The notes under the pieces: generated by a model | What the model was told of the DNA's origin: nothing | Database searches by the model: none | Seen by the model: only the letters and a program-made list of their open reading frames with translations | DNA from: a virus | Virus record (IMG/VR): IMGVR_UViG_3300021142_000014 | Location: 35,714 to 99,713 of that record | DNA length: 64,000 bases | Strand: one strand, 5' to 3' | Part shown: in pieces, positions 1 through 64,000 of the stretch | Numbering within the stretch: position 1 is the stretch's first letter | Layout: each line of letters starts with the position of its first letter | Translations under genes and position numbers: made by a program

Positions 1-782
1 GGGCCGTAACTGTTTTTTACTGTTTTCATAACAACAGGGAACCCAACTTGTACGTTCTCACCATTGATCTTATCAAAATATTTATCGCTACCAGGACGCA
101 AGTAGATGCGAACTGACATTGCATGCTTAACTGCATGACCACCGGGAGTCATAGGACGGTTGTATCCATCCATGTCTGCACGTAATTGATTTAGATAGAA
201 ACAAGTTACACCATAAAGGTTTGCCAGTGGAGCAACAGTCTGAACATTACGTTTCATAACTGCAGCGTTACCACCCATTTTGTCATTCTTATCAGTCAAT
301 TGTTGCATACTATGCTTAGTGGCTGCAGCACCAATGGAATCCCATACAACTGCACAGACTTCTTTGGACTTAATCAAACTAACCATCATGTCAGTGCCAG
401 TCTCAGCATCTGGTGGTTGCACCACAATAAGACTTTCGTCAACCTTAAGACCAAGCTTCTCAGCCCATTCAGGATTAAAACGGTGTTCTAAGTCGATATA
501 AGCGACCATCTTTTCACCGTTGTAGTAATCGTAACAGTCTTTCAATGCAAGAAGAGCAAAAGAACTCTTACCGCTATGTTCCTTACCGAATAGTTCAATC
601 ATCTTGCCCTCAGGCCATCCACCAACAGCAAGAAGATAAGCGAGTGCAGGAGTAAAACATGGAATAGCATTGATCTTTTCAATGTTGTTACCACGCAGAA
701 CAATAGGTTTGTTACTACCCTCAGGTGTAAATTTATTCAAATCAGCAATAAGCTTGTCGATGCCATCTCTTGTTCTAGCCAT
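1..782 (-). CDS. recA: RecA-like recombinase (C-terminus cut by window edge)
   Basis: About 260 residues are visible, starting at the ATG at 782 and running off the left edge. A Walker A loop GKEHSGKSS lies near residues 66-74, the AYIDLEH stretch near 94-100 places the RecA catalytic glutamate at about E99, Walker B VVWDS is near 145-149, and TPGGHAVKHAMSVR near 212-225 matches the DNA-binding L2 region and following strand. This is the bacterial RecA core, which forms filaments on ssDNA for recombination and replication-fork repair. The start overlaps the end of the upstream small gene by 8 nt, implying translational coupling. It ends a run of replication genes (helicase, primase, SSB, polymerase), so a role in recombination-dependent phage replication is likely. 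A UvsX-type relative is possible, but the motifs look RecA-like. Confidence 0.9.
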   Translation of the reverse strand, partial: MARTRDGIDKLIADLNKFTPEGSNKPIVLRGNNIEKINAIPCFTPALAYLLAVGGWPEGKMIELFGKEHSGKSSFALLALKDCYDYYNGEKMVAYIDLEHRFNPEWAEKLGLKVDESLIVVQPPDAETGTDMMVSLIKSKEVCAVVWDSIGAAATKHSMQQLTDKNDKMGGNAAVMKRNVQTVAPLANLYGVTCFYLNQLRADMDGYNRPMTPGGHAVKHAMSVRIYLRPGSDKYFDKINGENVQVGFPVVMKTVKNSYG

Positions 783-897
783 AGTAATACTCCAAGTGTC
801 GTTGTATAAAATCTTCTACATCAATGTTATCTCTTGCAGCTTGTTTTTGCAAGGCTTCATACAAGTTCTTATCTAAATCAATCAATAACTGTATCAT
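775..897 (-). CDS. Small 40-residue protein, possible ribbon-helix-helix
   Basis: The ATG at 897 overlaps the TAA stop of the upstream gene (TAATG), is preceded by AGGAGC, and its TAG stop overlaps the recA start by 8 nt. The product begins MIQLLIDLDKNLYEAL and continues with a charged helix ending HLEYYYG. A short beta strand followed by two helices is the layout of ribbon-helix-helix DNA-binding proteins, but at 40 residues the match is only suggestive. The exact coupling on both sides is the main evidence that it is translated. Confidence 0.6.
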   Translation of the reverse strand: MIQLLIDLDKNLYEALQKQAARDNIDVEDFIQRHLEYYYG

Positions 898-1319
898 TAT
901 GCTCCTATCGGCCAGACGTATTCAAGATCATCTGGTACATCTGTAAAATATTGTGAATAGTGTTCTGGAAACTTACGTAGAAGATTACTTTGATGTGATT
1001 TATGAAATTCTACGTCACCTAACCATTCTGGTTTGGTTATGCCAATAGGATAACCAGCAAGTAAATCTATGGATTTTTCAAGACATGTATCTTTATAACC
1101 ACGACTAGTCCATTCATTACAAATGGCTTCTTGGTATTTAAGAAGAGTGTATTCGTGACCACGCCACATCTTTACTGCTGGGTGGTTTTGCCAACCATAT
1201 CCAGGAGTGATTAATGCTTTGATTACTTGTAGGTTCTCTACACGTTGTTTGCCTAAGCGTTGACGATCAAGCACAGAAGCAGATTTAGCGAAGTCTTCAT
1301 ATGGTAGGAATGTTTGCAT
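897..1319 (-). CDS. MSMEG_6728-type family protein (Pyr_excise-related)
   Basis: A 140-residue protein starting MQTFLPYEDFAKSA, with LDRQRLGKQRVENLQ near residues 18-32, HPAVKMWRGHEYTLL near 46-60, HKSHQSNLLRKFPEHY near 106-121 and a C-terminal DDLEYVWP. I recognise this series of blocks from a family widespread in Actinobacteria (MSMEG_6728 type), usually annotated through the pyrimidine-dimer glycosylase Pfam family. A DNA-repair role is therefore plausible but not demonstrated. The gene is coupled to both neighbours by TAATG overlaps. Its presence supports an actinobacterial host. Confidence 0.65.
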   Translation of the reverse strand: MQTFLPYEDFAKSASVLDRQRLGKQRVENLQVIKALITPGYGWQNHPAVKMWRGHEYTLLKYQEAICNEWTSRGYKDTCLEKSIDLLAGYPIGITKPEWLGDVEFHKSHQSNLLRKFPEHYSQYFTDVPDDLEYVWPIGA

Positions 1320-1615
1320 TATTTAGATTGTACAGCTTCGTATTCTTCTTCTGTGGCAAATTTAAAACAACATCCATCACAGTTATGAGTACCATCATCT
1401 ACGCCATTGATAATAGAAATATCATCAGGGTCTGGGTGGCCAATGTTATGAGTGCATCTACGTTCCATAATGCCACGATCGAATCGATAAAATTGTGGAA
1501 AACTACGCATATGGTGATTACTACGCATATGGATGGTACACACTTCTCCTAAACATTGATCTTCTTCATGCGTACGGAGGCTAATGTGACTATGCTCTAA
1601 CTCATTGTATTTCAT
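1319..1615 (-). CDS. Conserved Cys/His-rich actinophage-type protein
   Basis: A 98-residue protein with GEVCTIHMRSNHHMRSFPQ near residues 23-41, FDRGIMERRCTHNIGHPDPD near 45-64 and HNCDGCC near 77-83. The ordered His and Cys residues suggest a metal site. I recall the same architecture (His-Met-Arg block, DRG-ME-C-H, GHPDPD, terminal H-C-D-G-C-C) from small proteins of actinobacteria and their phages; no function is known to me. It overlaps the upstream gene start by 14 nt and the downstream gene by 1 nt, so it belongs to the same transcription unit. Confidence 0.6.
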   Translation of the reverse strand: MKYNELEHSHISLRTHEEDQCLGEVCTIHMRSNHHMRSFPQFYRFDRGIMERRCTHNIGHPDPDDISIINGVDDGTHNCDGCCFKFATEEEYEAVQSK

Positions 1616-1769
1616 ACTCTTCTTCCCCTAGTGTTTCATAAATCATAGTAGCTACTGCTTGCAAAACAAAATCATCAGGTGACAACCCTGACTTTCTAAG
1701 AGCTTTACCATAACGGATCAAAGCTACTGGACCTAATTTGAGGTTTGTATTGATAACGATTTCATTCAT
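1602..1769 (-). CDS. Hypothetical 55-residue protein
   Basis: The start is taken at the ATG at 1769 (MNEIVINTNLKLG) because it overlaps the TGA stop of the upstream zinc-ribbon gene by 4 nt (ATGA). An in-frame ATG at 1793 would add eight basic residues that are just the neighbour's reading frame. The protein is mostly helical with an acidic C-terminus (EEEYEIQ). No family recognised. Confidence 0.55.
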   Translation of the reverse strand: MNEIVINTNLKLGPVALIRYGKALRKSGLSPDDFVLQAVATMIYETLGEEEYEIQ

Positions 1770-1900
1770 TCTTTTTCGTCTGCTTCTTCCCATTGTGTAT
1801 TCAAATTCTTATTACTAGGACAGCGATGAGTTACCTCACGAGCTAGTGCTTGAATAACTTGCTTACATTTTGGGCAACGCCATGATTTTAATTGTGTCAT
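1766..1900 (-). CDS. Small 44-residue zinc-ribbon protein
   Basis: The ATG at 1900 is preceded by AAGAAAGGAAACACA, a good ribosome binding site, and the TGA at 1766-1768 overlaps the next start by 4 nt. The product has a CPKC pair at residues 9-12 and an HRC at 25-27, giving a likely Cys3His zinc knuckle, and a charged tail. Such tiny zinc ribbons are common in phage early regions. Function unknown. Confidence 0.6.
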   Translation of the reverse strand: MTQLKSWRCPKCKQVIQALAREVTHRCPSNKNLNTQWEEADEKE

Positions 1901-1931
1901 TGTGTTTCCTTTCTTACTTAATTCAAAGATA

Positions 1932-4900
1932 TCATGCTGACTTTAATAAGTCAAGACGAAATAAATTCTTAAGGCTTAGGCCATCTTTGAGCTTTTCTAC
2001 TTCCACCAAGACCGGCGTACCGATTTCAAGGCTTTCTTTGATCCTTGCGTAGGTGCTTGGGAAGGCCACGATTTGAATGCTTTCATCTTTCGGAGAGCTC
2101 TCTTCATCTTCCTCTTCAAGTAATCCATCCTCATCAAAATTATTAATAGGTAATTCTATCCATACTTGGCACATTTCTGCACCAGGACTTTTGCCCTTCT
2201 TGGTTATTAATAGCTTAACCTGGGTTACCATGCCACCAATCATAGCCTTTTCGCCTTGGAACATACGTTTTTCACCAGGAAAGTTCTGTTCTTCTTCAAT
2301 CAGATTAATATAATCAGCAAGAGGATCAATGCTAACCATTGTACCCAAGAGTTCCTGCTCATGGTGACCTCTGGCATTAATGTTTTCCTCATTCTCAGCG
2401 TAACATTCAAAAGTGCTAAGGCGACCAGCACAATGGATACAAGCCTCATTGCAATTATCATCTAATTTTTTGAACTCTTTCCTTGTCTTTAGGTATTCAT
2501 ATAGTGCTTGCTTAGTACTACCACATAAGCTATCAAATACACCACATTTAATCATTGATATTACGGCACGCTTATTGACTTTTCTAGTTGGTACACGTGC
2601 AAGGAAATCTTCCATGCTTTTATATGGCCCTAGCTTCTGAAGTTCTTCTGCAGCATTGGCAACATATTTAACACTGCTAAGCCCATAACGGATTACACCA
2701 GCAGATGTAAGTGTAAAGTTGCCTTCACTTTCGTTAATGTCTGGACCAAGTACTTGAATACCCAATCTACGTGCTTCTCTAGTGTAAATCACACTATCTG
2801 AAGGATTAGTGCGGAAAAGAGCAGTCATATATTCACGTGGATAATAGTATTTCATCCATGCAGTCCAGTAAGAAAGCATACTGTAGCCGTATCCGTGACT
2901 TTTGTTAAAACCATACATACCAAATGCACGCATGTCATCAAAAATAGATTCTGCAGTTCTTTTATCAATACCACTTTCAATACATTTCTGCACAAAAGTT
3001 TCTGCTTCTTCTTTCATATCCTCATAGTTAGACTTAGCAACAGCTTTACGAACACGATCAGTTTCAACAATTGTATAACCTGCTAATTCTACGCAAGTCT
3101 CCATAATTTGTTCCTGGTAAACAAAACTACCATAAGAAACACCAAGGATCTTTTCAAGCTTTGGGTGTTTGTAAGTAACCTTACGTTTACCCTCACGCTT
3201 TTGCATATACATCTCAAGCAAGTTAAGACCAGTCTCTGCATCAAATGAACGTGTAATACCTGGGCGATAGATGGCAATCATTGTGCATAAGTCTTCGATG
3301 CTACGTGGCAAGAAACGCTTTACAAGAGACCTAAGGCTACCTGTTTCAATCTGGAATAGACCAATGTTATTACCTGTGCCGACACTATCCCATACTGCAG
3401 GGTCATCGTAGTACTTTTCCCATTCATGATTCCAATCATAAAAATGTTTAAACGGGAGTACACCATCGTTATTAGTCTTGATTAATTCCAATGCAGCCAT
3501 CAAAGTACTTAGAGTGCGAAGTCCAAGCAAGTCGATCTTTACAAAACCAAGCTCATCGACTTCATTCATATCAAATTGTGTACGAATATCATCATTCTGT
3601 GGACTGTAACGCAATGGCATTGCACCAAGTAGAGTCTCTTTGCTAATCAAAATACCAGCAGCGTGCGCACTGGTGTGGCGAATGTGATTAACGAACTCAG
3701 GCAAGTTATCAAATAGCTTAGAATACTTAGTTCTCCACGGTGAATACTCTTTAGCATATTGCTTCTCAACATCTTCCCATGTAGCACCACGGTTCTTGAT
3801 GTTCCAGTCATCATCGATGATATCAATCATTTTCTGAGTATCATCCTTATTAATATCAAGACCACGACAAATATCACGGAGTGCCTGTTTCGGACCCAGT
3901 GTATTTAAAGTTCCAATGCTTGCAATATTATTCCTACCGTACTTATTTTCTAGGTACTCACGAACAAGATGACGTTCATTCTTTGGCATGTCAATATCAA
4001 TATCGGGCATGCTTACACGTTCAGGATTAAGGAAACGTTCAAAAATAAGACCAGATGGCATTGGGTCTACGGTAGTAATGCCCATAACGTAAGCAAGAAG
4101 AGAACCACCAACTGACCCGCGACTAGGACCAACGAGGAAACCATTCTTTTTACTCCAATCAATAATGTCATGCACTGTTAAGAAATAACCTGGGAAGCCA
4201 CGTGTAACAATAACTTCAAGTTCATACTCCATGCGTTCACGGTACTTAGGAATTAATTCTTCGTCTACGTGACCAACAATTTTGTTGGCAAAACCTTCTT
4301 CGATAACTTCACGAATCTTACGTTCATCCATAGCAGAAGATGAATAGAATACAGGCATCTTACGAGAACCTGGGACACGAGCATCACACATCTGTGCTAT
4401 CTCATTAGTACGGTTGATAGCTTGATCAACCAATGATTCTGGCAAGTAACTCAAACGACTTCGGGTTTCTTCTTCAGAAAAAATACATAGCTGGTTTGGA
4501 CCATAAGAGAAACGGTTAGGGTCGTTGATAGTCTTACCCATTTGAATTGCAGTCATTAGTTCGTGAGCAAACCATTGCTCAGGCTCAGCATAATGAGAGT
4601 CACTAACAGCCAAGAGAGGAACACTAAAGTCCACTGCCGCTTCAGCTACACGTAGGTTCCATTCATTACTTTCAGGGTCAAGATATGTATGTAGTTCCAA
4701 GTGAAAACGATCACCAAAGATTGCTTGGTATCTACCAATGCGTTCAACAGCTTTCTCATAGTGTTCACCATCTTTAAGGTGCTTACCAATGCAACCACCC
4801 ATACAACCACCAGTAACAACAAGGCCTTCGTTATATCGTTCTAGCAATTCCCAATCGAATCGTGGATTACCGTAATAACTACCTTCGATATAAGCGAGAC

Positions 4901-5219
4901 TGCTCAAAGCCCACAAGTTTTCTAGACCTTTGTTGTTAAGAGCAATGATGGTCATGTGGTCATAATTTTCACCTTTGCGACCACTTTTCTCAAAACGATC
5001 TTCAGTAAAGTATCCTTCCATACCAAAGAGAGGTTTGATGCCTGCTTTATCTGCAGCACGTTGAAGCCTAAGATGGCCACCACATTCGCCATGATCAGTG
5101 ATAGCAACGGATTCTTGTCCAAGCTCTACTACTCGATTTACTACTTGGTCAATAGTTGAAAGACCATCCAAAAAACTGTACTCACTGTGCGTGTGAAGGT
5201 GCACTAACCGATCTGTCAT
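1932..5219 (-). CDS. dnaE: DNA polymerase III alpha subunit (DnaE type)
   Basis: A 1095-residue replicative C-family DNA polymerase. The N-terminal PHP domain opens with HLHTHSEYSFLDG (8-20) and TDHGECGG (41-48). The palm has GPSRGSVGGSL (364-374) and the catalytic PDIDID (405-410), with the third aspartate in KIDLLGL at about D563. The C-terminal 150 residues look like an OB-fold domain plus a long acidic linker. The length matches bacterial DnaE, and no intein or intron interrupts it. It would copy the phage genome with the DnaB helicase, primase and SSB encoded just upstream. No clamp gene is seen here, so the host clamp may be used. The upstream gene overlaps its start by 38 nt. Confidence 0.95.
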   Translation of the reverse strand: MTDRLVHLHTHSEYSFLDGLSTIDQVVNRVVELGQESVAITDHGECGGHLRLQRAADKAGIKPLFGMEGYFTEDRFEKSGRKGENYDHMTIIALNNKGLENLWALSSLAYIEGSYYGNPRFDWELLERYNEGLVVTGGCMGGCIGKHLKDGEHYEKAVERIGRYQAIFGDRFHLELHTYLDPESNEWNLRVAEAAVDFSVPLLAVSDSHYAEPEQWFAHELMTAIQMGKTINDPNRFSYGPNQLCIFSEEETRSRLSYLPESLVDQAINRTNEIAQMCDARVPGSRKMPVFYSSSAMDERKIREVIEEGFANKIVGHVDEELIPKYRERMEYELEVIVTRGFPGYFLTVHDIIDWSKKNGFLVGPSRGSVGGSLLAYVMGITTVDPMPSGLIFERFLNPERVSMPDIDIDMPKNERHLVREYLENKYGRNNIASIGTLNTLGPKQALRDICRGLDINKDDTQKMIDIIDDDWNIKNRGATWEDVEKQYAKEYSPWRTKYSKLFDNLPEFVNHIRHTSAHAAGILISKETLLGAMPLRYSPQNDDIRTQFDMNEVDELGFVKIDLLGLRTLSTLMAALELIKTNNDGVLPFKHFYDWNHEWEKYYDDPAVWDSVGTGNNIGLFQIETGSLRSLVKRFLPRSIEDLCTMIAIYRPGITRSFDAETGLNLLEMYMQKREGKRKVTYKHPKLEKILGVSYGSFVYQEQIMETCVELAGYTIVETDRVRKAVAKSNYEDMKEEAETFVQKCIESGIDKRTAESIFDDMRAFGMYGFNKSHGYGYSMLSYWTAWMKYYYPREYMTALFRTNPSDSVIYTREARRLGIQVLGPDINESEGNFTLTSAGVIRYGLSSVKYVANAAEELQKLGPYKSMEDFLARVPTRKVNKRAVISMIKCGVFDSLCGSTKQALYEYLKTRKEFKKLDDNCNEACIHCAGRLSTFECYAENEENINARGHHEQELLGTMVSIDPLADYINLIEEEQNFPGEKRMFQGEKAMIGGMVTQVKLLITKKGKSPGAEMCQVWIELPINNFDEDGLLEEEDEESSPKDESIQIVAFPSTYARIKESLEIGTPVLVEVEKLKDGLSLKNLFRLDLLKSA

Positions 5220-5415
5220 TGCTATTCTTTTCTACTAATTGTTTTTCTACTCTATCAATATATTTGGGACTAGTTACAAGATATTCCCTAGATTTATCGT
5301 TTGGCAAACATTGATAAATTATTGTGACTAACTTTTTACGTTTACGTGGCAAACGTTTAGCACCAACTATGTGTATGTGTTTACCATCATACATGGTTAC
5401 CCACTCAGTGTTCAT
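5182..5415 (-). CDS. Hypothetical basic 77-residue protein
   Basis: The start at 5415 (MNTEWVTMYDGKHIHIVGA) is chosen because its ATG overlaps the upstream TGA by 4 nt. A longer frame to 5505 would run through the membrane gene. A basic stretch RLPRKRKKL near residues 21-29 is followed by a beta-rich segment and a polar tail that overlaps dnaE by 38 nt. The N-terminal strands could form a small SH3-like barrel, but no family is recognised. Confidence 0.5.
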   Translation of the reverse strand: MNTEWVTMYDGKHIHIVGAKRLPRKRKKLVTIIYQCLPNDKSREYLVTSPKYIDRVEKQLVEKNSNDRSVSAPSHAQ

Positions 5416-5585
5416 GCATATAACCACTTTAGAAAGAAAACTATTAGAGTAAAAATCCCTAAAAATATAACCAAGTAGAATGGTAAAAAGACAATGTATT
5501 TCCAATCATCTTTATTTTTGGCACCCATAGCACCAATGCCTAGGTAAGCTAGAATAGGTACAAGTATTTGAAGAAACAACTTCAT
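5412..5585 (-). CDS. Small two-helix membrane protein (57 residues)
   Basis: The ATG at 5585 lies 2 nt after the groES stop and the TGA overlaps the next gene by 4 nt. The protein begins MKLFLQILVPILAYLGIGAM, has a short charged loop (AKNKDDWK, about 22-29) and a second hydrophobic stretch to residue 53. It is likely an inner-membrane hairpin protein. Role unknown. Confidence 0.55.
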   Translation of the reverse strand: MKLFLQILVPILAYLGIGAMGAKNKDDWKYIVFLPFYLVIFLGIFTLIVFFLKWLYA

Positions 5586-5587
5586 GA

Positions 5588-5878
5588 TTACTCTTCTACG
5601 ATAGCTAGAATGTGATCCGTAAGGAACACAAGATATTCTTCTTCATCGAGTTCAACTTTTTGAGCAGCTCGACGTTCAAATATTACTTTATCTCCAGCTT
5701 TAATTCCAGTTGGGATGATAGATCCATCCATGGCAATTCTTCCTGGTCCAATAGATACAACAACACCAGTTTCAGGCATAGCAGTAGCAGTATCCGGAAT
5801 GTAAAGACCACTCTCGGTGGTTTCTTCTACTGCAGCGATCTTAATAATTACTTTGTTTTCGAGTGCATTGAATGGCAT
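5588..5878 (-). CDS. groES: GroES-like co-chaperonin
   Basis: A 96-residue protein with the full GroES layout: PFNALENKVIIK at the N-terminus, a mobile-loop region EETTESGLYIPDTATAMPE (18-36), GVVVSIGPGR (38-47), GDKVIFERRAAQKVELDEEE and a C-terminal ILAIVEE. GroES caps GroEL so that substrates fold inside. No GroEL gene is in the window, so the phage version probably works with the host chaperonin, as T4 gp31 does for capsid protein folding. It is followed by a small membrane gene 2 nt downstream and preceded by a structured 162-nt leader. Confidence 0.9.
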   Translation of the reverse strand: MPFNALENKVIIKIAAVEETTESGLYIPDTATAMPETGVVVSIGPGRIAMDGSIIPTGIKAGDKVIFERRAAQKVELDEEEYLVFLTDHILAIVEE

Positions 5879-5917
5879 TCTATTCTTTCTTATTACGTTA
5901 GTAGTTATCTGAGTACC

Positions 5918-6021
5918 CAGTGGAGCAATGAATCGTGTCGGGTTAACCCACTACTCCACTGAGTCTTCAGAATATTTGATTCCTTGATAAGTTCCATCAA
6001 GATGGAGGTGACTAATCCTCC
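5918..6021 (-). promoter_or_regulatory. Structured intergenic leader between ssb and groES
   Basis: The 162-nt gap holds no convincing ORF but several inverted repeats: GGAGG/CCTCC at 6004-6008 and 6017-6021, CTTGAT/ATCAAG at 5983-5988 and 5996-6001, CAGTGGAG/CTCCACTG at 5918-5925 and 5954-5961, with the palindrome GGGTTAACCC at 5940-5949 inside the last loop. There is no U-run, so it is not a classic terminator. It may control or stabilise the groES-dnaE message. Confidence 0.4.
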
Positions 6022-6040
6022 CTCATCAAGGGTCAAACCT

Positions 6041-6856
6041 TTAGTTAGCTGCTAGCTTCTTACGAAGTCGTTCAGCTGTTGTCTCTTCATCGATAGCGAC
6101 ATACTCATCTTCACCATACTCTTCTTCTTCCGCAACAGGTGCAGCAGCAGGAGTAGGAGTGTCAGAAGCCTTAGGTGCTTCTTTTTCCTTGATGATTCCG
6201 TGTAGTTGAGCATCGTAGTACTCTTGGCTACCAATACGGTTGAGGAATGCTTCTACATCTGGCATGAACTTAGCATACCGAGTGTCGATGTTCTCAATTG
6301 CCTTTTCAGGAAGAGCGAATGCCATGTATGTGGTGTCAGTTCCAGCACCTTGACGCAAGATCTCAATCTCACGGTCACGGAGTGAACCATACTTCTCAGC
6401 GATAACCGCAATCTGATTCCAGTAGTTGCGCATACCCTGTGAAACAATGCCGACATACGGCTTCTTCTTAGTTACAGTCTTACCGTCAACAGTCTCACTG
6501 TATTCAGAAGTAACATCACGGTATCCAGTAATCTTACCGTCTTCACGTACTTCTTCACGGAGCACTGCTACGCCATAACCAACATCACGACGGTATACCT
6601 TGTTCTGACAAAGCTCACATGAAGCATCGAATGCAGAACGGCATACAAACGTCTTCTTCTTACCATCATGGGTAGGAACATTATCGTGCACTGGAACAAC
6701 AAAGATGTCATTCGAGTCAGTTAAAAATCGGAGAACTTTGCTCTCTCCACCCTGCCAGTAGAACCAGTTGGTCTGTTCATACGTCTTAGGGCCACTACTT
6801 TTCTGCGAACGTTCAAGGCTTTCACGTACTGCAGACATACCTTTTTTCAATGCCAT
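6041..6856 (-). CDS. Single-stranded DNA-binding protein, gp32-like
   Basis: A 271-residue protein with a basic N-terminus (MALKKGMSAVRESL), GGESKVLRFL (36-45) beginning the OB-type core, and a candidate His-Cys-Cys-Cys zinc site: H57 or H63 with C72, C80 and C83. That spacing resembles the zinc site of T4 gp32. The last ~50 residues are Pro/Ala-rich then strongly acidic (EEEEYGEDEY), the usual tail by which SSBs recruit partners. It lies between primase and polymerase genes, consistent with coating lagging-strand template. A small inverted repeat precedes it. Confidence 0.75.
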   Translation of the reverse strand: MALKKGMSAVRESLERSQKSSGPKTYEQTNWFYWQGGESKVLRFLTDSNDIFVVPVHDNVPTHDGKKKTFVCRSAFDASCELCQNKVYRRDVGYGVAVLREEVREDGKITGYRDVTSEYSETVDGKTVTKKKPYVGIVSQGMRNYWNQIAVIAEKYGSLRDREIEILRQGAGTDTTYMAFALPEKAIENIDTRYAKFMPDVEAFLNRIGSQEYYDAQLHGIIKEKEAPKASDTPTPAAAPVAEEEEYGEDEYVAIDEETTAERLRKKLAAN

Positions 6857-6887
6857 TTTATTTACCTATTTTCTATAATTGTTATAT

Positions 6888-6900
6888 CGTCACGTTGACG
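6888..6900 (-). promoter_or_regulatory. Inverted repeat upstream of ssb
   Basis: The sequence CGTCACGTTGACG has 5-bp arms (CGTCA/TGACG) around a 3-nt centre, 32 nt upstream of the ssb start and next to AT-rich TATAAC and TATAGA hexamers. It could be an operator or part of a promoter. Evidence is positional only. Confidence 0.25.
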
Positions 6901-6943
6901 CTTGTACTACGGTACCACATGTCTCCACCATAAATCAAATTAC

Positions 6944-7042
6944 TTAAAAAATTCTTCTAGCCCAAGCATAAAACCAATAAGCCAATATCATATCAAAGAC
7001 ATGACCGTTAAGCCAATGATGAATGCTACCTAAAAAACTCAT
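6944..7042 (-). CDS. Tiny 32-residue hydrophobic protein
   Basis: The ATG at 7042 overlaps the primase TGA by 4 nt, the same arrangement used by real genes nearby. The product MSFLGSIHHWLNGHVFDMIL continues with a hydrophobic aromatic stretch and ends WARRIF. It could be a single-pass membrane peptide. Only the overlap supports translation. Confidence 0.35.
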   Translation of the reverse strand: MSFLGSIHHWLNGHVFDMILAYWFYAWARRIF

Positions 7043-8046
7043 GCTACTCCTTGATGTGTTAATTGCCATTCCATCGAGTTCATCGTACTAGGAATCTCCA
7101 ACAATGTAGCAGGATCCTCGTCATCCGGTGTTTCGATAACTGCAATCTTAGTATACAACTTCAATTGCTCCACTAGATTATACGTTGCATTCCTTCCAGG
7201 CAAGTCGCCATCCATAAAGATAGTTACCTTAGAGAAGTTACGCAGTAACCCAATCTGTTGAGCATCTACTTTTGCGCCGAAGGTCGCCACGACATTGTCA
7301 ATCCCTCTACTCTTCAACACAAGGACGCTCATCGGGCTCTCTACAACATAGACTTTGTCAAACGCCTTGGCGTTATCTAAGTTATACAACCAAGCTCCTC
7401 GTGGGAAGCCTTTAGAGTTCCTATACTTTGGCACTCCTGGCACATCTTGGATCTTTCTAGCGACCCATCCGACCAACTTACCCTTCATAAAGTGGGGCAG
7501 TACGACCCTATCCAGGGTCACATTTACGTCCCCTTCTGGGGATTTAGAAATTTCGGTCCTTCCCCTCTCCACACCCGTGCGCATCGCCCTCTGAACGGCC
7601 TCTGAGACCCCTCTAACGGTCAAATACTCACAGGGACCTTCCCACCTTTTAAGCAGGTTATCGCTATAAACTGGGATCTCTGTACGGTCCTGGGGACTGT
7701 TGTCAAATACCCCTTCAAGACGTTTAATAAAGTCCTCAACCGATACAACCTTAAGCTCTGCTACCTCATTCTTGAGGACAGCAATAGCCTCCTCTTTGGT
7801 GACATTCATACAGTTCTGGACTAGCCAGATTATGCTACCCCCGCCACAGGTAAAACAGTTAAAAAGGAAAGTATCTTTGTTTATGCTGGCACTTGGGTTA
7901 CGATCACCGTTTTTGTGCATGCCAAAAGGCAACGGGCAAGAATGGATAAATTCATCACCATTCTCAATCAATTCTCCTACCCCAATAATATCTTGAAGCA
8001 CCACCCTAACATCAAGACCAGGGAACAAATCAGATAATGGTGTCAT
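7039..8046 (-). CDS. dnaG: DNA primase, DnaG-like (zinc-binding plus Toprim)
   Basis: A 335-residue protein. The N-terminal zinc-binding domain has C37, H44, C64 and C67 (FNCFTCGGGS). The Toprim domain has KVYVVESPMS with E236 and IFMDGDLPGRN with DGD at 279-281, the metal-binding residues of DnaG-type primases. It is much shorter than cellular DnaG and lacks a recognisable C-terminal helicase-interaction domain, as is usual in phages. It would synthesise RNA primers together with the DnaB helicase encoded immediately upstream. A 45-residue gene overlaps its start by 17 nt. Confidence 0.9.
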   Translation of the reverse strand: MTPLSDLFPGLDVRVVLQDIIGVGELIENGDEFIHSCPLPFGMHKNGDRNPSASINKDTFLFNCFTCGGGSIIWLVQNCMNVTKEEAIAVLKNEVAELKVVSVEDFIKRLEGVFDNSPQDRTEIPVYSDNLLKRWEGPCEYLTVRGVSEAVQRAMRTGVERGRTEISKSPEGDVNVTLDRVVLPHFMKGKLVGWVARKIQDVPGVPKYRNSKGFPRGAWLYNLDNAKAFDKVYVVESPMSVLVLKSRGIDNVVATFGAKVDAQQIGLLRNFSKVTIFMDGDLPGRNATYNLVEQLKLYTKIAVIETPDDEDPATLLEIPSTMNSMEWQLTHQGVA

Positions 8047-8167
8047 TCTTTAACTTTTCCAAAAAGTCTTTGTTTTCTTTTTTAACCTTTTCTAGAAAGG
8101 CTCGGTCTTCTGGGTTTAAATCTCTAAGGGCGTCTTGGCCCATTTCTTTAGGAGTTCTCTCAATCAT
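8030..8167 (-). CDS. Small charged helical protein (45 residues)
   Basis: The start at 8167 (MIERTPKEMGQDALRDL) overlaps the end of the helicase gene by 8 nt and the stop overlaps the primase start by 17 nt. The product is highly charged and almost certainly helical (EKVKKENKDFLEKLK). Position between helicase and primase suggests, without proving, a replisome linker. Confidence 0.5.
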   Translation of the reverse strand: MIERTPKEMGQDALRDLNPEDRAFLEKVKKENKDFLEKLKNDTII

Positions 8168-9440
8168 TGTTATCCTCATATTCACGAACAACTTGAAGTG
8201 ACGTACGATCTTTAAGTTCAAAACCCATCATCCATGACTTAAGGTCACTGCGACGACTCTTAAGAATATCCATCACCAATGCCTCTTGTTGCTTCATTTC
8301 CTTGGTAGCACCAATGCCGATAGCCATGTCTACAATCTGTTCGATCTGTGAACTAAGTCCAATGTTAGCTAGCCCACCACGACCCTTCTTATTTTTCATA
8401 GCTTCACGGTTGAACTGAGCAAGCCATACAGAGGCCATACCCATCTCTCGGTTGGTAGATGCAACATCAGTAATCACTTCAGACATTTGTAGAGTCTGGA
8501 AGTTGCTTGCTTGGCCGTAACTTTTCTCAGTGCTAATCCATGACAACTGGTCACCGACAATCATGTCTGCTCCCCAATGCTTAGCCTTAGAGTAAAGTTC
8601 CATAACGCTTCGCTCGCTCTTACGGCTAGGAGAGTCGATGAGTAGATACTCACCAAACTCCATAACCTCTTCACGAGCTTCTTTAAGACGCTTCAACTCA
8701 TTAGGTGTTAGCTGACCACGCTCATAACGAGCATACGGCACACCGCTAACAAGACAGTCAAGACGCATCAAGGTTAGTTCTTTACGAAGTTCTAACGATG
8801 CAAAATAAACCTTGTTCTTACGGCGTGCTGCTTCAAGAGCAATAACGGAACCTACCCATGACTTACCAACGTTAGGGATACCTACGACAACCGCAAGCTC
8901 ACCTTTCTGAATTCCATACATGTGATCATTCAATGCATCCCAGCCAAGATAGATGCCCTTCTTATCTTTTGTTGGGTTAGATACTTCATCCATGTAATCA
9001 TTCACACGACGTTCGTAACCATCACCGTAGATTTCAATACGCTCACGTGTACTGGTATCACTCTGAATCTTTGTAAGGCTACTTAGTGCCATGGAGATAC
9101 CAACCTCTGGGTCATCTTCCAAAGCATTGGCAGCTTTTAGCAAAGCACTCTGAGTAGATGCTTTACGATATTTAGTTATCAACTCTTCAATAAGAACGCC
9201 TACTAGGTATTCTTCTTCAGGCCACTCATTACGAGCAAAATAATCTTCAAACTTAGTTTCAAGGAAATCACGATCTACAGTTTGTTTGAACTCACTGCGA
9301 ATGTAATAATCCACACTATATTCAAACAACTCACGTACACCATCATCAAAGAAGTGCTCACTACGAATTCCTTTCGCCCATATATCATCAAAACTTTCTA
9401 GCTTGACAAAATGGCGAACCATACTCTTTTCAATATCCAT
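8160..9440 (-). CDS. dnaB: Replicative DNA helicase, DnaB family
   Basis: A 426-residue protein with an N-terminal helical region (1-125), then a RecA-type ATPase core. Walker A is GIPNVGKSW (187-195), Walker B ADMIVGDQL near 294-302, followed by WLAQFNREA and a C-terminal SRRSDLKSW that fits an arginine-finger region. It would form the hexameric 5'-3' fork helicase. The neighbouring loader gene upstream and primase gene downstream give a complete helicase-loader-primase block. The length is close to bacterial DnaB. Confidence 0.92.
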   Translation of the reverse strand: MDIEKSMVRHFVKLESFDDIWAKGIRSEHFFDDGVRELFEYSVDYYIRSEFKQTVDRDFLETKFEDYFARNEWPEEEYLVGVLIEELITKYRKASTQSALLKAANALEDDPEVGISMALSSLTKIQSDTSTRERIEIYGDGYERRVNDYMDEVSNPTKDKKGIYLGWDALNDHMYGIQKGELAVVVGIPNVGKSWVGSVIALEAARRKNKVYFASLELRKELTLMRLDCLVSGVPYARYERGQLTPNELKRLKEAREEVMEFGEYLLIDSPSRKSERSVMELYSKAKHWGADMIVGDQLSWISTEKSYGQASNFQTLQMSEVITDVASTNREMGMASVWLAQFNREAMKNKKGRGGLANIGLSSQIEQIVDMAIGIGATKEMKQQEALVMDILKSRRSDLKSWMMGFELKDRTSLQVVREYEDNND

Positions 9441-9454
9441 CTTCTTACTTTCTA

Positions 9455-10255
9455 TTAAATAATCTTACGTACTGTACCATTCTTGATTTCATCAAGAGTT
9501 CTGTTCCTTGCATACTCACGATAGTCGACACCATCCATGTTATGTACAATCATTCTTTCTTTTAGGAGAGAAAAAATAGCACTACCGTATCCTTCATTCA
9601 ATTCTTCAATTGTCATGTTCGTAGTAATAAATGTAGGGCGGTTGTCGAGCGCACGCTGACGCAATACATGGTCAAACGTTGCTTCACTTAGGTTGTTCTT
9701 TGTTCGGAACTCTTTGCCAATGTCATCCAAGAAGAATACATCGCTTTTAACTACCTTAGATTCAAAACGAGCTTTTTCTTCGTTGCTACCCCATCCTCTG
9801 GTGAACTCATCAACCATTTGTGTAAAAGTAGCAAAGTAAACAGTATAACCAAGCTTTACAAGCTCTTTGGCCATAAGGCTTGTAAGAAGTGTTTTACCTG
9901 TACCCCATGTTCCGTGGTACATCAAACCCATTCCACCTTTAACAAAGTCCTTATGTTGACTTAGATAAATCTGTGCAAGCTCTAAACCTTTGTGATCACC
10001 GTTGAAATCTTGCCAATCAAGTCGTTGATAATTGAGCCCAATGCCAGCACGTAGATAGTGTTTGTACAATTGCAATTGAACTTTGCAATCACCACAAGTT
10101 CTATCTTCGCATGTAGGACAACCGTTTTTATTGAACGTCTCAAACTGGGGATGCTTGAGTTCTAGGTACTCAATCTCTTCATCATCTAGAAAATCATATT
10201 TTAGATTGACGTAATCTTTTTGCCAATCAAACAGCGAATCGTTTAAAGAAGTCAT
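9455..10255 (-). CDS. dnaC: DnaC-like helicase loader (AAA+ ATPase)
   Basis: A 266-residue protein with a four-cysteine zinc motif near the N-terminus (C46, C49, C54, C57), Walker A GTWGTGKT (115-122), Walker B VFFLDDIGKEF (173-183) and a sensor strand TFITTNMTIEEL. This matches DnaC/DnaI-type loaders that open DnaB rings and place them on ssDNA. It is directly upstream of the dnaB gene. The zinc cluster at the N-terminus recalls DnaI. The upstream gene overlaps its start by 29 nt. Confidence 0.9.
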   Translation of the reverse strand: MTSLNDSLFDWQKDYVNLKYDFLDDEEIEYLELKHPQFETFNKNGCPTCEDRTCGDCKVQLQLYKHYLRAGIGLNYQRLDWQDFNGDHKGLELAQIYLSQHKDFVKGGMGLMYHGTWGTGKTLLTSLMAKELVKLGYTVYFATFTQMVDEFTRGWGSNEEKARFESKVVKSDVFFLDDIGKEFRTKNNLSEATFDHVLRQRALDNRPTFITTNMTIEELNEGYGSAIFSLLKERMIVHNMDGVDYREYARNRTLDEIKNGTVRKII

Positions 10256-10694
10256 CTGTATTCATTAACCCTTCTGAACTTGGTCGGTTCTCTTCTTTTA
10301 TCTTATTTTGTTGCAACTCAATGTAGAGGGTGTCCTGAATCCATTTACTGCCCTTACTAAAAGCTGTAATGGTCATAACCATATCATTAATCTTACCGCC
10401 ATGCTTGTCAAACAACAATGCAATCATTGGACCAGCATCTTCCTTATAACGTTCTTGGAAGCTTTTAAGTATAGCAAGCTCTTTGACCCATTCAACTACA
10501 TATTCAAAACCGTTAACTTCTTTATAACGATTAGAAAAATATAGCAATAGCTCTTTAGGAGTTGCAGTAGAGAGATCTAATTCTTTTACAAGATCTTCTT
10601 TACTCTCTATTAGCTTTACTTCAACAACGTCATCGTAGTCATTGTCATCATAATTTGACAATGGACCATCAAAACTTTTCTTTTCTAGTGTCAT
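10227..10694 (-). CDS. Hypothetical 155-residue protein upstream of helicase loader
   Basis: The start at 10694 (MTLEKKSFDGPLSNY) is preceded by TTAGAGGAATTAAAA, a good ribosome binding site; an upstream in-frame start would only extend into the neighbour. Residues 15-40 are acidic (DDNDYDDVVEVKL), and the rest alternates helices with a Trp/Tyr-rich middle (FEYVVEWVKEL). It overlaps dnaC by 29 nt, so a replication-associated role is possible. No family recognised. Confidence 0.6.
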   Translation of the reverse strand: MTLEKKSFDGPLSNYDDNDYDDVVEVKLIESKEDLVKELDLSTATPKELLLYFSNRYKEVNGFEYVVEWVKELAILKSFQERYKEDAGPMIALLFDKHGGKINDMVMTITAFSKGSKWIQDTLYIELQQNKIKEENRPSSEGLMNTDDFFKRFAV

Positions 10695-11043
10695 TTTTAA
10701 TTCCTCTAACTGATAGAAACTTATCACATACATCTGAGAACATTTGAATCTTTTTACTAATAAATTCACGCGTTACAGAATCGATGTCATGCAAACCACG
10801 ACCATTTGGACCAATGGCAGAAATATTAGATTTGTTAATCAATAAAAATCGCCATTGAGTGACTATATCATCTCTATCGTTTTCTTCATGGCCATAAACC
10901 TGTACCCATTTTTCATCAAGACCACAGATATATCCTACGTATACGAATCCATCACTAAAGATTTGTACTTCTTGTTTTCTACTAGCAACGATGGCTATAT
11001 TTCGCTCAAACATTACATCAGAAAGTTGTGCAAGGTTTTCCAT
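10669..11043 (-). CDS. Putative Sm-like (LSm/Hfq-type fold) protein
   Basis: A 124-residue protein from the TAATG start at 11043; an ATG two codons earlier is also possible. Residues ~25-50 read EVQIFSDGFVYVGYICGLDE then KWVQVYG, and FLLINKSNISAIGPNG follows near 67-82. Strand order, the DG turn, GLDE position and the NISAIGPNG block resemble Sm1 and Sm2 motifs of Sm-like proteins, which form rings that bind RNA. The C-terminal 40 residues are helical and charged. The assignment rests on pattern only; it could be another small beta barrel. Confidence 0.4.
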   Translation of the reverse strand: MENLAQLSDVMFERNIAIVASRKQEVQIFSDGFVYVGYICGLDEKWVQVYGHEENDRDDIVTQWRFLLINKSNISAIGPNGRGLHDIDSVTREFISKKIQMFSDVCDKFLSVRGIKNDTRKEKF

Positions 11044-11318
11044 TACCATTCACCGTCCGTATTGTTTTTCCAACTACTAAAATCTACTTCAAAGCCACCC
11101 CATTTGCTAGGAGCTTCAAACAAAGAAAAACTGTTTAATTTATTTTTTTGTTCAAACACAGCATCAACAAGATGCCAAGAATAAATGAATGGTGTTGCTA
11201 TGATTACTATTGGCGATAATATAAGAAAAACAATGCCAAACACAGCAGTTACAAACATTTTAATCACATTTGATTTTGACACGATATCAACTATCTGTCT
11301 CGATCTTTTTCTATTCAT
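11043..11318 (-). CDS. Small membrane protein (91 residues)
   Basis: It starts MNRKRSRQIVDIV, with a basic N-terminus, then about 30 hydrophobic residues (20-50, MFVTAVFGIVFLILSPIVII) that could form two membrane helices, then a polar Trp-rich tail. AAGAAAGGAAAGTAA precedes the ATG. The stop overlaps the next start by 1 nt. Function unknown. Confidence 0.6.
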   Translation of the reverse strand: MNRKRSRQIVDIVSKSNVIKMFVTAVFGIVFLILSPIVIIATPFIYSWHLVDAVFEQKNKLNSFSLFEAPSKWGGFEVDFSSWKNNTDGEW

Positions 11319-11347
11319 TTACTTTCCTTTCTTACTTTTGTAAGATC

Positions 11348-12412
11348 TTAAAAATAATCCTCAAATGGATCATCTAATTCTTCGTCAGCATAAATATTAA
11401 AATCATCTACACTGTCATATTGTTCAAAAAACTCTGGGAACTGCATGTTGCCTACTTCACAAATACGTATGATCATTTTATCTTCTAAAAAATCTAACGA
11501 ATAAGGATCGTCATCAACATTTATAGCAATAGTACTAATATTATCAATCCAATCATCAATAAAATCATTTACTACTTCTATGTCTTCGGCAACAATCAAA
11601 CGTATGTCACCATAGAGTGTATCAAACAGATCTTTAGAATTCAAGTTCTCAAGGCGAACATAACGAGCAACATAATTAGAATTAATTATTTTTTGCACCA
11701 ACTCGCTCTTGCGTGTTAAAGGTAGTTTATCTCTATAACTTTCTATAAACTCACCATAGAATGTAATCATTGCTGCACTGAACTCTTTAATCTGTTTTTT
11801 AGTTAATTTACCTAAAATAAAATAAAACTTTGGTGCTAAGCATCCTTCACCATAAAAAGAAAAGAAATCAAAACATATTCTATTAATTATACTTGGTGTT
11901 AATTGTTCAGATCTAACTAATCCAAAACTAAATTTAAAACCATGTTCCCAAACGCGACGATCAACCGTTTCATATTCTCTAAACGTTTCCATAGCATTCT
12001 GATTGCCAAAAACAATAATATCAGTAGAATTTTCAATTTCATCTCGCCACTCGCTACTTAATTTTAATTCATCATTGTGTGCAACAAAGATTCTAGTACG
12101 AATATGTTCAGCATAATTATCTAATACATTTTGCACCAAGAAACTTTCATCTAAGCTAGGTACTTTTACAACTATGCTATCTGGTCCTGACAACATAATG
12201 CAAAGGAATACACTTTTAGCAATAAGACCAGGCGTTTCTTTTGATCCAACAATTAGAAATTTACGACCTGTTTTTTCTTTGTATTCTTCAAAACTGTTAG
12301 GTACAAACAAGTGTTCAATTACCATTCGATAATCATTAGGTAGAAAACGACCATATTGCGATAACACATCAACCATATCAATCGATGGATTGATAATCCA
12401 TTTGCTATTCAT
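11348..12412 (-). CDS. LuxC-like protein (acyl-CoA reductase / ALDH fold)
   Basis: A 354-residue protein. Residues 52-62 (FLIVGSKETPG) then CIMLSGPDSIVVKVPS (71-86) match the cofactor-binding part of LuxC-type acyl-CoA reductases, DIIVFGNQNAMETF (131-144) matches their IVI-GSDE-like block, HGFKFSFGLV (157-166) corresponds to GHRVSFGVV, and SFYGEGCLAPKFYFI (185-199) corresponds to the catalytic D-QQGCLSPQ segment, placing the nucleophile at C191. LuxC enzymes reduce activated fatty acids to aldehydes. No LuxD, LuxE or luciferase is nearby; the gene sits among replication genes and overlaps the flap endonuclease stop by 4 nt. The acidic C-terminus is atypical. The fold seems good; activity is unproven. 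Confidence 0.55.
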   Translation of the reverse strand: MNSKWIINPSIDMVDVLSQYGRFLPNDYRMVIEHLFVPNSFEEYKEKTGRKFLIVGSKETPGLIAKSVFLCIMLSGPDSIVVKVPSLDESFLVQNVLDNYAEHIRTRIFVAHNDELKLSSEWRDEIENSTDIIVFGNQNAMETFREYETVDRRVWEHGFKFSFGLVRSEQLTPSIINRICFDFFSFYGEGCLAPKFYFILGKLTKKQIKEFSAAMITFYGEFIESYRDKLPLTRKSELVQKIINSNYVARYVRLENLNSKDLFDTLYGDIRLIVAEDIEVVNDFIDDWIDNISTIAINVDDDPYSLDFLEDKMIIRICEVGNMQFPEFFEQYDSVDDFNIYADEELDDPFEDYF

Positions 12413-13353
12413 CGCAATTTCCTACCAAAAGGGATAACGTCCTTCCATAAGGTGTTATTCTTCCATCGGTCTTTTACTTGAACAAACCCAAGTTGATCAA
12501 ATAGCTGTTCAAGGTTTAAAGCATTATCATCGCCGTATTTCACTGGATTGAATTGTAGATTACCCAATGGAGGGAATGCAAGCTCTTCATCAATATTTAA
12601 TTCAATTAATTTTTTAGCAAGACGAACTGTATTTATATGATCAGATATTTTTGGGTCTTCTAATGCCAGTACAGAATTTAGATCACCATTTTCAGCAATA
12701 AGTTTTGTAGCTTTCTTAGGACCAATACCTGGGATTCCTTTAACGTTATCACCCTTATCGCCCATCAATGCCCAGATTTCAGGAAGGCGCCATGGGTCTA
12801 CACCCCATTGTTCGTGGATGGAAACAACATCGTATATTTCTTCTTCAATATCTTTATAACTGATGCTTGGTTTAACAACCGTAATGTTGTGTCTAATTAA
12901 TTGGTGCAAATCATGATCAGCACTGACAATAATAATGCGTTCAAAAACTCCTGAATAATTCAAAGCAGCTGTAGCAATTATGTCATCTGCTTCTACATTC
13001 TCAATACGCATATATGGCAAACCAGCATTTAAACAAAGATGCATAAACATGCTAAGTTGTGGTTTAAATTCCATTGAAAAAACATCGCCCATTGGACTCT
13101 TATTATCATGTTTGCGATTGGCTTTATATTCTGGATCGAGAGCCAATCTTTTAGAGCTACGTCCTTTATCAAAGGCTACAAGAAGATGTGATGGCTCATA
13201 CTTACGCACTAAGTTGGCAATAACATTAAATGCACCATAAGCTCCCCATGTACCTGATCCATCTGGGGCACTGAGACCTTGCCTCATCAACCCGCTAAAC
13301 GAGCGAATGAAAACATTATGTCCATCAAAAATAAGTAATGTTTTCTTTTCCAT
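12409..13353 (-). CDS. 5'-3' exonuclease / flap endonuclease
   Basis: A 314-residue protein starting MEKKTLLIFDGHNVFIRSF, with the first metal-binding aspartate at D10, ENVEADDIIATAA around 118-130, IVSADHDLHQLI around 141-152, and MGDKGDNVKGIPGIGPKKA forming the helix-hairpin-helix (H3TH) region around 197-215. This is the PIN-like FEN/Pol I exonuclease family, which removes RNA primers and flaps. With phage primase and polymerase encoded nearby, it would process Okazaki fragments. The stop overlaps the next gene by 4 nt. Confidence 0.9.
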   Translation of the reverse strand: MEKKTLLIFDGHNVFIRSFSGLMRQGLSAPDGSGTWGAYGAFNVIANLVRKYEPSHLLVAFDKGRSSKRLALDPEYKANRKHDNKSPMGDVFSMEFKPQLSMFMHLCLNAGLPYMRIENVEADDIIATAALNYSGVFERIIIVSADHDLHQLIRHNITVVKPSISYKDIEEEIYDVVSIHEQWGVDPWRLPEIWALMGDKGDNVKGIPGIGPKKATKLIAENGDLNSVLALEDPKISDHINTVRLAKKLIELNIDEELAFPPLGNLQFNPVKYGDDNALNLEQLFDQLGFVQVKDRWKNNTLWKDVIPFGRKLR

Positions 13354-13361
13354 GGTTATCT

Positions 13362-13703
13362 TTATTTACTACCTTTTCGATAGCGATTTCGGTGTTTCTT
13401 TATTGGTTCTTTAAAAGCATCAACTCTTAATACAATCAAACGTAATTGTCGATCTGTCATCTTATTAGCTCTACGCAAAGCATGAGCAATTTTAAGTATG
13501 TCATTTAGGCTGTAACGTCTTTTACCGCCAGGTGTTCTATTAATCTCTATTTGATTGCCCAGAGAATCGTATAAAAATTGTTCTTTTGCTCTAAAAGCTG
13601 CTGGCAATAAATCAAAAAATGCTGCAGCCATCCCTTGAGTAAACAAAAGATCATCATCACGAAGTCTTAATGCACGTTTTGGCCTATTAGAGGCTTCTGA
13701 CAT
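13362..13703 (-). CDS. MerR-like helix-turn-helix protein
   Basis: The start is placed at 13703 (MSEASNRPKRALRL), overlapping the upstream gene by 17 nt; an ATG at 13745 would extend the overlap. The 113-residue product has NRTPGGKRRYSLNDI near residues 55-69, the wing-like R-T-GG-RRY signature of MerR-type DNA-binding domains, followed by helices (LRRANKMTDRQLRLIVLRV) and a basic tail KKHRNRYRKGSK. It is probably a DNA-binding regulator or excisionase-like factor. No effector domain is present. Confidence 0.55.
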   Translation of the reverse strand: MSEASNRPKRALRLRDDDLLFTQGMAAAFFDLLPAAFRAKEQFLYDSLGNQIEINRTPGGKRRYSLNDILKIAHALRRANKMTDRQLRLIVLRVDAFKEPIKKHRNRYRKGSK

Positions 13704-14376
13704 AGAACGCTGAACGAACCTTACCAGGAGTAGTTGCCTGAACAATCTGTTCCATGCCTATGTTGCCAAGTTTAAGTTCTTTTTCCAAAGCTTCTTCATT
13801 GAGTTCATATTCTAAAGAGTATGAAGTCTCAGACTTACCATTGGGGTACTTGATTGTTTTATTAATACCAATCTCGTTAGTTATACTTGCAAACTGATCT
13901 GCATCTAGTTTTTGTCTTAACAAATCAATATCAATATTAAGTTTACCGCCAGAAACTTCTTTACTTAGCTTTATACCATGTTCTGGACTAACTAGGTAGC
14001 CACTTTCTGTTGTGTAATCTTTGCCTTCGTGGGCAATCCGCATATTAATAACTTCTGTTGCGTATGCCTTAAGAGCACTCTCTCGTCCTTCTACAATGTC
14101 CTTAGCATTACGAACAGCAATCAATTCTGCAGAAAGAGTATCAACCTCTAAAGGAGTAACATTAGGAGATGGAGCACTAATATTTGTAGAACCAAGAACC
14201 TCAAAGAGAGATCCCATAACCTCATCAACATTCGTGAGGTTTACATCAATGGCACTATTTCTTCGAGTCTCCGCTCGTGTTGCCACCTTGGGTGATTCTC
14301 CATACGAAGGTTCCATAACCTCCTGCAGGGGTGTAGTAGTAGGTACCTTGCGCTTTGGCATAATTGGTTGACCCAT
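13687..14376 (-). CDS. Hypothetical 229-residue early protein
   Basis: The start at 14376 (MGQPIMPKRKVPTTTPL) has AAGGAGAAAAACA directly upstream, a strong ribosome binding site. The first ~60 residues are polar and likely disordered; the middle is helical (LSAELIAVRNAKDIVEGRES), and the second half contains TESGYLVSPEHGIKLSKEV and a long helix with EEALEKELKLG. No family recognised. It lies directly downstream of the proteasome-like gene, so a linked function is conceivable. Confidence 0.6.
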   Translation of the reverse strand: MGQPIMPKRKVPTTTPLQEVMEPSYGESPKVATRAETRRNSAIDVNLTNVDEVMGSLFEVLGSTNISAPSPNVTPLEVDTLSAELIAVRNAKDIVEGRESALKAYATEVINMRIAHEGKDYTTESGYLVSPEHGIKLSKEVSGGKLNIDIDLLRQKLDADQFASITNEIGINKTIKYPNGKSETSYSLEYELNEEALEKELKLGNIGMEQIVQATTPGKVRSAFYVRSL

Positions 14377-14394
14377 TGTTTTTCTCCTTACTCA

Positions 14395-14967
14395 TTAAGC
14401 TTGTTTGATTTCAAGACTCTTGCTAGTAGCATACCATATATCGCCACTAACTCCTACTGCAGTTTTAGTTGCGTTTCTAGCTGCTTTAATAACATCATTT
14501 TTTGTCCATGGGCCTTCATCACCCAAAGAACCAAATGCTTCTGGTGCACCAGATCCCATAGCCCATCGACCACTAATTGGTATAGTTACTGAAAAATCAT
14601 CATCAATAGCTATAATCTTATCATCAATGATAATTAAAAGACCAGCTCCAAAAGATTCAATCTTTTTACTAGTCTCCAATGCACCATGCTCATCAAGTGC
14701 AGTTCTCATTGCTGGAATTACATCTTTAACAATAAATTGCTCAAGATTGTCACGATGAAATTCACGTAGTTCAGGCCAATCAGTCCAATGTTGAATTACT
14801 TGAGTTGCTCTAACGCTGCCACAACCGCCAAAAATGTATTGACGTTCTTTATCAATCCAAAGCTTTCCAGATCCTTCATGAGTTTTGTTATAATCCCAAG
14901 AGATTTCTGAATCAGCGGCAATAACCACTCCATCAACTTTGGTAATAGCAGCAGCAAGAACAGTCAT
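14395..14967 (-). CDS. Proteasome-beta/HslV-like Ntn-hydrolase
   Basis: A 190-residue protein beginning M-T-V-L-A-A-A, so Met removal exposes Thr as the N-terminal nucleophile without a long propeptide. GVVIAADSE (13-21) puts an Asp at mature position 18 and GSGKLW (32-37) a Lys at mature position 34, one residue later than T1/D17/K33 of HslV. FGGCGSVRATQVI (46-58), FGAGLLIIIDDK and WAMGSGAPEAFGSL match further proteasome-family blocks, including the serine-glycine near the active site. It is likely a self-compartmentalising protease-like subunit; no ATPase partner is visible. The host in many Actinobacteria has its own proteasome. Virion maturation or host-protein turnover are both possible. 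Confidence 0.75.
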   Translation of the reverse strand: MTVLAAAITKVDGVVIAADSEISWDYNKTHEGSGKLWIDKERQYIFGGCGSVRATQVIQHWTDWPELREFHRDNLEQFIVKDVIPAMRTALDEHGALETSKKIESFGAGLLIIIDDKIIAIDDDFSVTIPISGRWAMGSGAPEAFGSLGDEGPWTKNDVIKAARNATKTAVGVSGDIWYATSKSLEIKQA

Positions 14968-15302
14968 TAGTAGTATTCTTCCTCATCAGTTACAACTATG
15001 TCAGAATCTTCTGATGTAGATTCAACCTCTTCTTCTGTAGATTCTTCTACTTTTGGAAGTGGTTCTGAAATAAGTTCTGTTACTACGTTCTTAAATTGAG
15101 GACCTACAACATCGTCCCACATGCTTCCAAACAGTGCCTGGAGGCGTGTGTTCATATCCTCACCCTCTTCAAGATCAGCAGCTAGTTCATTTGGGCTAAT
15201 AGAAAGCTCAGCACCGACTTCGGGCTTAATCCAATCCCATTCGCCTTTAGCGTTCTTTACTTGTAGAGTTGCACCGATACTAACCGATAGTTTCAGTTCC
15301 AT
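14967..15302 (-). CDS. Hypothetical acidic 111-residue protein
   Basis: The second of two adjacent ATGs (15302, MELKLSVSIGATLQ) is preferred because AAAGGAAG lies at a workable distance from it. The N-terminal half is beta-rich (KGEWDWIKPEVGAEL); the last 35 residues are almost all Glu, Asp, Ser and Thr. It is coupled by TAATG to the proteasome-like gene downstream, which invites the question whether it is a partner or substrate adaptor. No family recognised. Confidence 0.55.
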   Translation of the reverse strand: MELKLSVSIGATLQVKNAKGEWDWIKPEVGAELSISPNELAADLEEGEDMNTRLQALFGSMWDDVVGPQFKNVVTELISEPLPKVEESTEEEVESTSEDSDIVVTDEEEYY

Positions 15303-15408
15303 CATCTTCCTTTAGTTCTTGATCTTTTTTTAATGATTCAGCTTGTAATCTAGCGTGTTCAACTAGATGACGATATCCACAATTAGGGCATTGGCATTTC
15401 ACTGTCAT
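15280..15408 (-). CDS. Small 42-residue zinc-ribbon protein
   Basis: The ATG at 15408 is preceded by CGAAAGGAAGACA, a strong ribosome binding site. Residues 5-14 read CQCPNCGYRH, giving a plausible Cys3His zinc site, followed by a charged helix. It overlaps both neighbours by about 23-26 nt, similar to other overlaps in this genome. Function unknown. Confidence 0.55.
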   Translation of the reverse strand: MTVKCQCPNCGYRHLVEHARLQAESLKKDQELKEDDGTETIG

Positions 15409-15577
15409 TGTCTTCCTTTCGTTCTTCAATTAAGAATAGCTGATCATCTGGCACTGCGTCAATTTCATCGTAGGTCCATTCAATAATTATTCTACCATCA
15501 GTAGTCTTACCAACAACTTTACCTAGATTGAGTTTAAGAGCTACGATGTCACCAATTTGATATTCATGTTCATTCAT
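15383..15577 (-). CDS. Small SH3/KOW-like barrel protein
   Basis: The 64-residue product MNEHEYQIGDIVALKL continues GKVVGKTTDGRIIIEW, a strand-turn-strand pattern typical of small SH3-like barrels such as KOW domains, then an acidic tail ending MPMP. The start at 15577 overlaps the upstream stop by 8 nt; an alternative ATG at 15589 has AGGAG just upstream but very close. Function unknown. Confidence 0.5.
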   Translation of the reverse strand: MNEHEYQIGDIVALKLNLGKVVGKTTDGRIIIEWTYDEIDAVPDDQLFLIEERKEDNDSEMPMP

Positions 15578-15908
15578 TGTTTTCTTCATTTCTCCTAGCA
15601 GCCTCTTTTACCCAATTCATCATATCTATGAGTTCTTTTGCTTTAAACATAATTGTTTCATCGACTTCAATGCCATTTGCTAAAACAATTTCAAGCAACG
15701 TATCAGTTACTTCAATAACTTGATCAACACCTTTTTCATAAAAAACATACTTATATGGTTCTTTAAAAGTTGGTGTTTCTTGAACTTTTTTTCTTTCTTC
15801 TTCCATAATTTTTTTATTCTCTTCCATACGATTGCTTAATTTAACTAATTCCATACCAATAGCAAATTGTGTTCCACGTTTTAAGAGTTGTGTACTTAAT
15901 CTAGCCAT
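15570..15908 (-). CDS. Hypothetical coiled-coil protein (112 residues)
   Basis: It starts MARLSTQLLKRGTQFAIGME and has AAGTAAGGATTAT upstream. Residues 25-45 form a highly charged coiled-coil-like segment (NRMEENKKIMEEERKKV), and the C-terminal half contains two acidic helices. It is the first gene after the promoter-like site at 15934-15963, about 20-25 nt downstream of the expected transcription start. No family recognised. Confidence 0.6.
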   Translation of the reverse strand: MARLSTQLLKRGTQFAIGMELVKLSNRMEENKKIMEEERKKVQETPTFKEPYKYVFYEKGVDQVIEVTDTLLEIVLANGIEVDETIMFKAKELIDMMNWVKEAARRNEENNE

Positions 15909-15933
15909 ATAATCCTTACTTTTGTTTATAAAA

Positions 15934-15963
15934 ACTTTACCATAAAAACAATATGATTGTCAA
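15934..15963 (-). promoter_or_regulatory. Sigma70-type promoter candidate downstream of tRNAs
   Basis: Read on the minus strand, a perfect -35 box TTGACA (15958-15963) is followed after 18 nt by TAAAGT (15934-15939), a 4/6 match to the -10 consensus. The expected start is near 15927, leaving about 20 nt and a good ribosome binding site before the gene starting at 15908. It lies in one of the few non-coding gaps and would drive the proteasome-like gene and replication block. Confidence 0.6.
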
Positions 15964-15967
15964 ATCT

Positions 15968-16051
15968 TGGTGGATGGAGAGGGATTCGAACCCCCGAACA
16001 ATAAAGAACTGGTTTACAGCCAGCCGCGTTTGGCCACTTCGCTACCCATCC
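15968..16051 (-). tRNA. tRNA-Tyr (GTA)
   Basis: On the minus strand the 84-nt sequence begins GGATGGG and ends CCATCCACCA, closing a 7-bp acceptor stem with an encoded CCA. The anticodon arm CTGG-CTGTAAA-CCAG gives anticodon GTA (Tyr). The T arm contains GGTTCGAATCC, and a long variable arm is present as expected for bacterial tRNA-Tyr. It lies 1 nt from the tRNA-Arg gene. Confidence 0.95.
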
Positions 16052-16052
16052 G

Positions 16053-16128
16053 TGGTGCCCCAGGCAAGACTTGAACTTGCAACCTGCGGGTTAGAACTCC
16101 GATGCTCTATCCGTTGAGCTACTAGGGC
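16053..16128 (-). tRNA. tRNA-Arg (TCT)
   Basis: On the minus strand the 76-nt sequence starts GCCCTAG and ends CTGGGGCACCA with encoded CCA. D arm GCTC/GAGC and T arm GCAAG-TTCAAGT-CTTGC are intact. The 7-nt loop GTTCTAA gives anticodon TCT, reading AGA/AGG arginine codons that AT-rich phages use more than GC-rich hosts do. The anticodon stem has only three Watson-Crick pairs, with U-C and A-C mismatches at its two ends, which is unusual. Confidence 0.9.
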
Positions 16129-16134
16129 AATAAG

Positions 16135-16371
16135 CTAATTAGTATCATAGATGTTAACGTCTATGCCATTCTCACGTAGGATATCCATTGCTTGTTCAAA
16201 ATAGGGGTTGCTCATATCATTAACAACTCTACGAGATGCAGACTTGATAACGCCTTTAACCCACATTGTATTAGCACTATAATTACTAAACGCAGCAATA
16301 AGCTTTGGTTGGGCTGGGATCTGTGCTAGTTCTAGCATAGTTTTTGCTGCCCAATTGAGATCTTTAGCCAT
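16135..16371 (-). CDS. Hypothetical 78-residue protein
   Basis: It starts MAKDLNWAAKTMLEL, coupled by TAATG to the upstream membrane gene, and ends 7 nt before the tRNA pair. The sequence is helical at both ends with a short beta segment (NTMWVKGVIKSASRR) and a C-terminal NGIDVNIYD. No family recognised. Confidence 0.6.
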   Translation of the reverse strand: MAKDLNWAAKTMLELAQIPAQPKLIAAFSNYSANTMWVKGVIKSASRRVVNDMSNPYFEQAMDILRENGIDVNIYDTN

Positions 16372-16538
16372 TACTTCTTACATTTACAATTACAGTTGCC
16401 ACCACATGGGCTTTTCTTCTCAGGAGCTTTAGACTTCTGATAAATACCATTCTTTACACCCTGGCTAAACATATGAACAAAAGCACCAACAAACATAAAA
16501 AATAATGCTGGTAAAACTAATACTAACATTACGTGCAT
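16371..16538 (-). CDS. Small membrane protein with Cys-rich tail (55 residues)
   Basis: The ATG at 16538 overlaps the upstream TAA (TAATG) and its own TAA overlaps the next ATG in the same way. One hydrophobic helix (VMLVLVLPALFFMFVGAF, 3-20) is followed by a polar region and the C-terminal tail CGGNCNCKCKK with four cysteines, a potential metal-binding or lipid-anchored tail. Function unknown. Confidence 0.6.
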   Translation of the reverse strand: MHVMLVLVLPALFFMFVGAFVHMFSQGVKNGIYQKSKAPEKKSPCGGNCNCKCKK

Positions 16539-16696
16539 TATTGTTCCTTCTTCTTTGGAGCAGCTTTCTTTGGTGCTTTCTTAGGTGCTGGCTTTGGTGC
16601 TTCTGTTCCTAGTGGGAGTGGAATATCTGGTACATTGTTATTACCACCAGTGAGACCACCTAGAAAATTCAAAAAACCTTTTAATGTACTATTCAT
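16538..16696 (-). CDS. Small Lys/Pro/Ala-tailed protein (52 residues)
   Basis: The ATG at 16696 lies 1 nt after the upstream stop with AGGAGAAT in front; the stop overlaps the next start (TAATG). The product has a hydrophobic/glycine N-terminus (STLKGFLNFLGGLTGG) and a basic tail made of AP-KK repeats (PKPAPKKAPKKAAPKKK). A membrane- or nucleic-acid-associated role is possible. Function unknown. Confidence 0.55.
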   Translation of the reverse strand: MNSTLKGFLNFLGGLTGGNNNVPDIPLPLGTEAPKPAPKKAPKKAAPKKKEQ

Positions 16697-16697
16697 A

Positions 16698-16880
16698 TTA
16701 TTCTCCTATATCCCAATCTTCGATTGAACCTAATCTTACCACATGGGCGCAAGGATCTCCACCTTCATCCCACGATCTTTCTTCGCTTTCATGCATGGGA
16801 AAACCATCATGAGTACTACAGAATTGTTCTGTGCAATAACCCTTATCGACACCAAACTTTAACCATTCATCAAAATCCAT
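16698..16880 (-). CDS. Conserved small actinophage-type protein
   Basis: A 60-residue protein MDFDEWLKFGVDKGYC with EQFCSTHDGFPMHE near 18-31, SWDEGGDPCAHVVRLG near 36-51. I recall small actinophage and actinobacterial proteins with the same plan (EWL-G-W/Y-C, F-C-THDG-P, W-EG-DPC-VVR). The three cysteines and histidines may bind metal. No function known. It is coupled by TAATG to the methyltransferase gene upstream. Confidence 0.55.
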   Translation of the reverse strand: MDFDEWLKFGVDKGYCTEQFCSTHDGFPMHESEERSWDEGGDPCAHVVRLGSIEDWDIGE

Positions 16881-17431
16881 TATTGATCCTCATATACTTT
16901 CTCAATCCATGCTTGATAAGTCAATTCTATTACTCTAATATAATCATGAGCAATATTCAAGACGGCATTGATACCATCCTTAGGATTGTAATATGAGCCT
17001 TTACCAAGATTCCATTCGTAGTCATCAAAAGCCATAATGCCGCCTACTTCAAGGCATTGAAAAGCATTTAATCCATCAATAGCTGTTTGGCTAGCTGTAT
17101 GGTCTCCATCGATAAGGATAAAATCGTACTTTTTAGTATTGTTTTTAAAAAACTCATTGCTAGTCATTTTGTGCTTGATTACTCGTGAATCTTCACCAAA
17201 CCTGCTATCATAATATACTTCTACTTCTGCAAAATTAATAGTCTCATGCGCTAATTCTAATGAACCTTCCCATGTATCTACATCGTCTATAGTTATGATA
17301 TTACGATTGTTAAGCAACCACTCCGTTGCATCACCTGTGTATGTTCCAATTTGCAATACACGATATTCACGATCTTTTGGTAAATTCCTATCAAAAAAAT
17401 GTGGTTGAAACCAAACTGGAAAGCTACTCAT
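16880..17431 (-). CDS. SAM-dependent methyltransferase (Methyltransf_24-like)
   Basis: The start at 17431 (MSSFPVWFQPHFFDR) overlaps the GT17 stop by 8 nt; the longer frame to 17506 lies inside the neighbour. The 183-residue product has motif I VLQIGTYTGDATEWLL (25-40), and YDFILIDGDHTASQTAIDGL followed by EVGGIMAFDDYEW, which is the class I methyltransferase pattern of CmcI/Methyltransf_24 proteins. These often O-methylate sugars or small molecules. Lying after three glycosyltransferase genes, it probably modifies the same glycan. Confidence 0.8.
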   Translation of the reverse strand: MSSFPVWFQPHFFDRNLPKDREYRVLQIGTYTGDATEWLLNNRNIITIDDVDTWEGSLELAHETINFAEVEVYYDSRFGEDSRVIKHKMTSNEFFKNNTKKYDFILIDGDHTASQTAIDGLNAFQCLEVGGIMAFDDYEWNLGKGSYYNPKDGINAVLNIAHDYIRVIELTYQAWIEKVYEDQ

Positions 17432-18197
17432 TGATTGTTTCCTTAATATATTTATTATATTTATTTTTATTATCTCTAAGGTATTTTGGATAAAAATCAG
17501 AATCAATATCTACTAATCTCAACTCATATCCTCTTCCAAGAGTATCTGTATTGTTTTCAAAATTATAATCTAAACTAGATTTAATTTGATCAGTATTACA
17601 TTCAGTATGAGCAAATGCTTCGATTTTATTCTTAATAAACTTAGTATCACCACAAAAAGTCCAGTGCCATCCACCATTTGGAACGCTGATTGAATTAAAA
17701 CTTAATCTTAATGAAGTAGCATTGAATCCAGGCTCCCGGTACTCACGGACACTACAGGCTTTGGCTTTCCACCACAAACCTTCACCAATGTTTTGATTGT
17801 TTAAATAGTATTGGTGAACAATCATATTGAATGAATATGAGAAGTCAGGATCAAAATTCTCACGTAAGAATTCAATAGCTTTAGGATTGGGTATCTCGTC
17901 TAGGTCATTGATAAGAACAATATCATCATCATTATATTCAGATAAATCAAGAATTATATCACGCTGGTAGTTCTCACGACCCCATTCATCAAGACCCTCA
18001 GGGAACTCAATCTCTATGACTGTGTGCTTTGGGTGCTTGATGGTGTTGGCAAGCATTGGCTTATCAAGACCAGTAAAAGTTTTAGTAGCTTCAATCGTGT
18101 AGAAATGATCAACTACGTCTTCCAAAATACCAAGACGCAATTCAAGAATATGTGTCTCGTTATGGAATGGAGTGATACTAACTACACGTCGTGACAC
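17424..18197 (-). CDS. Glycosyltransferase family 17-like
   Basis: A 257-residue protein with SITPFHNETHILELRLGIL (7-25), a TKTFTGLDKP segment and WGRENYQRDIILDL followed by DDDIVLINDLDEIPNP, carrying the DxD-type LDE motif. This matches GT17 (bisecting-GlcNAc transferase-like) enzymes found in bacteria and phages. The start codon is GTG at 18197, overlapping the upstream TAG by 1 nt. It is part of a three-glycosyltransferase plus methyltransferase cluster likely making or modifying a glycan on the host surface, virion or DNA. The acceptor is unknown. Confidence 0.8.
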   Translation of the reverse strand: MSRRVVSITPFHNETHILELRLGILEDVVDHFYTIEATKTFTGLDKPMLANTIKHPKHTVIEIEFPEGLDEWGRENYQRDIILDLSEYNDDDIVLINDLDEIPNPKAIEFLRENFDPDFSYSFNMIVHQYYLNNQNIGEGLWWKAKACSVREYREPGFNATSLRLSFNSISVPNGGWHWTFCGDTKFIKNKIEAFAHTECNTDQIKSSLDYNFENNTDTLGRGYELRLVDIDSDFYPKYLRDNKNKYNKYIKETINE

Positions 18198-19468
18198 TAC
18201 TTTTGTTCCTTAAGTTTACGTGCCATCTTTGCTTTATTAGTTGCTTTGTTAAATACATTCAACCATTGCTTACATACATCTGTCCAAGTGTGTGAAATGA
18301 CCCATTCATAAGCTTTTTCAGCACGCTCAGCAGCTTCTTCTGGGTGATCCATAATATACTTAATAGTTTGAGCAGCTTCTTCAACATCCATCAAAGGACG
18401 CATACGCTCATTATCATTGTCTTTAATAATCCAGTGGCTCGGTGTGTGGCCACTAGATACCTTCCAACCACGATCTTCTCCAAGAATTTCTGGCACTGAC
18501 GTGTTGTTAGGAGCAACGACCGGAAGCTTTACAGACATTGCCTCGGTAATGCTCAAACCCCAACCCTCACCATGAGTAGTGGTTAGATAAACGTCACTTG
18601 CATTGTAAATATGATTAAGGAATTCAATTGGGAAACCACTGTGAGCACCGAACTGTCTTGGGTCTGGCACTGTAAAGTCAACATTGGGATCAAGACCAAT
18701 TGATCTTGCCATTTGCATAATGCTTCCACCAAAATCGCTTTCTTGCATGTGCATATAAAGGAATGCATTGTCAACACCCATATCCTTCAATTGCTTCATG
18801 ATCATTAAGCTACGTGAGATGTCTTTACGACCTTGGTTTCTGTTCACATTAGTGATAACAAACTTATCTTTCATTGCTGTAAAGATGTTTTCTTTAGCAG
18901 TTTTCTTATCTTCAGGTGATAATGGGAAAAAGTTTTTTGTATTTGTTCCATGGTAAATAACATCTTGTTTGTCTGCCAAAGCACCAATGAATTTACGGCT
19001 TTCACCCTTTGCATACTCTGTGTAAGCAACTGGGAAATCAAAGCTTGCAACACATTGTTTTACCCATTCTTCACGTGGACCACAATCGAATGGATAGTAA
19101 TAAACAGATGAGAATGTATTTGGCTTTGTTCGTTGGAGTTCCAAGATTTGAGGAACGATATCAATTACAATAAAAGTATCTTGAACAATAAATACAATAT
19201 CGTAATCAACCTGAGCAAGTCTATCTAGGAATACTTGACGACCAAAAACGTCTCCGTATGGTCCTTGTGTTCGCAAGGCACTGATGGCTGGCCATAGAGT
19301 ACCAGGCCAAAGTTCTCTGTCATAAGGCCCACCATCGTAGTTAACTCCAATAACATCAATCTCATACTTTCCAGTATTATTGATCTCAGTCATAATATTT
19401 TTCATTACAGTACCGAAACCAGTGCTACATGCGTAGTCACCCCACGCTAGTACTTTGATTTTGCTCAT
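18197..19468 (-). CDS. GT-B glycosyltransferase (family 4-like)
   Basis: The start at 19468 (MSKIKVLAWGDYACSTGFG) overlaps the upstream TGA by 4 nt. The 423-residue protein has an N-terminal Rossmann-like donor half with GFGTVMKNI, a VITNVNRNQGRKD strand near the domain junction, and THGEGWGLSITEAMSVKLPVVA in the C-terminal domain, the E-x7-E signature of retaining GT4 enzymes. It probably transfers a nucleotide-activated sugar. It has the right length for a complete two-domain GT-B enzyme. Confidence 0.85.
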   Translation of the reverse strand: MSKIKVLAWGDYACSTGFGTVMKNIMTEINNTGKYEIDVIGVNYDGGPYDRELWPGTLWPAISALRTQGPYGDVFGRQVFLDRLAQVDYDIVFIVQDTFIVIDIVPQILELQRTKPNTFSSVYYYPFDCGPREEWVKQCVASFDFPVAYTEYAKGESRKFIGALADKQDVIYHGTNTKNFFPLSPEDKKTAKENIFTAMKDKFVITNVNRNQGRKDISRSLMIMKQLKDMGVDNAFLYMHMQESDFGGSIMQMARSIGLDPNVDFTVPDPRQFGAHSGFPIEFLNHIYNASDVYLTTTHGEGWGLSITEAMSVKLPVVAPNNTSVPEILGEDRGWKVSSGHTPSHWIIKDNDNERMRPLMDVEEAAQTIKYIMDHPEEAAERAEKAYEWVISHTWTDVCKQWLNVFNKATNKAKMARKLKEQK

Positions 19469-20160
19469 AGGAGTCTCCATTCCTTTGGACTTATATTAGG
19501 ATTATTATAGGGGGTACGATAGGCTTCTTTCAAGTCTTTACGAGCACTTCCCCATTTTTTTACATAATACTCACCGCTCTTTAAAGAGTTAAGAGGCGCT
19601 GTTAATTTTTGAGTAGTTTGGTGACGAATGTGCACATAAGGAATACTTGTTTGCAATGTTTTGTATCCAAGCAAACTGATACGATATTTCATATCAGTAT
19701 CTTCCCACCAAGCTGGATCAAAATTTTCATCAAAAGTACCACATTTATCAAAAAAGTCTGGTCGTATTGCAAAACAAGCAAAACTTTGATCTTCTATGCT
19801 TTTTGTGGCATCACCCAGGACTTCATCATCCCATAAGATTTGTGTCGGATCAGTTAATGTATCAAATACATCTACTGGGAAAGCCATTACATAATTATCT
19901 GGCATTGCCAAAGTTTCACGAACTAATTGTTTTATTGTTTTTTCAGAAAAAAGAACGTCATCATTACTTACAATAATTACATCACATTTATCACTAATAG
20001 CTTGACGAATACCAGAATTCCAGGCAGCAGCTAAAGGAACTTGATATCTATACTGTGGTTGAATATATAGTTTTAACTCATGATCAGTTTTAGCACTATA
20101 AATAAAATCGACAGCTTGATCAAAATTATTAAGAATTGGGATTACTAATCCTATTTTCAT
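19465..20160 (-). CDS. GT-A glycosyltransferase (family 2-like)
   Basis: A 231-residue protein starting MKIGLVIPILNNFDQAVDF. AAAWNSGIRQA and DVIIVSNDDVLFSEKT supply the nucleotide-sugar pocket and DD metal motif, and FDPAWWEDTDMKYRISLLGY supplies the ED acceptor-side motif typical of GT2 rhamnosyl- or galactofuranosyl-type transferases. It is the first gene of the glycan cluster, 8 nt after the whiB stop. Complete in length for a single GT-A domain. Confidence 0.85.
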   Translation of the reverse strand: MKIGLVIPILNNFDQAVDFIYSAKTDHELKLYIQPQYRYQVPLAAAWNSGIRQAISDKCDVIIVSNDDVLFSEKTIKQLVRETLAMPDNYVMAFPVDVFDTLTDPTQILWDDEVLGDATKSIEDQSFACFAIRPDFFDKCGTFDENFDPAWWEDTDMKYRISLLGYKTLQTSIPYVHIRHQTTQKLTAPLNSLKSGEYYVKKWGSARKDLKEAYRTPYNNPNISPKEWRLL

Positions 20161-20168
20161 ACTTGTCC

Positions 20169-20432
20169 TTAAAACCAGTTAATATTAACCAATTCTATAC
20201 CAAGCTCTTCACGCATTGCAACTCGTTCTCTTGGACCTGTTTTAGCCCAATAACCATACTCTTCAAACTTCAAAGCATGGTCTAAACAATCTTTAAAAAC
20301 AGGACAACCATCGCAAATACCAAAAATATATTGTTCATTGGTTCTACCATGTTTTGCATAATAAGCATTGACATCAACACCTTTACAAGCTGCTGCTAAT
20401 TGCCAATCGTAATCAATATATTTACGTTCCAT
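20169..20432 (-). CDS. whiB: WhiB-family iron-sulfur regulator
   Basis: An 87-residue protein from the ATG at 20432 (MERKYIDYDWQLAAACKG). Cysteines C16, C40, C43 and C49 give the C-Xn-C-X2-C-X5-C cluster ligand pattern of WhiB proteins, followed by GYWAKTGPRERVAMREEL, corresponding to their G-W turn and C-terminal basic helix. WhiB proteins carry a 4Fe-4S cluster, bind the principal sigma factor and are restricted to Actinobacteria and their phages, where they can repress host whiB genes and division. No clear Shine-Dalgarno precedes the ATG; a structured 90-nt RNA element lies just upstream. Confidence 0.92.
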   Translation of the reverse strand: MERKYIDYDWQLAAACKGVDVNAYYAKHGRTNEQYIFGICDGCPVFKDCLDHALKFEEYGYWAKTGPRERVAMREELGIELVNINWF

Positions 20433-20460
20433 AATATTTATGTGGAGTAAATAGCTAAGG

Positions 20461-20547
20461 GAAGGGCCTCGGGAGGAGTCAAAGTTGAACACCGACTGCA
20501 ACTCCCGAGGAAGACCAGGCCCTTCATGAGGAGCGGAACGCCCTCAT
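20461..20547 (-). ncRNA. Structured RNA element upstream of whiB
   Basis: The 127-nt gap before whiB is dominated by nested complementarity: GAAGGGCC/GGCCCTTC (20461-20468 with 20518-20525), TCGGGAG/CTCCCGA (20469-20475 with 20502-20508) and AGTC/GACT (20477-20480 with 20494-20497), followed by a second hairpin ATGAGG/CCTCAT (20526-20531 with 20542-20547). It is much more GC-rich than its surroundings and lacks a U-run. It could be a cis-regulatory leader, a processed small RNA or a factor-dependent terminator. Confidence 0.5.
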
Positions 20548-20559
20548 AAACTAAAGCTA

Positions 20560-20784
20560 TTATTTGCTCTTTTTTACATTATCCTTTCGGAATTGTTCTG
20601 CTTTTTTGAGCAAATTTACAATATATTCTACAAAATCTTCAAGTTCTTTAAGATTTTTGTCAGTCTTACTGCCAACGGCCACAGTCTTACCAATTAAAGT
20701 ACTGTGCATTTGACCACTAAGAATCATGTCCATAAGATCTCTATGGATTTGATCATAATCGTTTTTCTTGTTCTTGCCTGTCAT
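20560..20784 (-). CDS. Hypothetical 74-residue charged protein
   Basis: The start is set at 20784 (MTGKNKKNDYDQIH) because AAAGGAAAAA precedes it; earlier in-frame starts lie inside the Rpf-like gene. The product has a basic N-terminus, a helical segment (LMDMILSGQMHSTLIG) and a long charged C-terminal helix ending in KKSK. No family recognised. It ends just before the structured RNA element. Confidence 0.6.
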   Translation of the reverse strand: MTGKNKKNDYDQIHRDLMDMILSGQMHSTLIGKTVAVGSKTDKNLKELEDFVEYIVNLLKKAEQFRKDNVKKSK

Positions 20785-20792
20785 TTTTTCCT

Positions 20793-21182
20793 TTACCATC
20801 CTTGTCCGCAACCATTTTGATCGGGGACATAACTACTGCCTTCGATCGTTCGAGCAATTGTCACCTGCTCCTCTGGTGTTGCTAATCCTGCATTCTTGGC
20901 AAATTTTAATCCACCAAACTTAATCCAGTTGATATTGGTTATGCCTAAACCACCACTATAGTAGGGGCCTATGTAATTCCAATTACCACCCATTTCACAA
21001 ATGTTAACTTTTTCCCAAACCAACATAATTGGTCTAGAAAATAATATTACTGGATGTACTACTTTTTTAATTTTTTGAACCACTCGGGGTGTTTCTTTGC
21101 TCGTTGTTACTTTTAGAACTGGGGCATGGTGTCCAAAGATTGTCATGGCTCCCAGGATTGAAATCGTAATTAAACGTCTCAA
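20793..21182 (-). CDS. Secreted Rpf-like transglycosylase
   Basis: A TTG start at 21182 is preferred: AGGAG lies 5 nt upstream and it yields MRRLITISILGAMTIFGHHA, a signal peptide; the longer GTG frame to 21197 includes the ribosome binding site. The 129-residue product has VWEKVNICEMGGNW (55-68) with catalytic E63, YSGGLGITNINWIKFGG (75-91) and a final CGQGW, matching the resuscitation-promoting-factor fold, with C62-C125 as the conserved disulfide. Rpf enzymes cleave peptidoglycan glycan strands and wake dormant actinobacteria. Roles in lysis, entry or host resuscitation are all possible. Confidence 0.8.
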   Translation of the reverse strand: MRRLITISILGAMTIFGHHAPVLKVTTSKETPRVVQKIKKVVHPVILFSRPIMLVWEKVNICEMGGNWNYIGPYYSGGLGITNINWIKFGGLKFAKNAGLATPEEQVTIARTIEGSSYVPDQNGCGQGW

Positions 21183-21280
21183 GATTTCTCCTAACACTAT
21201 ATGGATAAGTACATTAATTTTTTATAGAGCCTCCTTGTGTAAGTAAATAAACCTTAATATATCTATTAAAAAAAGTCAAA

Positions 21281-23137
21281 TCAAAACAAAAAACCATATG
21301 GGGTCAAATCAATTGTATCTTCCATGTCGGCATTTTCATCAACCACTCCACGGATTGCTTCTGCCTCTGCACGTCGTCTTAATACTTTAGCATCAACTCG
21401 TTCTTCAATGGTGTTTACTGCAACTGGACGATATACCCATGTTTTGTCAACACCTTTTGATTTTGAATCAGCTCTATTAATACGATCTTTGCGTTGTTTA
21501 TAATCAGCGTATGTGCGAGGCACTTCAATGTTCCAAAGATATGGAGCATAAAGATTCAACCCTTCTTGGCCAACATCACTAGTTATAAGAATAGCAGGGC
21601 CTTTTACAGAGTTAAACGTAGCGATGTTTTTTGCAACTGTGTCTGTATCCATACCAACACCCCAAATTGGTAACACCGGAATATCTGGAAACTTTTTTCT
21701 TAATGCTTCTAAGTATGGAAATAATGTTCCATTGGTCCAGAACGTAAACAGAACTGATTTTTCATTGTTCTCAACATATGATTCCACGTTGTCTTCAATA
21801 AGCTGATACTTAGCACTATTGAGAATGTTTATACTGTCACCAAATTGTTGTACTATTTCTTTTGCAAACTTGCCTTCACTATTCTTAAGACCAGCAGTTG
21901 TATTACATATCATTCGCAAAACATCAATATAACTCCAGTTAGCTACTGGATTATCCGGGTTGTATCTTTGACGTGCAAGATCTTCCGCCCAATCATATAT
22001 TTCACGATCTACATCAGATAGTTCATATACTAATTTTTTAGGCGTACTTTCTGGGAATTGAGCTGCAATGATAGGGTCGCTCTTCATTGCAATATGAGTC
22101 CAGTTTTCATGTTTTTTACCAAGCAATGGCAGCTTAGTACGATCCCATTCTTTTACGTACATTTCTCGTACATAACCATTAACAAAATACCCAAATTCTT
22201 TACCGTATAATGTTTTAAATGCATCAGGGTTAATATCGCTAACGCCAGGTATACCAGGGGATACTACAGAAAATATGTTCCTAATATTTAATGGACTGGT
22301 CGTATATGGGGTAGCCGTTAAAGCCAATGCTTTTGTATTCTCTGTTGCGTTGATTAATGTATGAAATCCTTCACCAAGAAGGCTTGCACCGCTATTAATC
22401 TTTTGAGCTTCATCAATAATAATAAGAACACGTTGGTCTTTGATCATTTCAAGTATTTGCAAAAGGTCAGTGCGATCATAAGATTTTACTTTTTTACGTT
22501 GGCCTTTTACTCTAGCCATGTTTCCTTCACGTACTTTTTCGTAGTTAAGAACTAACACTTGGCTATTATTCTTTTCATAAAAGGCGTGACGTTTAGCTCG
22601 AACCATCTTTTCATTAACTCTTTCGACGCTAAGATGTGTCATACGTTTAAACTCTTGTTCCCAGTCAAATTGTTTGATCTTCTTACAAAAAACCAACACC
22701 CTGTCTATCTGACCATGATCAAATAGTTTTTGGCTAGTTAAACAGCTGAGCAGCGTTTTACCTGCGCCAGTATCCCATTGAACTAATACTTTTGGATTCT
22801 CTGAATGCATCTGTTTCCAAACGTAATTGAGACCAACATGTTGAAAAGGAAATAAACTGTGTTCTTCCAAGAACGGGCTATTTACTTCATATTTCTCAGT
22901 ACTGCATAATTGTAAATCTGTATAAAGATCTTCAGCTTCATCATCTTCAAATACCAAAGAATAATTGTTATTCTTGATCATTTCAGCGAATTCATCTATC
23001 CTGTCACGGTTTTTTAGAGTACCGTAAGAATCTAACATCAAAAGTTTTTTCTTGACTTCTGTGTCCAAGGAGCTGTATCTTAGTACTCCATTGAGTAATT
23101 CACTTTTTTGTACATATATTGTCTTCTCCGAAGCCAT
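21281..23137 (-). CDS. SNF2-type SF2 helicase/translocase
   Basis: The ATG at 23137 (MASEKTIYVQKSEL) gives 618 residues. Motif I is DTGAGKT (122-128), motif II IIIDEAQK (240-247), motif III LALTATPY (271-278), motif V ILITSDVGQEGLNLY and motif VI YKQRKDRINRADSKSK near the C-terminus. This SNF2/RapA-like arrangement indicates an ATP-driven double-stranded DNA translocase. Phage members may remodel nucleoprotein or aid recombination and transcription; the exact role is unknown. It is the first non-structural gene after the baseplate genes. No Shine-Dalgarno precedes the start; a promoter-like sequence places the transcript start at the ATG. Confidence 0.88.
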   Translation of the reverse strand: MASEKTIYVQKSELLNGVLRYSSLDTEVKKKLLMLDSYGTLKNRDRIDEFAEMIKNNNYSLVFEDDEAEDLYTDLQLCSTEKYEVNSPFLEEHSLFPFQHVGLNYVWKQMHSENPKVLVQWDTGAGKTLLSCLTSQKLFDHGQIDRVLVFCKKIKQFDWEQEFKRMTHLSVERVNEKMVRAKRHAFYEKNNSQVLVLNYEKVREGNMARVKGQRKKVKSYDRTDLLQILEMIKDQRVLIIIDEAQKINSGASLLGEGFHTLINATENTKALALTATPYTTSPLNIRNIFSVVSPGIPGVSDINPDAFKTLYGKEFGYFVNGYVREMYVKEWDRTKLPLLGKKHENWTHIAMKSDPIIAAQFPESTPKKLVYELSDVDREIYDWAEDLARQRYNPDNPVANWSYIDVLRMICNTTAGLKNSEGKFAKEIVQQFGDSINILNSAKYQLIEDNVESYVENNEKSVLFTFWTNGTLFPYLEALRKKFPDIPVLPIWGVGMDTDTVAKNIATFNSVKGPAILITSDVGQEGLNLYAPYLWNIEVPRTYADYKQRKDRINRADSKSKGVDKTWVYRPVAVNTIEERVDAKVLRRRAEAEAIRGVVDENADMEDTIDLTPYGFLF

Positions 23138-23172
23138 AAACAAATACTACTATATTTTATAAAAAATATCAA
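23138..23172 (-). promoter_or_regulatory. Promoter candidate for a leaderless SNF2 transcript
   Basis: On the minus strand TTGATA (23167-23172), a 17-nt spacer and TAGTAT (23144-23149) resemble a sigma70 promoter; TATAGT at 23149-23154 is an alternative -10. The expected start falls at or next to the A of the ATG at 23137, which has no ribosome binding site. The spacer also forms an AT hairpin (ATATTTT/AAAATAT, 23152-23169) overlapping the upstream stop. The site lies exactly at the boundary between structural and non-structural genes. Confidence 0.4.
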
Positions 23173-26100
23173 TTCAGTTCGTATATATTTGTTATGTTTG
23201 ATATTCTGTTGATACTAAAAGCAGAAGGATAAAGATTTTGATTTAATTGGAAATATGGTTTACTACTAATATCTCTTCTGGAACTGACCTCATTGGTTTT
23301 ACTACTACCAACATAGTCAATATTAAGATTAGCATAATAAGCATTCTGGTCATATTGTGGTATGATACTCACCCCAGATATAAATACATTAGGATCGAGT
23401 GCAGTCATACGCACTTGAATACCACTAGCTGGTATACCAGATGCAACACTTATAAAATATTCTGGATTATTAATACCTGTAGTAATTGGATACCATGTTT
23501 GGTTTGTTTGGGTATTAGCAAACTCATAACGAACTGGGTGATAAAACGGTGCTAGCATACTTACATAGAATGGTTCGTTGTATGCAGGGTTTATTTGTTG
23601 AAGCTGCATACTAAAAGAAACATAGTTTGTAGCTGTATAGCCTTGTAACTGTATGTCAAACCAGGTATTTAGTGGTAATGTTAATGAATTATATACTTTA
23701 TACACCAATTCAGTTGTATTACCTAGAATGTCAGTAGCAAACAAACTTGCTCTATATGTTCCAAGGTTTGTTCTTGGCAAGAGTGCACGTATAACACCAC
23801 TAATTCTCATATTGCTGTGGTCTGATGGTCCAATCCAAGTTGTTGCTGGTGAACTAAAAGCACCCAATTGGTATAGAGAATAAGGAACTGCTGCACTACC
23901 ACTTATTACAAGTTGAATAATGTTGCTTGGAATGTTTTTGTTATAATTAGTTCCAGTAACTGTTGCTATGTTAATGCCAGAAGTAACCGCAAGACTGCTT
24001 CCGCTTACAGTTGTACCTGATATTACAGCATTGGTAGAAGGATTTATAAATTGTGTTTTTAGATTGATGGTTGTAGAACCAGATGCTTGTACATTGCTAA
24101 GGAAATAATAATTAAGTCCACTTGCAGGAGAATAACTACCATAACCAACAACACCAAAAGTAGGTGCACCAAATTGCACTTGCCACGTATTAATACCGCT
24201 TGCATTAACATTAGGAATGGTAAAGTTAAATGTTGCAGTGTATGCACCACCGCTAACGCTCAATCCACTAGCTGTGCCACTAAGACCCGTTGTTGGATTG
24301 TAATAATTAACAGAGGTACCAGTAATAGTTGTTCCGCTAACACCTGACCAATTAAGAATAGATCCTGAATATGGCAAGAAGTTAGCATTGTAGTAGTTGA
24401 GAAGGTTTGTACCACTAGCGTACGGCATTGATTTAATACCGTAAACAGATCCTGGAGTTCCTGATACGGAATAAATAGTACTTGTTCCCAATGTTCCATT
24501 TTTAATCAAAGTAGAGTTAATGCTCATATTTGCTAAGTTTGTAGAAGTAAGATTATTCATCAAAGTTGGGTCTGAACTAATTGTGTTCCCTTGAGTAAGA
24601 AAACTTTGCCAGTCCGTAGTAAGCCCACCAATATTAAAACTTTTAAACGAATCAATTGTTGAAAACCATGGGGTTGTTGCTGTTTGATCTACTTGAAGCA
24701 TTACATAGTTTGTATCTTGTTGTACAAAACCAGTATTAGTTCCATTGCTTGCAAGTAGATTAGATGGAAGACCTCTAAGATCATCATATACTTGCTCGTA
24801 GAATGCAGTTAAGTAACGAATTCCAGTAAAATATGCTTGGTGCCAATTTTGTTGAATGTTAATTTGATTATAATTGTGTATTCTATTATCTGGAAATCTT
24901 CTTTGAAGAAATTCAGTGTATGATTGGTAATTGTAATTACCATTAACATCAATAATTTTGTAACTAATACTTGGATCAATAATAAATGAGCTTGTAGTTG
25001 GTCCTTGCGTTGTTGTACTATTCAATTGAGAGTTGTTCAAAGATGCAAGACTTGGCCAATTATTATCATTAGCAATTGTATTAGTAGAAACACCGAGAAT
25101 TGTTGTTGAGCTTAATTGATTAGAATTCTGTGTTCGTGTTGTTAGATTGGCTCCACTATCATAAGAATATTTTACTGCGTTACCATTGATAATATTTTGT
25201 TCAATATTTGAATAAAATTGTTCTACATCATATGGGAAAACATTAATAGTTCTGTTAACTGAATCCAATGGAAGGTCATATGCTTCTGCAATTAATTTTA
25301 CAAATTCAAATTTTAAGTATGTGCAACTAGTAGTTGGTATTTCATAGATACCTTTACGCAATGTAAAATCACGTTGTATTGGAGTCCAATAAAAACTGCT
25401 TGGGTCTACGGTACCGCTGTTTGTAGAATTAATTGTGTAGTATACATTAAATTTACAATTACTATAAATAGGATCTATATATAAACGGTTAATTGTTGAT
25501 GGCGATGGATCACTTATTTTTATGTAAAAATAAACAATAGAATCTTTAACTGGTTGTGGAGCACACTTCCAATATGTTGAATCATTTACAAACATATTTG
25601 TTATATTGTTTGATGAATAAGTATAATTTTCTACAAAACCAAAACGGTTTTGAGTTATTATCGCGTTAGTACCACTGATTACGCTACTAGGTACGTCTGC
25701 TGTTGATTCAATAATAAGTTTAATACTAAAGTTTTGTAATCCTACTGAGTAAGCGACATCGGTCAACAAATTACCTGGACTGGCTGTTTGTATTTGTTTT
25801 TGGCGTGTAATGCGTATTGAAATACTTTGTGAACCAGTTAAAGGGTATGTAAAAGAACCTGTATTGGTAGATGGAGCATTATATTCAATCCTTAACCAAT
25901 TTGTAGTAGTGTAAATGTCTCCACCACCAGCTATAACAAAAGTAGAAGCACCTGGTAAATTGTTACCATTTTGGTCTAATAATTCTACGTAGCAAGGTAC
26001 ATTGAGAATATCAAAACTTATATTGTTATAATACGTTGTATTGACTAAGTTATATTGCAAAACAACTGGTTTGCTATCTGATCCACCAAAATCTGTACTG

Positions 26101-26333
26101 GAGATCCAGTTAGTTTGTGCTGCTGGATTAAAAGTAATTACATTATTTGAATTATTAGAAATTTGTAGATTAGGATCGCTATAACCAGTGTTTTGAACAT
26201 TGGATAGAGTGTCTACTACACCTGTTTGTGCATATATTTTATTATAAACAATTCCATCAACAGTAAGTGGTGGTATTACTTGTTGATCTACATAATCTTT
26301 TGATGGGTCTGTATTCTTTGGTAAAATAGCCAT
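23169..26333 (-). CDS. Large baseplate/tail-tip protein (1054 residues)
   Basis: The start at 26333 (MAILPKNTDPSKDYVDQQVI) lies 1 nt after the upstream stop; a longer frame to 26405 only covers the neighbour. The protein is rich in Ser, Thr, Asn, Gly and aromatic residues, with many short beta strands and Ig-like or jelly-roll-like segments, and almost no Lys/Glu helices apart from a central stretch with ARG-poor NRIHNYNQINIQQNWHQ. It is the last gene of the tail operon, after the J-like and wedge-like genes. It likely forms a wedge, tip or receptor-binding part of the baseplate. No family recognised. Confidence 0.65.
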   Translation of the reverse strand: MAILPKNTDPSKDYVDQQVIPPLTVDGIVYNKIYAQTGVVDTLSNVQNTGYSDPNLQISNNSNNVITFNPAAQTNWISSTDFGGSDSKPVVLQYNLVNTTYYNNISFDILNVPCYVELLDQNGNNLPGASTFVIAGGGDIYTTTNWLRIEYNAPSTNTGSFTYPLTGSQSISIRITRQKQIQTASPGNLLTDVAYSVGLQNFSIKLIIESTADVPSSVISGTNAIITQNRFGFVENYTYSSNNITNMFVNDSTYWKCAPQPVKDSIVYFYIKISDPSPSTINRLYIDPIYSNCKFNVYYTINSTNSGTVDPSSFYWTPIQRDFTLRKGIYEIPTTSCTYLKFEFVKLIAEAYDLPLDSVNRTINVFPYDVEQFYSNIEQNIINGNAVKYSYDSGANLTTRTQNSNQLSSTTILGVSTNTIANDNNWPSLASLNNSQLNSTTTQGPTTSSFIIDPSISYKIIDVNGNYNYQSYTEFLQRRFPDNRIHNYNQINIQQNWHQAYFTGIRYLTAFYEQVYDDLRGLPSNLLASNGTNTGFVQQDTNYVMLQVDQTATTPWFSTIDSFKSFNIGGLTTDWQSFLTQGNTISSDPTLMNNLTSTNLANMSINSTLIKNGTLGTSTIYSVSGTPGSVYGIKSMPYASGTNLLNYYNANFLPYSGSILNWSGVSGTTITGTSVNYYNPTTGLSGTASGLSVSGGAYTATFNFTIPNVNASGINTWQVQFGAPTFGVVGYGSYSPASGLNYYFLSNVQASGSTTINLKTQFINPSTNAVISGTTVSGSSLAVTSGINIATVTGTNYNKNIPSNIIQLVISGSAAVPYSLYQLGAFSSPATTWIGPSDHSNMRISGVIRALLPRTNLGTYRASLFATDILGNTTELVYKVYNSLTLPLNTWFDIQLQGYTATNYVSFSMQLQQINPAYNEPFYVSMLAPFYHPVRYEFANTQTNQTWYPITTGINNPEYFISVASGIPASGIQVRMTALDPNVFISGVSIIPQYDQNAYYANLNIDYVGSSKTNEVSSRRDISSKPYFQLNQNLYPSAFSINRISNITNIYELN

Positions 26334-26334
26334 A

Positions 26335-27297
26335 TTACTGTGCACCGTATAATGTAGATGTAACTTGTAATGAAGGAGAAGCAACACTGTTCGCTGGGAA
26401 TCCAACAGTATCAGTACTGCTTACGTAATTGATATTTCCAGTTAGGTCAATTATGATTTCTTGTGTTTGCAAGTGAGCAAAGTGAGGAGCAACATTGTTT
26501 GTTCCATTTTTTACCCAGTATCGTGTATTAGCACCTGGGTTAATAACACCAGGAGTATCTAGATTATTTGCTGTTACAGTAGTTTGAAGATTAAAATACT
26601 GCGAATATCCACCGCTAGCAGCAGTATAAGATAAAGGTACTTGTGTAAAAGTTTGTATAGGGGCACCGAAACTAATTACAAAATTAGAAAAGATTAACCT
26701 GTTGATTACATTAAGAATAATGTTTTTTGTGCCTTGGTTAAAATTAAAGAAACCAGTATTGTTTGTAGAATCCATCAATGGAATTAATACTATTTCTTGA
26801 GCTTCATTAATACCAGAAGATCCTCTTCCATACCCTGGGGTTCTCCAACTTTCTACTGCATAAAATTTTATTTGTGTTAATGCTTCGCAAAGAGTTAACA
26901 AACCCCAAAGACTTGCTCCAATTTGAAATGCTTCAGCTGCACCAAGTAATCTTTCACGATATGCAGCATCTTTGCGTATAATTTCTTGCCATTGGCTATC
27001 GGTCAATTGATCAATAAAAGGGTTGGTTGCAAAACTATATATTTCAGAAGATGCTCTTTTAACATTGAGGATAAGACCCATTATTGTGTCAAGATTGCTA
27101 AACTCTATAGTGCTTTGGCCTAACCTTGCTACAAGTTGTAGGTTGTTAAGTTGGCCTGTACCACTGTTACCTAACAATATTTTCATTAATGTAGTAAGAT
27201 TGTCACCTTCATTAAAGTTATAAATATCGTCAGGGAAGTTTTTTACTTTCTGTGGGAAAGTAGAGTGTAACTGCTGAGAAAAAACGTTACCAGCCAT
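26335..27297 (-). CDS. Putative baseplate wedge protein (320 residues)
   Basis: Coupled to the J-like gene by TAATG, it begins MAGNVFSQQLHSTFPQKVKN. The first ~180 residues are helical (LLGAAEAFQIGASLWGLLTL), the rest beta-rich with SFGAPIQTFTQVPLSYTAA and a C-terminal SPSLQVTSTLYGAQ. Position directly after the J-like gene is where P2-type gpI or T4-type wedge proteins are encoded, so a baseplate role is inferred from synteny. Confidence 0.55.
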   Translation of the reverse strand: MAGNVFSQQLHSTFPQKVKNFPDDIYNFNEGDNLTTLMKILLGNSGTGQLNNLQLVARLGQSTIEFSNLDTIMGLILNVKRASSEIYSFATNPFIDQLTDSQWQEIIRKDAAYRERLLGAAEAFQIGASLWGLLTLCEALTQIKFYAVESWRTPGYGRGSSGINEAQEIVLIPLMDSTNNTGFFNFNQGTKNIILNVINRLIFSNFVISFGAPIQTFTQVPLSYTAASGGYSQYFNLQTTVTANNLDTPGVINPGANTRYWVKNGTNNVAPHFAHLQTQEIIIDLTGNINYVSSTDTVGFPANSVASPSLQVTSTLYGAQ

Positions 27298-29765
27298 TAA
27301 AAGTTACTACTTCCCGTAATTGTGTAATTAATACCTGATAGAGAAGGTAATTGGTTGCTTGCAAGTAAGAAATCGCTTGTGTATGTACCTGTAGTAGTAC
27401 CATCAATAGCTACAGTATTAATACTTGTTATTCTTACATTTACCACACCTGCAACAGAAAGAATTTGTGAAGCTACATTTGCAAATGAAATAGTACCAAG
27501 ATAACCAAAATTATTAAAATATTGAGCAAGTTGGTTATAAATACTTGTTTGTACAGTTGTTTGACTATAACTTGATGAATATACTATGCGAATGTTTATT
27601 ACTAATTTTACATAAGTAGCTTGGTGTACTAGAGTGTTAGTACCAAATGGTCTGCTTTGTTGTGTTAACGATTCAACAGTTACAACATCATTATTGTATC
27701 CATGTGTGTAAGTTGCCCATGATATAAGAGTAGGTAATGCGCTTGGCCATCCAGATGGTGGTGTGGTAGTATCGAAGGCAAGACCGGTTGTTTGCAATAC
27801 ACTATTCTTATTATCAGTTGTATCATAAATTGGGTAAACCAATGCTTTACCACTTATTGTTGTGGTAGTAGCACCAGTACCGCTAGCAAGAGATACATTT
27901 TGGTTCATGTAGATACCACTATTAGTTACTTGTGTAATATAAAATTGTGTACCTGAAGTCATTGCACTGGTGGCTAAAGCCATACCTGGATAAAGATTTG
28001 CTAGACCATTATTAGTGGTTACACTTATAAAGTTTGTACCTGAATTAGTAGCTCCAGATGCAACTGTTCCAGTGAATGTAGTCCATGGATATTTATTCAA
28101 AGCAATTGGATAAGCAACTCCGCTGCTTGTATTGACATTGTATAAATAAATAGTATCTGCAATGCCACTAGTTGCTGTACTTAATTGTGATGGAAAGTTA
28201 ATTGCTGGTTGTTGGTTTAATGGAACGTATATATCACCAGATATTGTTGCATTAGTATTTGCAACAGATCCACTAGCTAAAGTATAGTTTGCTGTATTTA
28301 AGTATGGTGTTGTAGTGCCGCTTAAAACAAAGTTAGGATTGAATACAAGTTGTTCTGTTGTTGAATTGGCAGTAGTACCATTGATAAAAATATCTACATA
28401 ATTACCACTTGTAACTGCTGTTGATCTACTACAAGCAGGAAGGTATTCAGACACAACTTGAATAGAATTACCAGCAAATAAAGCAGTATTATTTGTATTA
28501 TTACTAATAGTTAATTGTAATTGAGCTGTTGGGTTAGTTGGGTAATAGTAATCTGTTAAGTTTGTATAAATAACTTGATTAAATGAATTAATGTTATTAC
28601 CAACAAGTTCATTACCTTGTGGATAAATGGCTCCACTGAATGTATTATTAAAAGATAGAGTTCCACTAAATCCAACATCAGGGTTGTTACTTCTTACATA
28701 AGTATAATAACTTGTACCACTTATTGTAGTTACACCACTTGCGTTAACACTGGCACCAGGTAACGCATAACCACTACCAAGAACTAATTTATATGGGCTT
28801 GGAGCACTAAATGTTAATTGAACACCTGAAGCAACTGTATTACCAGAACCTGTTACAACAAAGCTTTGGTTGAAACTTGCTGGTGTTACACCACTAATCA
28901 ATGTAGTAATTCCAGATGCAAGTGCACTAGCCGTTGTTGTCGTTGTGTAACTACCGCTAGCTACAATTGTTGTTCCACTATATGTAGTCCCACTAATTGT
29001 GTTAATCATTCCGCTGTAGGCAACAAGAAGAAATGTGGGGTTGCCTGATCCACTAACCACTGCATTAATTTGCAATTGTTCGCTGTAATATTGATCTTGG
29101 CTAATGGTGTTAACTAAAGAAACATTTGGATCTTGCAGGGCAGTAATAGTATATTTACCTGGTGTACCAGTTGTGTTATTAAAAGCTGTATTTGTCCATC
29201 TAGCACGTAAGGCTGAGTCACTCTCTGGATCTAATCCATTCGTGATAGAACTATTATTTTTAACAGTTGTAATGCCAACAAGGTTGCTTACTTTAGTTGT
29301 TATAGCACCAATAGGTACATTATTAATAGCACCAGGAAGTACAGAAACCACAGGAACATCGACAGAAGTGCTGCCAATTCCTATGATTGCTGGAGCAGTA
29401 GTAGCATAGTAAAGTGCTGAATTGTAATTTGTTCCAATTGGTACTGCTACTTGTGTTCCAACTGGGATGTCATAAATATTGGTTGCTGGAGTGTTAATTG
29501 AGAATGTTACAACACCTGTAGCTCTTTTACCAAGTTGTCTATAAATACCAAATAGATTACAGAATGCGTCTAATTCGATACCAGATTTAGTATTAATATC
29601 ATAACTGTATGATTGAAGGACGGAATTGTTATTGGCAATGGCAATTTCACTAGCCACTGATTCCAATATTTTGTATGTTGCGCTACCTACGCTAACATCC
29701 CAGGTCGGGTCATACACCGACAAAGAAGCTTGTAGCCTAGCGAGAATTCCCGAAGTATCAGCCAT
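27297..29765 (-). CDS. Baseplate J-like protein
   Basis: An 822-residue protein. The N-terminal part has WDVSVGSATYKILESVASEI (18-37) and SGIELDAFCNLFGIYRQLGK, then IPVGTQVAVPIG, INNVPIGAITTKVSNLVGI and LDPESDSALRARW, the sequence blocks of Baseplate_J (P2 gpJ, T4 gp6) proteins. The central 350 residues are an extra Ser/Gly/Thr-rich insertion with SGT repeats, and the J-type ending resumes around VTVESLTQQSRPFGTNT. It forms the wedge ring holding the tail fibres. The downstream gp25-like neighbour order (gp25 then J) matches myovirus synteny. Confidence 0.88.
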   Translation of the reverse strand: MADTSGILARLQASLSVYDPTWDVSVGSATYKILESVASEIAIANNNSVLQSYSYDINTKSGIELDAFCNLFGIYRQLGKRATGVVTFSINTPATNIYDIPVGTQVAVPIGTNYNSALYYATTAPAIIGIGSTSVDVPVVSVLPGAINNVPIGAITTKVSNLVGITTVKNNSSITNGLDPESDSALRARWTNTAFNNTTGTPGKYTITALQDPNVSLVNTISQDQYYSEQLQINAVVSGSGNPTFLLVAYSGMINTISGTTYSGTTIVASGSYTTTTTASALASGITTLISGVTPASFNQSFVVTGSGNTVASGVQLTFSAPSPYKLVLGSGYALPGASVNASGVTTISGTSYYTYVRSNNPDVGFSGTLSFNNTFSGAIYPQGNELVGNNINSFNQVIYTNLTDYYYPTNPTAQLQLTISNNTNNTALFAGNSIQVVSEYLPACSRSTAVTSGNYVDIFINGTTANSTTEQLVFNPNFVLSGTTTPYLNTANYTLASGSVANTNATISGDIYVPLNQQPAINFPSQLSTATSGIADTIYLYNVNTSSGVAYPIALNKYPWTTFTGTVASGATNSGTNFISVTTNNGLANLYPGMALATSAMTSGTQFYITQVTNSGIYMNQNVSLASGTGATTTTISGKALVYPIYDTTDNKNSVLQTTGLAFDTTTPPSGWPSALPTLISWATYTHGYNNDVVTVESLTQQSRPFGTNTLVHQATYVKLVINIRIVYSSSYSQTTVQTSIYNQLAQYFNNFGYLGTISFANVASQILSVAGVVNVRITSINTVAIDGTTTGTYTSDFLLASNQLPSLSGINYTITGSSNF

Positions 29766-30210
29766 TGTATAAATTTACTCCATTGTTATCGATTGACATA
29801 TTTAGATTAAGTGTGTTGCCATTTAGTGTGTTTATCACTATTGCAGCAAGAATTGATGTATTTTGTATTGTTACATTGATTGATACAATGCTTTCAATAA
29901 CTTCGCTTTTATTCCAGTTAGAAAGTTGTGCAGTGTTTTGGGCGTTTTGAAGATAAATTGCTTGTTGACCCTGGTACAATTGTAATACTCTTGTTATTTC
30001 ATTAGTTACAGCGCTAACAGTAGTAGTATTTTGGTTACCACCAACCATTCCTGGTAACAAACTACCAAAACTAGGTGTGGTAAAACCTATGCCAAGGGGT
30101 TCTTGAAACCATCTGGTTAGATCTTGGGCAAGTTTGTTACTGCCTACGGCAAATTGGATCTTTCCGTTACTTAACTGTATATCTCCGTTGCTGACTGCTA
30201 TTGTCTTCAT
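29758..30210 (-). CDS. gp25/W-like baseplate wedge protein
   Basis: A 150-residue protein with IQFAVGSNKLAQDLTRWFQE (18-37) and GFTTPSFGSLLPGMVG (42-57), followed by NEITRVLQLYQGQQAIYLQN and VIESIVSINVTIQN. This is the usual plan of gp25-like (P2 gpW) wedge proteins, which nucleate sheath assembly on the baseplate. It overlaps the J-like gene by 8 nt. A gp25 assignment fits size and order. Confidence 0.7.
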   Translation of the reverse strand: MKTIAVSNGDIQLSNGKIQFAVGSNKLAQDLTRWFQEPLGIGFTTPSFGSLLPGMVGGNQNTTTVSAVTNEITRVLQLYQGQQAIYLQNAQNTAQLSNWNKSEVIESIVSINVTIQNTSILAAIVINTLNGNTLNLNMSIDNNGVNLYNG

Positions 30211-30242
30211 GCTATCTTAGGCAAAATAGGGCTTTTTATACA

Positions 30243-31541
30243 TCAGTATTTGATGATCTTGGTGACTACGGCATATGGCTGCATGATATTGTGGCCAGAG
30301 GCTGTCGTAGCGGTGTTTCCGCTGGTTGTAAGCCCCGTTTGGGCTGCTACAGATCCAGTAGAGCTTGGAACTGTAAAAGCAAGACCAGGAATAGATACGC
30401 TACCGGTAACTGCTTGAGAAGCAATAGAAAGAGATGGAATCGAAAGTGCAGGTATAGTAGCACCATTAACAGTGAGTGAAGGGATACTAACACTAACTCC
30501 AGATAGACTGTGGGAGTGACCAGAGTCACTGGCACTGACATTAATACCTGGAGCTACACTGCTAGTAGATTCTGAACTAATACGAGTTGATTGCACACCG
30601 CCTGCAGGCACTGCAGTACCAATATAGTAACTTCCAGTACTATTACCTGTTTCCCAAAAGCTTCCTGCTGTAGGAGTTATACCGTGGCTGTGAGCACTTT
30701 GGGAAGCACTTGCACCAATATTAGCAGCACCACTTCCTGTATTCCCAGAACTAATACTAGCACTACCTGCTACAGTAGTAGTTGAATTGGTAGTACCAGT
30801 TCCTGTAGATCCTGAACCAGTAGATCCACCGGCTGTATTCAAACTGACAGTATTGCTAGTTCCTGTTGAAGTAGAACCAGTATAACTAGGTACGGTAAAT
30901 GTACTAGAAGGCACCGTAAATGCGTGGGTGTGACTAACTAGAGGGGTTTCTCCAGATACCAGTACGTGAGTTTCTTCACCGCTATAAGTGGCTAAAGCTC
31001 TAAAGGTAAGCCCTGTGCCACTTCCTGCACCAATCGTTGTACGACCTCTAAGATCAGGTACGTTAAAACTAGATCCCGTTCCACCCCAAGTATAACTAAT
31101 GGCATTAAATAAACCGCTATATGTAGTTGTAGAATAACTAGATCCATCACATAGAAGATACCCAGACGGTGCAACAGGGCCAGCAAAATCAAGAAGCGTT
31201 CCTGCAGGTACTCCTCCTGTTGCTGCACTGCTCGGTAGAGGTGCTGTACTAATTACTTGATTTTTAGTTCTATCAAATGTTCCAGCATACAAAAATAATC
31301 TATAAAGACTAGTTCGTTTTTCTACCCACCAAACTTGATCTGTTTGCAATTGAGATAAAGTAACTCCAGGTGGCATGGCTTGTAGATCTATTTCTATTTG
31401 AAAACCTTTTGTATCTAATCCATAACATATATAATTCTGCGCTGCATTAGTAGCTGCACTGAATGGATGAAGTTGTGGTAAAGTAGTAATAGTTACTTTA
31501 ACAACACCTAAATTTTTATTATCTTGGATTCCTACACTCAT
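30243..31541 (-). CDS. Tail collar-domain protein (short-fibre-like)
   Basis: A 432-residue protein. After a unique N-terminal ~110 residues, AGTLLDFAGPVAPSGYLLCDG leads into SFNVPDLRGRTTIGAG, the phage Tail Collar signature, followed by HTHAFTVPSS and a long Gly/Ser/Thr-rich repeat region, ending HNIMQPYAVVTKIIKY as collar proteins do. Such domains occur in short tail fibres and microcystin-dependent-protein relatives. Its start overlaps the hub gene stop by 4 nt (ATGA). It probably forms a baseplate-attached fibre. Confidence 0.8.
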   Translation of the reverse strand: MSVGIQDNKNLGVVKVTITTLPQLHPFSAATNAAQNYICYGLDTKGFQIEIDLQAMPPGVTLSQLQTDQVWWVEKRTSLYRLFLYAGTFDRTKNQVISTAPLPSSAATGGVPAGTLLDFAGPVAPSGYLLCDGSSYSTTTYSGLFNAISYTWGGTGSSFNVPDLRGRTTIGAGSGTGLTFRALATYSGEETHVLVSGETPLVSHTHAFTVPSSTFTVPSYTGSTSTGTSNTVSLNTAGGSTGSGSTGTGTTNSTTTVAGSASISSGNTGSGAANIGASASQSAHSHGITPTAGSFWETGNSTGSYYIGTAVPAGGVQSTRISSESTSSVAPGINVSASDSGHSHSLSGVSVSIPSLTVNGATIPALSIPSLSIASQAVTGSVSIPGLAFTVPSSTGSVAAQTGLTTSGNTATTASGHNIMQPYAVVTKIIKY

Positions 31542-34369
31542 GATAACAATTCCATACCGTAGTGCATAATTTTACCATTTTTTATGGGTGCAGTAAGGTC
31601 TAGTTGTGTAGTAAATCCACCACTTCTACTACCCTGGTGTGTCACTGCCATGCAATAAAATTGGTAATTATCAGTTGTTCCATTTTCGTTTATGAAATTA
31701 ATTTTTACTCGCATACCTGGGTATACTTCTGGTAAAAATGTTGTTTGCACCGTACTAACAAACTGATTTGTCCACTGCAACATAAATGTATGCAATGCAT
31801 AAAAGTATTCCATTGCTTGGCTGTGTACAAATTGTTGTTCTTGTACATATGGTCTCATACCATATTTATCTAAGAATTTACTAACATTGATTAAGTTATT
31901 TTGGAACTGTTGGGTGGATTGAGTTAAAACATTGTAGAAGTTATTATCAAGAGCACTTTGGCTACTTAAACTACCAGGCAATGTACCAAATAAAATAGAC
32001 ATAGTAGTATTATCTTGCACGCTAACAATACCATTGGTCGTAAAATAGTCAGCATCACTAACTTGTTGTCCAATACCAGTTGTATCACCAACAATACCTA
32101 CGTGCGTAGCTAGTTGGTCATCATTGTGATAAAGTTCAAAATCAATAATTTCTACTGGACTTATTTCTATTGCAGGATCGGTTCCATATATTCCGTAATA
32201 ATCAGGGAACCAAGCTACAAAGTCACCATTTGGTGCACTTTGATATAAACGTAAACCAGCACCAAGTATTTGTGTTAAGTCTTTCATCACTGGGTTGTCT
32301 AACAAGAATGCCCTCGGTGTACCAACTAGAACTGATGCTCTAGGGTCATATTGAGGCATGCCATACATGTTTGTGAATGATCCAGCAAGCACTGTAGCAG
32401 CTCTTGCATTAGCATCATTTGGATTAACTGAAGTTGATGTATTGACTACAGGAGATGAATTTGGATTGATACCCGCGTTAGGATTTAATGATATAGGTCG
32501 TCTAGCGCCCATGTATCTATTGTTGGGATAGCCTTTACCCCAATCAACAGGTAGACCACCAGCTATATTATTCCAATAAATTTTTGTTTCGCTTAATGGA
32601 ATTTTTGGTGCATTGGCTGCTATAGCCCAACCAACATTATTTTGAGCAGGTGCTTTCTGATAAGGGTTTGGTGCACCAAAATTTGATGAAAGAGTAATTA
32701 CGTGTTGTGGAGCATTCCCAGGATCTCCTGGTATTTCAAAAAACATAATATCACCCATTTGAGGTGGAACAGTATTTGGTATCCATTGACCATATTTATC
32801 ATTTTGATAACCAGTCCAAGTTTTGTTTAATCCGCTTGCAGAAGTAATTCTTACCGGACCACATTGATCCCAAGTATTAATACCAAGTTGAATGTTTGCA
32901 CCTGTTTTGTATGCCCATTGGACTAAACCAGAACAATCAAACGATCCAGTGCCTTTACCATAAGCGCCTGGGTTTTCTCTTGTTGGACCTTTACTTGAAT
33001 CATTATTCTCAGTATATGCATCGCCAAGTTGTCCTCTCATCAATGTAATAACGTTTGTTACTCCACCTTCTATAACTGTGGCATTCGTTGATGAATCAGC
33101 AGTAGTTTGTGATTGAGAATTGATTAATGTAGTACTAAAATCTTTTAGTATACCAACGCTTACTTTTGTTTGATCTGCCCATGATATTCTTACGTTAGCT
33201 GGGCTTGGGGTTGTTGTTCCAGTCCAAGCAGTCGGATCTCCAGTTTTTCCATTAAGAAATGCCAGAACTCCTGGGTGTATTTGTGCATAATCTACAGTGG
33301 GATCGTAAACAGCTTGACCATTTTTAGTCCCATCTATTTGTTGTGGAACACTTGTTGCTCTAAGAACAACTGCTTTATCAGCTTCAAAATTTTGTACTAA
33401 TAACAATCTTCCATCGTAAGAATTATTAACATGGTTGTAAGAAATAAATTGTTTAGCAGCACTAACTCCTGATGCAGGCATGTTTGGTGTTTTTAAATAT
33501 GACCATGGGAGTGAGCAATAAAATATACCTTTTGTATCACCAGTTGTACTATTAATTTGATTAATATTTACTGGGTTTAATGGGTTACTACCTGGTTTGT
33601 TTTTGTCATTGGCACCAGGTAATATAGTTTTAGTAACAAATGCTTTAGCTTGACTAACATTAAAATCAGTACCACCAGTTGCAGGTGCTTGGTTGTTAGT
33701 TACGTTAGTACCTGTTGTAACACTTTGACCACTGGTTACACCAGCTGCTCCTATAGCTTTACTTATTGATGCAAATACGTTTTGATTTAGACCATTAGAA
33801 CTAAGCAACGTTGAATAACAACGACTCATAAAATCTACAAAAGTATTTGGAATTGATTGGATATGGATAGCACTTGGGTTCCAACCAACAACTTTATACA
33901 AAAGATTAACTATTGCTTGAGCTACTCCACCGTCATTAAGTGTTTTATTACTGCTTTGAGCAACAGTATCCATAAAGTTAAGCAATAAATTTTGAAAACT
34001 AACCAGAGTATCATCCCAATATGTTACCTGCAAAATTCTTAATGTGCATTGTGCTTGCACAGTAATTGGAACAGGAACTATTGTTTCAAGTGGAGCATAA
34101 GTTACAAATCCAGTAAAAACTTGTACAGATTTAATTCTTTTTAAAAATACTGTAATGCGATCCATTGTTTTGATAGCATTAGTACCATCATAATTATATT
34201 TTTTATTAGGATTGTTTAACGTACAACTAAACGTACTCACAGCATTTACTTGTCTTGTTAAAGTAAAATCAATTAAATCAGAAGATACGTCTTGAACTCC
34301 GTTATCGTTTCCTATTACAACAGTAACGTCAGGAGTATAGAAAAAGTTTTGCGAAGAATTAGTAGCCAT
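31538..34369 (-). CDS. Baseplate hub protein with NlpC/P60 hydrolase domain
   Basis: A 943-residue protein. Residues 1-120 (DVSSDLIDFTLTRQVNAVST, LNNPNKKYN, VFTGFVTY) look like the gpD/gp27-type hub domain. Residues ~437-600 form an NlpC/P60 domain with SFDCSGLVQWAY (nucleophile C479), MGDIMFFE and HVITL (H556). The C-terminal part returns to hub-like sequence with VYPGMRVKINFI. It would form the ring continuing the tail tube and cleave cell-wall peptides during injection. The insertion of a peptidase into a hub protein parallels other tail-associated lysins of Gram-positive phages. Confidence 0.85.
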   Translation of the reverse strand: MATNSSQNFFYTPDVTVVIGNDNGVQDVSSDLIDFTLTRQVNAVSTFSCTLNNPNKKYNYDGTNAIKTMDRITVFLKRIKSVQVFTGFVTYAPLETIVPVPITVQAQCTLRILQVTYWDDTLVSFQNLLLNFMDTVAQSSNKTLNDGGVAQAIVNLLYKVVGWNPSAIHIQSIPNTFVDFMSRCYSTLLSSNGLNQNVFASISKAIGAAGVTSGQSVTTGTNVTNNQAPATGGTDFNVSQAKAFVTKTILPGANDKNKPGSNPLNPVNINQINSTTGDTKGIFYCSLPWSYLKTPNMPASGVSAAKQFISYNHVNNSYDGRLLLVQNFEADKAVVLRATSVPQQIDGTKNGQAVYDPTVDYAQIHPGVLAFLNGKTGDPTAWTGTTTPSPANVRISWADQTKVSVGILKDFSTTLINSQSQTTADSSTNATVIEGGVTNVITLMRGQLGDAYTENNDSSKGPTRENPGAYGKGTGSFDCSGLVQWAYKTGANIQLGINTWDQCGPVRITSASGLNKTWTGYQNDKYGQWIPNTVPPQMGDIMFFEIPGDPGNAPQHVITLSSNFGAPNPYQKAPAQNNVGWAIAANAPKIPLSETKIYWNNIAGGLPVDWGKGYPNNRYMGARRPISLNPNAGINPNSSPVVNTSTSVNPNDANARAATVLAGSFTNMYGMPQYDPRASVLVGTPRAFLLDNPVMKDLTQILGAGLRLYQSAPNGDFVAWFPDYYGIYGTDPAIEISPVEIIDFELYHNDDQLATHVGIVGDTTGIGQQVSDADYFTTNGIVSVQDNTTMSILFGTLPGSLSSQSALDNNFYNVLTQSTQQFQNNLINVSKFLDKYGMRPYVQEQQFVHSQAMEYFYALHTFMLQWTNQFVSTVQTTFLPEVYPGMRVKINFINENGTTDNYQFYCMAVTHQGSRSGGFTTQLDLTAPIKNGKIMHYGMELLS

Positions 34370-35046
34370 TATGAGGGCATACCCTTGATAGTATTAGATA
34401 TTGCTGCCAATCCGCTAACAGTGGTAGCAGAAGTATCAATCCAATTAAGTCCATAAGATTGTTGATCTGCTGCTGTTGGCGCATAAGTATTTGATGTAAT
34501 CATTGCAGTAACAGGTGATTTTTGTGAATTTTGTGTAAGAATGTTCATCTGATAAGATGTAACGTATACGTTTCTAAAACGTACATATTGTTTTTCTACA
34601 GTTTGAATCCAACCTTGATAACTTAAAGGGTTTAATGGTTTAGTGCTAATAAGTGTATTAAAATTTGATGATGATTGATCAGAATTATTATGATAATTAA
34701 TAACCATAGGTAAATTAGTTGAGCCGTTAACAATTGATTGTTGATGAATCCATAAAGTATCTTGGAATTTTTGCATTCTTGCAAAACCATTTGCTGGATC
34801 AATATTTTCAAAACCAGCAGCTGGTGTAACAGCTTTACCATTCTGTTTACGGTTGCCGATGGCAGGCCATGCTATAGTAAACTGCAAAAACATTTGAGCA
34901 CGACGGATTGGGATACGACTAAGCTTGTCACGGACTTGTTGTGTCGTGAATTCGTTTTGAGAACCAGTACTAAACGTTTGTAGCCAAATGTCAAACGTGG
35001 TTGTACCTTTACCGTTGTATAATGTTATTGTTGCGTTCCCAGCCAT
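34369..35046 (-). CDS. Baseplate/tail protein (225 residues)
   Basis: The ATG at 35046 (MAGNATITLYNGKGTTTFD) is used because the three-residue-longer version would need a TTG. The protein has FDIWLQTFSTGSQNEFTTQQ near the N-terminus and GWIQTVEKQYVRFRNVYVTSYQM, a beta-rich pattern similar in style to the neighbour at 35211-35849. Located between the hub and tape-measure genes, it may be a hub-associated tube initiator or LysM-type protein. No family recognised. Confidence 0.55.
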   Translation of the reverse strand: MAGNATITLYNGKGTTTFDIWLQTFSTGSQNEFTTQQVRDKLSRIPIRRAQMFLQFTIAWPAIGNRKQNGKAVTPAAGFENIDPANGFARMQKFQDTLWIHQQSIVNGSTNLPMVINYHNNSDQSSSNFNTLISTKPLNPLSYQGWIQTVEKQYVRFRNVYVTSYQMNILTQNSQKSPVTAMITSNTYAPTAADQQSYGLNWIDTSATTVSGLAAISNTIKGMPS

Positions 35047-35207
35047 TGCTGCCAATCCTGATCGTTGTGAGGAGATACCTCATGAATGAGTCCCATTTTG
35101 TCGCTCCATGCAAAGCCATTAAATCCTACGAGTTGTTGATCTGGGTGCAAAATAGGTGATGACACTCTACAATTAGCATAATAATCGTTTTGGTTAGTAT
35201 TTTCCAT
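35025..35207 (-). CDS. Hypothetical 60-residue protein in tail operon
   Basis: It starts MENTNQNDYYANCRVSSPIL 3 nt after the upstream stop, and its C-terminus overlaps the next gene by 22 nt. The product is polar with GFNGFAWSDKMGLIHEV in the middle and DWQQWLG near the end. The tight packing supports translation. Function unknown. Confidence 0.5.
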   Translation of the reverse strand: MENTNQNDYYANCRVSSPILHPDQQLVGFNGFAWSDKMGLIHEVSPHNDQDWQQWLGTQQ

Positions 35208-35210
35208 AGT

Positions 35211-35849
35211 TTATTTCGTTGAAGGTGTAGTTTGTTGTATGATTCCACTGTTAATACCATTAATAATATCCTGGTATTGAAAATTAACATCAGCAGTACT
35301 TAGACCAGTCCATGCAGAACTAAATCCAATTCCACCGCCGTGATTAGTTATATTTTTAATATAGTTTAAAGCAGATAAGTTAGTTGCATTTATAGCAGAT
35401 TGGCTAATAGTTTGATCCACCTGGACAGTAATATTATAAGGATAAGTAACCGTAGTGTAATCCCAACCCATTTGGAAACTTTCCAACCAAACAGCAAAAT
35501 GCAAGTTTTGGCTAGGTACACTGAACATTATATGTTTCTTATGGGAGTTTTGATCATCTTGCATTGTTTTAAATTGTTCAAACATTTTTAACAATGCACC
35601 TCTGCTACCAGCATCACCTTGTATATCTACAGTAGTAATATTTACTGATAATATTTGAGTTACACGGCCAGCAATGGTGCTATAACTTTGCGTATTTAAG
35701 CTATAATTCCAATTGAGTGAATTTAAATTAAATGGGAAATTATATGTTGTATTAGTGTAAGTATCAACAAATGTAGCTACAGCAGGGACAATTGGTTCCT
35801 GATATGGTAGATAACCATCATTGCTTCCGTATGGTGTAAATAATGACAT
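35211..35849 (-). CDS. Baseplate/tail protein downstream of tape measure (212 residues)
   Basis: It starts MSLFTPYGSNDGYLPYQEP, has LNWNYSLNTQSYSTIAGRVTQ and SVNITTVDIQGDAGSRGALL, then HIMFSVPSQNLHFAVWLESFQM and a beta strand series. The alternating strands and the position directly after the tape measure gene suggest a tube-like domain at the distal end of the tail. It shares general layout, not clear identity, with the protein at 34369-35046. Confidence 0.55.
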   Translation of the reverse strand: MSLFTPYGSNDGYLPYQEPIVPAVATFVDTYTNTTYNFPFNLNSLNWNYSLNTQSYSTIAGRVTQILSVNITTVDIQGDAGSRGALLKMFEQFKTMQDDQNSHKKHIMFSVPSQNLHFAVWLESFQMGWDYTTVTYPYNITVQVDQTISQSAINATNLSALNYIKNITNHGGGIGFSSAWTGLSTADVNFQYQDIINGINSGIIQQTTPSTK

Positions 35850-35852
35850 TGT

Positions 35853-38234
35853 TTAAAGTATTCTAGAACTAGTTGGTTGATAATTTGGAGGTCTTTCACC
35901 AGTTTTATTACCTTGATTTCCTGTTTTAACAGCAGCAGTAAATTGGTGTTGAATAGATGGATGCAAACCAACTGTAACATGAACGTTTGAAGAACCCATA
36001 GTCGGATCACGCATTGAACCAGTTAATGTATGGAAAGACTTATTTTTTGACCAGTTAGCAAGTTCAGCATTCCCAGAACTTATTTCATTCCCTGCATCAG
36101 CAAACCTTTTCATGGAATAACTTTCCATCTGTTTGGCTAGTCCACGTCCTGCACCCAATGTACCTATGTCAATAACTCCAGCAGCAAGGTAATCTGCAGA
36201 ACCAGCAACAACATTGAATGCACCTTCAAGACCTTTACCAATACCACCCCAGAATGAGTTACCATCAGATTTCTTTTTACCTGGGTGCGCTAATTGATTT
36301 TTTTGTTGTACAACACCCCATGCCCAGTTCAATGCATTTTGAGGAGATTGTGCTTCTTTTTGATATCCTTGCATTGTACCAAGAATCATTTGAAGAACCA
36401 TTGCTTTATCAGAATTTTTATTAAAGAAATCGTTCTTACCCTTGTATTTTGCATTGGCATCAATACCAGCCCAACCTAATATTTGTCCTTGTGATGCATT
36501 CTGTGCTTTTGCTAATTTTCCTGCACCAGCCGTTCTTTCTGCTGCGTACAATCCTAAGTATGAAGTTCCAAGATTTTGAGCCATCAAAGCGTTGTTTAGA
36601 GTACTTCCCATACCTTCGGTACCAGTTGCACCCATTGATTGCAAAACAAAATTACCTGCTCCAAAATTTGCTGCATTGACACCAAGCTGAGCAGCTACTG
36701 CTCCTTGAGCACCCATACCAGCAAACGATGTCATTCCTTGAAGATAAGCTTGATTTCCATAGGCTGTACTTGTTTGAGTAGTGTTCTCAAGTTGTCTTAC
36801 TTGACCAAAAGCAGCAGCATTTGCATTGATACCAACACCTGAAGCAAGACCAGCACCGAGTACCTGTTGAGTTTGTTGTGCATCTAAACCATAATTCTTT
36901 TTAAAATTCATTGCTTGGTTTACATAGTTACTAAGACCAGCGCCTTTTAGACCCAATGCACCACCGGACATTTGTGCTTGTATAACATCTTGCATGCTAT
37001 AGAATGGATTTAAATTAAAATCAGATTTAAGGAATGCTTGTGCTGTCATTCCAGCAGTTCGGCCATAATCAGTTTGACCAAATACTTGACCTTGTTGTTG
37101 AGCAAAACCAGTAATTTGACGAATTTGGTTTGCAACATCAACAGCGCTACCATAAATAGCACCAGCCATATTGACATAACCTGTATATTTGGTAAACGCT
37201 TTCATTAAATTACTTCCAAATACATGTGCTACTTGATCAGCTATTTTTATTGTTTTCTTTTCAATATCTGAATAGCCTGCAGATCTTTCATAATAAGGAG
37301 TAGGTTGACCTGTAATTGGATCTGGTATGTTTCTAACTTCAGCATTTTGTTGTGCTTTTTGAATTTCGTAAGGTGATATTCCTGAGTTGCCCAATGCTTT
37401 TTGTGCTGCTTTTGCCAACCGTGAACCAATGCGACCTGTTCCGGCTACTCTGTTGATGTTATTCATCAAATCTTTATATGCATAAGTAGCTGCTCTAGCC
37501 TCATCGCCAACTGGCACTGTGCTATTCATGTTTTTGTATCGAGACAATTGGTCTCTAAGATCTCCTTGGTTTGTGTTGTATGGTTCAACACGATCAGAAA
37601 ACATACCCTGATATTCATCATCATCATCGCTATAGGATGCAGAAGACGTTGGCGGCGGTGGGTTACGTCTTCCTCCACCTCCTACACCAGCAACCGTTCC
37701 TGTATAGGGGTTGCTATCACGAAGCATCATCCTATTCATTAAAGCATTAGGGTTTTTTACGTAACTTGCTGGGTTCTGCAATACATATTCTTGATATGCG
37801 TTGGATGTACCAGTAAAATCTTGGCTAGCTAATGGGCTAGTTCCATAACCATAATCTCTACCTGTATAGCTTCCATAACCATATCCTGGGCTACCAGCAA
37901 GACCTAGCATGCTCATTGCTTGGCCCATGTTGCCACCTAAACCACGAACACTACTAAGAATTTCTTGTATTCTTTGCAGGTTGCTATCAAGAGCTGTTTG
38001 GTTAATCTGAGTAGTAGTTTTTACAATTTCTAGAATAGATTTCATTCCTTCTAGAACATCAAGATTCTCTTGCCAGAATTCTCTCATCTTACTGGCTTTT
38101 TCGGTTAGACCTTCTGTAGCATCATTAATGGCGTCGAGATCTGAACGGATTTGACTAGTAATAGCTTGGATGCCTTGAAATCCTTGTTGGGCGGCACCGG
38201 TATTGGCACCAACTTCAAACTCCATATCAGCCAT
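35853..38234 (-). CDS. Tail tape measure protein
   Basis: A 793-residue protein beginning MADMEFEVGANTGAAQQGFQ, with a long N-terminal coiled-coil segment (25-115, including LDAINDATEGLTEKASKMRE), a low-complexity Gly/Tyr linker, and Ala/Gly-rich helical and hydrophobic stretches in the second half (LQGMTSFAGMGAQGAVAAQL). It starts with a TAATG overlap right after the frameshifted tail chaperone pair, the defining position of tape measure genes. About 790 residues predicts a tail of roughly 120 nm using the usual ~1.5 Å per residue. No peptidase domain was seen. Confidence 0.8.
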   Translation of the reverse strand: MADMEFEVGANTGAAQQGFQGIQAITSQIRSDLDAINDATEGLTEKASKMREFWQENLDVLEGMKSILEIVKTTTQINQTALDSNLQRIQEILSSVRGLGGNMGQAMSMLGLAGSPGYGYGSYTGRDYGYGTSPLASQDFTGTSNAYQEYVLQNPASYVKNPNALMNRMMLRDSNPYTGTVAGVGGGGRRNPPPPTSSASYSDDDDEYQGMFSDRVEPYNTNQGDLRDQLSRYKNMNSTVPVGDEARAATYAYKDLMNNINRVAGTGRIGSRLAKAAQKALGNSGISPYEIQKAQQNAEVRNIPDPITGQPTPYYERSAGYSDIEKKTIKIADQVAHVFGSNLMKAFTKYTGYVNMAGAIYGSAVDVANQIRQITGFAQQQGQVFGQTDYGRTAGMTAQAFLKSDFNLNPFYSMQDVIQAQMSGGALGLKGAGLSNYVNQAMNFKKNYGLDAQQTQQVLGAGLASGVGINANAAAFGQVRQLENTTQTSTAYGNQAYLQGMTSFAGMGAQGAVAAQLGVNAANFGAGNFVLQSMGATGTEGMGSTLNNALMAQNLGTSYLGLYAAERTAGAGKLAKAQNASQGQILGWAGIDANAKYKGKNDFFNKNSDKAMVLQMILGTMQGYQKEAQSPQNALNWAWGVVQQKNQLAHPGKKKSDGNSFWGGIGKGLEGAFNVVAGSADYLAAGVIDIGTLGAGRGLAKQMESYSMKRFADAGNEISSGNAELANWSKNKSFHTLTGSMRDPTMGSSNVHVTVGLHPSIQHQFTAAVKTGNQGNKTGERPPNYQPTSSRIL

Positions 38235-39171
38235 TACTCATCTCCTAACTTATCTATATCTATGTTATTAAGATCGGTTATTAAACTCATCTGTCTAACA
38301 AATTCTTCATTAGCGGCAGTTTCTTCTTCATCCTGCTGTTTTTTAGTCTTTTCAGCAGCTTCAGCAAACAACCTATCGATGGCACGTGCTTCTTCCATTG
38401 TTTCTGGAGTGCTCCAAACAATGCCTTCATTCTCACTATTATCTTGCTTATTCTTCATGTATTCTTGATACATTGCAGTGTTGTTAATAAAAAGATCTCG
38501 TTCAAATCGAGCTTCTTCTAACTCATTTTCTTTCCTGCGCTTGCGTATTATAACGGTTGCAAGGATTCTTTCTTGTAAGAAATTGAGATCAGGCCGAGTA
38601 AACACACCCATTACATTGGCAAGTTCGCTCTTCTCAATTACGTACGGATCTACTTCCCACCTTTTGGGTTATCCGTTTCCTCTTCTTGTTCAAAGATGTC
38701 TGGAGGTAGGATTGGCTCAATGATATTGAGTTCTTGTAGAACCATCATGACACGGTTTTCTAAGGTGTCAATTTCTTCGTAAAGAATATCAACCACTGCG
38801 TCATGCCAGTTTTCTGTTACATAATCATACTTTTGTCTAACAACGTTAATGTTTCTATTGCTAGGAATAAGATCCTTGCCATCAACGCTTACTAAACCAG
38901 CAGCCACAACAGCTGCCTTATAAGAACGACCATAGCCAATACTTTCTAGGTATGGCTTGGTAATTAGACTAATCTCTAGCTTTTCATTGATTGTCAATGT
39001 CCTTACCACAAATTTGTGGAAAGGTATGCTAGTGATTTCACGTTGAAGGTAACCTACAAAGAGCAGCCCCTCAAACTCATCTTTCCATTCTTCTGGAAAG
39101 GTGTCTATGTTCTTACTTTCGGTCTGGGAGAGGTCTTCAGTCCCCCATCCGTTGTTAATAATGTTTGTCAT
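38234..39171 (-). CDS. Tail assembly chaperone, -1 frameshift product (G-T type)
   Basis: A ribosome slipping -1 at the in-frame C CCA AAA heptamer (38662-38668) leaves the first ORF after its lysine 170 and continues R-W-E-V-D-P-Y-V-I-E-K-S, running without a stop into the second ORF (MGVFTRPDLNFLQER, ATG at 38611), to give about 312 residues. The T-like part is highly charged and helical (KTKKQQDEEETAANEE) and ends at the TAATG junction with the tape measure gene. Such G-T fusions bind the tape measure protein and recruit tube subunits. The second ORF may also start alone at 38611. Confidence 0.8.
38650..39171 (-). CDS. Tail assembly chaperone (G-like, unshifted)
   Basis: A 173-residue protein starting MTNIINNGWGTEDLSQTESK. 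Residues ~35-80 (FVGYLQREITSIPFHKFVVR, TLTINEKLEIS) and the central YGRSYKAAVVAAGLVSVDGK resemble phage tail chaperones; the C-terminus is acidic and ends PKGGK shortly after the slippery sequence. It lies between tail tube and tape measure genes. AAAGGAACA precedes the ATG, with a hairpin further upstream. Confidence 0.75.
   Translation of the reverse strand: MTNIINNGWGTEDLSQTESKNIDTFPEEWKDEFEGLLFVGYLQREITSIPFHKFVVRTLTINEKLEISLITKPYLESIGYGRSYKAAVVAAGLVSVDGKDLIPSNRNINVVRQKYDYVTENWHDAVVDILYEEIDTLENRVMMVLQELNIIEPILPPDIFEQEEETDNPKGGK
38662..38668 (-). other. -1 ribosomal frameshift slippery site CCCAAAA
   Basis: On the minus strand the heptamer reads C CCA AAA in the frame of the upstream chaperone ORF, matching X XXY YYZ, and the zero-frame TAG lies 9 nt after it (codons GGT GGG AAG TAG). 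The -1 frame from this point is open into the downstream chaperone ORF. This explains the otherwise unusual arrangement of two short ORFs in different frames. Confidence 0.8.
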
Positions 39172-39185
39172 TGTTCCTTTGGATC

Positions 39186-39208
39186 TAGGGCCCCTTCCCG
39201 AGGGCCTA
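39186..39208 (-). promoter_or_regulatory. GC-rich hairpin upstream of tail chaperone
   Basis: A 7-bp stem with one bulged G (TAGG-CCC against GGGCCTA) and an 8-nt loop fills the 48-nt gap between the structural gene at 39220 and the chaperone gene. No U-run follows. It may attenuate transcription or stabilise the very abundant upstream message, adjusting chaperone levels. Confidence 0.4.
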
Positions 39209-39219
39209 CCAGTAATTTA

Positions 39220-40203
39220 CTAGTTCTTGTTTAGTACGCGTACGTAAGGCTTCTTAACACGGCGGCTACGAATATCTACTTGAGCGAAGAACTGTCCACC
39301 TGAAAGAGTAGGTGTCGTAAGAACTGTACCTACAACATTGTTAGCAAGTGCAGAACCAGTTACAACGCCAGCAGAAGAAACTGAAGTAGTTGTAGAAGCA
39401 GGAACAGCTAGTACACCAGCGTTGCTTGTGCTAAGAACACCTACGGTTGCACCAATGGCTGTACCAGAAGCAACAACTGCCTTAGGTGTAAGACCTTCGA
39501 TCTGTACCCAAGCAAAGTTACCAGCAGGGATGTTTACTAGAGCAATTCCAGCAAATCCACCAGACTTAGTACCAACAGTAACAACGTTACCATTTACACC
39601 GCTGAGTGTTGTGTTAACACTGCTAACGTATGAAGTTCCGATTGCATCTTGCTTAACCTGGTATGAGACACCAGAAGCAGGTGAGATGTAACGGTTGTTC
39701 TCGTCTTGCCATACAGTAGCCCATCCACCAGAAATGGTTGATGCGGTACCGTTGTAAACGAGTGTGTAACGTGATTCGTCAGGACCGATTACAGTTTGGT
39801 TAGAAGCAGCACCACTCAGTGTAGCCTGAGGAGTTCCAATACCAGCACCAGCACCAGCTGTTCCACCTGCATCAAATCCTTGAGCAGCAAAACCGGCAAG
39901 GCTGACTGCGGTTACGTTAGGGCTAACCTGTGATAGGTAGCTAAAGAAGCTCTGACCACTGGCAGCAGCCATTGCGTTAACGCCAGATGAAGACTGTGCG
40001 AGAACATAGCTACCACTAGTTGTTACGGTGTCAGTGTTAACGGAAACAACGCTAATAACATTCTGACGAGCACCTAGGCTAATCTTTGAGAATGTTTCAG
40101 CGTCGACCACGTATTGCACACCTGGCAACATCTTTCTGTGATCTGGGAGGATGGCTTGACCAACTCCAGCTTGTAGTTGAATTACGAATGAACGTGCAGA
40201 CAT
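39220..40203 (-). CDS. Abundant virion structural protein, possible decoration-type domain
   Basis: A 327-residue Ala/Gly/Val/Ser-rich protein with AAGAAAGGAAATG close upstream. It starts MSARSFVIQLQAGVGQAILP and contains IPAGNFAWVQIEGLTPKAVV, then ATVGVLSTSNAGVLAVPA and VVGTVLTTPTLSGGQFFAQV, an arrangement similar to small beta decoration modules of phage virions (DUF2190-like plan). The C-terminus is basic (RSRRVKKPYVRVLNKN). Its place next to tube and chaperone genes suggests a tail or head-surface component. Exact role unknown. Confidence 0.55.
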   Translation of the reverse strand: MSARSFVIQLQAGVGQAILPDHRKMLPGVQYVVDAETFSKISLGARQNVISVVSVNTDTVTTSGSYVLAQSSSGVNAMAAASGQSFFSYLSQVSPNVTAVSLAGFAAQGFDAGGTAGAGAGIGTPQATLSGAASNQTVIGPDESRYTLVYNGTASTISGGWATVWQDENNRYISPASGVSYQVKQDAIGTSYVSSVNTTLSGVNGNVVTVGTKSGGFAGIALVNIPAGNFAWVQIEGLTPKAVVASGTAIGATVGVLSTSNAGVLAVPASTTTSVSSAGVVTGSALANNVVGTVLTTPTLSGGQFFAQVDIRSRRVKKPYVRVLNKN

Positions 40204-40221
40204 ATTAGTTCATTTCCTTTC

Positions 40222-40704
40222 TTATGCGTTTAGTTGTACTTCGGTTCTAGAGCGATACATGATGGTAATTGACTTTGGAATGGTCATAGTACCAATTTGT
40301 ACCATTTCATCAATGGTTACGTTTACGACAACACAGCCATTGTAAGTAATGACACGCTGCGTACCATCTGGCTTTGTGATGATCTTTTGGCAAGTTACTT
40401 CACCTTGTGCAAGTTGAGCCTTAAATACATCAAGCAAGTCAGCTGCAGTGGTGAAATCACCACCGAGTTGTGCCCAAACTTCTGCATTCCATTGTTCCAA
40501 GAATTGGATTTCAAGCATTCCTGCTTGCAAAGCAGCAGGTAGAGCAATCTCAATTGGATAAGCAGAATCTAGTGGTTGAATAGGTTGTGGTTGAGCTACA
40601 GGCTGAGGAGCAGTTTCACTAATCATCTGTGCATAGGCTAGTGTCTGTCCATGGTAGGTAAACGCAGTATAATGCCCACCTACGCGAAATTTTGATGTTG
40701 CCAT
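40222..40704 (-). CDS. Tail tube protein
   Basis: A 160-residue protein directly after the sheath gene, the classic sheath-tube order. It begins MATSKFRVGGHYTAFTYHGQ, has a Pro/Gln-rich insertion (QPVAQPQPIQPLDS, ~33-46), then IEIALPAALQAGMLEIQFLEQW and VIDEMVQIGTMTIPK-like closing strands (VTIDEMVQIGTMTIPKSI) characteristic of the gp19/Hcp-type tube fold. It would polymerise around the tape measure to form the inner tube. Confidence 0.7.
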   Translation of the reverse strand: MATSKFRVGGHYTAFTYHGQTLAYAQMISETAPQPVAQPQPIQPLDSAYPIEIALPAALQAGMLEIQFLEQWNAEVWAQLGGDFTTAADLLDVFKAQLAQGEVTCQKIITKPDGTQRVITYNGCVVVNVTIDEMVQIGTMTIPKSITIMYRSRTEVQLNA

Positions 40705-40715
40705 ATTCTATACTC

Positions 40716-42281
40716 CTAGTAGGATACGAGGTTGCTCTGAGTATTTCCAGTGATTACAGTTCCAGTCTGAGTGTTTAGACTCAAAGTTACCTGGATGTAG
40801 TTAATTGGATATGTCGGAGAATATTGGAAAGTAATGTAAACTGTTGTTGGGTTTGGTGCAGCAAGCTGATAGCTTAGGTTTTGATAGCTTTGAATCAAAC
40901 CATCTGCAACGGCGGACTTAAGTGTCGATGCTACGATACCAACTGCTGAATTGACTGTTGTGCTAGTCATAGGGCCACCGATTAGGTAGCTGCTATTAAG
41001 CGCTGCAGAAACATTATTGGCAAGTTGGTCGCCGATTGCACTGATTGAGATTTCTTGTGTCAACCAGTTAGTTACATTTGTATTAAGTCCTTGAAGAACC
41101 CATAGGTTGCCATCTCGCTTCTGGAATACAGTGGTAATACCGTATGGAAGGTAATTTGTTGCAGCATCTGTAAGAGCAATCTGGTTAGGAATGTAGTTAA
41201 ATCCAGCAACTGTCTTGTTAGTGATTGGAGTAGCTACGTTAGGTTGACCAGCAAACAAACCGGCAAGTGCAGCAGAAAGGTAATATCCAGGAATGTTAAA
41301 GTTAACATTGGTAAGACCAGTATTGCTGCTAAGACCTGGGTTGTAGTTGATTGATCCTGGGAATGCTAGAGAAACTCGTGTTCCTGCAGTGCTTCCACCA
41401 AAACCACTAGCTAATGTTTGCATAGCAGAAGTAGTTACTTGGTTAAATGTTCCATCAACACCTACGAATGAACGCTGGTAACGACCAACATTGTATTGTG
41501 CAGCAAGGTAACTTGTAAGAGCTGTAGCAACTGTTCCAGTACCATAAGGAATGATTTGTCCAAAGTTTGTACCACTTGTATTGACAAATCCATAAAGAGG
41601 AACAATTACATCAGTACCAGTATAGTTCGCCAAGTAGGTTGGGTCGTTTCCTGATGCAGTGGCTGAAAGAGCACGTGTCCAGTCAGATGTAGAAGCAATT
41701 GCAGTTCCACTGCTTGAGATTCTAGCTACTGGCAATACTTGTACAGTGTTTGCACCGTTTTGGAAGGCGAGTTGTGCAGCAAGAGTAACTGGGCTAGTGA
41801 TTGTAGAACCACTAACTGCTGCTCCACAAGTAGCGGCAAGAGTATTGAAATTAGTGTAAGTACCGTAAGCACCCCAGTTGTGTCCATAAGTAACGCTGAT
41901 GGTTCCGCTAGGTAGTGCAGCAACACCAGCAGATACACCGCTAGTGCTAAGGTAGCTAAAAGGCTGGTTGGTTGGTGTATTGATAGTGAAGTTAACACCA
42001 TAAGTACCAGTAACGGTAGTGGTACCGCTTACCCAAGTTACTGTGTAACCAGAGTAAGTAGAGTAAGTACCTGTAGTGGTTGTATTGACCATAGGAACTG
42101 TTAGTTGTCCAAGGTTTACTCCACTTGTAGCAATAACGTTATTGAACGTGTCAGTGCTAGATCCGGCCACAGCCTGGTCAGCGAGCAAAAGAATATTAAT
42201 GTTAGTTGGGTTGATAGCGGTCAACGCAGTACCTGACTGCGTTACATAGACCCCTGGAACCTGATAGTTGGAAATGGGCAT
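40716..42281 (-). CDS. Contractile tail sheath protein
   Basis: A 521-residue protein starting MPISNYQVPGVYVTQSGTAL, the N-terminal P-G-V-Y strand that sheath subunits use for inter-subunit weaving. The middle is variable and Ser/Thr/Gly-rich; the C-terminal third has FNYIPNQIALTDAATNYLP, FQKRDGNLWVLQGLNTN and a closing domain with PTYPINYIQVTLSLN. Location directly upstream of the tube gene supports the call and shows the phage is a myovirus. AAGGAGAATGT precedes the ATG. Confidence 0.85.
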   Translation of the reverse strand: MPISNYQVPGVYVTQSGTALTAINPTNINILLLADQAVAGSSTDTFNNVIATSGVNLGQLTVPMVNTTTTGTYSTYSGYTVTWVSGTTTVTGTYGVNFTINTPTNQPFSYLSTSGVSAGVAALPSGTISVTYGHNWGAYGTYTNFNTLAATCGAAVSGSTITSPVTLAAQLAFQNGANTVQVLPVARISSSGTAIASTSDWTRALSATASGNDPTYLANYTGTDVIVPLYGFVNTSGTNFGQIIPYGTGTVATALTSYLAAQYNVGRYQRSFVGVDGTFNQVTTSAMQTLASGFGGSTAGTRVSLAFPGSINYNPGLSSNTGLTNVNFNIPGYYLSAALAGLFAGQPNVATPITNKTVAGFNYIPNQIALTDAATNYLPYGITTVFQKRDGNLWVLQGLNTNVTNWLTQEISISAIGDQLANNVSAALNSSYLIGGPMTSTTVNSAVGIVASTLKSAVADGLIQSYQNLSYQLAAPNPTTVYITFQYSPTYPINYIQVTLSLNTQTGTVITGNTQSNLVSY

Positions 42282-42349
42282 ACATTCTCCTTCAATGCCT
42301 TGTGCAAATTCTTTATTGTTTTACAATGTTTCTTTTAATAGTTTTATTC

Positions 42350-43024
42350 TCAAGTGTTATTTGAGGTTTCGTTGATTGGAGCTAAAAATGGAGGTGTTTG
42401 GACCACCGGACTACCACTTGCCACAACTTTAGTAATTTGAGGAATAACGTAATCATATTTAGTCTCGTAAAAGTCACCTATACATTGGATTCTGATACTG
42501 GCTTCATAAGTTAATTCTTCTGGACTCCAAGGGGTTCCTGCGCTAACGCTATCTCCCAATGGGGTAAATGTGTCTAAAAGCAGTGTCATTCCAACTAGAT
42601 CATTATTGGTAATACTGTTAATAAAAGCAGTGCTGGCAGGGCTTCCCTGACCCATAAGAATCAAGTTAGTAATACTGTCATATAAGCGATCTCGTTCTTC
42701 TGAATGCATAGCCATTATTTGGAGATCTATACTACCTTCAAAATAACCGCTTCTTGAGACTGAAGTACCTGGATAAGTTACTCCACTAATGGTTATACCA
42801 CTTGCAACGGCTGTATATGTATCTGGGTTTAAACCTGACCATTGAATCTTGCTAGGTCTAAACTGAACAAACACTGCTGGCCATTCTACCAACTCTAACG
42901 GATACTCAATAGTTATACTATTAGGAGTTAGATCTAAACTTGTATCAACAGGAGAAGATGCTAAGGTATTAAACCCTGCATTTAAAGCTTCTACTATTGT
43001 GGTTTTAACGGCTGTGGTAAACAT
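42350..43024 (-). CDS. Putative tail terminator / sheath-end protein (224 residues)
   Basis: It starts MFTTAVKTTIVEALNAGFNT, then IEYPLELVEWPAVFVQFRPS and SGYFEGSIDLQIMAMHSEER, a compact alpha-beta pattern similar to phage tail terminators, followed by PEELTYEASIRIQCIGDF. It lies just upstream of the sheath gene, the usual site of tail terminator genes. The stop leaves a 68-nt gap before the sheath in which no ORF is seen, only the sheath ribosome binding site. Confidence 0.55.
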   Translation of the reverse strand: MFTTAVKTTIVEALNAGFNTLASSPVDTSLDLTPNSITIEYPLELVEWPAVFVQFRPSKIQWSGLNPDTYTAVASGITISGVTYPGTSVSRSGYFEGSIDLQIMAMHSEERDRLYDSITNLILMGQGSPASTAFINSITNNDLVGMTLLLDTFTPLGDSVSAGTPWSPEELTYEASIRIQCIGDFYETKYDYVIPQITKVVASGSPVVQTPPFLAPINETSNNT

Positions 43025-43540
43025 TTAGTTTGAACTTCTTCCGTGAATTATTTGCTCAATCTCACTTCTGGCTTCAGTTTTCATAAACATATTGATTATG
43101 TCTTCTTTTCTAGATGTTCTTTTCCATTCATCTACACTCATTTGTATAGCTTTATTTAAAAAGTTCAATCCTTGTTTTTGTGGGTAATACCATTCTGGTG
43201 TATCGTCTTTTAATTTTCCGTTACTTGATAATCTAGTTATCACTGGTATTTTGCCAATTTTGTTGGCACCTGCTCTTCTAAAAGCAATAGTGCCATCAGG
43301 GTTTCTAACAGGTATAACACGACCTGCTAAATCAACCATTGCGTGAGCTTCTACACCTTGATCGAGATCATACATATATGCAGTCTCATCAGGCACTTGA
43401 ATGCCAATTTGCCCTTTTTGGTAAACAGGTATTAAACTATTTAATCCTTTACCTGTTTTACGTGGTCCAATAACTTGTGCAATTTCTACAGCACGGTGAG
43501 CAAGCCTACGAGCAACATCTTCAGGAATAGAATATTTCAT
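43025..43540 (-). CDS. HK97 gp10-like neck/connector protein
   Basis: A 171-residue protein with AHRAVEIAQVIGPRKTGKGL (14-33), QKGQIGIQVPDETAYMYDLD (41-60) and a C-terminal NFLNKAIQMSVDEWKRTSR, the helix-strand order of HK97 gp10-type tail completion proteins, in which an R-T-G-x-L block and an aromatic E/DxG turn are typical. It sits between neck genes and overlaps its upstream partner by 4 nt. Confidence 0.6.
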   Translation of the reverse strand: MKYSIPEDVARRLAHRAVEIAQVIGPRKTGKGLNSLIPVYQKGQIGIQVPDETAYMYDLDQGVEAHAMVDLAGRVIPVRNPDGTIAFRRAGANKIGKIPVITRLSSNGKLKDDTPEWYYPQKQGLNFLNKAIQMSVDEWKRTSRKEDIINMFMKTEARSEIEQIIHGRSSN

Positions 43541-44253
43541 ATTACAGGTACGTTGTAATAAGGGCTACTAGGAAAAACGTTTTCTAGCGTAGCCATTTGA
43601 TTAACATAAATAGTATTATTGTAACTAATTCCTGGACCAGTACGAATGCTTTGTGGGGTAACTGCACTAACTTGAAAACGGTCTCCAAGTACAGTTGGTG
43701 TATCTTTGTACCATTCATTAACACGAACCACAAGATCACCCGTTCTTATCTCAGGAAACCAACTGAATTGAACAGTAGGATTATCTTTCCAGAATTGACC
43801 AGTACTTAGGTTAGAACGAATTTGTTGAGTATCAGCAGCAAGCATGTAAAGGTGATAACAGGTAGGTTTAAATCCACCACTGAATGTTGTTCCATAGCAA
43901 GTCCCGCAATAACTATTACCAGTTTGACGGTATACTTTGCTAACTCTTGATTGGATAGCAGCATTAGGTTGCGTTGGATTGGGGCTATCTTGGCATTGCT
44001 GGCAGTATCCTACAAGACCAAGGGCAGCATCCTCTGCACGCCATAATTGACGTACAATGCATTCTTCACCGAACCATTGAAGAGCTTCATCATGGAATCG
44101 CTGCTCATTAGTTTGAGTCCATCCTTCTTGTTGTTTTACAACAAGTAGAGGGCTTTCCTGTTGAGTAGAAAGACCATTCACTCCTGGTACGACAGGACCT
44201 GGTTGTGGATTGATACCGGACAAATTATGCTCCACCCATGTTGACTGCCGCAT
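43537..44253 (-). CDS. Neck/adaptor protein with Cys-rich motif (238 residues)
   Basis: The start at 44253 (MRQSTWVEHNLSGINPQPGP) overlaps the upstream gene by 29 nt. Two cysteine pairs (GYCQQCQDSPN and SYCGTCYGTTFSGGFKPTCY) occur near the middle, suggesting a zinc- or disulfide-stabilised module, followed by beta-rich sequence (GDLVVRVNEWYKDTP). I have an impression of similar CxxC-GT-F-GG proteins in the necks of large phages. Position between head-side and tail genes supports a head-tail joining role. Confidence 0.5.
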   Translation of the reverse strand: MRQSTWVEHNLSGINPQPGPVVPGVNGLSTQQESPLLVVKQQEGWTQTNEQRFHDEALQWFGEECIVRQLWRAEDAALGLVGYCQQCQDSPNPTQPNAAIQSRVSKVYRQTGNSYCGTCYGTTFSGGFKPTCYHLYMLAADTQQIRSNLSTGQFWKDNPTVQFSWFPEIRTGDLVVRVNEWYKDTPTVLGDRFQVSAVTPQSIRTGPGISYNNTIYVNQMATLENVFPSSPYYNVPVI

Positions 44254-45091
44254 ATTGGAAGTGAGGACGTGCTGGGTTAGTAAACATACGAGGGATAAGA
44301 CCACCAGCAACAAGAAGGCTTCTCTTGGAACCAACCATGAATTGACGTTTCATCTGACGGAGTTGCTTATCAGCTACTTCCTTGTCAAATAGATACAATT
44401 GCCACCAACGGTTGTAGTAATCTCTACGATCCATCCAGGCAGCATTCATGCCTGTTGGAGATGGTTGTTCAATATAGTTACGGGCAATATGTTTTAAAAA
44501 GTGAGCATACGTTTGACTTGCCAATACTCCATAATAAGTACTTGGATATGGAACTTGAGCATTTAGACCAATTTGATATGCTGGAGAAAATATAGGTTGA
44601 AATTCAAAGTTAATGTAGTCAATGGTTTCGTCTTGCATAACCATTGCAACTTCTTCGTACATCATAAAACCACTTTGTTGTAGTTCTTGAAGGTATGGTC
44701 CACCAGCAGTTGAGTCGAAGCTTTTGTCAAGTCTGTGTACAATACCAGTTACAATTTGACGTTCGTCATAACCTAAATTAGACCAATATGGCATCTGATC
44801 AGTAACAACAATGCTATCAACGTAGATTCTTGGACTTCCACTAATAGTATAATTCCAAGTTATATTGTAATTACCTTGAACAGATGTTTGATTGGCATTA
44901 AGCATGTACTGATATGTTCCAACGCTTTCATACGTTGCTACTGTGCCAGGAGCTACTACAACTGTGCCGTTGTCTGCATTGATTACGCTAAGTGTTACTA
45001 ATTGATTGTCAGGGTCAGTAAGAACACCTTGTGAGTAGGTCATAATGCCTACTGGCTCTACTGCATATTGTGGGAAGGGGCGTACTCTCAT
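44225..45091 (-). CDS. Head-tail neck protein with N-terminal Ig-like part (288 residues)
   Basis: It starts MRVRPFPQYAVEPVGIMTYS. Residues ~20-95 form an Ig-like beta sandwich pattern (VTLSVINADNGTVVVAPGTV, YQYMLNANQTSVQGNYNITW). Residues 100-285 are helical (GYDERQIVTGIVHRLDKSFD, YNRWWQLYLFDKEVADKQLR) and end basic. The layout suggests an adaptor plus surface domain in the neck. No family recognised with confidence. Confidence 0.5.
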   Translation of the reverse strand: MRVRPFPQYAVEPVGIMTYSQGVLTDPDNQLVTLSVINADNGTVVVAPGTVATYESVGTYQYMLNANQTSVQGNYNITWNYTISGSPRIYVDSIVVTDQMPYWSNLGYDERQIVTGIVHRLDKSFDSTAGGPYLQELQQSGFMMYEEVAMVMQDETIDYINFEFQPIFSPAYQIGLNAQVPYPSTYYGVLASQTYAHFLKHIARNYIEQPSPTGMNAAWMDRRDYYNRWWQLYLFDKEVADKQLRQMKRQFMVGSKRSLLVAGGLIPRMFTNPARPHFQYAAVNMGGA

Positions 45092-45103
45092 GTTTATCCT
45101 TAA

Positions 45104-47581
45104 TTAAAATCCAATAGTTGCTGTGCCTTTTGGCCAACGAATCATAAGAAGACCAGATCCACCAGCTGAGGCGTTAACAGCATTAGGTCCTGCTCCTCCA
45201 CCACCTCCACCACCAGTGTTTGCAACTCCTGCAGTAGATTGTGTAATGCTGCTGCTGTTAGATGCTCCAGTACCACCACCACCGGCACCACCAACTCCAT
45301 TAGCACCAGCATTATTATTTGCTCCTCCACCACCTCCACCACCACCGTAGTAGCCAAATACACTAGTACTAGTTGCGGTTGCCCAAGCTGAATCAGTTAG
45401 GGTTATACCGGTTCCACCATTCTCTGTACCAGCTCCACTAGCTCCAGCTCCACCAACTCCACCACCTCCACCGCCCCAGTAGCTTGGTATATTTCCATAG
45501 CCAGAACCACCAGCGTAGATACCTGCTCCACCAGCATTATTATTTGCTCCTCCACCACCAGCGCCATTTGCACCAGTGTAAGCAGGAGCACTGGTACCAC
45601 CAGCGCTACCTCCGACAGCATTGTAGGCACCATATCCACCACCAAAACCTGTATAAAGAACAGCACCACCAGAGGGTTGAATAAGAGTTGCACCACCTGA
45701 GCCACCATTTGAGGAACTACCAGCAGCTCCACCAGCTCCAATAGTTATTGCATAAGGGTTAACAGACAATGTTGTAGCTGATTTTTGATATACTGCACCA
45801 GCTCCACCACCACCTCCTGGAACATAAACACCTGCAGATAGAGTCTTATATGCTCCACCTCCACCACCGCCTCCAACTAATACAAATTCTGCATTGTTAA
45901 GTGCTGATATAGAAACAGTAAATGAACCAGTTGAAGTCCAAACAGCATAATCGTAGGTACTGTCTGAGTAATGTGTTGCATTCGTAGCAGTAACATTAGG
46001 CAGTGGATTAGGAATAATACCTGTTCCAGTAGCGCTTGTTTGTGCGCCACCTGCGGTGATAGAAATAACTGTTGGTGTGTAAGTTATTCCCTTGGTGAAA
46101 GAGCCTGTGACAACTGCTGAGTTTGTTCCGTAAGCTACGCTTGTATAGAATGACGTTGAGTCAGATCCAACCATAAGAGCAACATATGTTGCTGGGGTTG
46201 TTCCAGATCCTGCAGGAGTCCATGAAATTGTTGTTGATGTGGTTGTTACAGAACTTGTTAATACACCGGTTACGGCGCTTGGAAGAGGGTTAGGGATAAT
46301 AGCAGTTGTAGTTGCTGATGTACTACTACCACCAGTGTTTTGAGCAACAACCGTTGGAGTGTATGATGCACCAGCTTGGAATACATTAGTATATGTAGTT
46401 CCATAAAGAGTAAAAGTTTTACTACCATTAAGGGTTGCAATGTTTGTAGCATATGGTACAGAAGTGCTAACTTGATCATATGGTGAAGAGCAAGTAAGAG
46501 CAACACTATAAGTAGTTGGTTGTGAATATTGAGTGTTAGCGGACGTTGGTGTCCAAGCCACCGTTGCACTAGAGTAACTAATAGATGAAGTATTTACACC
46601 TGTTACTGCTGCTGGTGGGTAAAGAAGATTTTGAGGTGTTCCTGGAGTACGGCCTATTGCATTATTAGCAATTACGTTAACTACAGCAACAGGTTCAATA
46701 GGATTAGTTATACCTGACATTGTATATGTTGTTGCTGACTGTGTAGAACTAGTAAATCCATTATTTGCATCAGAATATGTATAGTTATCAGCTAAACTAT
46801 GTAATGGATTAGTATCAACATTAGTAATTACAATGTTGATAAAACCATTATTACCAGATTTGGTAGCTGTAAAGGTTGGAGCAACCGTAGGAGCAGTCAA
46901 TGGGTTAGGAGTCAAAACAATATTTGCTCCACTGGCGCTCGTTCCAGCAAAATTTTGTGATTGAACATAAAACGTATATGGCATTCCTGTAAGAAATCCA
47001 TGGTTCATAAGACCTGTAACAGTTGGTGATGTGCCTGGTCCAGATATAGTTAAAGTTGCACTATCTTGTGTTGTTAAACCAGTTCCAATATTGGTAAGTG
47101 TTCCAGTGGCAGAAAGTATGTAACTTGCAGCATTTGGAACTTGAAGAAATGTATATTGAACTCCACTAAGAGACGTAATAACTACAGAAAGACCTGAAGG
47201 AGTTGCTGTAGCAATAAATGGTTCTACTTGGTTGCTTGCATTACCATATTTACTATTACCATACTTATTGCTTGCATATCCTTCAAATTGATAATAAGCA
47301 TTTGCAACAAATGGATAAGTAATTGTTAGTGGATTTGTAGCGCCTGTGATTGTGGTTCCACTAATAGCAACCAACGGTGACCCACTAAAAGCAGTCACTC
47401 CATAACTAGTCGCTGGATGACCCAATGGATTAGGTGTTAAATAAACGTTAACAACAGAATTATCTCCTGAAGTCGTTCCACCTGAAATAACTACGGCACC
47501 TGAGATGGTGTCAATGAATGGAGGCTGTGGTTGCAAGTGAGCCGACGCTTCCGAAGCAATGATCCCAGGAATAATAGGCAT
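45104..47581 (-). CDS. Fibronectin-repeat protein with poly-glycine adhesin domain
   Basis: An 825-residue protein. Residues ~10-560 contain about six fibronectin type III-like or Ig-like repeats, several sharing a PNPLPSAVTGV-type linker. Residues ~567-820 form a glycine-rich domain with repeated GGGGGGG runs (FVLVGGGGGGGAYKT, YGGGGGGGGANNNAG), ending GLLMIRWPKGTATIGF. Poly-glycine sandwich domains of this kind occur in receptor-binding tips such as phage S16 gp38. It is probably a host-recognition or cell-adhesion appendage. The C-terminus holds strong glycine codon bias, so ORFs in other frames here are shadows. Confidence 0.75.
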   Translation of the reverse strand: MPIIPGIIASEASAHLQPQPPFIDTISGAVVISGGTTSGDNSVVNVYLTPNPLGHPATSYGVTAFSGSPLVAISGTTITGATNPLTITYPFVANAYYQFEGYASNKYGNSKYGNASNQVEPFIATATPSGLSVVITSLSGVQYTFLQVPNAASYILSATGTLTNIGTGLTTQDSATLTISGPGTSPTVTGLMNHGFLTGMPYTFYVQSQNFAGTSASGANIVLTPNPLTAPTVAPTFTATKSGNNGFINIVITNVDTNPLHSLADNYTYSDANNGFTSSTQSATTYTMSGITNPIEPVAVVNVIANNAIGRTPGTPQNLLYPPAAVTGVNTSSISYSSATVAWTPTSANTQYSQPTTYSVALTCSSPYDQVSTSVPYATNIATLNGSKTFTLYGTTYTNVFQAGASYTPTVVAQNTGGSSTSATTTAIIPNPLPSAVTGVLTSSVTTTSTTISWTPAGSGTTPATYVALMVGSDSTSFYTSVAYGTNSAVVTGSFTKGITYTPTVISITAGGAQTSATGTGIIPNPLPNVTATNATHYSDSTYDYAVWTSTGSFTVSISALNNAEFVLVGGGGGGGAYKTLSAGVYVPGGGGGAGAVYQKSATTLSVNPYAITIGAGGAAGSSSNGGSGGATLIQPSGGAVLYTGFGGGYGAYNAVGGSAGGTSAPAYTGANGAGGGGANNNAGGAGIYAGGSGYGNIPSYWGGGGGGVGGAGASGAGTENGGTGITLTDSAWATATSTSVFGYYGGGGGGGGANNNAGANGVGGAGGGGTGASNSSSITQSTAGVANTGGGGGGGAGPNAVNASAGGSGLLMIRWPKGTATIGF

Positions 47582-47584
47582 AAT

Positions 47585-48334
47585 TTAAATTATGTCTCCG
47601 GTAACAACCCAAACATTTTGTGAACCAATTTGATTACCAATCCATATAGCAGTTGCAGTACTGTATATTTGTCGAAGTTGTGGGTTGTTACCATTATTTA
47701 AGGAACCTGTTGAAATAATAGTTGCTCCACCAGAGAAAGTTACAGTACCACTAGTCATTTGAATAAATGTAACTTGTTGTCCATAACCAATACCACTGGC
47801 AGGCAATTGGATAGCACAATTACCACTAATTTGAACAATGTTGTTAATGTCTGTAGAATTAGCAATATACGTTGCTGCCCCATAATTAGTATCCCAAATA
47901 TATTGAACTGATCCAGCGGGAATATAATTTGACCAATATGGCGCTGAGCTAGTTCCTGAAGCACTGGAAATAAAGAATTGACCACTAGCAGTAGGTGATG
48001 GAAAATCACCATTGTTTATCTGGTTTATAATACCAAAATCAGTGATGAGCGGACCAGCAACCCATGGAACAGTTCCACTAACACCAGTAGTTACAGGGCC
48101 AAACCCACCTTCTGCTTGGCGTTGTACAATAGCAACAGTAGATGTTCCGCTGCTTGTTACATAAATGATTTCTTGTGTTCCGGTAGCACCATAATATCCT
48201 GGATTAAGTACTACTGGGACGTATGTTCCAGCCACTGGTGTAGGCCAATTAGTACCGGTAATAGTGGTTTGACCACCATTAACAATACCAGAAGCAATGC
48301 CATAGGCAAAATCTAAACGAGAACGTGTTGCCAT
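47585..48334 (-). CDS. Tail-fibre-type protein (249 residues)
   Basis: It starts MATRSRLDFAYGIASGIVNG and has a PVVLNPGYYGATGTQEIIYV stretch, then a fibre-end pattern NNIVQISGNCAIQLPASGIG and GQQVTFIQMTSGTVTFSGGA typical of small beta domains in phage fibres. The C-terminus (NVWVVTGDII) matches endings of such modules. It precedes the poly-glycine adhesin gene by 3 nt, so both may assemble in one appendage. Confidence 0.6.
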   Translation of the reverse strand: MATRSRLDFAYGIASGIVNGGQTTITGTNWPTPVAGTYVPVVLNPGYYGATGTQEIIYVTSSGTSTVAIVQRQAEGGFGPVTTGVSGTVPWVAGPLITDFGIINQINNGDFPSPTASGQFFISSASGTSSAPYWSNYIPAGSVQYIWDTNYGAATYIANSTDINNIVQISGNCAIQLPASGIGYGQQVTFIQMTSGTVTFSGGATIISTGSLNNGNNPQLRQIYSTATAIWIGNQIGSQNVWVVTGDII

Positions 48335-48340
48335 TTAATC

Positions 48341-48832
48341 CTACTTTGCAGGTGGTGTGTGAATTGATTGAGCGTTGATTGCATTAGTGTTGAAACGTAG
48401 GTAGGTCTGTGGCAAACGACCATCTTGATTGACGTGGCAATAGCTTGGATCCCCGGCCTGTCCATGGGACACCGTGAGAGGGTTCTTTGCGTTAAGACCT
48501 GATACGTCAACTACGAGTGCTGTGTGCCAGCCGGTTCCTGGGCCATAAACGATTACGTCGCCTGGCAGGACATCCTTGAGGGCAATCTTGTGACCGTGTG
48601 CGAGTAGTGTGCCGGTGTAACCGGTGTGGTTGTAGCTCTGAGCATTTGGATCAGGAGCGCCAGCCCAGTTGTAGCAGAGGGTAACAAAGGCTGAGCAGTC
48701 GGCGGTCACTGGCAGTTTGCCTGGGTGTCCAATACCCGACATACGTTGAGGTCCTTCTGAGTAGGTGAACTTGGCGTGGTTAGTGGCACCCCATTTGGCC
48801 CAAGCTACGATGGTATCTCTTACGTCAGTCAT
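48341..48832 (-). CDS. NlpC/P60-type endolysin
   Basis: A 163-residue protein with VTADCSAFVTLCYNW (C46 nucleophile), LPGDVIVYGPGTGWHTALVV (H103) and SHGQAGDPSYCHV, the NlpC/P60 or CHAP-like cysteine peptidase layout of actinophage lysins. It would cut cell-wall peptides at lysis; no holin is recognised next to it. The coding sequence is visibly richer in G and C than its neighbours (e.g. 48450-48780), hinting at recent acquisition. No signal peptide is present. Confidence 0.8.
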   Translation of the reverse strand: MTDVRDTIVAWAKWGATNHAKFTYSEGPQRMSGIGHPGKLPVTADCSAFVTLCYNWAGAPDPNAQSYNHTGYTGTLLAHGHKIALKDVLPGDVIVYGPGTGWHTALVVDVSGLNAKNPLTVSHGQAGDPSYCHVNQDGRLPQTYLRFNTNAINAQSIHTPPAK

Positions 48833-48846
48833 GATTTTCCTTTTTA

Positions 48847-49044
48847 TTATGGTTGTGGATCTGGGTTTACAAAAGTAGTGCCGTTATACGTCCAACCAAT
48901 AGATGCTGGGTTGTCAACAGTGTATTCAACAGCGTTTACAGCATCTATCATTGATGGAACGGCATTTAGTGCTATTTCAAGACTGTTGGCTACTATTACG
49001 TTTATTACTACGTTATTAGCGTCAAGAATGGCAAAAGTTAACAT
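48847..49044 (-). CDS. Small phage protein, beta-strand F-x-LD family (65 residues)
   Basis: The product MLTFAILDANNVVINVIVAN ends IGWTYNGTTFVNPDPQP. This short strand-rich protein shares the FAI/FILD-V-V pattern, central variable loop and final Y-F-P turn with the two paralogues at 56407-56640 and 56642-56881. Similar one-domain proteins occur beside fibre genes in cyanophages. Function unknown; possibly a fibre-tip or chaperone-like accessory. Confidence 0.55.
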   Translation of the reverse strand: MLTFAILDANNVVINVIVANSLEIALNAVPSMIDAVNAVEYTVDNPASIGWTYNGTTFVNPDPQP

Positions 49045-49078
49045 ATTTTCCTCAATAATCCTATAATCTATGGTGGAT

Positions 49079-51298
49079 TTAGGTAGGTACTACATCTTCC
49101 CCGAGGTTATTCACAGGCTCCGAATAGTCACCTGGCTGGTCATTTTCAGATGTGTACTCCCCAACAACGTCTGGGTTGTTAGGTGTAACATAGAAATTGA
49201 CCTCGTTGACTGGCTCAACCTTGGCAGATTCTACAGATCTTACATTCATTACTAGGCTGAGTCCATAGCGAACCAATCCGACTGTTGTGGCAATTGCTCT
49301 TCTAAGATAAGTTCTACCCTTGGTAGTACCAATTTCATAGCTAACCGTGGCAGTGGCGTATTTTTTACGGTTGTTTGCCTTGGTTACAGTAGCTGATACA
49401 CTCTGCAATACTGAAGCATTCTTATGTGTAACTTTTCCACCACTTACAACCTTACCAATGAATATAACAATATTCTTGGCAATTTTACGGTATGCATGGG
49501 ATTTGATATTAAAACTCAAATTAGTGGATAGAGTCTTGATAGAGGTAGCACGGCGTTTATTGGTTCTAGCAAGGTTTATTCTATTAGCGTTGGCATTCCT
49601 ATTGAACCTAGATAATTTAGTGGTTTTAATAAGCCCTGTAGTTCTAGCAATCGCATAACGATAGAATTGATCAATTTTTCCATCGAATGCAATATTAGTT
49701 GCAGTTACTTTAGCAACTCTAATGAACCTAGAAAATTTCCTGGTAGTAGCAAGATTAATGACTGCTGCCGTTGCTCTTCTTGTGAATCTAAATAATTTGT
49801 TATTTTTGGTTAACCCTGTGAATATAACTTTTATGTTCTTGCCATAGTTTTTGCTGACTTTAACGAGCATTGCACGGTTAGCTGTTGCGAGGCGTCTAGC
49901 TACGACAATTCTTGTTGCAATAGTAATGCCTACTTGGGTTGATTTAGCTACTCTAATAAATCTAGATTGTTTAGTAGTGGTAACCAAATTGGTTGTTCTA
50001 GCTATGGCATAACGGTAGAATCGATCGATCTTTCCATCTCGTGCTATGTTGATAACCATAGAAATGGCTTTTTTAAAAAGAACATTAATTCTATAAGAAT
50101 TTGCTATGTTGATAGCATTAGCTGAACCGGTTCTTATAAACCTACCAATTTTAATAGTTTTGACAATATTGATAGCTATAGCACGGACTCTGGCATTATA
50201 TGTCCTGCTACTCTTTACAAGAGACACCCTAGTAACGGTAACTAATTTGCTTCTAATGTTAGAATTTTTAGATGTAATAAGCGAAACTCTGGTGGCAAAC
50301 GCTTTTTTAAAATTATTGTAAGATTTTGCATTACGAATTAAGAACGTGGATTCAACTAATGCTTGTTTTATACGTTTGATTGTTTTATAGTTATTTGCTA
50401 TGTTTATGCTTGTTATAGTACTTGTTCTAAACCTATTAAAGGTTTTACTAGAATTTACTAGTCTGGTTGCAGTAGCGATAGCACTTCTGTAATATTGATC
50501 AAATGGCTTTAAACTATTTGCTAAAGAGGTTTGCAATGCCTTAGCAGTACGGGTGAATCTAGATCGTTTGACAATGATTACTGATTGTGTATAGGCAGCA
50601 ATCGCTTTTCTAAAGAATTGATCGATGCGGCCTTCGAATGCAAGGTTTACAAGATTAACTATAGAAATTCTAAAATGTCTTGTTATCTTAGTAACTTTTG
50701 CGTAACCAATGCTATTGGCAGTAACACGACGAATACCTGTAAAACGCTTGCTATTTCTTATAACACCAGTATAATTAGCTATTACATCTTTTAGTTTGGA
50801 TCTAATATATCTAGTAACGATAGCTGAGGTTTGTAGAGCAATGGCAAATCTTAATTGGATATAACTTTTTGAGGTTTTTGCTAAATTTGTAGACGTAGAT
50901 GAAGCTTGTTTAATTCTACCGATTTTTGACTGGTTATTAACCAATATTGTGGCCAAAGCGATGGCATTCTTAAAGTAATCAAGGTGCTTCTGGAATCCAT
51001 AACCACCTCTCCAACCAAGTTCATACGCTTCAGTATTGGGTGAATAGAATGCTCTAGTAAAGCTACTCTTAGGTCCTACATAAGGTGGTGGGACATGTGG
51101 ACCTTGACCACCTCTCCAACCTTCTGGTACTTTACCATTTTTGTTCGTGGCAAAATAACCAAATAGAATAGTCTTATAATTACTACTATATTCTGGCGGG
51201 TGTGGTCCACCCTCACCACCAGTCCAACCTTCAATAACCTTATTATTGGTTGAACGATACCCTCTAGTAATATTATTCTTGGGTTTTTTATTGGCCAT
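49079..51298 (-). CDS. Very basic protein with ~25 tandem ~20-residue repeats
   Basis: A 739-residue protein. Three N-terminal repeats of about 30 residues share GWRGG-type motifs (IEGWTGGEGGPHPPEY, PEGWRGGQGPHVPPPY, LGWRGGYGF). From ~110 to ~650 run roughly 25 repeats of 18-22 residues of the form R-F-x-R-x-A-x-A-x-x-x-N-I-A with Lys/Arg-rich turns (e.g. RFIRVAKVTATNIAFDGK). The alternating small/hydrophobic residues suggest a beta-solenoid or helical rod. The C-terminal ~40 residues are acidic. No ribosome binding site precedes the ATG. Likely an elongated appendage or DNA- or surface-binding protein; no family recognised. Confidence 0.7.
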   Translation of the reverse strand: MANKKPKNNITRGYRSTNNKVIEGWTGGEGGPHPPEYSSNYKTILFGYFATNKNGKVPEGWRGGQGPHVPPPYVGPKSSFTRAFYSPNTEAYELGWRGGYGFQKHLDYFKNAIALATILVNNQSKIGRIKQASSTSTNLAKTSKSYIQLRFAIALQTSAIVTRYIRSKLKDVIANYTGVIRNSKRFTGIRRVTANSIGYAKVTKITRHFRISIVNLVNLAFEGRIDQFFRKAIAAYTQSVIIVKRSRFTRTAKALQTSLANSLKPFDQYYRSAIATATRLVNSSKTFNRFRTSTITSINIANNYKTIKRIKQALVESTFLIRNAKSYNNFKKAFATRVSLITSKNSNIRSKLVTVTRVSLVKSSRTYNARVRAIAINIVKTIKIGRFIRTGSANAINIANSYRINVLFKKAISMVINIARDGKIDRFYRYAIARTTNLVTTTKQSRFIRVAKSTQVGITIATRIVVARRLATANRAMLVKVSKNYGKNIKVIFTGLTKNNKLFRFTRRATAAVINLATTRKFSRFIRVAKVTATNIAFDGKIDQFYRYAIARTTGLIKTTKLSRFNRNANANRINLARTNKRRATSIKTLSTNLSFNIKSHAYRKIAKNIVIFIGKVVSGGKVTHKNASVLQSVSATVTKANNRKKYATATVSYEIGTTKGRTYLRRAIATTVGLVRYGLSLVMNVRSVESAKVEPVNEVNFYVTPNNPDVVGEYTSENDQPGDYSEPVNNLGEDVVPT

Positions 51299-51304
51299 TA
51301 TGCT

Positions 51305-51310
51305 ATATTA
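51305..51310 (-). promoter_or_regulatory. -10-like TAATAT 6 nt before start of the basic-repeat gene
   Basis: On the minus strand TAATAT ends 6 nt before the ATG at 51298, so a transcript starting at the standard distance would begin at the A of the ATG. No Shine-Dalgarno is present in the 108-nt gap, and no clear -35 was found. The remainder of the gap (51299-51406) contains no ORF, only small inverted repeats such as TTACAATGTAA. Confidence 0.3.
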
Positions 51311-51406
51311 CGCAATCTTTGATGGTTAGATTCTTGGGGAAGAGCAAGCTAGAAAGGGATTACTATATACTCTGTTGAGTTATAGAGGGTCTTACATTGT
51401 AAGGAT

Positions 51407-51826
51407 CTAAAGGCTGTATTTACTAATGATGCAATCTACTTCTTGTTCAATAGTTAAACCATCTTTAATTATAAAATCGACGTAATTTATTGGGTCTTGC
51501 CAAAGGGTATTAGTGTCCTCAAAACGGCTTTTTTTGATACGGTCCATCCAGATAAGAATGTCTGGTTTGCCAAAAGCCTCTCTTGCCTCTTCCGTAGGGC
51601 AAACAAAATCCACAATTATGTTATGACCTTGGCGTTCTAAAAGTCTTGCCATCTCACCAAGCCTGCGTGCTTGTTCAACCCTGTCATCGTTTGAGAACCC
51701 AAGATCTGAATTAATTGTTGCCCTAACCTCATCAGCATTCAAATGGATTACAGGTATTTTTTCTTTTAAACCATTTGCTAGAGCAGTTTTACCCGATCCA
51801 GGAAGCCCAATAATCTGGATAATCAT
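51407..51826 (-). CDS. Adenylylsulfate kinase-like P-loop protein
   Basis: A 139-residue protein with P-loop GLPGSGKT (7-14), LNADEVRATINSDLGFSNDD (29-48) and the R-x-x-x-x-R-L-G-E-M-A-R-L block followed by NIIVDFVCPT, the sequence order of APS kinases (CysC) that turn adenosine 5'-phosphosulfate into PAPS. It is shorter than typical APS kinases at the C-terminus. A related phage nucleoside or polynucleotide kinase cannot be excluded, but the sulfotransferase-like gene 1.9 kb upstream in the same cassette fits a PAPS-supply role. It is coupled by TAATG to the 2OG-oxygenase gene. Confidence 0.65.
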   Translation of the reverse strand: MIIQIIGLPGSGKTALANGLKEKIPVIHLNADEVRATINSDLGFSNDDRVEQARRLGEMARLLERQGHNIIVDFVCPTEEAREAFGKPDILIWMDRIKKSRFEDTNTLWQDPINYVDFIIKDGLTIEQEVDCIISKYSL

Positions 51827-52407
51827 TAATGGTAGAATTTTGTTATTGCCCAGCGCACTCCACTGATAACTGGTTCTACTTGGTGTGCATAAGGAAAGTG
51901 TGCAGGGAAAATAATTAATTGCCCTTTCTTTGGTTTAATTTTTAAATCAAATTCAACAAAATTAATTTCTCCACCTTCGTAATCATTGTTAAGATAATGT
52001 GTTAAAGAAAAAGTTCTTTTTTCAAACATAGCACCACGACCCCAGTCAATATGTGCTTTGTAATGATGACCTATTTCATATTTTAGAATTTGGTATGCAT
52101 CAGATCCGATAGTATCTGTATGGTACTTTTCACAATAATCGTCTACATATGCCTTATAAGCATTATCAAAATGTTCTCTTATACTATCTATTATTTTGTT
52201 CCTACCATCATTGGAAATACCCATAAGCTTTACTTTTCTAGCTTCTGGAATATTTATGTTTTCTCCAACATAGGAATGTGGAGCCCAATTTAGAGAACCA
52301 TTTTTAATATGCTCTTCCCATTCAGGAACCATATTGGAAATATTTTCTCCTACATTGCTATAACTTATTATTCCTGGTGCTAGTATTTCTCTTTTTATTT
52401 TATCCAC
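51826..52407 (-). CDS. Fe(II)/2-oxoglutarate-dependent hydroxylase (prolyl-4-hydroxylase type)
   Basis: A 193-residue protein with KYEIGHHYKAHIDWG (H119-x-D121), KGQLIIFPAHFPYAHQVEPV (H175) and GVRWAITKFYH (R185), the HxD...H...R set of the P4H-like cupin fold that holds iron and 2-oxoglutarate. Such enzymes hydroxylate proline, other residues or nucleobases. It overlaps the APS-kinase-like gene by 1 nt. A Pro-rich virion protein is encoded 4.5 kb upstream (56898-58049), a possible substrate, which is inference. Confidence 0.85.
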   Translation of the reverse strand: MDKIKREILAPGIISYSNVGENISNMVPEWEEHIKNGSLNWAPHSYVGENINIPEARKVKLMGISNDGRNKIIDSIREHFDNAYKAYVDDYCEKYHTDTIGSDAYQILKYEIGHHYKAHIDWGRGAMFEKRTFSLTHYLNNDYEGGEINFVEFDLKIKPKKGQLIIFPAHFPYAHQVEPVISGVRWAITKFYH

Positions 52408-52417
52408 AATTTACCTT

Positions 52418-53113
52418 TTATTTTTTAACTGTAACCATAAACTCAAGAGGTGATTCAAATGTTTCGCTCCACACTGAGTCATCAAGCAATGGTTCTACGT
52501 GTTTAAACATTCTGACTGGAGTAGTTGTTACTAAAACTCCACCCTTTTTTAGAAGAATAGATGATGCGGTTAAAATTTCTTTTATAACATCTAGTCCGTC
52601 TTCGCCACCAGCTACTGACGTTAAATCGTAAGGAAGAGTATCCACTTTTGAAAGATCATCTGGAATGGGTATGCATGGATAACCTGCAAGGATAAAATCG
52701 ACCTGACCATGAAGATGTTTGAGATTATCAATTGAATCCAGAGCACTACACATCACTGGAATGAATTTAGAATTGCTTTTATTTATTTGCTCTTTAAAAC
52801 CATCTGCATTCTTTGTAGTCCAAAAAAATGGCTTTTCATATTTCTCTACACCATAAATTACTGAATTGGGGAATTCTATTGCCATCGCTATGCCGAGCAT
52901 GCCTGATCCAGCACACATGTCTATTACGGTAAGGCCTTCTAATGGATTAATCTTTTCTTTTACAAAAAACAACATGTTTTCAAAAAACACATCAATTCCA
53001 TAAGCCTCTGCATAAACACCCTCACCAATGGCTATTTGCAATCCACGAAACTCGTAAAAGCCGTCATCGTATGCTTTTTGATTTAAGGGCAATTCAAATT
53101 GTTCTCTAGGCAT
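52418..53113 (-). CDS. PrmC/HemK-like methyltransferase
   Basis: A 231-residue protein with GEGVYAEAYGIDVFFENML (30-48), motif I LTVIDMCAGSGMLGIAMA (61-78), GVEKYEKP, and HGQVDFILAGYPCIPIP (135-151) followed by GGEDGLDVIKEIL. The order matches N5-glutamine methyltransferases, whose catalytic motif IV is NPPY; here it reads GYPC. The change suggests a different substrate or chemistry. It lies between two hydroxylase genes in the modification cassette. Confidence 0.65.
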   Translation of the reverse strand: MPREQFELPLNQKAYDDGFYEFRGLQIAIGEGVYAEAYGIDVFFENMLFFVKEKINPLEGLTVIDMCAGSGMLGIAMAIEFPNSVIYGVEKYEKPFFWTTKNADGFKEQINKSNSKFIPVMCSALDSIDNLKHLHGQVDFILAGYPCIPIPDDLSKVDTLPYDLTSVAGGEDGLDVIKEILTASSILLKKGGVLVTTTPVRMFKHVEPLLDDSVWSETFESPLEFMVTVKK

Positions 53114-53123
53114 ATTTTGTCTC

Positions 53124-53699
53124 CTATTTTGATTCTATAGCCCACATAGGCATTATGTCCACAACTAAATTAATCCTTGGTGTTGTTCCATTGTTATCAA
53201 CTGCATGGCGTTTAACATTATTTATCTCCCAGATTTCCCCTGGCTTCATGTTTATAGTTTCGCCATCAACCCATGTTTCACATTGAGGATTAGTTATTAT
53301 CGGTATTTGATGTCTATGTACAGCACTAAAATATTGTCCAAGATCTATATGAATATAGATATTGGTTCCAGCTGGCAATAAGAAATAAAATATTTTAGCT
53401 GCTTTACCATCGCAGTCTTTTTCTAATTTATCGATTATTGGTTTAGTTAATGCCCAAAGTTCTTTATCTTTACATTCAAATTCTGGCGTGAAAGGTGCCG
53501 GATAGAACCAATTCCTGGGGTAATCCTGCACTATTAGAATTTTACCATGTTGATGGTGGGTTAGATTTAACCGTTCATCAAAGTATTTATCTTCATTCTT
53601 GCTCAACAAATAATCCGCAATTTTACCAACGTCTACGTTGCCTTTGTTAATAAAATTAAATGGATTATTGTATTTGCTCCAAACTTTAGTTAATGTCAT
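53124..53699 (-). CDS. Aspartyl/asparaginyl beta-hydroxylase-like dioxygenase
   Basis: A 191-residue protein with NIYIHIDLGQYFSAVHRHQIPI (H117-x-D119), GEIWEINNVKRHAVDNNG (H165) and TPRINLVVDIMP (R175), the iron and 2-oxoglutarate ligands of the AspH cupin fold. The VHRHQIPI block is characteristic of bacterial and phage members. It could hydroxylate side chains of virion or host proteins. It is the second such hydroxylase in the cassette, 1 nt downstream of the sulfotransferase-like gene. Confidence 0.8.
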   Translation of the reverse strand: MTLTKVWSKYNNPFNFINKGNVDVGKIADYLLSKNEDKYFDERLNLTHHQHGKILIVQDYPRNWFYPAPFTPEFECKDKELWALTKPIIDKLEKDCDGKAAKIFYFLLPAGTNIYIHIDLGQYFSAVHRHQIPIITNPQCETWVDGETINMKPGEIWEINNVKRHAVDNNGTTPRINLVVDIMPMWAIESK

Positions 53700-54413
53700 T
53701 TAAGGCTCATAACCAAAAGTTTCAAATTCCCAAGACCATTCTTTTTGTATAGTTTCAAGTTCTTGCTTGCCAAATATATTTTTGTATGAAATGTGTTGTG
53801 GTTTGTAATCGCTTTTTGCTTTATAAGGTATTGTAATTGCTGGCAACCCAACCATTGGTAAAATTTTATTTATTTCGTTTTCTATTCCATTTTCATATCG
53901 TAAAATATGATCAACTAATATTTCACCATTTGATGAATATATCCATTTAGTACTATTAAGGGCATAAAATTCTGGTTCTCTTGCATAAAAAAAACGATAA
54001 TTTAAATAATCTTTTTGCTTTCCAGATAATGCATCCCAGTCATAACCGCCACCATATTCAAATGGATCAGCATCATTGTTTGTTTTTACTCCCCAATATT
54101 CTCTCATTTTATGAAAAAACCATGAAGTTATGATTTCATATGGGTGCCTTACAAAAACAGCAGAGATTGTATTATCTATTTTTTCTTCACCAAAAACTTT
54201 ACAGACTTCTTCATAAGAAGCATGATTCTCAAGCTGTGTATCACCATAAATAAAGTTTCTTGGTATATGGCCATATTGTGATTCATCAATAGGCATCATT
54301 GGCGTGCAGGTAGAGTTTTCTGGAACTAAATTATATAATGATAATTCTAACGAGCTGCCGCCGACTTTATAATTCTTTAACAATAAAAAGTTATTATCGG
54401 GAGAATAGATCAC
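53700..54413 (-). CDS. Sulfotransferase-like protein
   Basis: A 237-residue protein. NYKVGGSSLELSLYNL (14-29) fits the 5'-phosphosulfate-binding loop, and AVFVRHPYEIITSWFFHKM (85-103) fits the R...S 3'-phosphate-binding motif of PAPS-dependent sulfotransferases. The C-terminal YKNIFGKQELETIQKEWSWE... ending FGYEP also follows the family pattern. It would transfer sulfate from PAPS to hydroxyl groups of a glycan, protein or lipid. The APS-kinase-like gene in the same cassette could supply PAPS. Acceptor unknown. Confidence 0.7.
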   Translation of the reverse strand: MIYSPDNNFLLLKNYKVGGSSLELSLYNLVPENSTCTPMMPIDESQYGHIPRNFIYGDTQLENHASYEEVCKVFGEEKIDNTISAVFVRHPYEIITSWFFHKMREYWGVKTNNDADPFEYGGGYDWDALSGKQKDYLNYRFFYAREPEFYALNSTKWIYSSNGEILVDHILRYENGIENEINKILPMVGLPAITIPYKAKSDYKPQHISYKNIFGKQELETIQKEWSWEFETFGYEP

Positions 54414-54685
54414 TACTCACCCTTGTTTATTTTTTCCAATTCAAGGTTGGACAATGTAATAGCACTTTTTATGTCTGTGGCAATACCGACTACTTTTACT
54501 TTACCTGGGTTAGTACCTCTAGAAACAATATAGAATTTATAATTCTTATCTTTTTCTATAAATAGTCTTGTTGCAGTACGTGATTCCAGAAAACGAAGAT
54601 AACGTGTTTGATTTTCATTGTTTTTAGGGATTACCATCGTTTTCCAACGACGCTTTTCATTGTATATTTTATTTTTCTTAAACAT
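54413..54685 (-). CDS. Hypothetical basic 90-residue protein
   Basis: It starts MFKKNKIYNEKRRWKTMVIP, coupled to both neighbours by single-nucleotide overlaps (TAATG upstream). A basic N-terminus precedes a small alpha-beta domain (YKFYIVSRGTNPGKVKVVGI, ATDIKSAITLSNLELEKIN). No family recognised. Confidence 0.6.
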   Translation of the reverse strand: MFKKNKIYNEKRRWKTMVIPKNNENQTRYLRFLESRTATRLFIEKDKNYKFYIVSRGTNPGKVKVVGIATDIKSAITLSNLELEKINKGE

Positions 54686-55398
54686 TAGCTTTCTACCTTA
54701 TAAACTTTTTTACGCCATATATTTTTTCTATACCAACCAACTTGGTAATCATAGCTTCTTTCGGGATGGTTTTCCATACTTCTTTTCCATATCCCTTTCT
54801 TCTTTTTAGCTACCCAGTCTTCTCTTTTGAATGGAATAACTTGAAGAATCGGAGTACCTTTAGGAATAGCACCTTCAAAACCCTTTATAACGCTAAATGG
54901 TATGTTACCGCCATGCATAAAGAAGTCACCGTCTACGATACCAGTGAATGTCATAAATGGTAGATCAAACCTATTAAATGGGTGTGTCAAAATTGCACTA
55001 TATCCTTCAGGAAGGTGGAAAGCATACTGAGTTTGCCAAATAAAATGCTCTTCATCATGACCAGCTGGCGATGGCATTGGGTCTGTAGTCATTGGAGGTC
55101 TATTGCTAATTGGCATTGGTTGTTGTTTGCAACGGATAGATGGTCCATTCTCTGTTTGCTCTACATAAACTTCTTGTGGCAAAGACATATAAAATCCAGT
55201 TGTCATAGCATCTAAGAATGGTATACACATCTTAAGACCCATAGCAGGCATATTGTTATTTGGATCTTTATTATCTAAAAACTTTGGTGTTTTTTTATAC
55301 CAATCAGGTACGATTTCAACCATAGCTCCTATACCCTTTTTTTCTACGGTTGGGGAGCCTTCATAATAAAGTACGTTTTTATTATTCTTTTTAAACAT
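54685..55398 (-). CDS. Conserved phage hypothetical, VPDWYKKT family, copy 1
   Basis: A 237-residue protein with MVEIVPDWYKKTPKF, MGLKMCIPFLDAMTTGFYMS, VEQTENGPSIRC, GHDEEHFIWQTQYAFHLPEG, LTHPFNRFDLPFMTFTGIVD, GFEGAIPKGTPILQVIPFKR and WYRKNIWRKKVYK. It is clearly paralogous to the next gene (55398-56078), block for block. I recall similar proteins in marine and freshwater phages with T4-like features, without known function. The strand-rich middle suggests a cupin or jelly-roll fold. Confidence 0.7.
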   Translation of the reverse strand: MFKKNNKNVLYYEGSPTVEKKGIGAMVEIVPDWYKKTPKFLDNKDPNNNMPAMGLKMCIPFLDAMTTGFYMSLPQEVYVEQTENGPSIRCKQQPMPISNRPPMTTDPMPSPAGHDEEHFIWQTQYAFHLPEGYSAILTHPFNRFDLPFMTFTGIVDGDFFMHGGNIPFSVIKGFEGAIPKGTPILQVIPFKREDWVAKKKKGIWKRSMENHPERSYDYQVGWYRKNIWRKKVYKVES

Positions 55399-56078
55399 TA
55401 TTTATACACCTTCTTCTTCCAGAAGTTTTTTCTATAATGACCATTCAACAACTCAGATATAGGAGCTTTCACAGTAGTATCAGCTATGTCCCAAAGACCT
55501 TTTGTAGATTTAGCTACCCATTCTTCTCTTTTAAATGGTATCACTTGAGCTATAGGGGTGCCTTTAGGTATTTCACCTTCAAAACCTTTTTTAATAAAAA
55601 AAGACATGTTAGCACCGGGCATTACATAATCGTCTACCACCGCACTGCTTGTTAAGAATGGTAGATCCCAACGATTCAATGGGTGTGTGTAAAGTAATGA
55701 ATAACCATCAGGAGGTCTTACAGTTATGTTAGCAAACCAAATAAAATGTTCATCTTCATATCCCTCTGGGACTGGTGATGGATCAGTTACTGCACTTGGC
55801 CTATTGTTAACGACAGGTTCTTTTGGATTATTATAACGTATAATTACACCGTTTTCTGTTCTTTGAACATATACACTTTCTTCAAGAACTATGGTGTAAC
55901 CGAGCGTAAGGCTTTCAAGGAATGGGATGCAATGTTTAACTCCAGGCCATTCTTGACCATTTTCGTCAGTTACCCATCTTTTTGTTTTTTTGTACCAATC
56001 AGGTACAACGGAAAGCATAGGCCTCATGTGATCTATAAAACCATTACGACTTTCGTATTTTATGATTTGACGCGACAT
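55398..56078 (-). CDS. Conserved phage hypothetical, VPDWYKKT family, copy 2
   Basis: A 226-residue protein paralogous to its downstream neighbour: SVVPDWYKKTKRW, GVKHCIPFLESLTLGYTIVL, VQRTENGVIIRY, YEDEHFIWFANITVRPPDGY, YTHPLNRWDLPFLTSSAVVD, GFEGEIPKGTPIAQVIPFKR and HYRKNFWKKKVYK line up in order. It starts with TAATG. Tandem copies with full conservation of the core suggest both are functional. Function unknown. Confidence 0.7.
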   Translation of the reverse strand: MSRQIIKYESRNGFIDHMRPMLSVVPDWYKKTKRWVTDENGQEWPGVKHCIPFLESLTLGYTIVLEESVYVQRTENGVIIRYNNPKEPVVNNRPSAVTDPSPVPEGYEDEHFIWFANITVRPPDGYSLLYTHPLNRWDLPFLTSSAVVDDYVMPGANMSFFIKKGFEGEIPKGTPIAQVIPFKREEWVAKSTKGLWDIADTTVKAPISELLNGHYRKNFWKKKVYK

Positions 56079-56404
56079 TACTCTTCGTCTTCCTCTTCCT
56101 CATTAACCTCTAGTTCTTGTTCAACGGCTTGCCATTTACCTATTGGACAGAATGCATTAGGTAATTTTACTTTTCCAGGCATAAAGCAACCACATTCTTT
56201 ACATAGCATGGATGACTTACGAATGCGTGGACAATCTTTGCAAATTGCAAGGCGTTCACTAGCTAATTCGTCTTCTACTCTACCAATTTTTTTATTGAAT
56301 AGATCCCATGGTCTAGCTGGGCGTTGTTCAGATGTTTCTTCGGAAGTATTCTTTAGATTTTCTAAATATAATTCCCAAGGCGTTTGCTTTGGTTGTCCGT
56401 TCAT
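56078..56404 (-). CDS. Zinc-binding protein, CKxCP/CKECGCFM family
   Basis: A 108-residue protein. After a polar N-terminus with two P-W-[ED]-L motifs (TPWELYLENL, RPWDLFNKKI), residues 54-90 read LAICKDCP, MLCKECGCFMPGKVKL and AFCPIGKW, six cysteines typical of small phage zinc proteins (seen widely in cyanophages; DUF6171-like). The tail is acidic. It may bind nucleic acid or modify the host polymerase. Role unproven. Confidence 0.65.
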   Translation of the reverse strand: MNGQPKQTPWELYLENLKNTSEETSEQRPARPWDLFNKKIGRVEDELASERLAICKDCPRIRKSSMLCKECGCFMPGKVKLPNAFCPIGKWQAVEQELEVNEEEEDEE

Positions 56405-56406
56405 TT

Positions 56407-56640
56407 TTAACGGTATTCACTCGCAAATTCACCGGCTTCTTCATCGTAACCAAGACCAACTTGGATAAAAGCGCCGCGTTCATGATCTGTAATATCAATT
56501 ATTATTGGTTGGCTTGTCATAATTGCTGCATTTCTAGCACTGCAACTTTGAACATGAACTACTTGACCATCAAGGATAAATGCCAAACGGTTAGTAGTAT
56601 TGATAGCTATCATTGGATCTTCTGGGATTGGAATTGCCAT
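56407..56640 (-). CDS. Small paralogous protein, copy A (77 residues)
   Basis: The product has NRLAFILDGQVVHVQSCSAR (17-36) and a closing GLGYDEEAGEFASEYR. Block by block it matches the next gene (56642-56881), and more weakly the 65-residue protein at 48847-49044. The shared plan is a beta strand with LD, a Cys-Ser turn, a helix and a Y-F ending. Function unknown. Confidence 0.6.
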   Translation of the reverse strand: MAIPIPEDPMIAINTTNRLAFILDGQVVHVQSCSARNAAIMTSQPIIIDITDHERGAFIQVGLGYDEEAGEFASEYR

Positions 56641-56641
56641 A

Positions 56642-56881
56642 TTAACTCCTATTATTTTCTAGGCTTTCACCATCAAAATCAGTGAAAGTATCGGTAGCTA
56701 CATCATACTGAAATCCTACCGGTATGTCAAGTCCTGTTATGTTTCTTGCTATTGGCTTACTTAGTAATAAAGCTGCAAATCTCTCTGAGCATTCAATTAC
56801 TTCTTGTACAAAACCATCAAGAATAAAAGCAATCCGATACATAGGAGGCGTATTATTTAGGTCTTCTTCTTTGTTTGTCAT
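56642..56881 (-). CDS. Small paralogous protein, copy B (79 residues)
   Basis: It contains YRIAFILDGFVQEVIECSER (15-34) and ALLLSKPIARNITG, with the ending VGFQYDVATDTFTDFDG. It is a tandem duplicate of the preceding copy A. The starts and stops are spaced by 1 nt. Function unknown. Confidence 0.6.
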   Translation of the reverse strand: MTNKEEDLNNTPPMYRIAFILDGFVQEVIECSERFAALLLSKPIARNITGLDIPVGFQYDVATDTFTDFDGESLENNRS

Positions 56882-56897
56882 GGTCTCTTTCTATTGA

Positions 56898-58049
56898 TTA
56901 TATCGCTGAGAATGGTCCTACAGTACTACCCTGGGTGGCACTTCCGCCAACCGGTGAATCAATGATACCAACACTAACATTACCAGTTGGAGCAGTCTGA
57001 TTACTAGACAAAGTTCCCAGAGATGTTACCAATGCAGAATCACTAAAGGCAGTTGCTGTAATATTGCTGTTAGTAGTAACGATTTGGATAGAGTTAATCT
57101 GAGCTGTTGTGCTATTTGAAGGTCCTTGTAGAACTCCTGTTGCAATTGTAGTGATTGTACCACCTACAGATTGTAGCAAGCTTAGCTGGTTATAGTACTG
57201 TGTTGTGTAGTTGGCTGTGTATCCAGCGCAAGCACCATATGACGAGCAAGAATACGATGTACATTGCGTAGCGTATCCTCCACAAGCTGTTCCATAACTT
57301 ATGCAGGGTGGGAAATACGGTGGAAAGAATGGTGGTGGGAAATACGGTGGAAAGAATGGTGGTGGGAAGTAAGGTGGGAAGAATGGAGGAAAGAATGGTG
57401 GAAAGAATGGTGGTGGGAAGTAAGGTGGGAAGAATGGAGGAAAGAATGGTGGAGGTGGTGGTGAGTAGCTAAGGTTGTTTGGTCTTGGAATTTCAACAGG
57501 TCGAGTATTTGGTGAATCTTCTTTTGTACGACGCTTTCGCTTAGGCAACGTTGTAGTTGCTCCCTTAGCATTTGGATCACCATAAGCACTGCTGTAACCA
57601 TAACCTGTGCAAACAGTGTAATAGCTTTGACACACTGGTCCATAGCCTGCGCATGTATAACCTGTGCAAGGATATCCACCAGTACAAGTATAGCTTGTTA
57701 TGTTATTTTGTGAGTAAGCATTGTTAACAACTGCCCACCAGTTACCAGTACTTGTCCACCAAAAAGCAATTCCAGTACCGTTTGAAGCACTCTTCAACGT
57801 CATTGTTGCGCTAGCTTTGTAAGGTATTGTAGCTAATGGGTAAGAACTAGCTGCTGTTGATGTAGTTGCTGATCCGCTTGTTGCATACCATACACCAGTT
57901 TGTGCAACCCAAAGTTGTCCACCTGGGACAGCTGTTCCTAATGATCCTGATGTTGTTCTTGCAAAAAGGTCACTAATAGGTGCTAAAGATCCTGATAGGA
58001 GCCCATAAGCACGGGCTGCAAGGTCACTTAGTGCTGAGAATAATGGCAT
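56898..58049 (-). CDS. Jelly-roll fibre protein interrupted by Pro/Tyr/Cys-rich insert
   Basis: A 383-residue protein. Residues 25-110 (SDLFARTTSGSLGTAVPGGQ, LWVAQTGVWYATSG, GIAFWWTSTGNWWAVV) and 285-383 (YYNQLSLLQSVGGTITTIAT, ITATAFSDSALVTSLG) look like the two halves of one laminin-G/concanavalin-like beta sandwich. The insert holds a Cys/Tyr/Gly-rich block (119-152: YTCTGGYPCTGYTCAGYG), a KRKRR basic patch, about 50 residues of PPFFPPYFPP-type repeats (197-248) and a second Cys/Tyr block (249-280). Probably a receptor-binding appendage whose insert forms a rigid, disulfide-tied knob. Possibly a substrate of the nearby hydroxylases (inference). Confidence 0.65.
   Translation of the reverse strand: MPLFSALSDLAARAYGLLSGSLAPISDLFARTTSGSLGTAVPGGQLWVAQTGVWYATSGSATTSTAASSYPLATIPYKASATMTLKSASNGTGIAFWWTSTGNWWAVVNNAYSQNNITSYTCTGGYPCTGYTCAGYGPVCQSYYTVCTGYGYSSAYGDPNAKGATTTLPKRKRRTKEDSPNTRPVEIPRPNNLSYSPPPPPFFPPFFPPYFPPPFFPPFFPPFFPPYFPPPFFPPYFPPPFFPPYFPPCISYGTACGGYATQCTSYSCSSYGACAGYTANYTTQYYNQLSLLQSVGGTITTIATGVLQGPSNSTTAQINSIQIVTTNSNITATAFSDSALVTSLGTLSSNQTAPTGNVSVGIIDSPVGGSATQGSTVGPFSAI
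57308..57458 (-). repeat. Tandem repeats coding PPFFPPYFPP units
   Basis: About 150 bp of near-identical short units (GGTGGGAAATACGGTGGAAAG and variants, each with AATGGT) run inside the fibre gene, coding for repeating Pro-Pro-Phe/Tyr-Phe. Unit boundaries differ in small insertions and G/A changes, suggesting slippage-driven length variation. Confidence 0.8.
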
Positions 58050-58074
58050 TAGAAATTAATCTCCGATAATAGCA

Positions 58075-61000
58075 TTAGAACTTAGTCTGTCCGAGTAGCA
58101 TAACATACGTATTAGCTGCTGTACATATTAATGTAATAGCATAAAAGTCATAGTTTACTGTTGCATCTGCAGCAGTCCATATTGAACCACCCTGGTAATA
58201 CGCTGTTACGGTGTAAGTGTTAGTATATGCTGTTCCATGGGCAGGTAGCGTAGTACCACCGTTAACAGTGTAACCATTGATCGTAAACCCTGATGGGAGA
58301 TAGGCTGTAGAACCATTATTTGTACCAACAGTGACAGTAACGGCTTGACCAACAGTAGTTGGAGCATTGGTTATTTGGATTTGCCATGCTGATGTTGGAG
58401 CAGCAGTGTAGACATAGACTCCACCAGAAACGGTGTTGAGAACAGCAGCAGCGCTTGAAGATACTACACCAGAACTAACTACAACCTGTTCTAGAGGCGC
58501 TACTAGCAATGGGTTAGTAGCATAAGGGATAACCCCACCAGTACCAGTTGTACCGCTTACAACAGGACCTGAGACCCACTGAGAACCACTATAGATAAGC
58601 ATTGCATTGGCAGTAGGTGCACCGCTTGATACTGTGTAACCTTGTAGTTTAGTTACTTTTGCATTACCTATTGTACCAGTAAGATCTCCACCGACTGCAG
58701 AACCACTGGTCATTACAGCAGAACCACTTACGGTAACAGCTCCACTGAATGAAACGTTACCTATTTGTGTACTTGTTCCTGATACTGTAAATCCACTGGC
58801 TACAACAACGTTTCCACCACTAGTAATTGTCATTGCATCATTAGCTGCATTATTAGTTACAAAGTGTATAGCATTGTTGCCATAAGTACCAATAGCTAGA
58901 TCTGTAGAGGCTGAAGCAAGGTAAACAGCACCTGCAATGTTAAATGCACCATTACCAGTAAAGTTACTGGAGTTCATACCAAACTCACCGTAGTTAGTAC
59001 CACTTGTTCCCAAGTTATTACTTACGTTTAGGTTAGTACTTGCAGATGTACCAGAGTTGGTATTTTGAACAATAACTTGGTTATAGTTGTTAACACTATT
59101 GTTAAAACCAGCCATGATGTTAACGTCAGAGTATGAAAGTCCTCCACCGAAGTTGATTGGTGGGTTAGTAGTAGGCGTGGTAGCGTTGATTGTGTAATTA
59201 ACGTTTAGAGCACCAGAAATAGTTTCTGTACCAGTTATGCTAACGTTTCCATTAACATTGAATGGACTATTAACATTCAAAGTACCGGTAACGGTTCCTC
59301 CACTAAGTGGAAGCTTGTTAGCATCACTACCAGAAAGTGTTACTACTTGCCCTGATAAAGTTGCAATGCTGCTTGTGTTAGTAGTTACATTACCTGAAGT
59401 AGTTGCATATTGACCACTAAGGGTTGCGTATTGTCCGCTAAGGTTTGCAACATTGGTATTAGTAGTATTTAGGTTACCACTAGTTGTGTTGTATGATCCT
59501 GAAAGGGTTACAAACTGTCCAGAAAGGGTTGCAAGCGATCCACTAGTAGCAGCAATGTTACTATTTGCTGTAACCATTTGCCCTGATAGCGTTGCAATAC
59601 TGCTTGTGTTAGTAGTTACAATACCACTTGTTGATACGTACTGGCCTGAAAGAGTAGCAAGGCTACCACTAGTAGCAGCAATATTAGCATTTGCTGTAAC
59701 CATTTGACCTGATAGGGTAGAAATGCTACTTGTATTAGTGGTTACAATTCCTGAGGTTGTAGCGTATTGACCACTAAGTGTTGCAAGGTTGCTATTGGTT
59801 GTAGTTATTGAACCACTCAGTGCTAACAAGTCTCCAGAAAGATTAGTAACTTGATTTTCTGCAATTTGTATACCACTAGTTGTAATGTTGCTTATACGAC
59901 CATAGCCATCTGTAGTAATAATTGAAACATTATTGTTTGAACCATAAGTACCTGATGTACCTATAGTTGCAAGATCAATGCTATCTGGGTTAACAACAAT
60001 TCTACTTGAGTTTGCAGTGACAACATCAATTGTATTACCAGTTTTGGTAAGACCACCACCAGCATTAATTTCTCCAGCACCTGAGAATTGTGAAAATTGA
60101 ATAGTATCAGTACCAATAACAATGTCACCATTGGGACCAGTACCTGCAGAGGCCATAATATATCCATTATTAGCATTTACTGTACCGCTCTGTACGAATA
60201 TAAAATCACCAGCAGTTACTTGACCACTAATTGAATCATTGTAATCAGATGCACGAGTTAGTTTCCAAGGAATTGATGAACTACCTGTAACTGTAACTAC
60301 ATAAACACCATTTTGGGTTCCTGTAGTTTGGTCTTTAACTAGAATACGAGCACCACTAACAAATCCACTAGCTGCTATAGAATCTATTGCAAACCCAGCA
60401 TTAGTGGTTGAAGTTAGAGTAGCTCCAATGCCGTAACCACCATCTTGGTCTATTGTTCCACCACTGTATGTAGCTGTAAGGTTGCCTGTGGTTCCAGCAA
60501 ATGCAGGAGCGTGTACGTTGAGCTGTGCAACTGCAGCATCTACATATTGCTTGTTAGCTAACTCGTAAGTACCTGTAGGAAATGTTGGGTAGTAAGTAAG
60601 TCCAGAAAAAGTTGTGGTGCCTGTAAAAGTTTTAATACCACTAATAGTTTGTGTTGTTCCTAGAGTTACTGTGCTACCGCTAAGAGTAGCAAGATTAGAG
60701 TTAGTTGTATTTAAGCTACCACTAATTGAAGCAATATTTGATTCATCGGTAACTTGTTTTCCAGAGATTGTTGCTATGTTAGTTGTATTAGTAGAAATAG
60801 TTCCACTAAGTGCAGTGGAGATTGTTGGGTTAGGGTAAGTACCTTGGAGGTCACCACCGGCTGTTACGCCACTTATACTAGTAAGAACATTTATTCCACT
60901 TACAGTAAGAGTACCTGGAACATTAACATTGTGGTTGGCAGTACCTAAAACAATTTGATCTTGTGTAGAAGAAGTAGCACCAGCACCAGTGTGATCTGTA

Positions 61001-63246
61001 CCAATAGCAACAGATCCAGGTGCAGTTGCATTGGTTTGGTAACCAATTGCTGTAGCATAATTGCTACCAGTATTATTAATATTGGCTAGATAACCAATTG
61101 ATACACCAAATTCATTGTAATAATAACCGGCTTCATAACCAATAGCTACACCATCAAAATTTTGAGTAGAACCAGCATAAGCACCAATAGCTACACCATT
61201 ATTGTTACTAGATTGACCAGCATAGTTACCAATAGCTACACCAGCAGAATTGACGCTGGATATGGGAGTGTTAGCTCCTAGTGCAATATTAGTAGAATTT
61301 ACAGAAAGTGTACCAGTAACAGTTAAGTTACCAGAAATAGTACCACCTGTTCTTGGAAGAGCAGCGTAAGCTACTCCAGAAACTGTAACTAAGCTACCAC
61401 TAATTGAAGCAATATTTGATTCATCGGTAACTTGTTTTCCAGAGATTGTTGCTATGTAACTTGCTTGATTGGTAACGATACCAGAAGTGGTAGCGTATTG
61501 TCCTGAAAGCGTGGCAATGTTTGCTTCATCAGTGACTTGTTTTCCGCTTATTGTAGCTATGTAACTAGTATTATTAGTAACAATCCCTGAAGTTGTAACG
61601 TATTGACCTGATAGTGTAGCAATATTAGAAGCATCTGTAGCTTGCTTGCCAGATACACTAGCAATGTTTCCAGATATGCTAGTCATATCTGTTACTAGGT
61701 TATTTACTTGACTTTCAGCAATCTGGATTGTGTAAAGTTGTGCGTTAGTAACACGACCATTTGAATCGATAGAAAGCAATGGAGTTTGTGTAGCAGATCC
61801 ATAAGTACCACTAACACCACTAATTGTTCTAAGAGTTGGGTTAGGGTATGTCCCAGTTAAATCTCCACCAGCAGTTGTGCCAGAAAAGATTGTTCTTCCT
61901 GAAGTAGTTACAAATTGACCACTTAGAGTAACAAGAGATCCTGAGAGTGAAGCAATATTAGCTTCGTCAGTTACTTGCTTTCCACTAATAGTAGCAACAC
62001 TTCCTGATAATGTAGAGAGGTTTGAAGCGTTAGTTGAGATACCGTTATTAGCAGTGATCATTTGACCACTAAGTGTGGCAATATATCCAGTTTGGTTGGT
62101 TACAATACCTGACGTAGTATTGTATGAGCCAGAAAGTGATGCGAATTGACCACTAAGATTGGCAACATTAGAGTTAGTTGTAACTAAGTTACCTGAAAGA
62201 GTTACGTATTGACCAGAAAGTGTGGCGATGTTATTTGCTTCAGTAGCAAGAGTATTGGCTTGACCACTAACTACTACATTGAGTCCTGATATTTGTGTAT
62301 TTACACTAGCGAACCCTGAGTCTGTAGTAGTCGATAGATTATCTATTCTTGTACTTAAACCACTAACTTGAGTGTTTAAAGAATTAATGTTTGTAGTTTG
62401 ACCACTAACAGTAGAATTTAGAGTAGAAATACTTACAGATTGACCACTAGTTGTTACAAATAATGCATTGATTTGCCCACTCTGTGTATTAATTTGCCCA
62501 CTCTGTGTATTAATTTGCCCACTCTGTGTATTAATTTGCCCACTCTGTGTATTGATGTTTGTACCATTAGTGTTAATTTGGGTCTGTAAACCACTAATAG
62601 TTGTATTTAATCCACTTACTGCACTTGTTAGAATAAATATATTAATACCTGAAACATTGGTTATACGACCAGCATTATCCCATGAAAATGTTGGCAAGAA
62701 GCTTCCGCCACCACCAGAGAACGTGTCGCCAGTGTATATTGCTTTAAGTGTTGGATTAGGATAAGTACCAGCAAGGTCTCCACCAGCAGCTGTGCCTGAT
62801 ACTACTAAGGTTGAATTGCCAATTATGCTTGTTGCAAGGTTAAATTGAGCTTGTTCAATAGCTGTAGCAACAGGAAAAACATTATAATCGCTAGAAGATC
62901 CTACTGAGTGCGAAGTTGCAGTTGTTCCGTCATAGCCACGGCCATTGGTACCACTAACGTTATAAACAAAAATAGTGGTATTAACACCAAGTGAGATGGC
63001 ACCGCTAGCACACAGTATCTTTTCTTCGCTGCCTAGACCGTAATCTACAACAAGCGTAAAAGGTCCACTAGTTCCTAGTGGATTAGTGGTATTATATCCG
63101 CCTGCGCTAACTTCATACCATCCCGTGGTATTAGCTACAGTTATTGTTTGTCCGCTTGCGAATGCATAGTTAAGCGATGCTGAAAGATACGTAGGTGCAG
63201 CACCACCAGGGTATGATCGTATTACACTGGAATCTGGGAGGGCCAT
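58075..63246 (-). CDS. Giant tail fibre (1723 residues) with repeat and YadA-like regions
   Basis: It starts MALPDSSVIRSYPGGAAPTY. Four copies of a GGDLxGTYPNPT-type motif (near 155, 462, 800 and 1520) separate long heptad-like stretches of ATLSGQ/TTSGIVTNNTS repeats, which should form trimeric coiled coils. Around residues 665-765 repeats such as GVAIGAYAGS and VSIGYLANINN match the YadA-head-type beta roll. The C-terminal ~300 residues are beta-rich. These features make it a long trimeric tail fibre for host binding. A perfect 21-bp tandem repeat codes INTQSGQ units near residues 231-258. No peptidase or intramolecular chaperone domain was seen. Confidence 0.8.
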   Translation of the reverse strand: MALPDSSVIRSYPGGAAPTYLSASLNYAFASGQTITVANTTGWYEVSAGGYNTTNPLGTSGPFTLVVDYGLGSEEKILCASGAISLGVNTTIFVYNVSGTNGRGYDGTTATSHSVGSSSDYNVFPVATAIEQAQFNLATSIIGNSTLVVSGTAAGGDLAGTYPNPTLKAIYTGDTFSGGGGSFLPTFSWDNAGRITNVSGINIFILTSAVSGLNTTISGLQTQINTNGTNINTQSGQINTQSGQINTQSGQINTQSGQINALFVTTSGQSVSISTLNSTVSGQTTNINSLNTQVSGLSTRIDNLSTTTDSGFASVNTQISGLNVVVSGQANTLATEANNIATLSGQYVTLSGNLVTTNSNVANLSGQFASLSGSYNTTSGIVTNQTGYIATLSGQMITANNGISTNASNLSTLSGSVATISGKQVTDEANIASLSGSLVTLSGQFVTTSGRTIFSGTTAGGDLTGTYPNPTLRTISGVSGTYGSATQTPLLSIDSNGRVTNAQLYTIQIAESQVNNLVTDMTSISGNIASVSGKQATDASNIATLSGQYVTTSGIVTNNTSYIATISGKQVTDEANIATLSGQYATTSGIVTNQASYIATISGKQVTDESNIASISGSLVTVSGVAYAALPRTGGTISGNLTVTGTLSVNSTNIALGANTPISSVNSAGVAIGNYAGQSSNNNGVAIGAYAGSTQNFDGVAIGYEAGYYYNEFGVSIGYLANINNTGSNYATAIGYQTNATAPGSVAIGTDHTGAGATSSTQDQIVLGTANHNVNVPGTLTVSGINVLTSISGVTAGGDLQGTYPNPTISTALSGTISTNTTNIATISGKQVTDESNIASISGSLNTTNSNLATLSGSTVTLGTTQTISGIKTFTGTTTFSGLTYYPTFPTGTYELANKQYVDAAVAQLNVHAPAFAGTTGNLTATYSGGTIDQDGGYGIGATLTSTTNAGFAIDSIAASGFVSGARILVKDQTTGTQNGVYVVTVTGSSSIPWKLTRASDYNDSISGQVTAGDFIFVQSGTVNANNGYIMASAGTGPNGDIVIGTDTIQFSQFSGAGEINAGGGLTKTGNTIDVVTANSSRIVVNPDSIDLATIGTSGTYGSNNNVSIITTDGYGRISNITTSGIQIAENQVTNLSGDLLALSGSITTTNSNLATLSGQYATTSGIVTTNTSSISTLSGQMVTANANIAATSGSLATLSGQYVSTSGIVTTNTSSIATLSGQMVTANSNIAATSGSLATLSGQFVTLSGSYNTTSGNLNTTNTNVANLSGQYATLSGQYATTSGNVTTNTSSIATLSGQVVTLSGSDANKLPLSGGTVTGTLNVNSPFNVNGNVSITGTETISGALNVNYTINATTPTTNPPINFGGGLSYSDVNIMAGFNNSVNNYNQVIVQNTNSGTSASTNLNVSNNLGTSGTNYGEFGMNSSNFTGNGAFNIAGAVYLASASTDLAIGTYGNNAIHFVTNNAANDAMTITSGGNVVVASGFTVSGTSTQIGNVSFSGAVTVSGSAVMTSGSAVGGDLTGTIGNAKVTKLQGYTVSSGAPTANAMLIYSGSQWVSGPVVSGTTGTGGVIPYATNPLLVAPLEQVVVSSGVVSSSAAAVLNTVSGGVYVYTAAPTSAWQIQITNAPTTVGQAVTVTVGTNNGSTAYLPSGFTINGYTVNGGTTLPAHGTAYTNTYTVTAYYQGGSIWTAADATVNYDFYAITLICTAANTYVMLLGQTKF
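62471..62554 (-). repeat. Four tandem 21-bp repeats in the fibre gene
   Basis: Four consecutive copies of a 21-bp unit (ATTTGCCCACTCTGTGTATT plus A) code INTQSGQ on the minus strand. The copies are identical except the last base of the fourth. Each unit equals one heptad, so copy-number change would lengthen or shorten the coiled-coil shaft in register. Confidence 0.95.
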
Positions 63247-63294
63247 TAAATAATACTCCTATTAATTGTTTATCTACCTGTTACTGATTACTAA

Positions 63295-63834
63295 TTAGTA
63301 TGGGTAAGAAGCAGATTGCCAAGTAGGAGTAACAGTTAGTGAGTCGCCTGAAGCTAGAGTTACGGTTGAAAGATCAGAGAATGGTGCGTACCATAGAACT
63401 GTACTTCCGCCTGAGCTACTTGATCCTACAGTACCAGTGATGGTAAGGAAGATACCGTTGATAGTAGTGTATGTAGCACCAGTGTTTGTGAATGTAAGAG
63501 GGTTAGTTCCTGAGTAAGTACAGTATTGTACAGGAATTCCTGTGCTTGTACCAATTGTAATTGTGTTAGTCTGTGGTGCTTGCCAACCAGATCCAGAAAG
63601 AGTTAGACGTGAATAACCACTGAGACCACTAGCTTCAAGAATTGGGTAAGTACCACCATTGAGGGTAAGAGGAACATCACCTGCAGCAGCGTATCCACTA
63701 ATGGTTGACCAAGTAGTGGCTGTAAGACCTAGATAAAGTGTAGAAGGAACGGCCTGTGTTCCTCTTGGAATTGCGTTCAAAAGGTAGTTAAGACCTTCCT
63801 GAGGAAAATAAAAATTAGAGTTAAAACTAGCCAT
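63295..63834 (-). CDS. Virion/fibre-associated protein (179 residues)
   Basis: It starts MASFNSNFYFPQEGLNYLLN and is rich in Ser, Thr, Gly and aromatic residues, with TLYLGLTATTWSTISGY and SGYSRLTLSGSGWQAP in the first half and LTVTPTWQSASYPY at the end. This pattern occurs in small structural proteins next to fibre genes in many tailed phages. It directly precedes the giant fibre gene, so it may form its anchor or partner. No family name recognised. Confidence 0.55.
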   Translation of the reverse strand: MASFNSNFYFPQEGLNYLLNAIPRGTQAVPSTLYLGLTATTWSTISGYAAAGDVPLTLNGGTYPILEASGLSGYSRLTLSGSGWQAPQTNTITIGTSTGIPVQYCTYSGTNPLTFTNTGATYTTINGIFLTITGTVGSSSSGGSTVLWYAPFSDLSTVTLASGDSLTVTPTWQSASYPY

Positions 63835-63842
63835 AGTTGCTC

Positions 63843-64000
63843 CTATATAAATTGAATGCTAATATTAAATTTGATGCTGTCTCCGTACTGCAAACCAATA
63901 CCTGGAAAACTGCTTTTTAAAAACATAAAACCAGCTTGACCCACTACAGTAGTAAGAGAAGGAATTATCGTTGTCATCATACTAGAGCCATTTACGCCCC
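63843..64000 (-). CDS. C-terminal end of an upstream gene (cut by window edge)
   Basis: The frame running in from the right edge reads GVNGSSMMTTIIPSLTTVVG, continues through a hydrophobic/aromatic stretch and ends KFNISIQFI at a TAG (63843-63845). About 52 residues are visible. The stop is 6 nt before the next gene and GGAGCAACT supplies that gene's ribosome binding site. The sequence style is that of a virion protein. Identity unknown. Confidence 0.55.
   Translation of the reverse strand, partial: GVNGSSMMTTIIPSLTTVVGQAGFMFLKSSFPGIGLQYGDSIKFNISIQFI

Follow-up and report, generated by a model that had tools for sequence, protein, structure and literature searches.

A modular stalk with a glycine-rich tip: a probable host-recognition protein of a contractile-tailed virus

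What is the role of a glycine-rich protein encoded between the lysin-like and connector genes of an environmental virus, and could its tip be a head that recognises the host? The question arises from an original prediction, made from the letters of the sequence, of a fibronectin-type stalk carrying a poly-glycine domain reminiscent of T-even adhesin tips, with variable loops that may define host range. The window (the whole stretch of DNA analysed, 64,000 nucleotides) forms the final 64 kb of virus record IMGVR_UViG_3300021142_000014, which is 99,713 bases long. Its sheath, connector and polymerase share ~25-37% identity with their counterparts in Rhodococcus phages E3 and Finch, Gordonia phage Skog, and mycobacteriophages such as Myrna and Alice, making it a distant relative of this myovirus group; this identity to phages of actinobacteria, taken by itself, suggests an actinobacterial host.

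The gene at 45104-47581 is real, with one intact ORF of 825 aa (hereafter the adhesin, in a putative sense) at exactly these coordinates, and its strand is here corrected to minus. Its expected place between neck and lysin genes also stands: the ORF list and family profiles put an NlpC/P60-CHAP-like (lysin) gene and a 249-aa gene on its upstream side; downstream come a phrog_2791 gene and then the connector/sheath block (Table 1). With a gap of 3 bases between the 249-aa gene and the adhesin start, and of 12 bases between the adhesin end and the next gene, the adhesin belongs to a single closely packed series of structural genes. Where related loci have no adhesin, the connector gene is directly preceded by a gene whose start, as judged by eye, resembles that of the 249-aa gene. 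A near-identical contig (L001) carries one extra C at window position 46840, its sole difference over 13,135 bases, which would end the adhesin after 253 residues and is either an assembly error or real.

Table 1. Positions in the window of the adhesin gene, the parts of its product and its immediate neighbours
Feature	Residues	Position	Strand	Basis or remark
249-aa neighbour gene, upstream of and separate from the adhesin		47585..48334	minus	ORF list
Adhesin gene, whole	825 aa	45104..47581	minus	single intact ORF
Leader, MPIIPGIIAS..	1-25	47507..47581	minus	L002 and L009 proteins begin similarly
Stalk module 1, Ig/Fn3-sized	26-123	47213..47506	minus	no family match
Stalk module 2	124-227	46901..47212	minus	Fn3 via L002 counterpart only (E 0.012)
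Stalk module 3	228-322	46616..46900	minus	no convincing family match
Stalk module 4	323-430	46292..46615	minus	weak fn3 match (E 0.0064); paralogous to module 5
Stalk module 5	431-530	45992..46291	minus	weak fn3, E 0.004
Glycine-rich tip, Gly_rich_2	531-825	45107..45991	minus	profile match, A6 alignment, predicted fold
phrog_2791 gene, downstream neighbour		44225..45091	minus	neck/connector by position only

Elsewhere in the window, positions 49079-51298 encode a 739-aa protein with basic repeats following a start motif like RGY(R/Y)S.N.KV.EG(W/Y)RG, which recurs by eye in related loci at the head of proteins ranging strongly in size, from 87 to 739 aa. Two further genes encode a 383-aa protein with a Pro/Phe repeat (FFPPYFPP..) between Cys-rich stretches (56898-58049) and a fibre-like protein of 1723 aa that contains (S)GQ repeats and weakly matches YadA heads and tail needles (58075-63246).

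The C-terminal region, expected to be a domain of ~250 residues with many runs of seven or eight glycines, is indeed glycine-rich, but spans about 280-295 residues and holds three such runs, at residues 570, 746 and 790. Glycine accounts for 93 of the 279 residues from 547 to 825 (33%) versus 8.8% of the remaining protein, and five runs of at least five glycines were observed, whereas shuffling these residues 10,000 times gives an expected 0.73 (P = 0.0002). As its glycine codons are mixed (GGT 55, GGA 31, GGC 7), the tip is not a DNA triplet repeat. Pfam family Gly_rich_2 (PF21722) matches residues 549-816 with 64.7 bits (cut-off 24.3) over profile positions 1-225 of 226, and phrog_2295, a family of unknown function, matches most of the protein. 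With low-complexity filtering, tblastn of the full protein gave 0 matches at 1e-5 in 50,697 phage records; when an alignment of three Gly domains was used to search viral contigs, 600 stretches fitted a pattern, 0 of which tblastn confirmed; and a sequence search of solved structures returned chance-level matches only, for example to a fusion-protein linker.

The DNA pattern of the first glycine run occurs at no fewer than 80 loci. When 63 ORFs were drawn from loci matching this pattern and joined to that of the window, 56 of the 64 matched Gly_rich_2 and 50 matched phrog_2295; since the sample was picked by its glycine pattern, these rates show only that the pattern finds the Gly_rich_2 family. 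Stalk-type partners were rare among the 64 (LamG in two, collagen in two, fn3 in one), and many of the PHROG families matched are tail-fibre, tail-collar or minor-tail families. A family search found PF21722 in at least six of 31 related records, a lower bound because it missed one locus (L018) that scores 36.9 bits on a direct scan; phrog_2295 was found in four of the 31. The Gly_rich_2 domain is very common in phages, and the adhesin is one more protein of a widespread type. In an alignment of 23 Gly domains (A6), 16 glycine blocks have a mean entropy of 0.60 bits versus 2.42 bits outside the blocks, and the segments between them vary in sequence as well as in length (0-38 residues), so the loops between the glycine strands are variable, as anticipated. 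Tails C-terminal of the Gly domain in L002 (7890-7989), L010, L011 and L025 resemble the domain's own first strands, possibly through strand swapping or as the remnant of a tandem domain. A reading of the L002 tail as a repeat scar was dropped on finding that tails like it close or connect domains in 10 of the 28 rows compared, one pair among them identical, and thus belong to the Gly-domain family.

Prediction of the Gly domain with AlphaFold2 from alignment A6 gave a model with pLDDT 78.8 and pTM 0.84, weakest at model residues 121-170 and 201-220. Among solved structures Foldseek ranked the tail tip of Bxb1 first (1.5e-5), followed by the Pam3 fibre (1.9e-4) and then by ALK/LTK at 0.02 and above. 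Superposition with VIA-align gave Z 15.0 for chain Q of the Bxb1 tail tip (3.0 Å over 183 residues, 30% identity) and 14.8 and 14.0 for the Pam3 fibre (PDB 7YPX, 7YFW), compared with 6.2-8.4 for ALK/LTK, while unrelated cupins reached no more than 4.4. BFVD returned 214 matches at 1e-3; among those listed, most were phage 'glycine-rich domain-containing' proteins and one, likewise from a phage, bore the name Fibronectin type III. That the region is instead a low-complexity, disordered glycine tail with neither fold nor function is very improbable: a poor model from a two-sequence alignment (below) would be in keeping with it, yet the model from a diverse alignment is confident, the glycine blocks are conserved across 23 sequences, and the glycine runs are clustered and their codons mixed.

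The tip is predicted to be a TNF-like sandwich with glycine-rich loops of the Bxb1/Pam3 type. Bxb1 gp33 and gp29, Pam3 gp24, S16 gp38 and ALK have been described as glycine-rich polyproline-II bundles (PMC13243192), and chain Q of the Bxb1 structure (PDB 9D93) would correspond to the gp33 brush domain of that work. In the model the poly-glycine reading holds, given the match to solved phage glycine-bundle domains (Bxb1, Pam3), on a TNF-like scaffold as in Pam3; kinship with T-even gp38 is not supported. Poly-glycine runs and variable segments are shared with S16 gp38 (PMC6851490), but a true gp38-type adhesin with a beta-helix scaffold is extremely improbable: family matches at E <= 1 comprised Gly_rich_2 and weak fn3, with none to a gp38 family; no sequence relative was found among solved structures; no gp37-like gene was recognised beside the adhesin in the ORF list or the profile search of its neighbours; and the structural matches are led by Bxb1 and Pam3, although the absence of S16 gp38 (6F45) from those listed carries no weight in itself. 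The leading match to the Bxb1 tail tip raises another reading, in which the tip binds lipid-rich envelopes non-specifically and has no single receptor, as proposed for the brush and poly-glycine domains of mycobacteriophages (PMC13243795, PMC13252515). That the nearest named phages infect actinobacteria would suit such a function; lipid contact is, however, itself only a proposal in those papers, and strong divergence toward the tip suggests specificity, so that we regard this reading as rather unlikely.

In front of the tip lies a repeat stalk, as predicted, although of five modules (95-108 residues each) rather than about six, two to three of them recognisably Fn3. The Fn3 identity stands in part: in the window only modules 4 and 5 match Pfam fn3 (PF00041), weakly and below the curated cut-off, whereas no family is a good match for modules 1 and 3. 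The L002 homologue has fn3 matches in its modules 2, 4 and 5, that of module 5 above the cut-off (E 3.9e-6). Module 4 is clearly paralogous to module 5 (z about 19), and the remaining modules show weak similarity. A full-length AlphaFold2 model from a two-sequence alignment reached pLDDT 32 (module 5 mostly 50-70) and, at that pLDDT, has no N-terminal helix; with a model this poor, five Ig/Fn3-like domains are a reading of the sequence. The conserved leader is the probable attachment end. Pairing of Fn3 with a glycine-rich domain in a phage protein is not described in the titles and abstract openings found; in view of the BFVD match named Fibronectin type III, the pairing is not claimed as new.

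Comparison with L002, the nearest relative and the only other lineage found with the adhesin at the same gene position (seven contigs, identical over the stretch compared), reveals how unevenly the protein has diverged. Amino-acid identity is 84% in the leader (21/25), 67% in module 1 (66/98) and module 2 (70/104), 48% in module 3 (45/93), 40% in module 4 (38/94) and 29% in module 5 (28/95), while most neighbouring genes retain 89-98%. In the tip 82/194 positions are identical, or 30/110 at columns without glycine, and the L002 tip gave no Gly_rich_2 match at E 0.1. Along the adhesin dN climbs from 0.21 to 0.93 toward the tip with dS at about 0.8-1.6 throughout, a comparison limited by saturation and by poor alignment at the tip; the connector gene has a dN of 0.086 and a dS of 1.16. 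Upstream, dS is 1.07 in the 249-aa gene, 0.54 in the lysin and 0.07-0.15 in two genes far upstream, and this sharp change (0.07 to 0.54-1.1) points to a recombination boundary near 49 kb; as dS approaches saturation, recombination and fast divergence within the adhesin are indistinguishable. Two closer pairs of Gly proteins at other loci have dN/dS of 0.23 and 0.21, purifying on average, which speaks against strong positive selection overall. The loops may set host range, as suggested, but these two pairs are constrained on average, although dN rises steeply toward the tip between the window and L002.

In 8/29 loci from two lineages, a count that includes the window's own phage (L001), a Gly-rich gene separates the connector from the 249-aa gene or from the gene corresponding to it. 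Ten of the 29 have a Gly-rich ORF elsewhere upstream (L009-L012, L018-L021, L025 and L028), and 11 have none in the stretch compared, some of those stretches being incomplete. Stalks differ among loci: collagen-like in L019, a short start in L009, and a short RIDKVLMPLVTTFA anchor in the Gly proteins of L010-L012 and L028. Gly_rich_2 occurs in two of the five named phages: in Myrna it lies both ahead of the connector (gp113) and within the tail block, in Skog within the tail block; none was found in E3, Finch or Alice.

Gene position can also be taken to indicate a capsid or neck decoration, sitting on the head or collar and making the particle weakly and generally sticky, toward polymers or cell surfaces, in place of binding a specific receptor. 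The adhesin gene precedes the connector and sheath genes, a separate tail-collar-type gene occupies the baseplate block (30243-31541), and the interval before the connector holds Myrna gp111 and Alice gp107, annotated as head decoration. In E3, however, this interval also includes genes labelled tail fibre, and in Myrna Gly-rich genes that match minor-tail PHROGs, all gene labels in the named phages being annotation only, and by fold the Gly domain matches domains of tail tips and tail fibres; a decorative role is a real possibility, if not the expected one. More speculative, and rather unlikely, is that the pre-connector block in these Ceeclamvirinae relatives is a cassette that moves glycine-bundle tips among Fn3-like, collagen-like and short-anchor stalks and among positions, such that brush-type tips would be displayed from the head or neck, not from the tail tip.

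Our best explanation is that the adhesin is probably a virion-attached host-recognition protein, attached at the head, neck or tail. The leader and first two modules would fix it to the particle, the five Ig/Fn3-sized modules, recognised partly from sequence, would form the stalk, and the C-terminal Gly_rich_2 domain would act as the binding head, modelled as a TNF-like beta-sandwich whose long loops are packed glycine helices. By analogy with Pam3, PP01 gp38 and Bxb1, the variable segments at the ends of these helices are likely to contact the host envelope, and, since divergence is faster in the distal half than at the base, the distal half could retune adsorption. A 2026 paper calls the spread of such glycine-bundle domains among phages an interesting problem (PMC13243795). 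The present model ties Gly_rich_2 and phrog_2295, for which the libraries state no function, to the solved Bxb1 and Pam3 tips; if this is true, the Gly_rich_2 profile can mark host-attachment tips in uncultured phages. For the adhesin gene alone, the result is ordinary.

Among known systems, Bxb1 is a siphovirus of mycobacteria. Chain Q of its tail tip has a fold like that of the Gly domain, whereas in the adhesin a stalk of five modules bears the tip, and the phage has a sheath (contractile tail). Fibre gp24 of cyanophage Pam3 joins a TNF-like to a glycine-rich domain, as in the adhesin model, and its variable distal tip is proposed to bind the receptor (PMC9608196); in Pam3 the N-terminus forms a helical trimer domain and the fibre has a chaperone, whereas the adhesin has Fn3-like modules and flanking genes that matched no chaperone family in profile searches. 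Glycine helices with variable loops in gp38 of Salmonella phage S16 and PP01 work as the adhesin tip would (PMC6851490, PMC12892980), but on a beta-helix scaffold attached to gp37, with no sequence link to the adhesin found. The TG domain of ALK/LTK is similar in fold to the tip; belonging to an animal receptor and matching at middling Z, it may share the arrangement only. The Gly_rich_2 and phrog_2295 profiles cover the full adhesin tip, in families whose stalk varies from member to member.

Follow-up and report, generated by a model that had tools for sequence, protein, structure and literature searches.

A predicted concanavalin-A-like domain interrupted by a hypervariable cysteine-rich insert in a family of candidate phage adhesins

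The P0001 locus and its neighbourhood

The window, the whole stretch of 64,000 nucleotides analysed here, belongs to a 99.7-kb virus record (IMG/VR IMGVR_UViG_3300021142_000014) with tail sheath, baseplate J and whiB genes. Within it we identified P0001, an intact open reading frame with an ATG start codon preceded by GGAG (Table 1). The ordered layout described in an earlier note made from the sequence, which comprises a flank, a Cys/Tyr/Gly block, a basic patch, a proline-phenylalanine run, a second block and a second flank, is present in full, whereas the cysteine counts of six and five to six given there were wrong, as each block contains five. P0001 is not a chance frame because its close relatives L001–L003 share this layout, and approximately 50 distinct proteins keep both flanks with a Cys-rich insert at this place.

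Table 1. Features of P0001 and neighbouring genes (window coordinates).
Feature	Position	Strand	Basis
Tail-fibre-like protein, 1723 aa, upstream; probable partner of P0001	58075..63246	(-)	Weak YadA-head, coiled-coil and tail-needle matches
Whole gene P0001, predicted split concanavalin-A-like domain protein, 383 aa	56898..58049	(-)	ORF and family
Predicted N-terminal beta-sandwich half, residues 25-108, ending in conserved GxxFWxTxxNWW strand	57726..57977	(-)	AlphaFold pLDDT 80-95; family conservation
Outgoing strand of predicted beta-ribbon, residues 104-123	57681..57740	(-)	AlphaFold2 model
First Cys/Tyr/Gly block, residues 122-147; 5 Cys (122, 128, 133, 140, 147)	57609..57686	(-)	Sequence
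Basic patch LPKRKRRTK, residues 168-176 (KRKRR, 170-174)	57522..57548	(-)	Sequence
PPFF/PPYF run, residues 197-248; 52 residues, P/F/Y only	57306..57461	(-)	Sequence
Second Cys/Tyr/Gly block, residues 249-274; 5 Cys (249, 256, 263, 268, 274)	57228..57305	(-)	Sequence
Returning strand of predicted beta-ribbon, residues 276-295	57165..57224	(-)	AlphaFold2 model
Predicted C-terminal beta-sandwich half, residues 285-383	56901..57197	(-)	AlphaFold pLDDT mostly 80-94; family conservation
AFILDGxV protein, 79 aa, downstream, in conserved cassette	56642..56881	(-)	Neighbourhoods of relatives
Second AFILDGxV small protein, 77 aa	56407..56640	(-)	Sequence
DUF6171-like small protein, 6 Cys, conserved downstream neighbour	56078..56404	(-)	Just under Pfam cut-off; neighbours of relatives

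The stop codon of the 1723-aa fibre-like gene lies 25 bp ahead of the P0001 start. In most mapped loci the family gene is likewise found immediately downstream of a tail-fibre gene, and the fibre genes preceding the relatives of P0001 carry Mtd_N domains, collagen repeats or phage fibre repeats, or match PHROG tail fibres. The exceptions are L070 and the second copy in L112, which follow a glycosyltransferase-like gene. Two viral loci, L105 and L112, each hold two different copies of the split-domain gene; these copies are divergent (L105 5293-7583 and L112 1-7143), and one pair has a small AFVIDGEVV gene between its members. The family gene is followed by a small cassette encoding an AFVIDGEVV protein, a DUF6171-like protein and a phrog_7084-type protein. 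Adjacent AFILDGxV proteins, as at window 56407-56881, are conserved immediately downstream of the family gene in many viruses and are possible chaperones or assembly factors.

Elsewhere in the window, downstream of the fibre region, positions 51407-55398 carry a cluster of 2OG-Fe(II) oxygenase, methyltransferase-like, sulfotransferase-like and kinase-like genes. Positions 49079-51298 encode a 739-aa basic protein in which a degenerate unit of about 30 residues (xxFxRxAxAxxxNLAxxxK) recurs many times, and for which Pfam and PHROG gave no match. We also identified a WhiB-family regulator at 20169-20501 (Pfam E 2.3e-12). The whiB gene serves as a marker of actinobacterial hosts in freshwater metagenomes (PMC6802176), and its presence on this phage points to an actinobacterial host.

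Fold of the flanks and position of the insert

Approximately 50 distinct uncultured-virus proteins form an undescribed family with P0001; individual scans of IMG/VR returned up to about 60 loci, and together yielded 50 distinct complete proteins. In every member an insert of 60 to 324 residues directly follows a strand of the FWVTDANNWW type. No family members were found by tblastn and blastn in 50,697 cultured-phage records, the family had no match in Pfam or PHROGs, and a scan of GTDB contigs returned no relative. Matches of the family member L047 in cultured phages were discarded as corresponding to its N-terminal VKVGGxWK repeats, with the exception of a LamG-like domain in a Microcystis phage. 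P0001 is not an isolated oddity: the layout without the PPFF run is common and therefore represents a family.

The AlphaFold2 model of P0001, calculated with a 33-sequence family alignment, showed high confidence for residues 25-123 and 276-383 (block means mostly pLDDT 80-95), with strands 104-123 and 276-295 paired as one hairpin that enters the insert. The insert itself was poorly modelled (pLDDT 33-58). The relative L035, which has a 63-residue insert, was modelled as a single domain (pLDDT 87.1, pTM 0.81) with its ribbon strands at residues 91-111 and 150-170. In both models the predicted two-stranded ribbon spans 20-21 residues and projects the insert; across the two, the inserts remained at pLDDT 33-65 and no knob fold was visible.

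Structural comparison using Foldseek aligned the L035 model with legume lectins, CBM66 and the CBM2 of the phage J-1 Dit over approximately 280 alignment columns, with a probability of 1.00 and a best E value of 1.2e-3, none being below 0.001. Among predicted viral structures, P0001 matched six uncharacterised uncultured-phage proteins with E values of up to about 1e-10. At the sequence level, P0001 and its joined flanks gave nothing usable against Pfam, PHROGs and PDB sequences, and did not reach the Pfam cut-offs for LamG and 3keto-disac_hyd. The Microcystis phage Mwe-JY05 protein P0007 possesses a C-terminal LamG-like domain that lacks the insert and shows a weak 3keto-disac_hyd match, and the joined-flank profile aligned to this domain unbroken over the junction (hmmsearch, 23 bits, single target). 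No further insert-less relatives were found in a dedicated scan.

Based on these models, the reading of residues 25-123 and 276-383 as a single concanavalin-A-like (LamG-like) beta-sandwich in two parts is supported. The AlphaFold2 models of P0001 and the short-insert L035 agree on a single split domain, as the earlier note had proposed. Across homologues the insert varies between 60 and 324 residues at one hairpin and both flanks remain together, and the insert-less Mwe-JY05 domain aligns across the junction. The predicted models show the two-sheet jelly-roll sandwich of the concanavalin A-like superfamily, which is a better label than LamG-like. The joined flanks are predicted to share their fold with members of this superfamily such as legume lectins, CBM66, the J-1 Dit CBM2 and 3-keto-disaccharide-hydrolase/LamG-like domains. 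The P0001 family differs from them in that one hairpin has grown into a ribbon bearing the 60-324-residue Cys-rich insert, and adds a new family to those with the concanavalin-A-like fold.

Cysteine parity and divergence of the insert

Cysteine makes up 11.1% of the insert and about 0.1% of the scaffold across the family. The number of insert cysteines ranges from 4 to 32. Even counts were found for 50/50 distinct sequences, and for 36/36 once redundancy was removed. As a control we used the remaining insert residues, since a set made from other ORFs of these loci was biased (a minimum of four Cys) and contaminated with shadow ORFs; Tyr, Gly, Ser, Thr, Asn, Pro, Ala, Phe, Gln and Trp were each even in only 15-31 of the 50 inserts. 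At least 28 changes in cysteine number are needed on the scaffold tree and all are even, an outcome with a chance of 0.5^28 = 3.7e-9 if odd and even changes are equally likely. Clustering the inserts at 40-80% identity gave 19-38 independent groups, all with even counts. The whole-protein count is odd in the clade of L039, L049 and L061, where a scaffold strand carries one additional cysteine. Cysteines are also lost in a coupled manner: compared with its relative L038, L037 is missing four ribbon cysteines, two on the N side and two on the C side, but retains the central CGPDGxCNCYxCDGGGCIGNCTFV module. Strict even parity together with coupled loss indicates a defined pairing, and from these sequence patterns we strongly infer that all insert cysteines pair as disulfides.

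Cysteines in such numbers could instead bind metal (zinc, copper or iron-sulfur) in a module serving fibre folding or assembly. CxC, CC and CxxC spacings are common in the insert, the Cys-rich DUF6171-like gene lies within the same cassette, and phage proteins are made in the reducing cytoplasm. However, the cysteine number is 2 mod 4 in 20 of the 36 members and 0 mod 4 in 16, and four-Cys metal sites are therefore disfavoured. The insert is also almost without His (0.4%) and contains few Asp (1.8%) and Glu (1.0%) residues, and fixed ligand sets are unlike its paired, dispersed and hypervariable cysteines. We thus regard a metal-binding module as distinctly improbable.

The insert diverges much faster than the scaffold. 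Scaffold and insert identities between near relatives were 95/55, 99/81, 99/84, 86/42 and 81/39%. L038 and L045 share 92-97% DNA identity over much of the scaffold and 31% in the insert core; the L038 core is closer to that of L037 (70%), even though similarity to the L037 scaffold is just 50-65% or so. This single case suggests, from sequence comparison, exchange of insert modules between lineages. Rapid divergence on a constant scaffold suggests that the insert makes specific, changing contacts.

Tentaclins and Mtd are phage C-type-lectin receptor-binding proteins diversified by diversity-generating retroelements (PMC10743442). The P0001 family would resemble them in combining a constant fold with a receptor-binding surface that varies, and Mtd_N domains occur on the upstream fibres of its relatives. 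These domains and the hypervariable Tyr/Ser/Asn/Gly-rich receptor-type loop would be in keeping with the insert being a retroelement target varied by error-prone retro-copying. We rejected this reading, which appears very remote: RVT_1 matches were present in 0/14 virus records, the window's own included, in a set of records that may be incomplete, and the variation concerns whole modules, length and Cys pairs, not point changes in a fixed-length repeat. The family further differs from tentaclins and Mtd in its fold and in the variable length and cysteine content of its insert.

In P0001 the insert, which is rich in Cys, Tyr, Gly and Ser, additionally contains the PPFF run. The corresponding DNA is an imperfect tandem repeat at 57307-57453, and the length of the run differs between relatives of P0001. 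PPFF/PPYF runs were also identified in more than 100 other viral contigs (L118-L237, e.g., L123, L137, L173 and L195), mostly as C-terminal tails following fibronectin-III-like (FN3-like) sequence, and the idea that the run is specific to P0001 was dropped. We know of no description of an element of this kind. Such tails often finish in PPxFK, sometimes followed by apparent Hint/intein-type (CINEDTLILT) or S74-type (RLKENVE) segments. A 553-aa viral protein (L008/L176) alternates PPFF runs with small Cys-containing repeat units and has 22 cysteines, an even number. Since the runs occur in more than 100 unrelated viral proteins, that of P0001 may be an independent element and not a designed stalk, and in the clade to which the window belongs this widespread element appears to have become nested inside the knob. 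If all cysteines of the two blocks (5 + 5) are paired, at least one disulfide must cross between the blocks. The suggestion in the earlier note that the blocks tie the base of a polyproline stalk is no more than consistent with these counts, and the role of the PPFF run as a stalk is the weakest element of the interpretation.

The recurrence of PPFF runs as C-terminal tails in many viral proteins, along with the low complexity and low model confidence of the insert, would also fit a sticky, disordered decoration or anchor of the virion, in which Tyr, Cys and Phe provide adhesive, non-specific attachment to surfaces or virion proteins. This explanation is rather unlikely, as it sits poorly with the defined pairing implied by strict parity and coupled cysteine loss, and with the specific contacts suggested by the divergence of the insert.

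A proposed disulfide-knob adhesin

The reading we prefer, and consider fairly probable, is that the P0001 family represents tail-fibre-associated adhesins in which a concanavalin-A-like sandwich presents a ribbon-borne, fully disulfide-paired and variable knob for receptor contact. The adhesin role is proposed because most mapped loci have a tail-fibre gene immediately ahead of the family gene. In the proposed mechanism, the hairpin after the NWW strand would be drawn out into a ribbon bearing the insert, which is variable in length and rich in Cys, Tyr, Gly, Ser, Thr and Asn. Disulfides probably form once the protein leaves the reducing cytoplasm at lysis, which would lock the insert covalently into a knob whose hydrophobic core is small. 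Judging from gene position, this knob would be the receptor-contact surface at the fibre tip; it would diverge and be swapped much faster than the scaffold, so that each lineage would show its own knob while the platform stays constant. In the clade of the window, this knob would be divided into two five-Cys blocks by the basic patch and the PPFF run, and a cross-block disulfide, most simply C122-C274 at the ribbon end, may close the base of a protruding proline-rich loop.

This arrangement recalls two characterised systems. In T-even phages gene 38 follows the fibre gene. The gp38 adhesins of T2, S16 and PP01 are fibre-tip receptor-binding proteins with hypervariable loops on a constant scaffold, built as a polyglycine-II sandwich with glycine-rich motifs (PMC12892980). 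The P0001 family is similar to gp38 in the position of its gene directly after a long fibre gene and in its hypervariable segments on a constant scaffold, but its sandwich is predicted to be concanavalin-A-like and its variable part is Cys-rich. The bovine ultralong CDR-H3 extends from a beta-sandwich through a two-stranded stalk to a hypervariable, disulfide-rich Tyr/Gly/Ser knob with its cysteines in pairs (PMC6440498). The predicted beta-ribbon stalk of the P0001 family matches this design, and the even parity of its insert cysteines would imply a knob paired in a similar way. Fold and organism are unrelated, so that the likeness is one of analogy only, and the inserts of the phage family reach greater lengths (as many as 324 aa, and as many as 32 Cys). 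The family is thus analogous to gp38 and ultralong CDR-H3 and a member of neither.

Disulfide-rich hypervariable recognition knobs occur in animals, in antibodies and toxins. To our knowledge, phages are not known to use them systematically for receptor binding, since their proteins are synthesised in a reducing cytoplasm. We tentatively advance, as a nearly balanced possibility, that aquatic tailed phages use a design like that of the cow ultralong antibodies, with exchangeable, hypervariable and fully disulfide-bonded knobs for host recognition, borne by a beta-ribbon on a constant lectin-fold platform and diversified by module exchange and paired gain and loss of cysteines and not by retroelements. 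The parity signature offers a test for disulfide pairing that uses sequence alone and is applicable to other viral adhesins. The family sits in viruses of uncultured aquatic bacteria, for which there is very little knowledge of host recognition, and would constitute a naturally occurring collection of stable knobs that share a scaffold.
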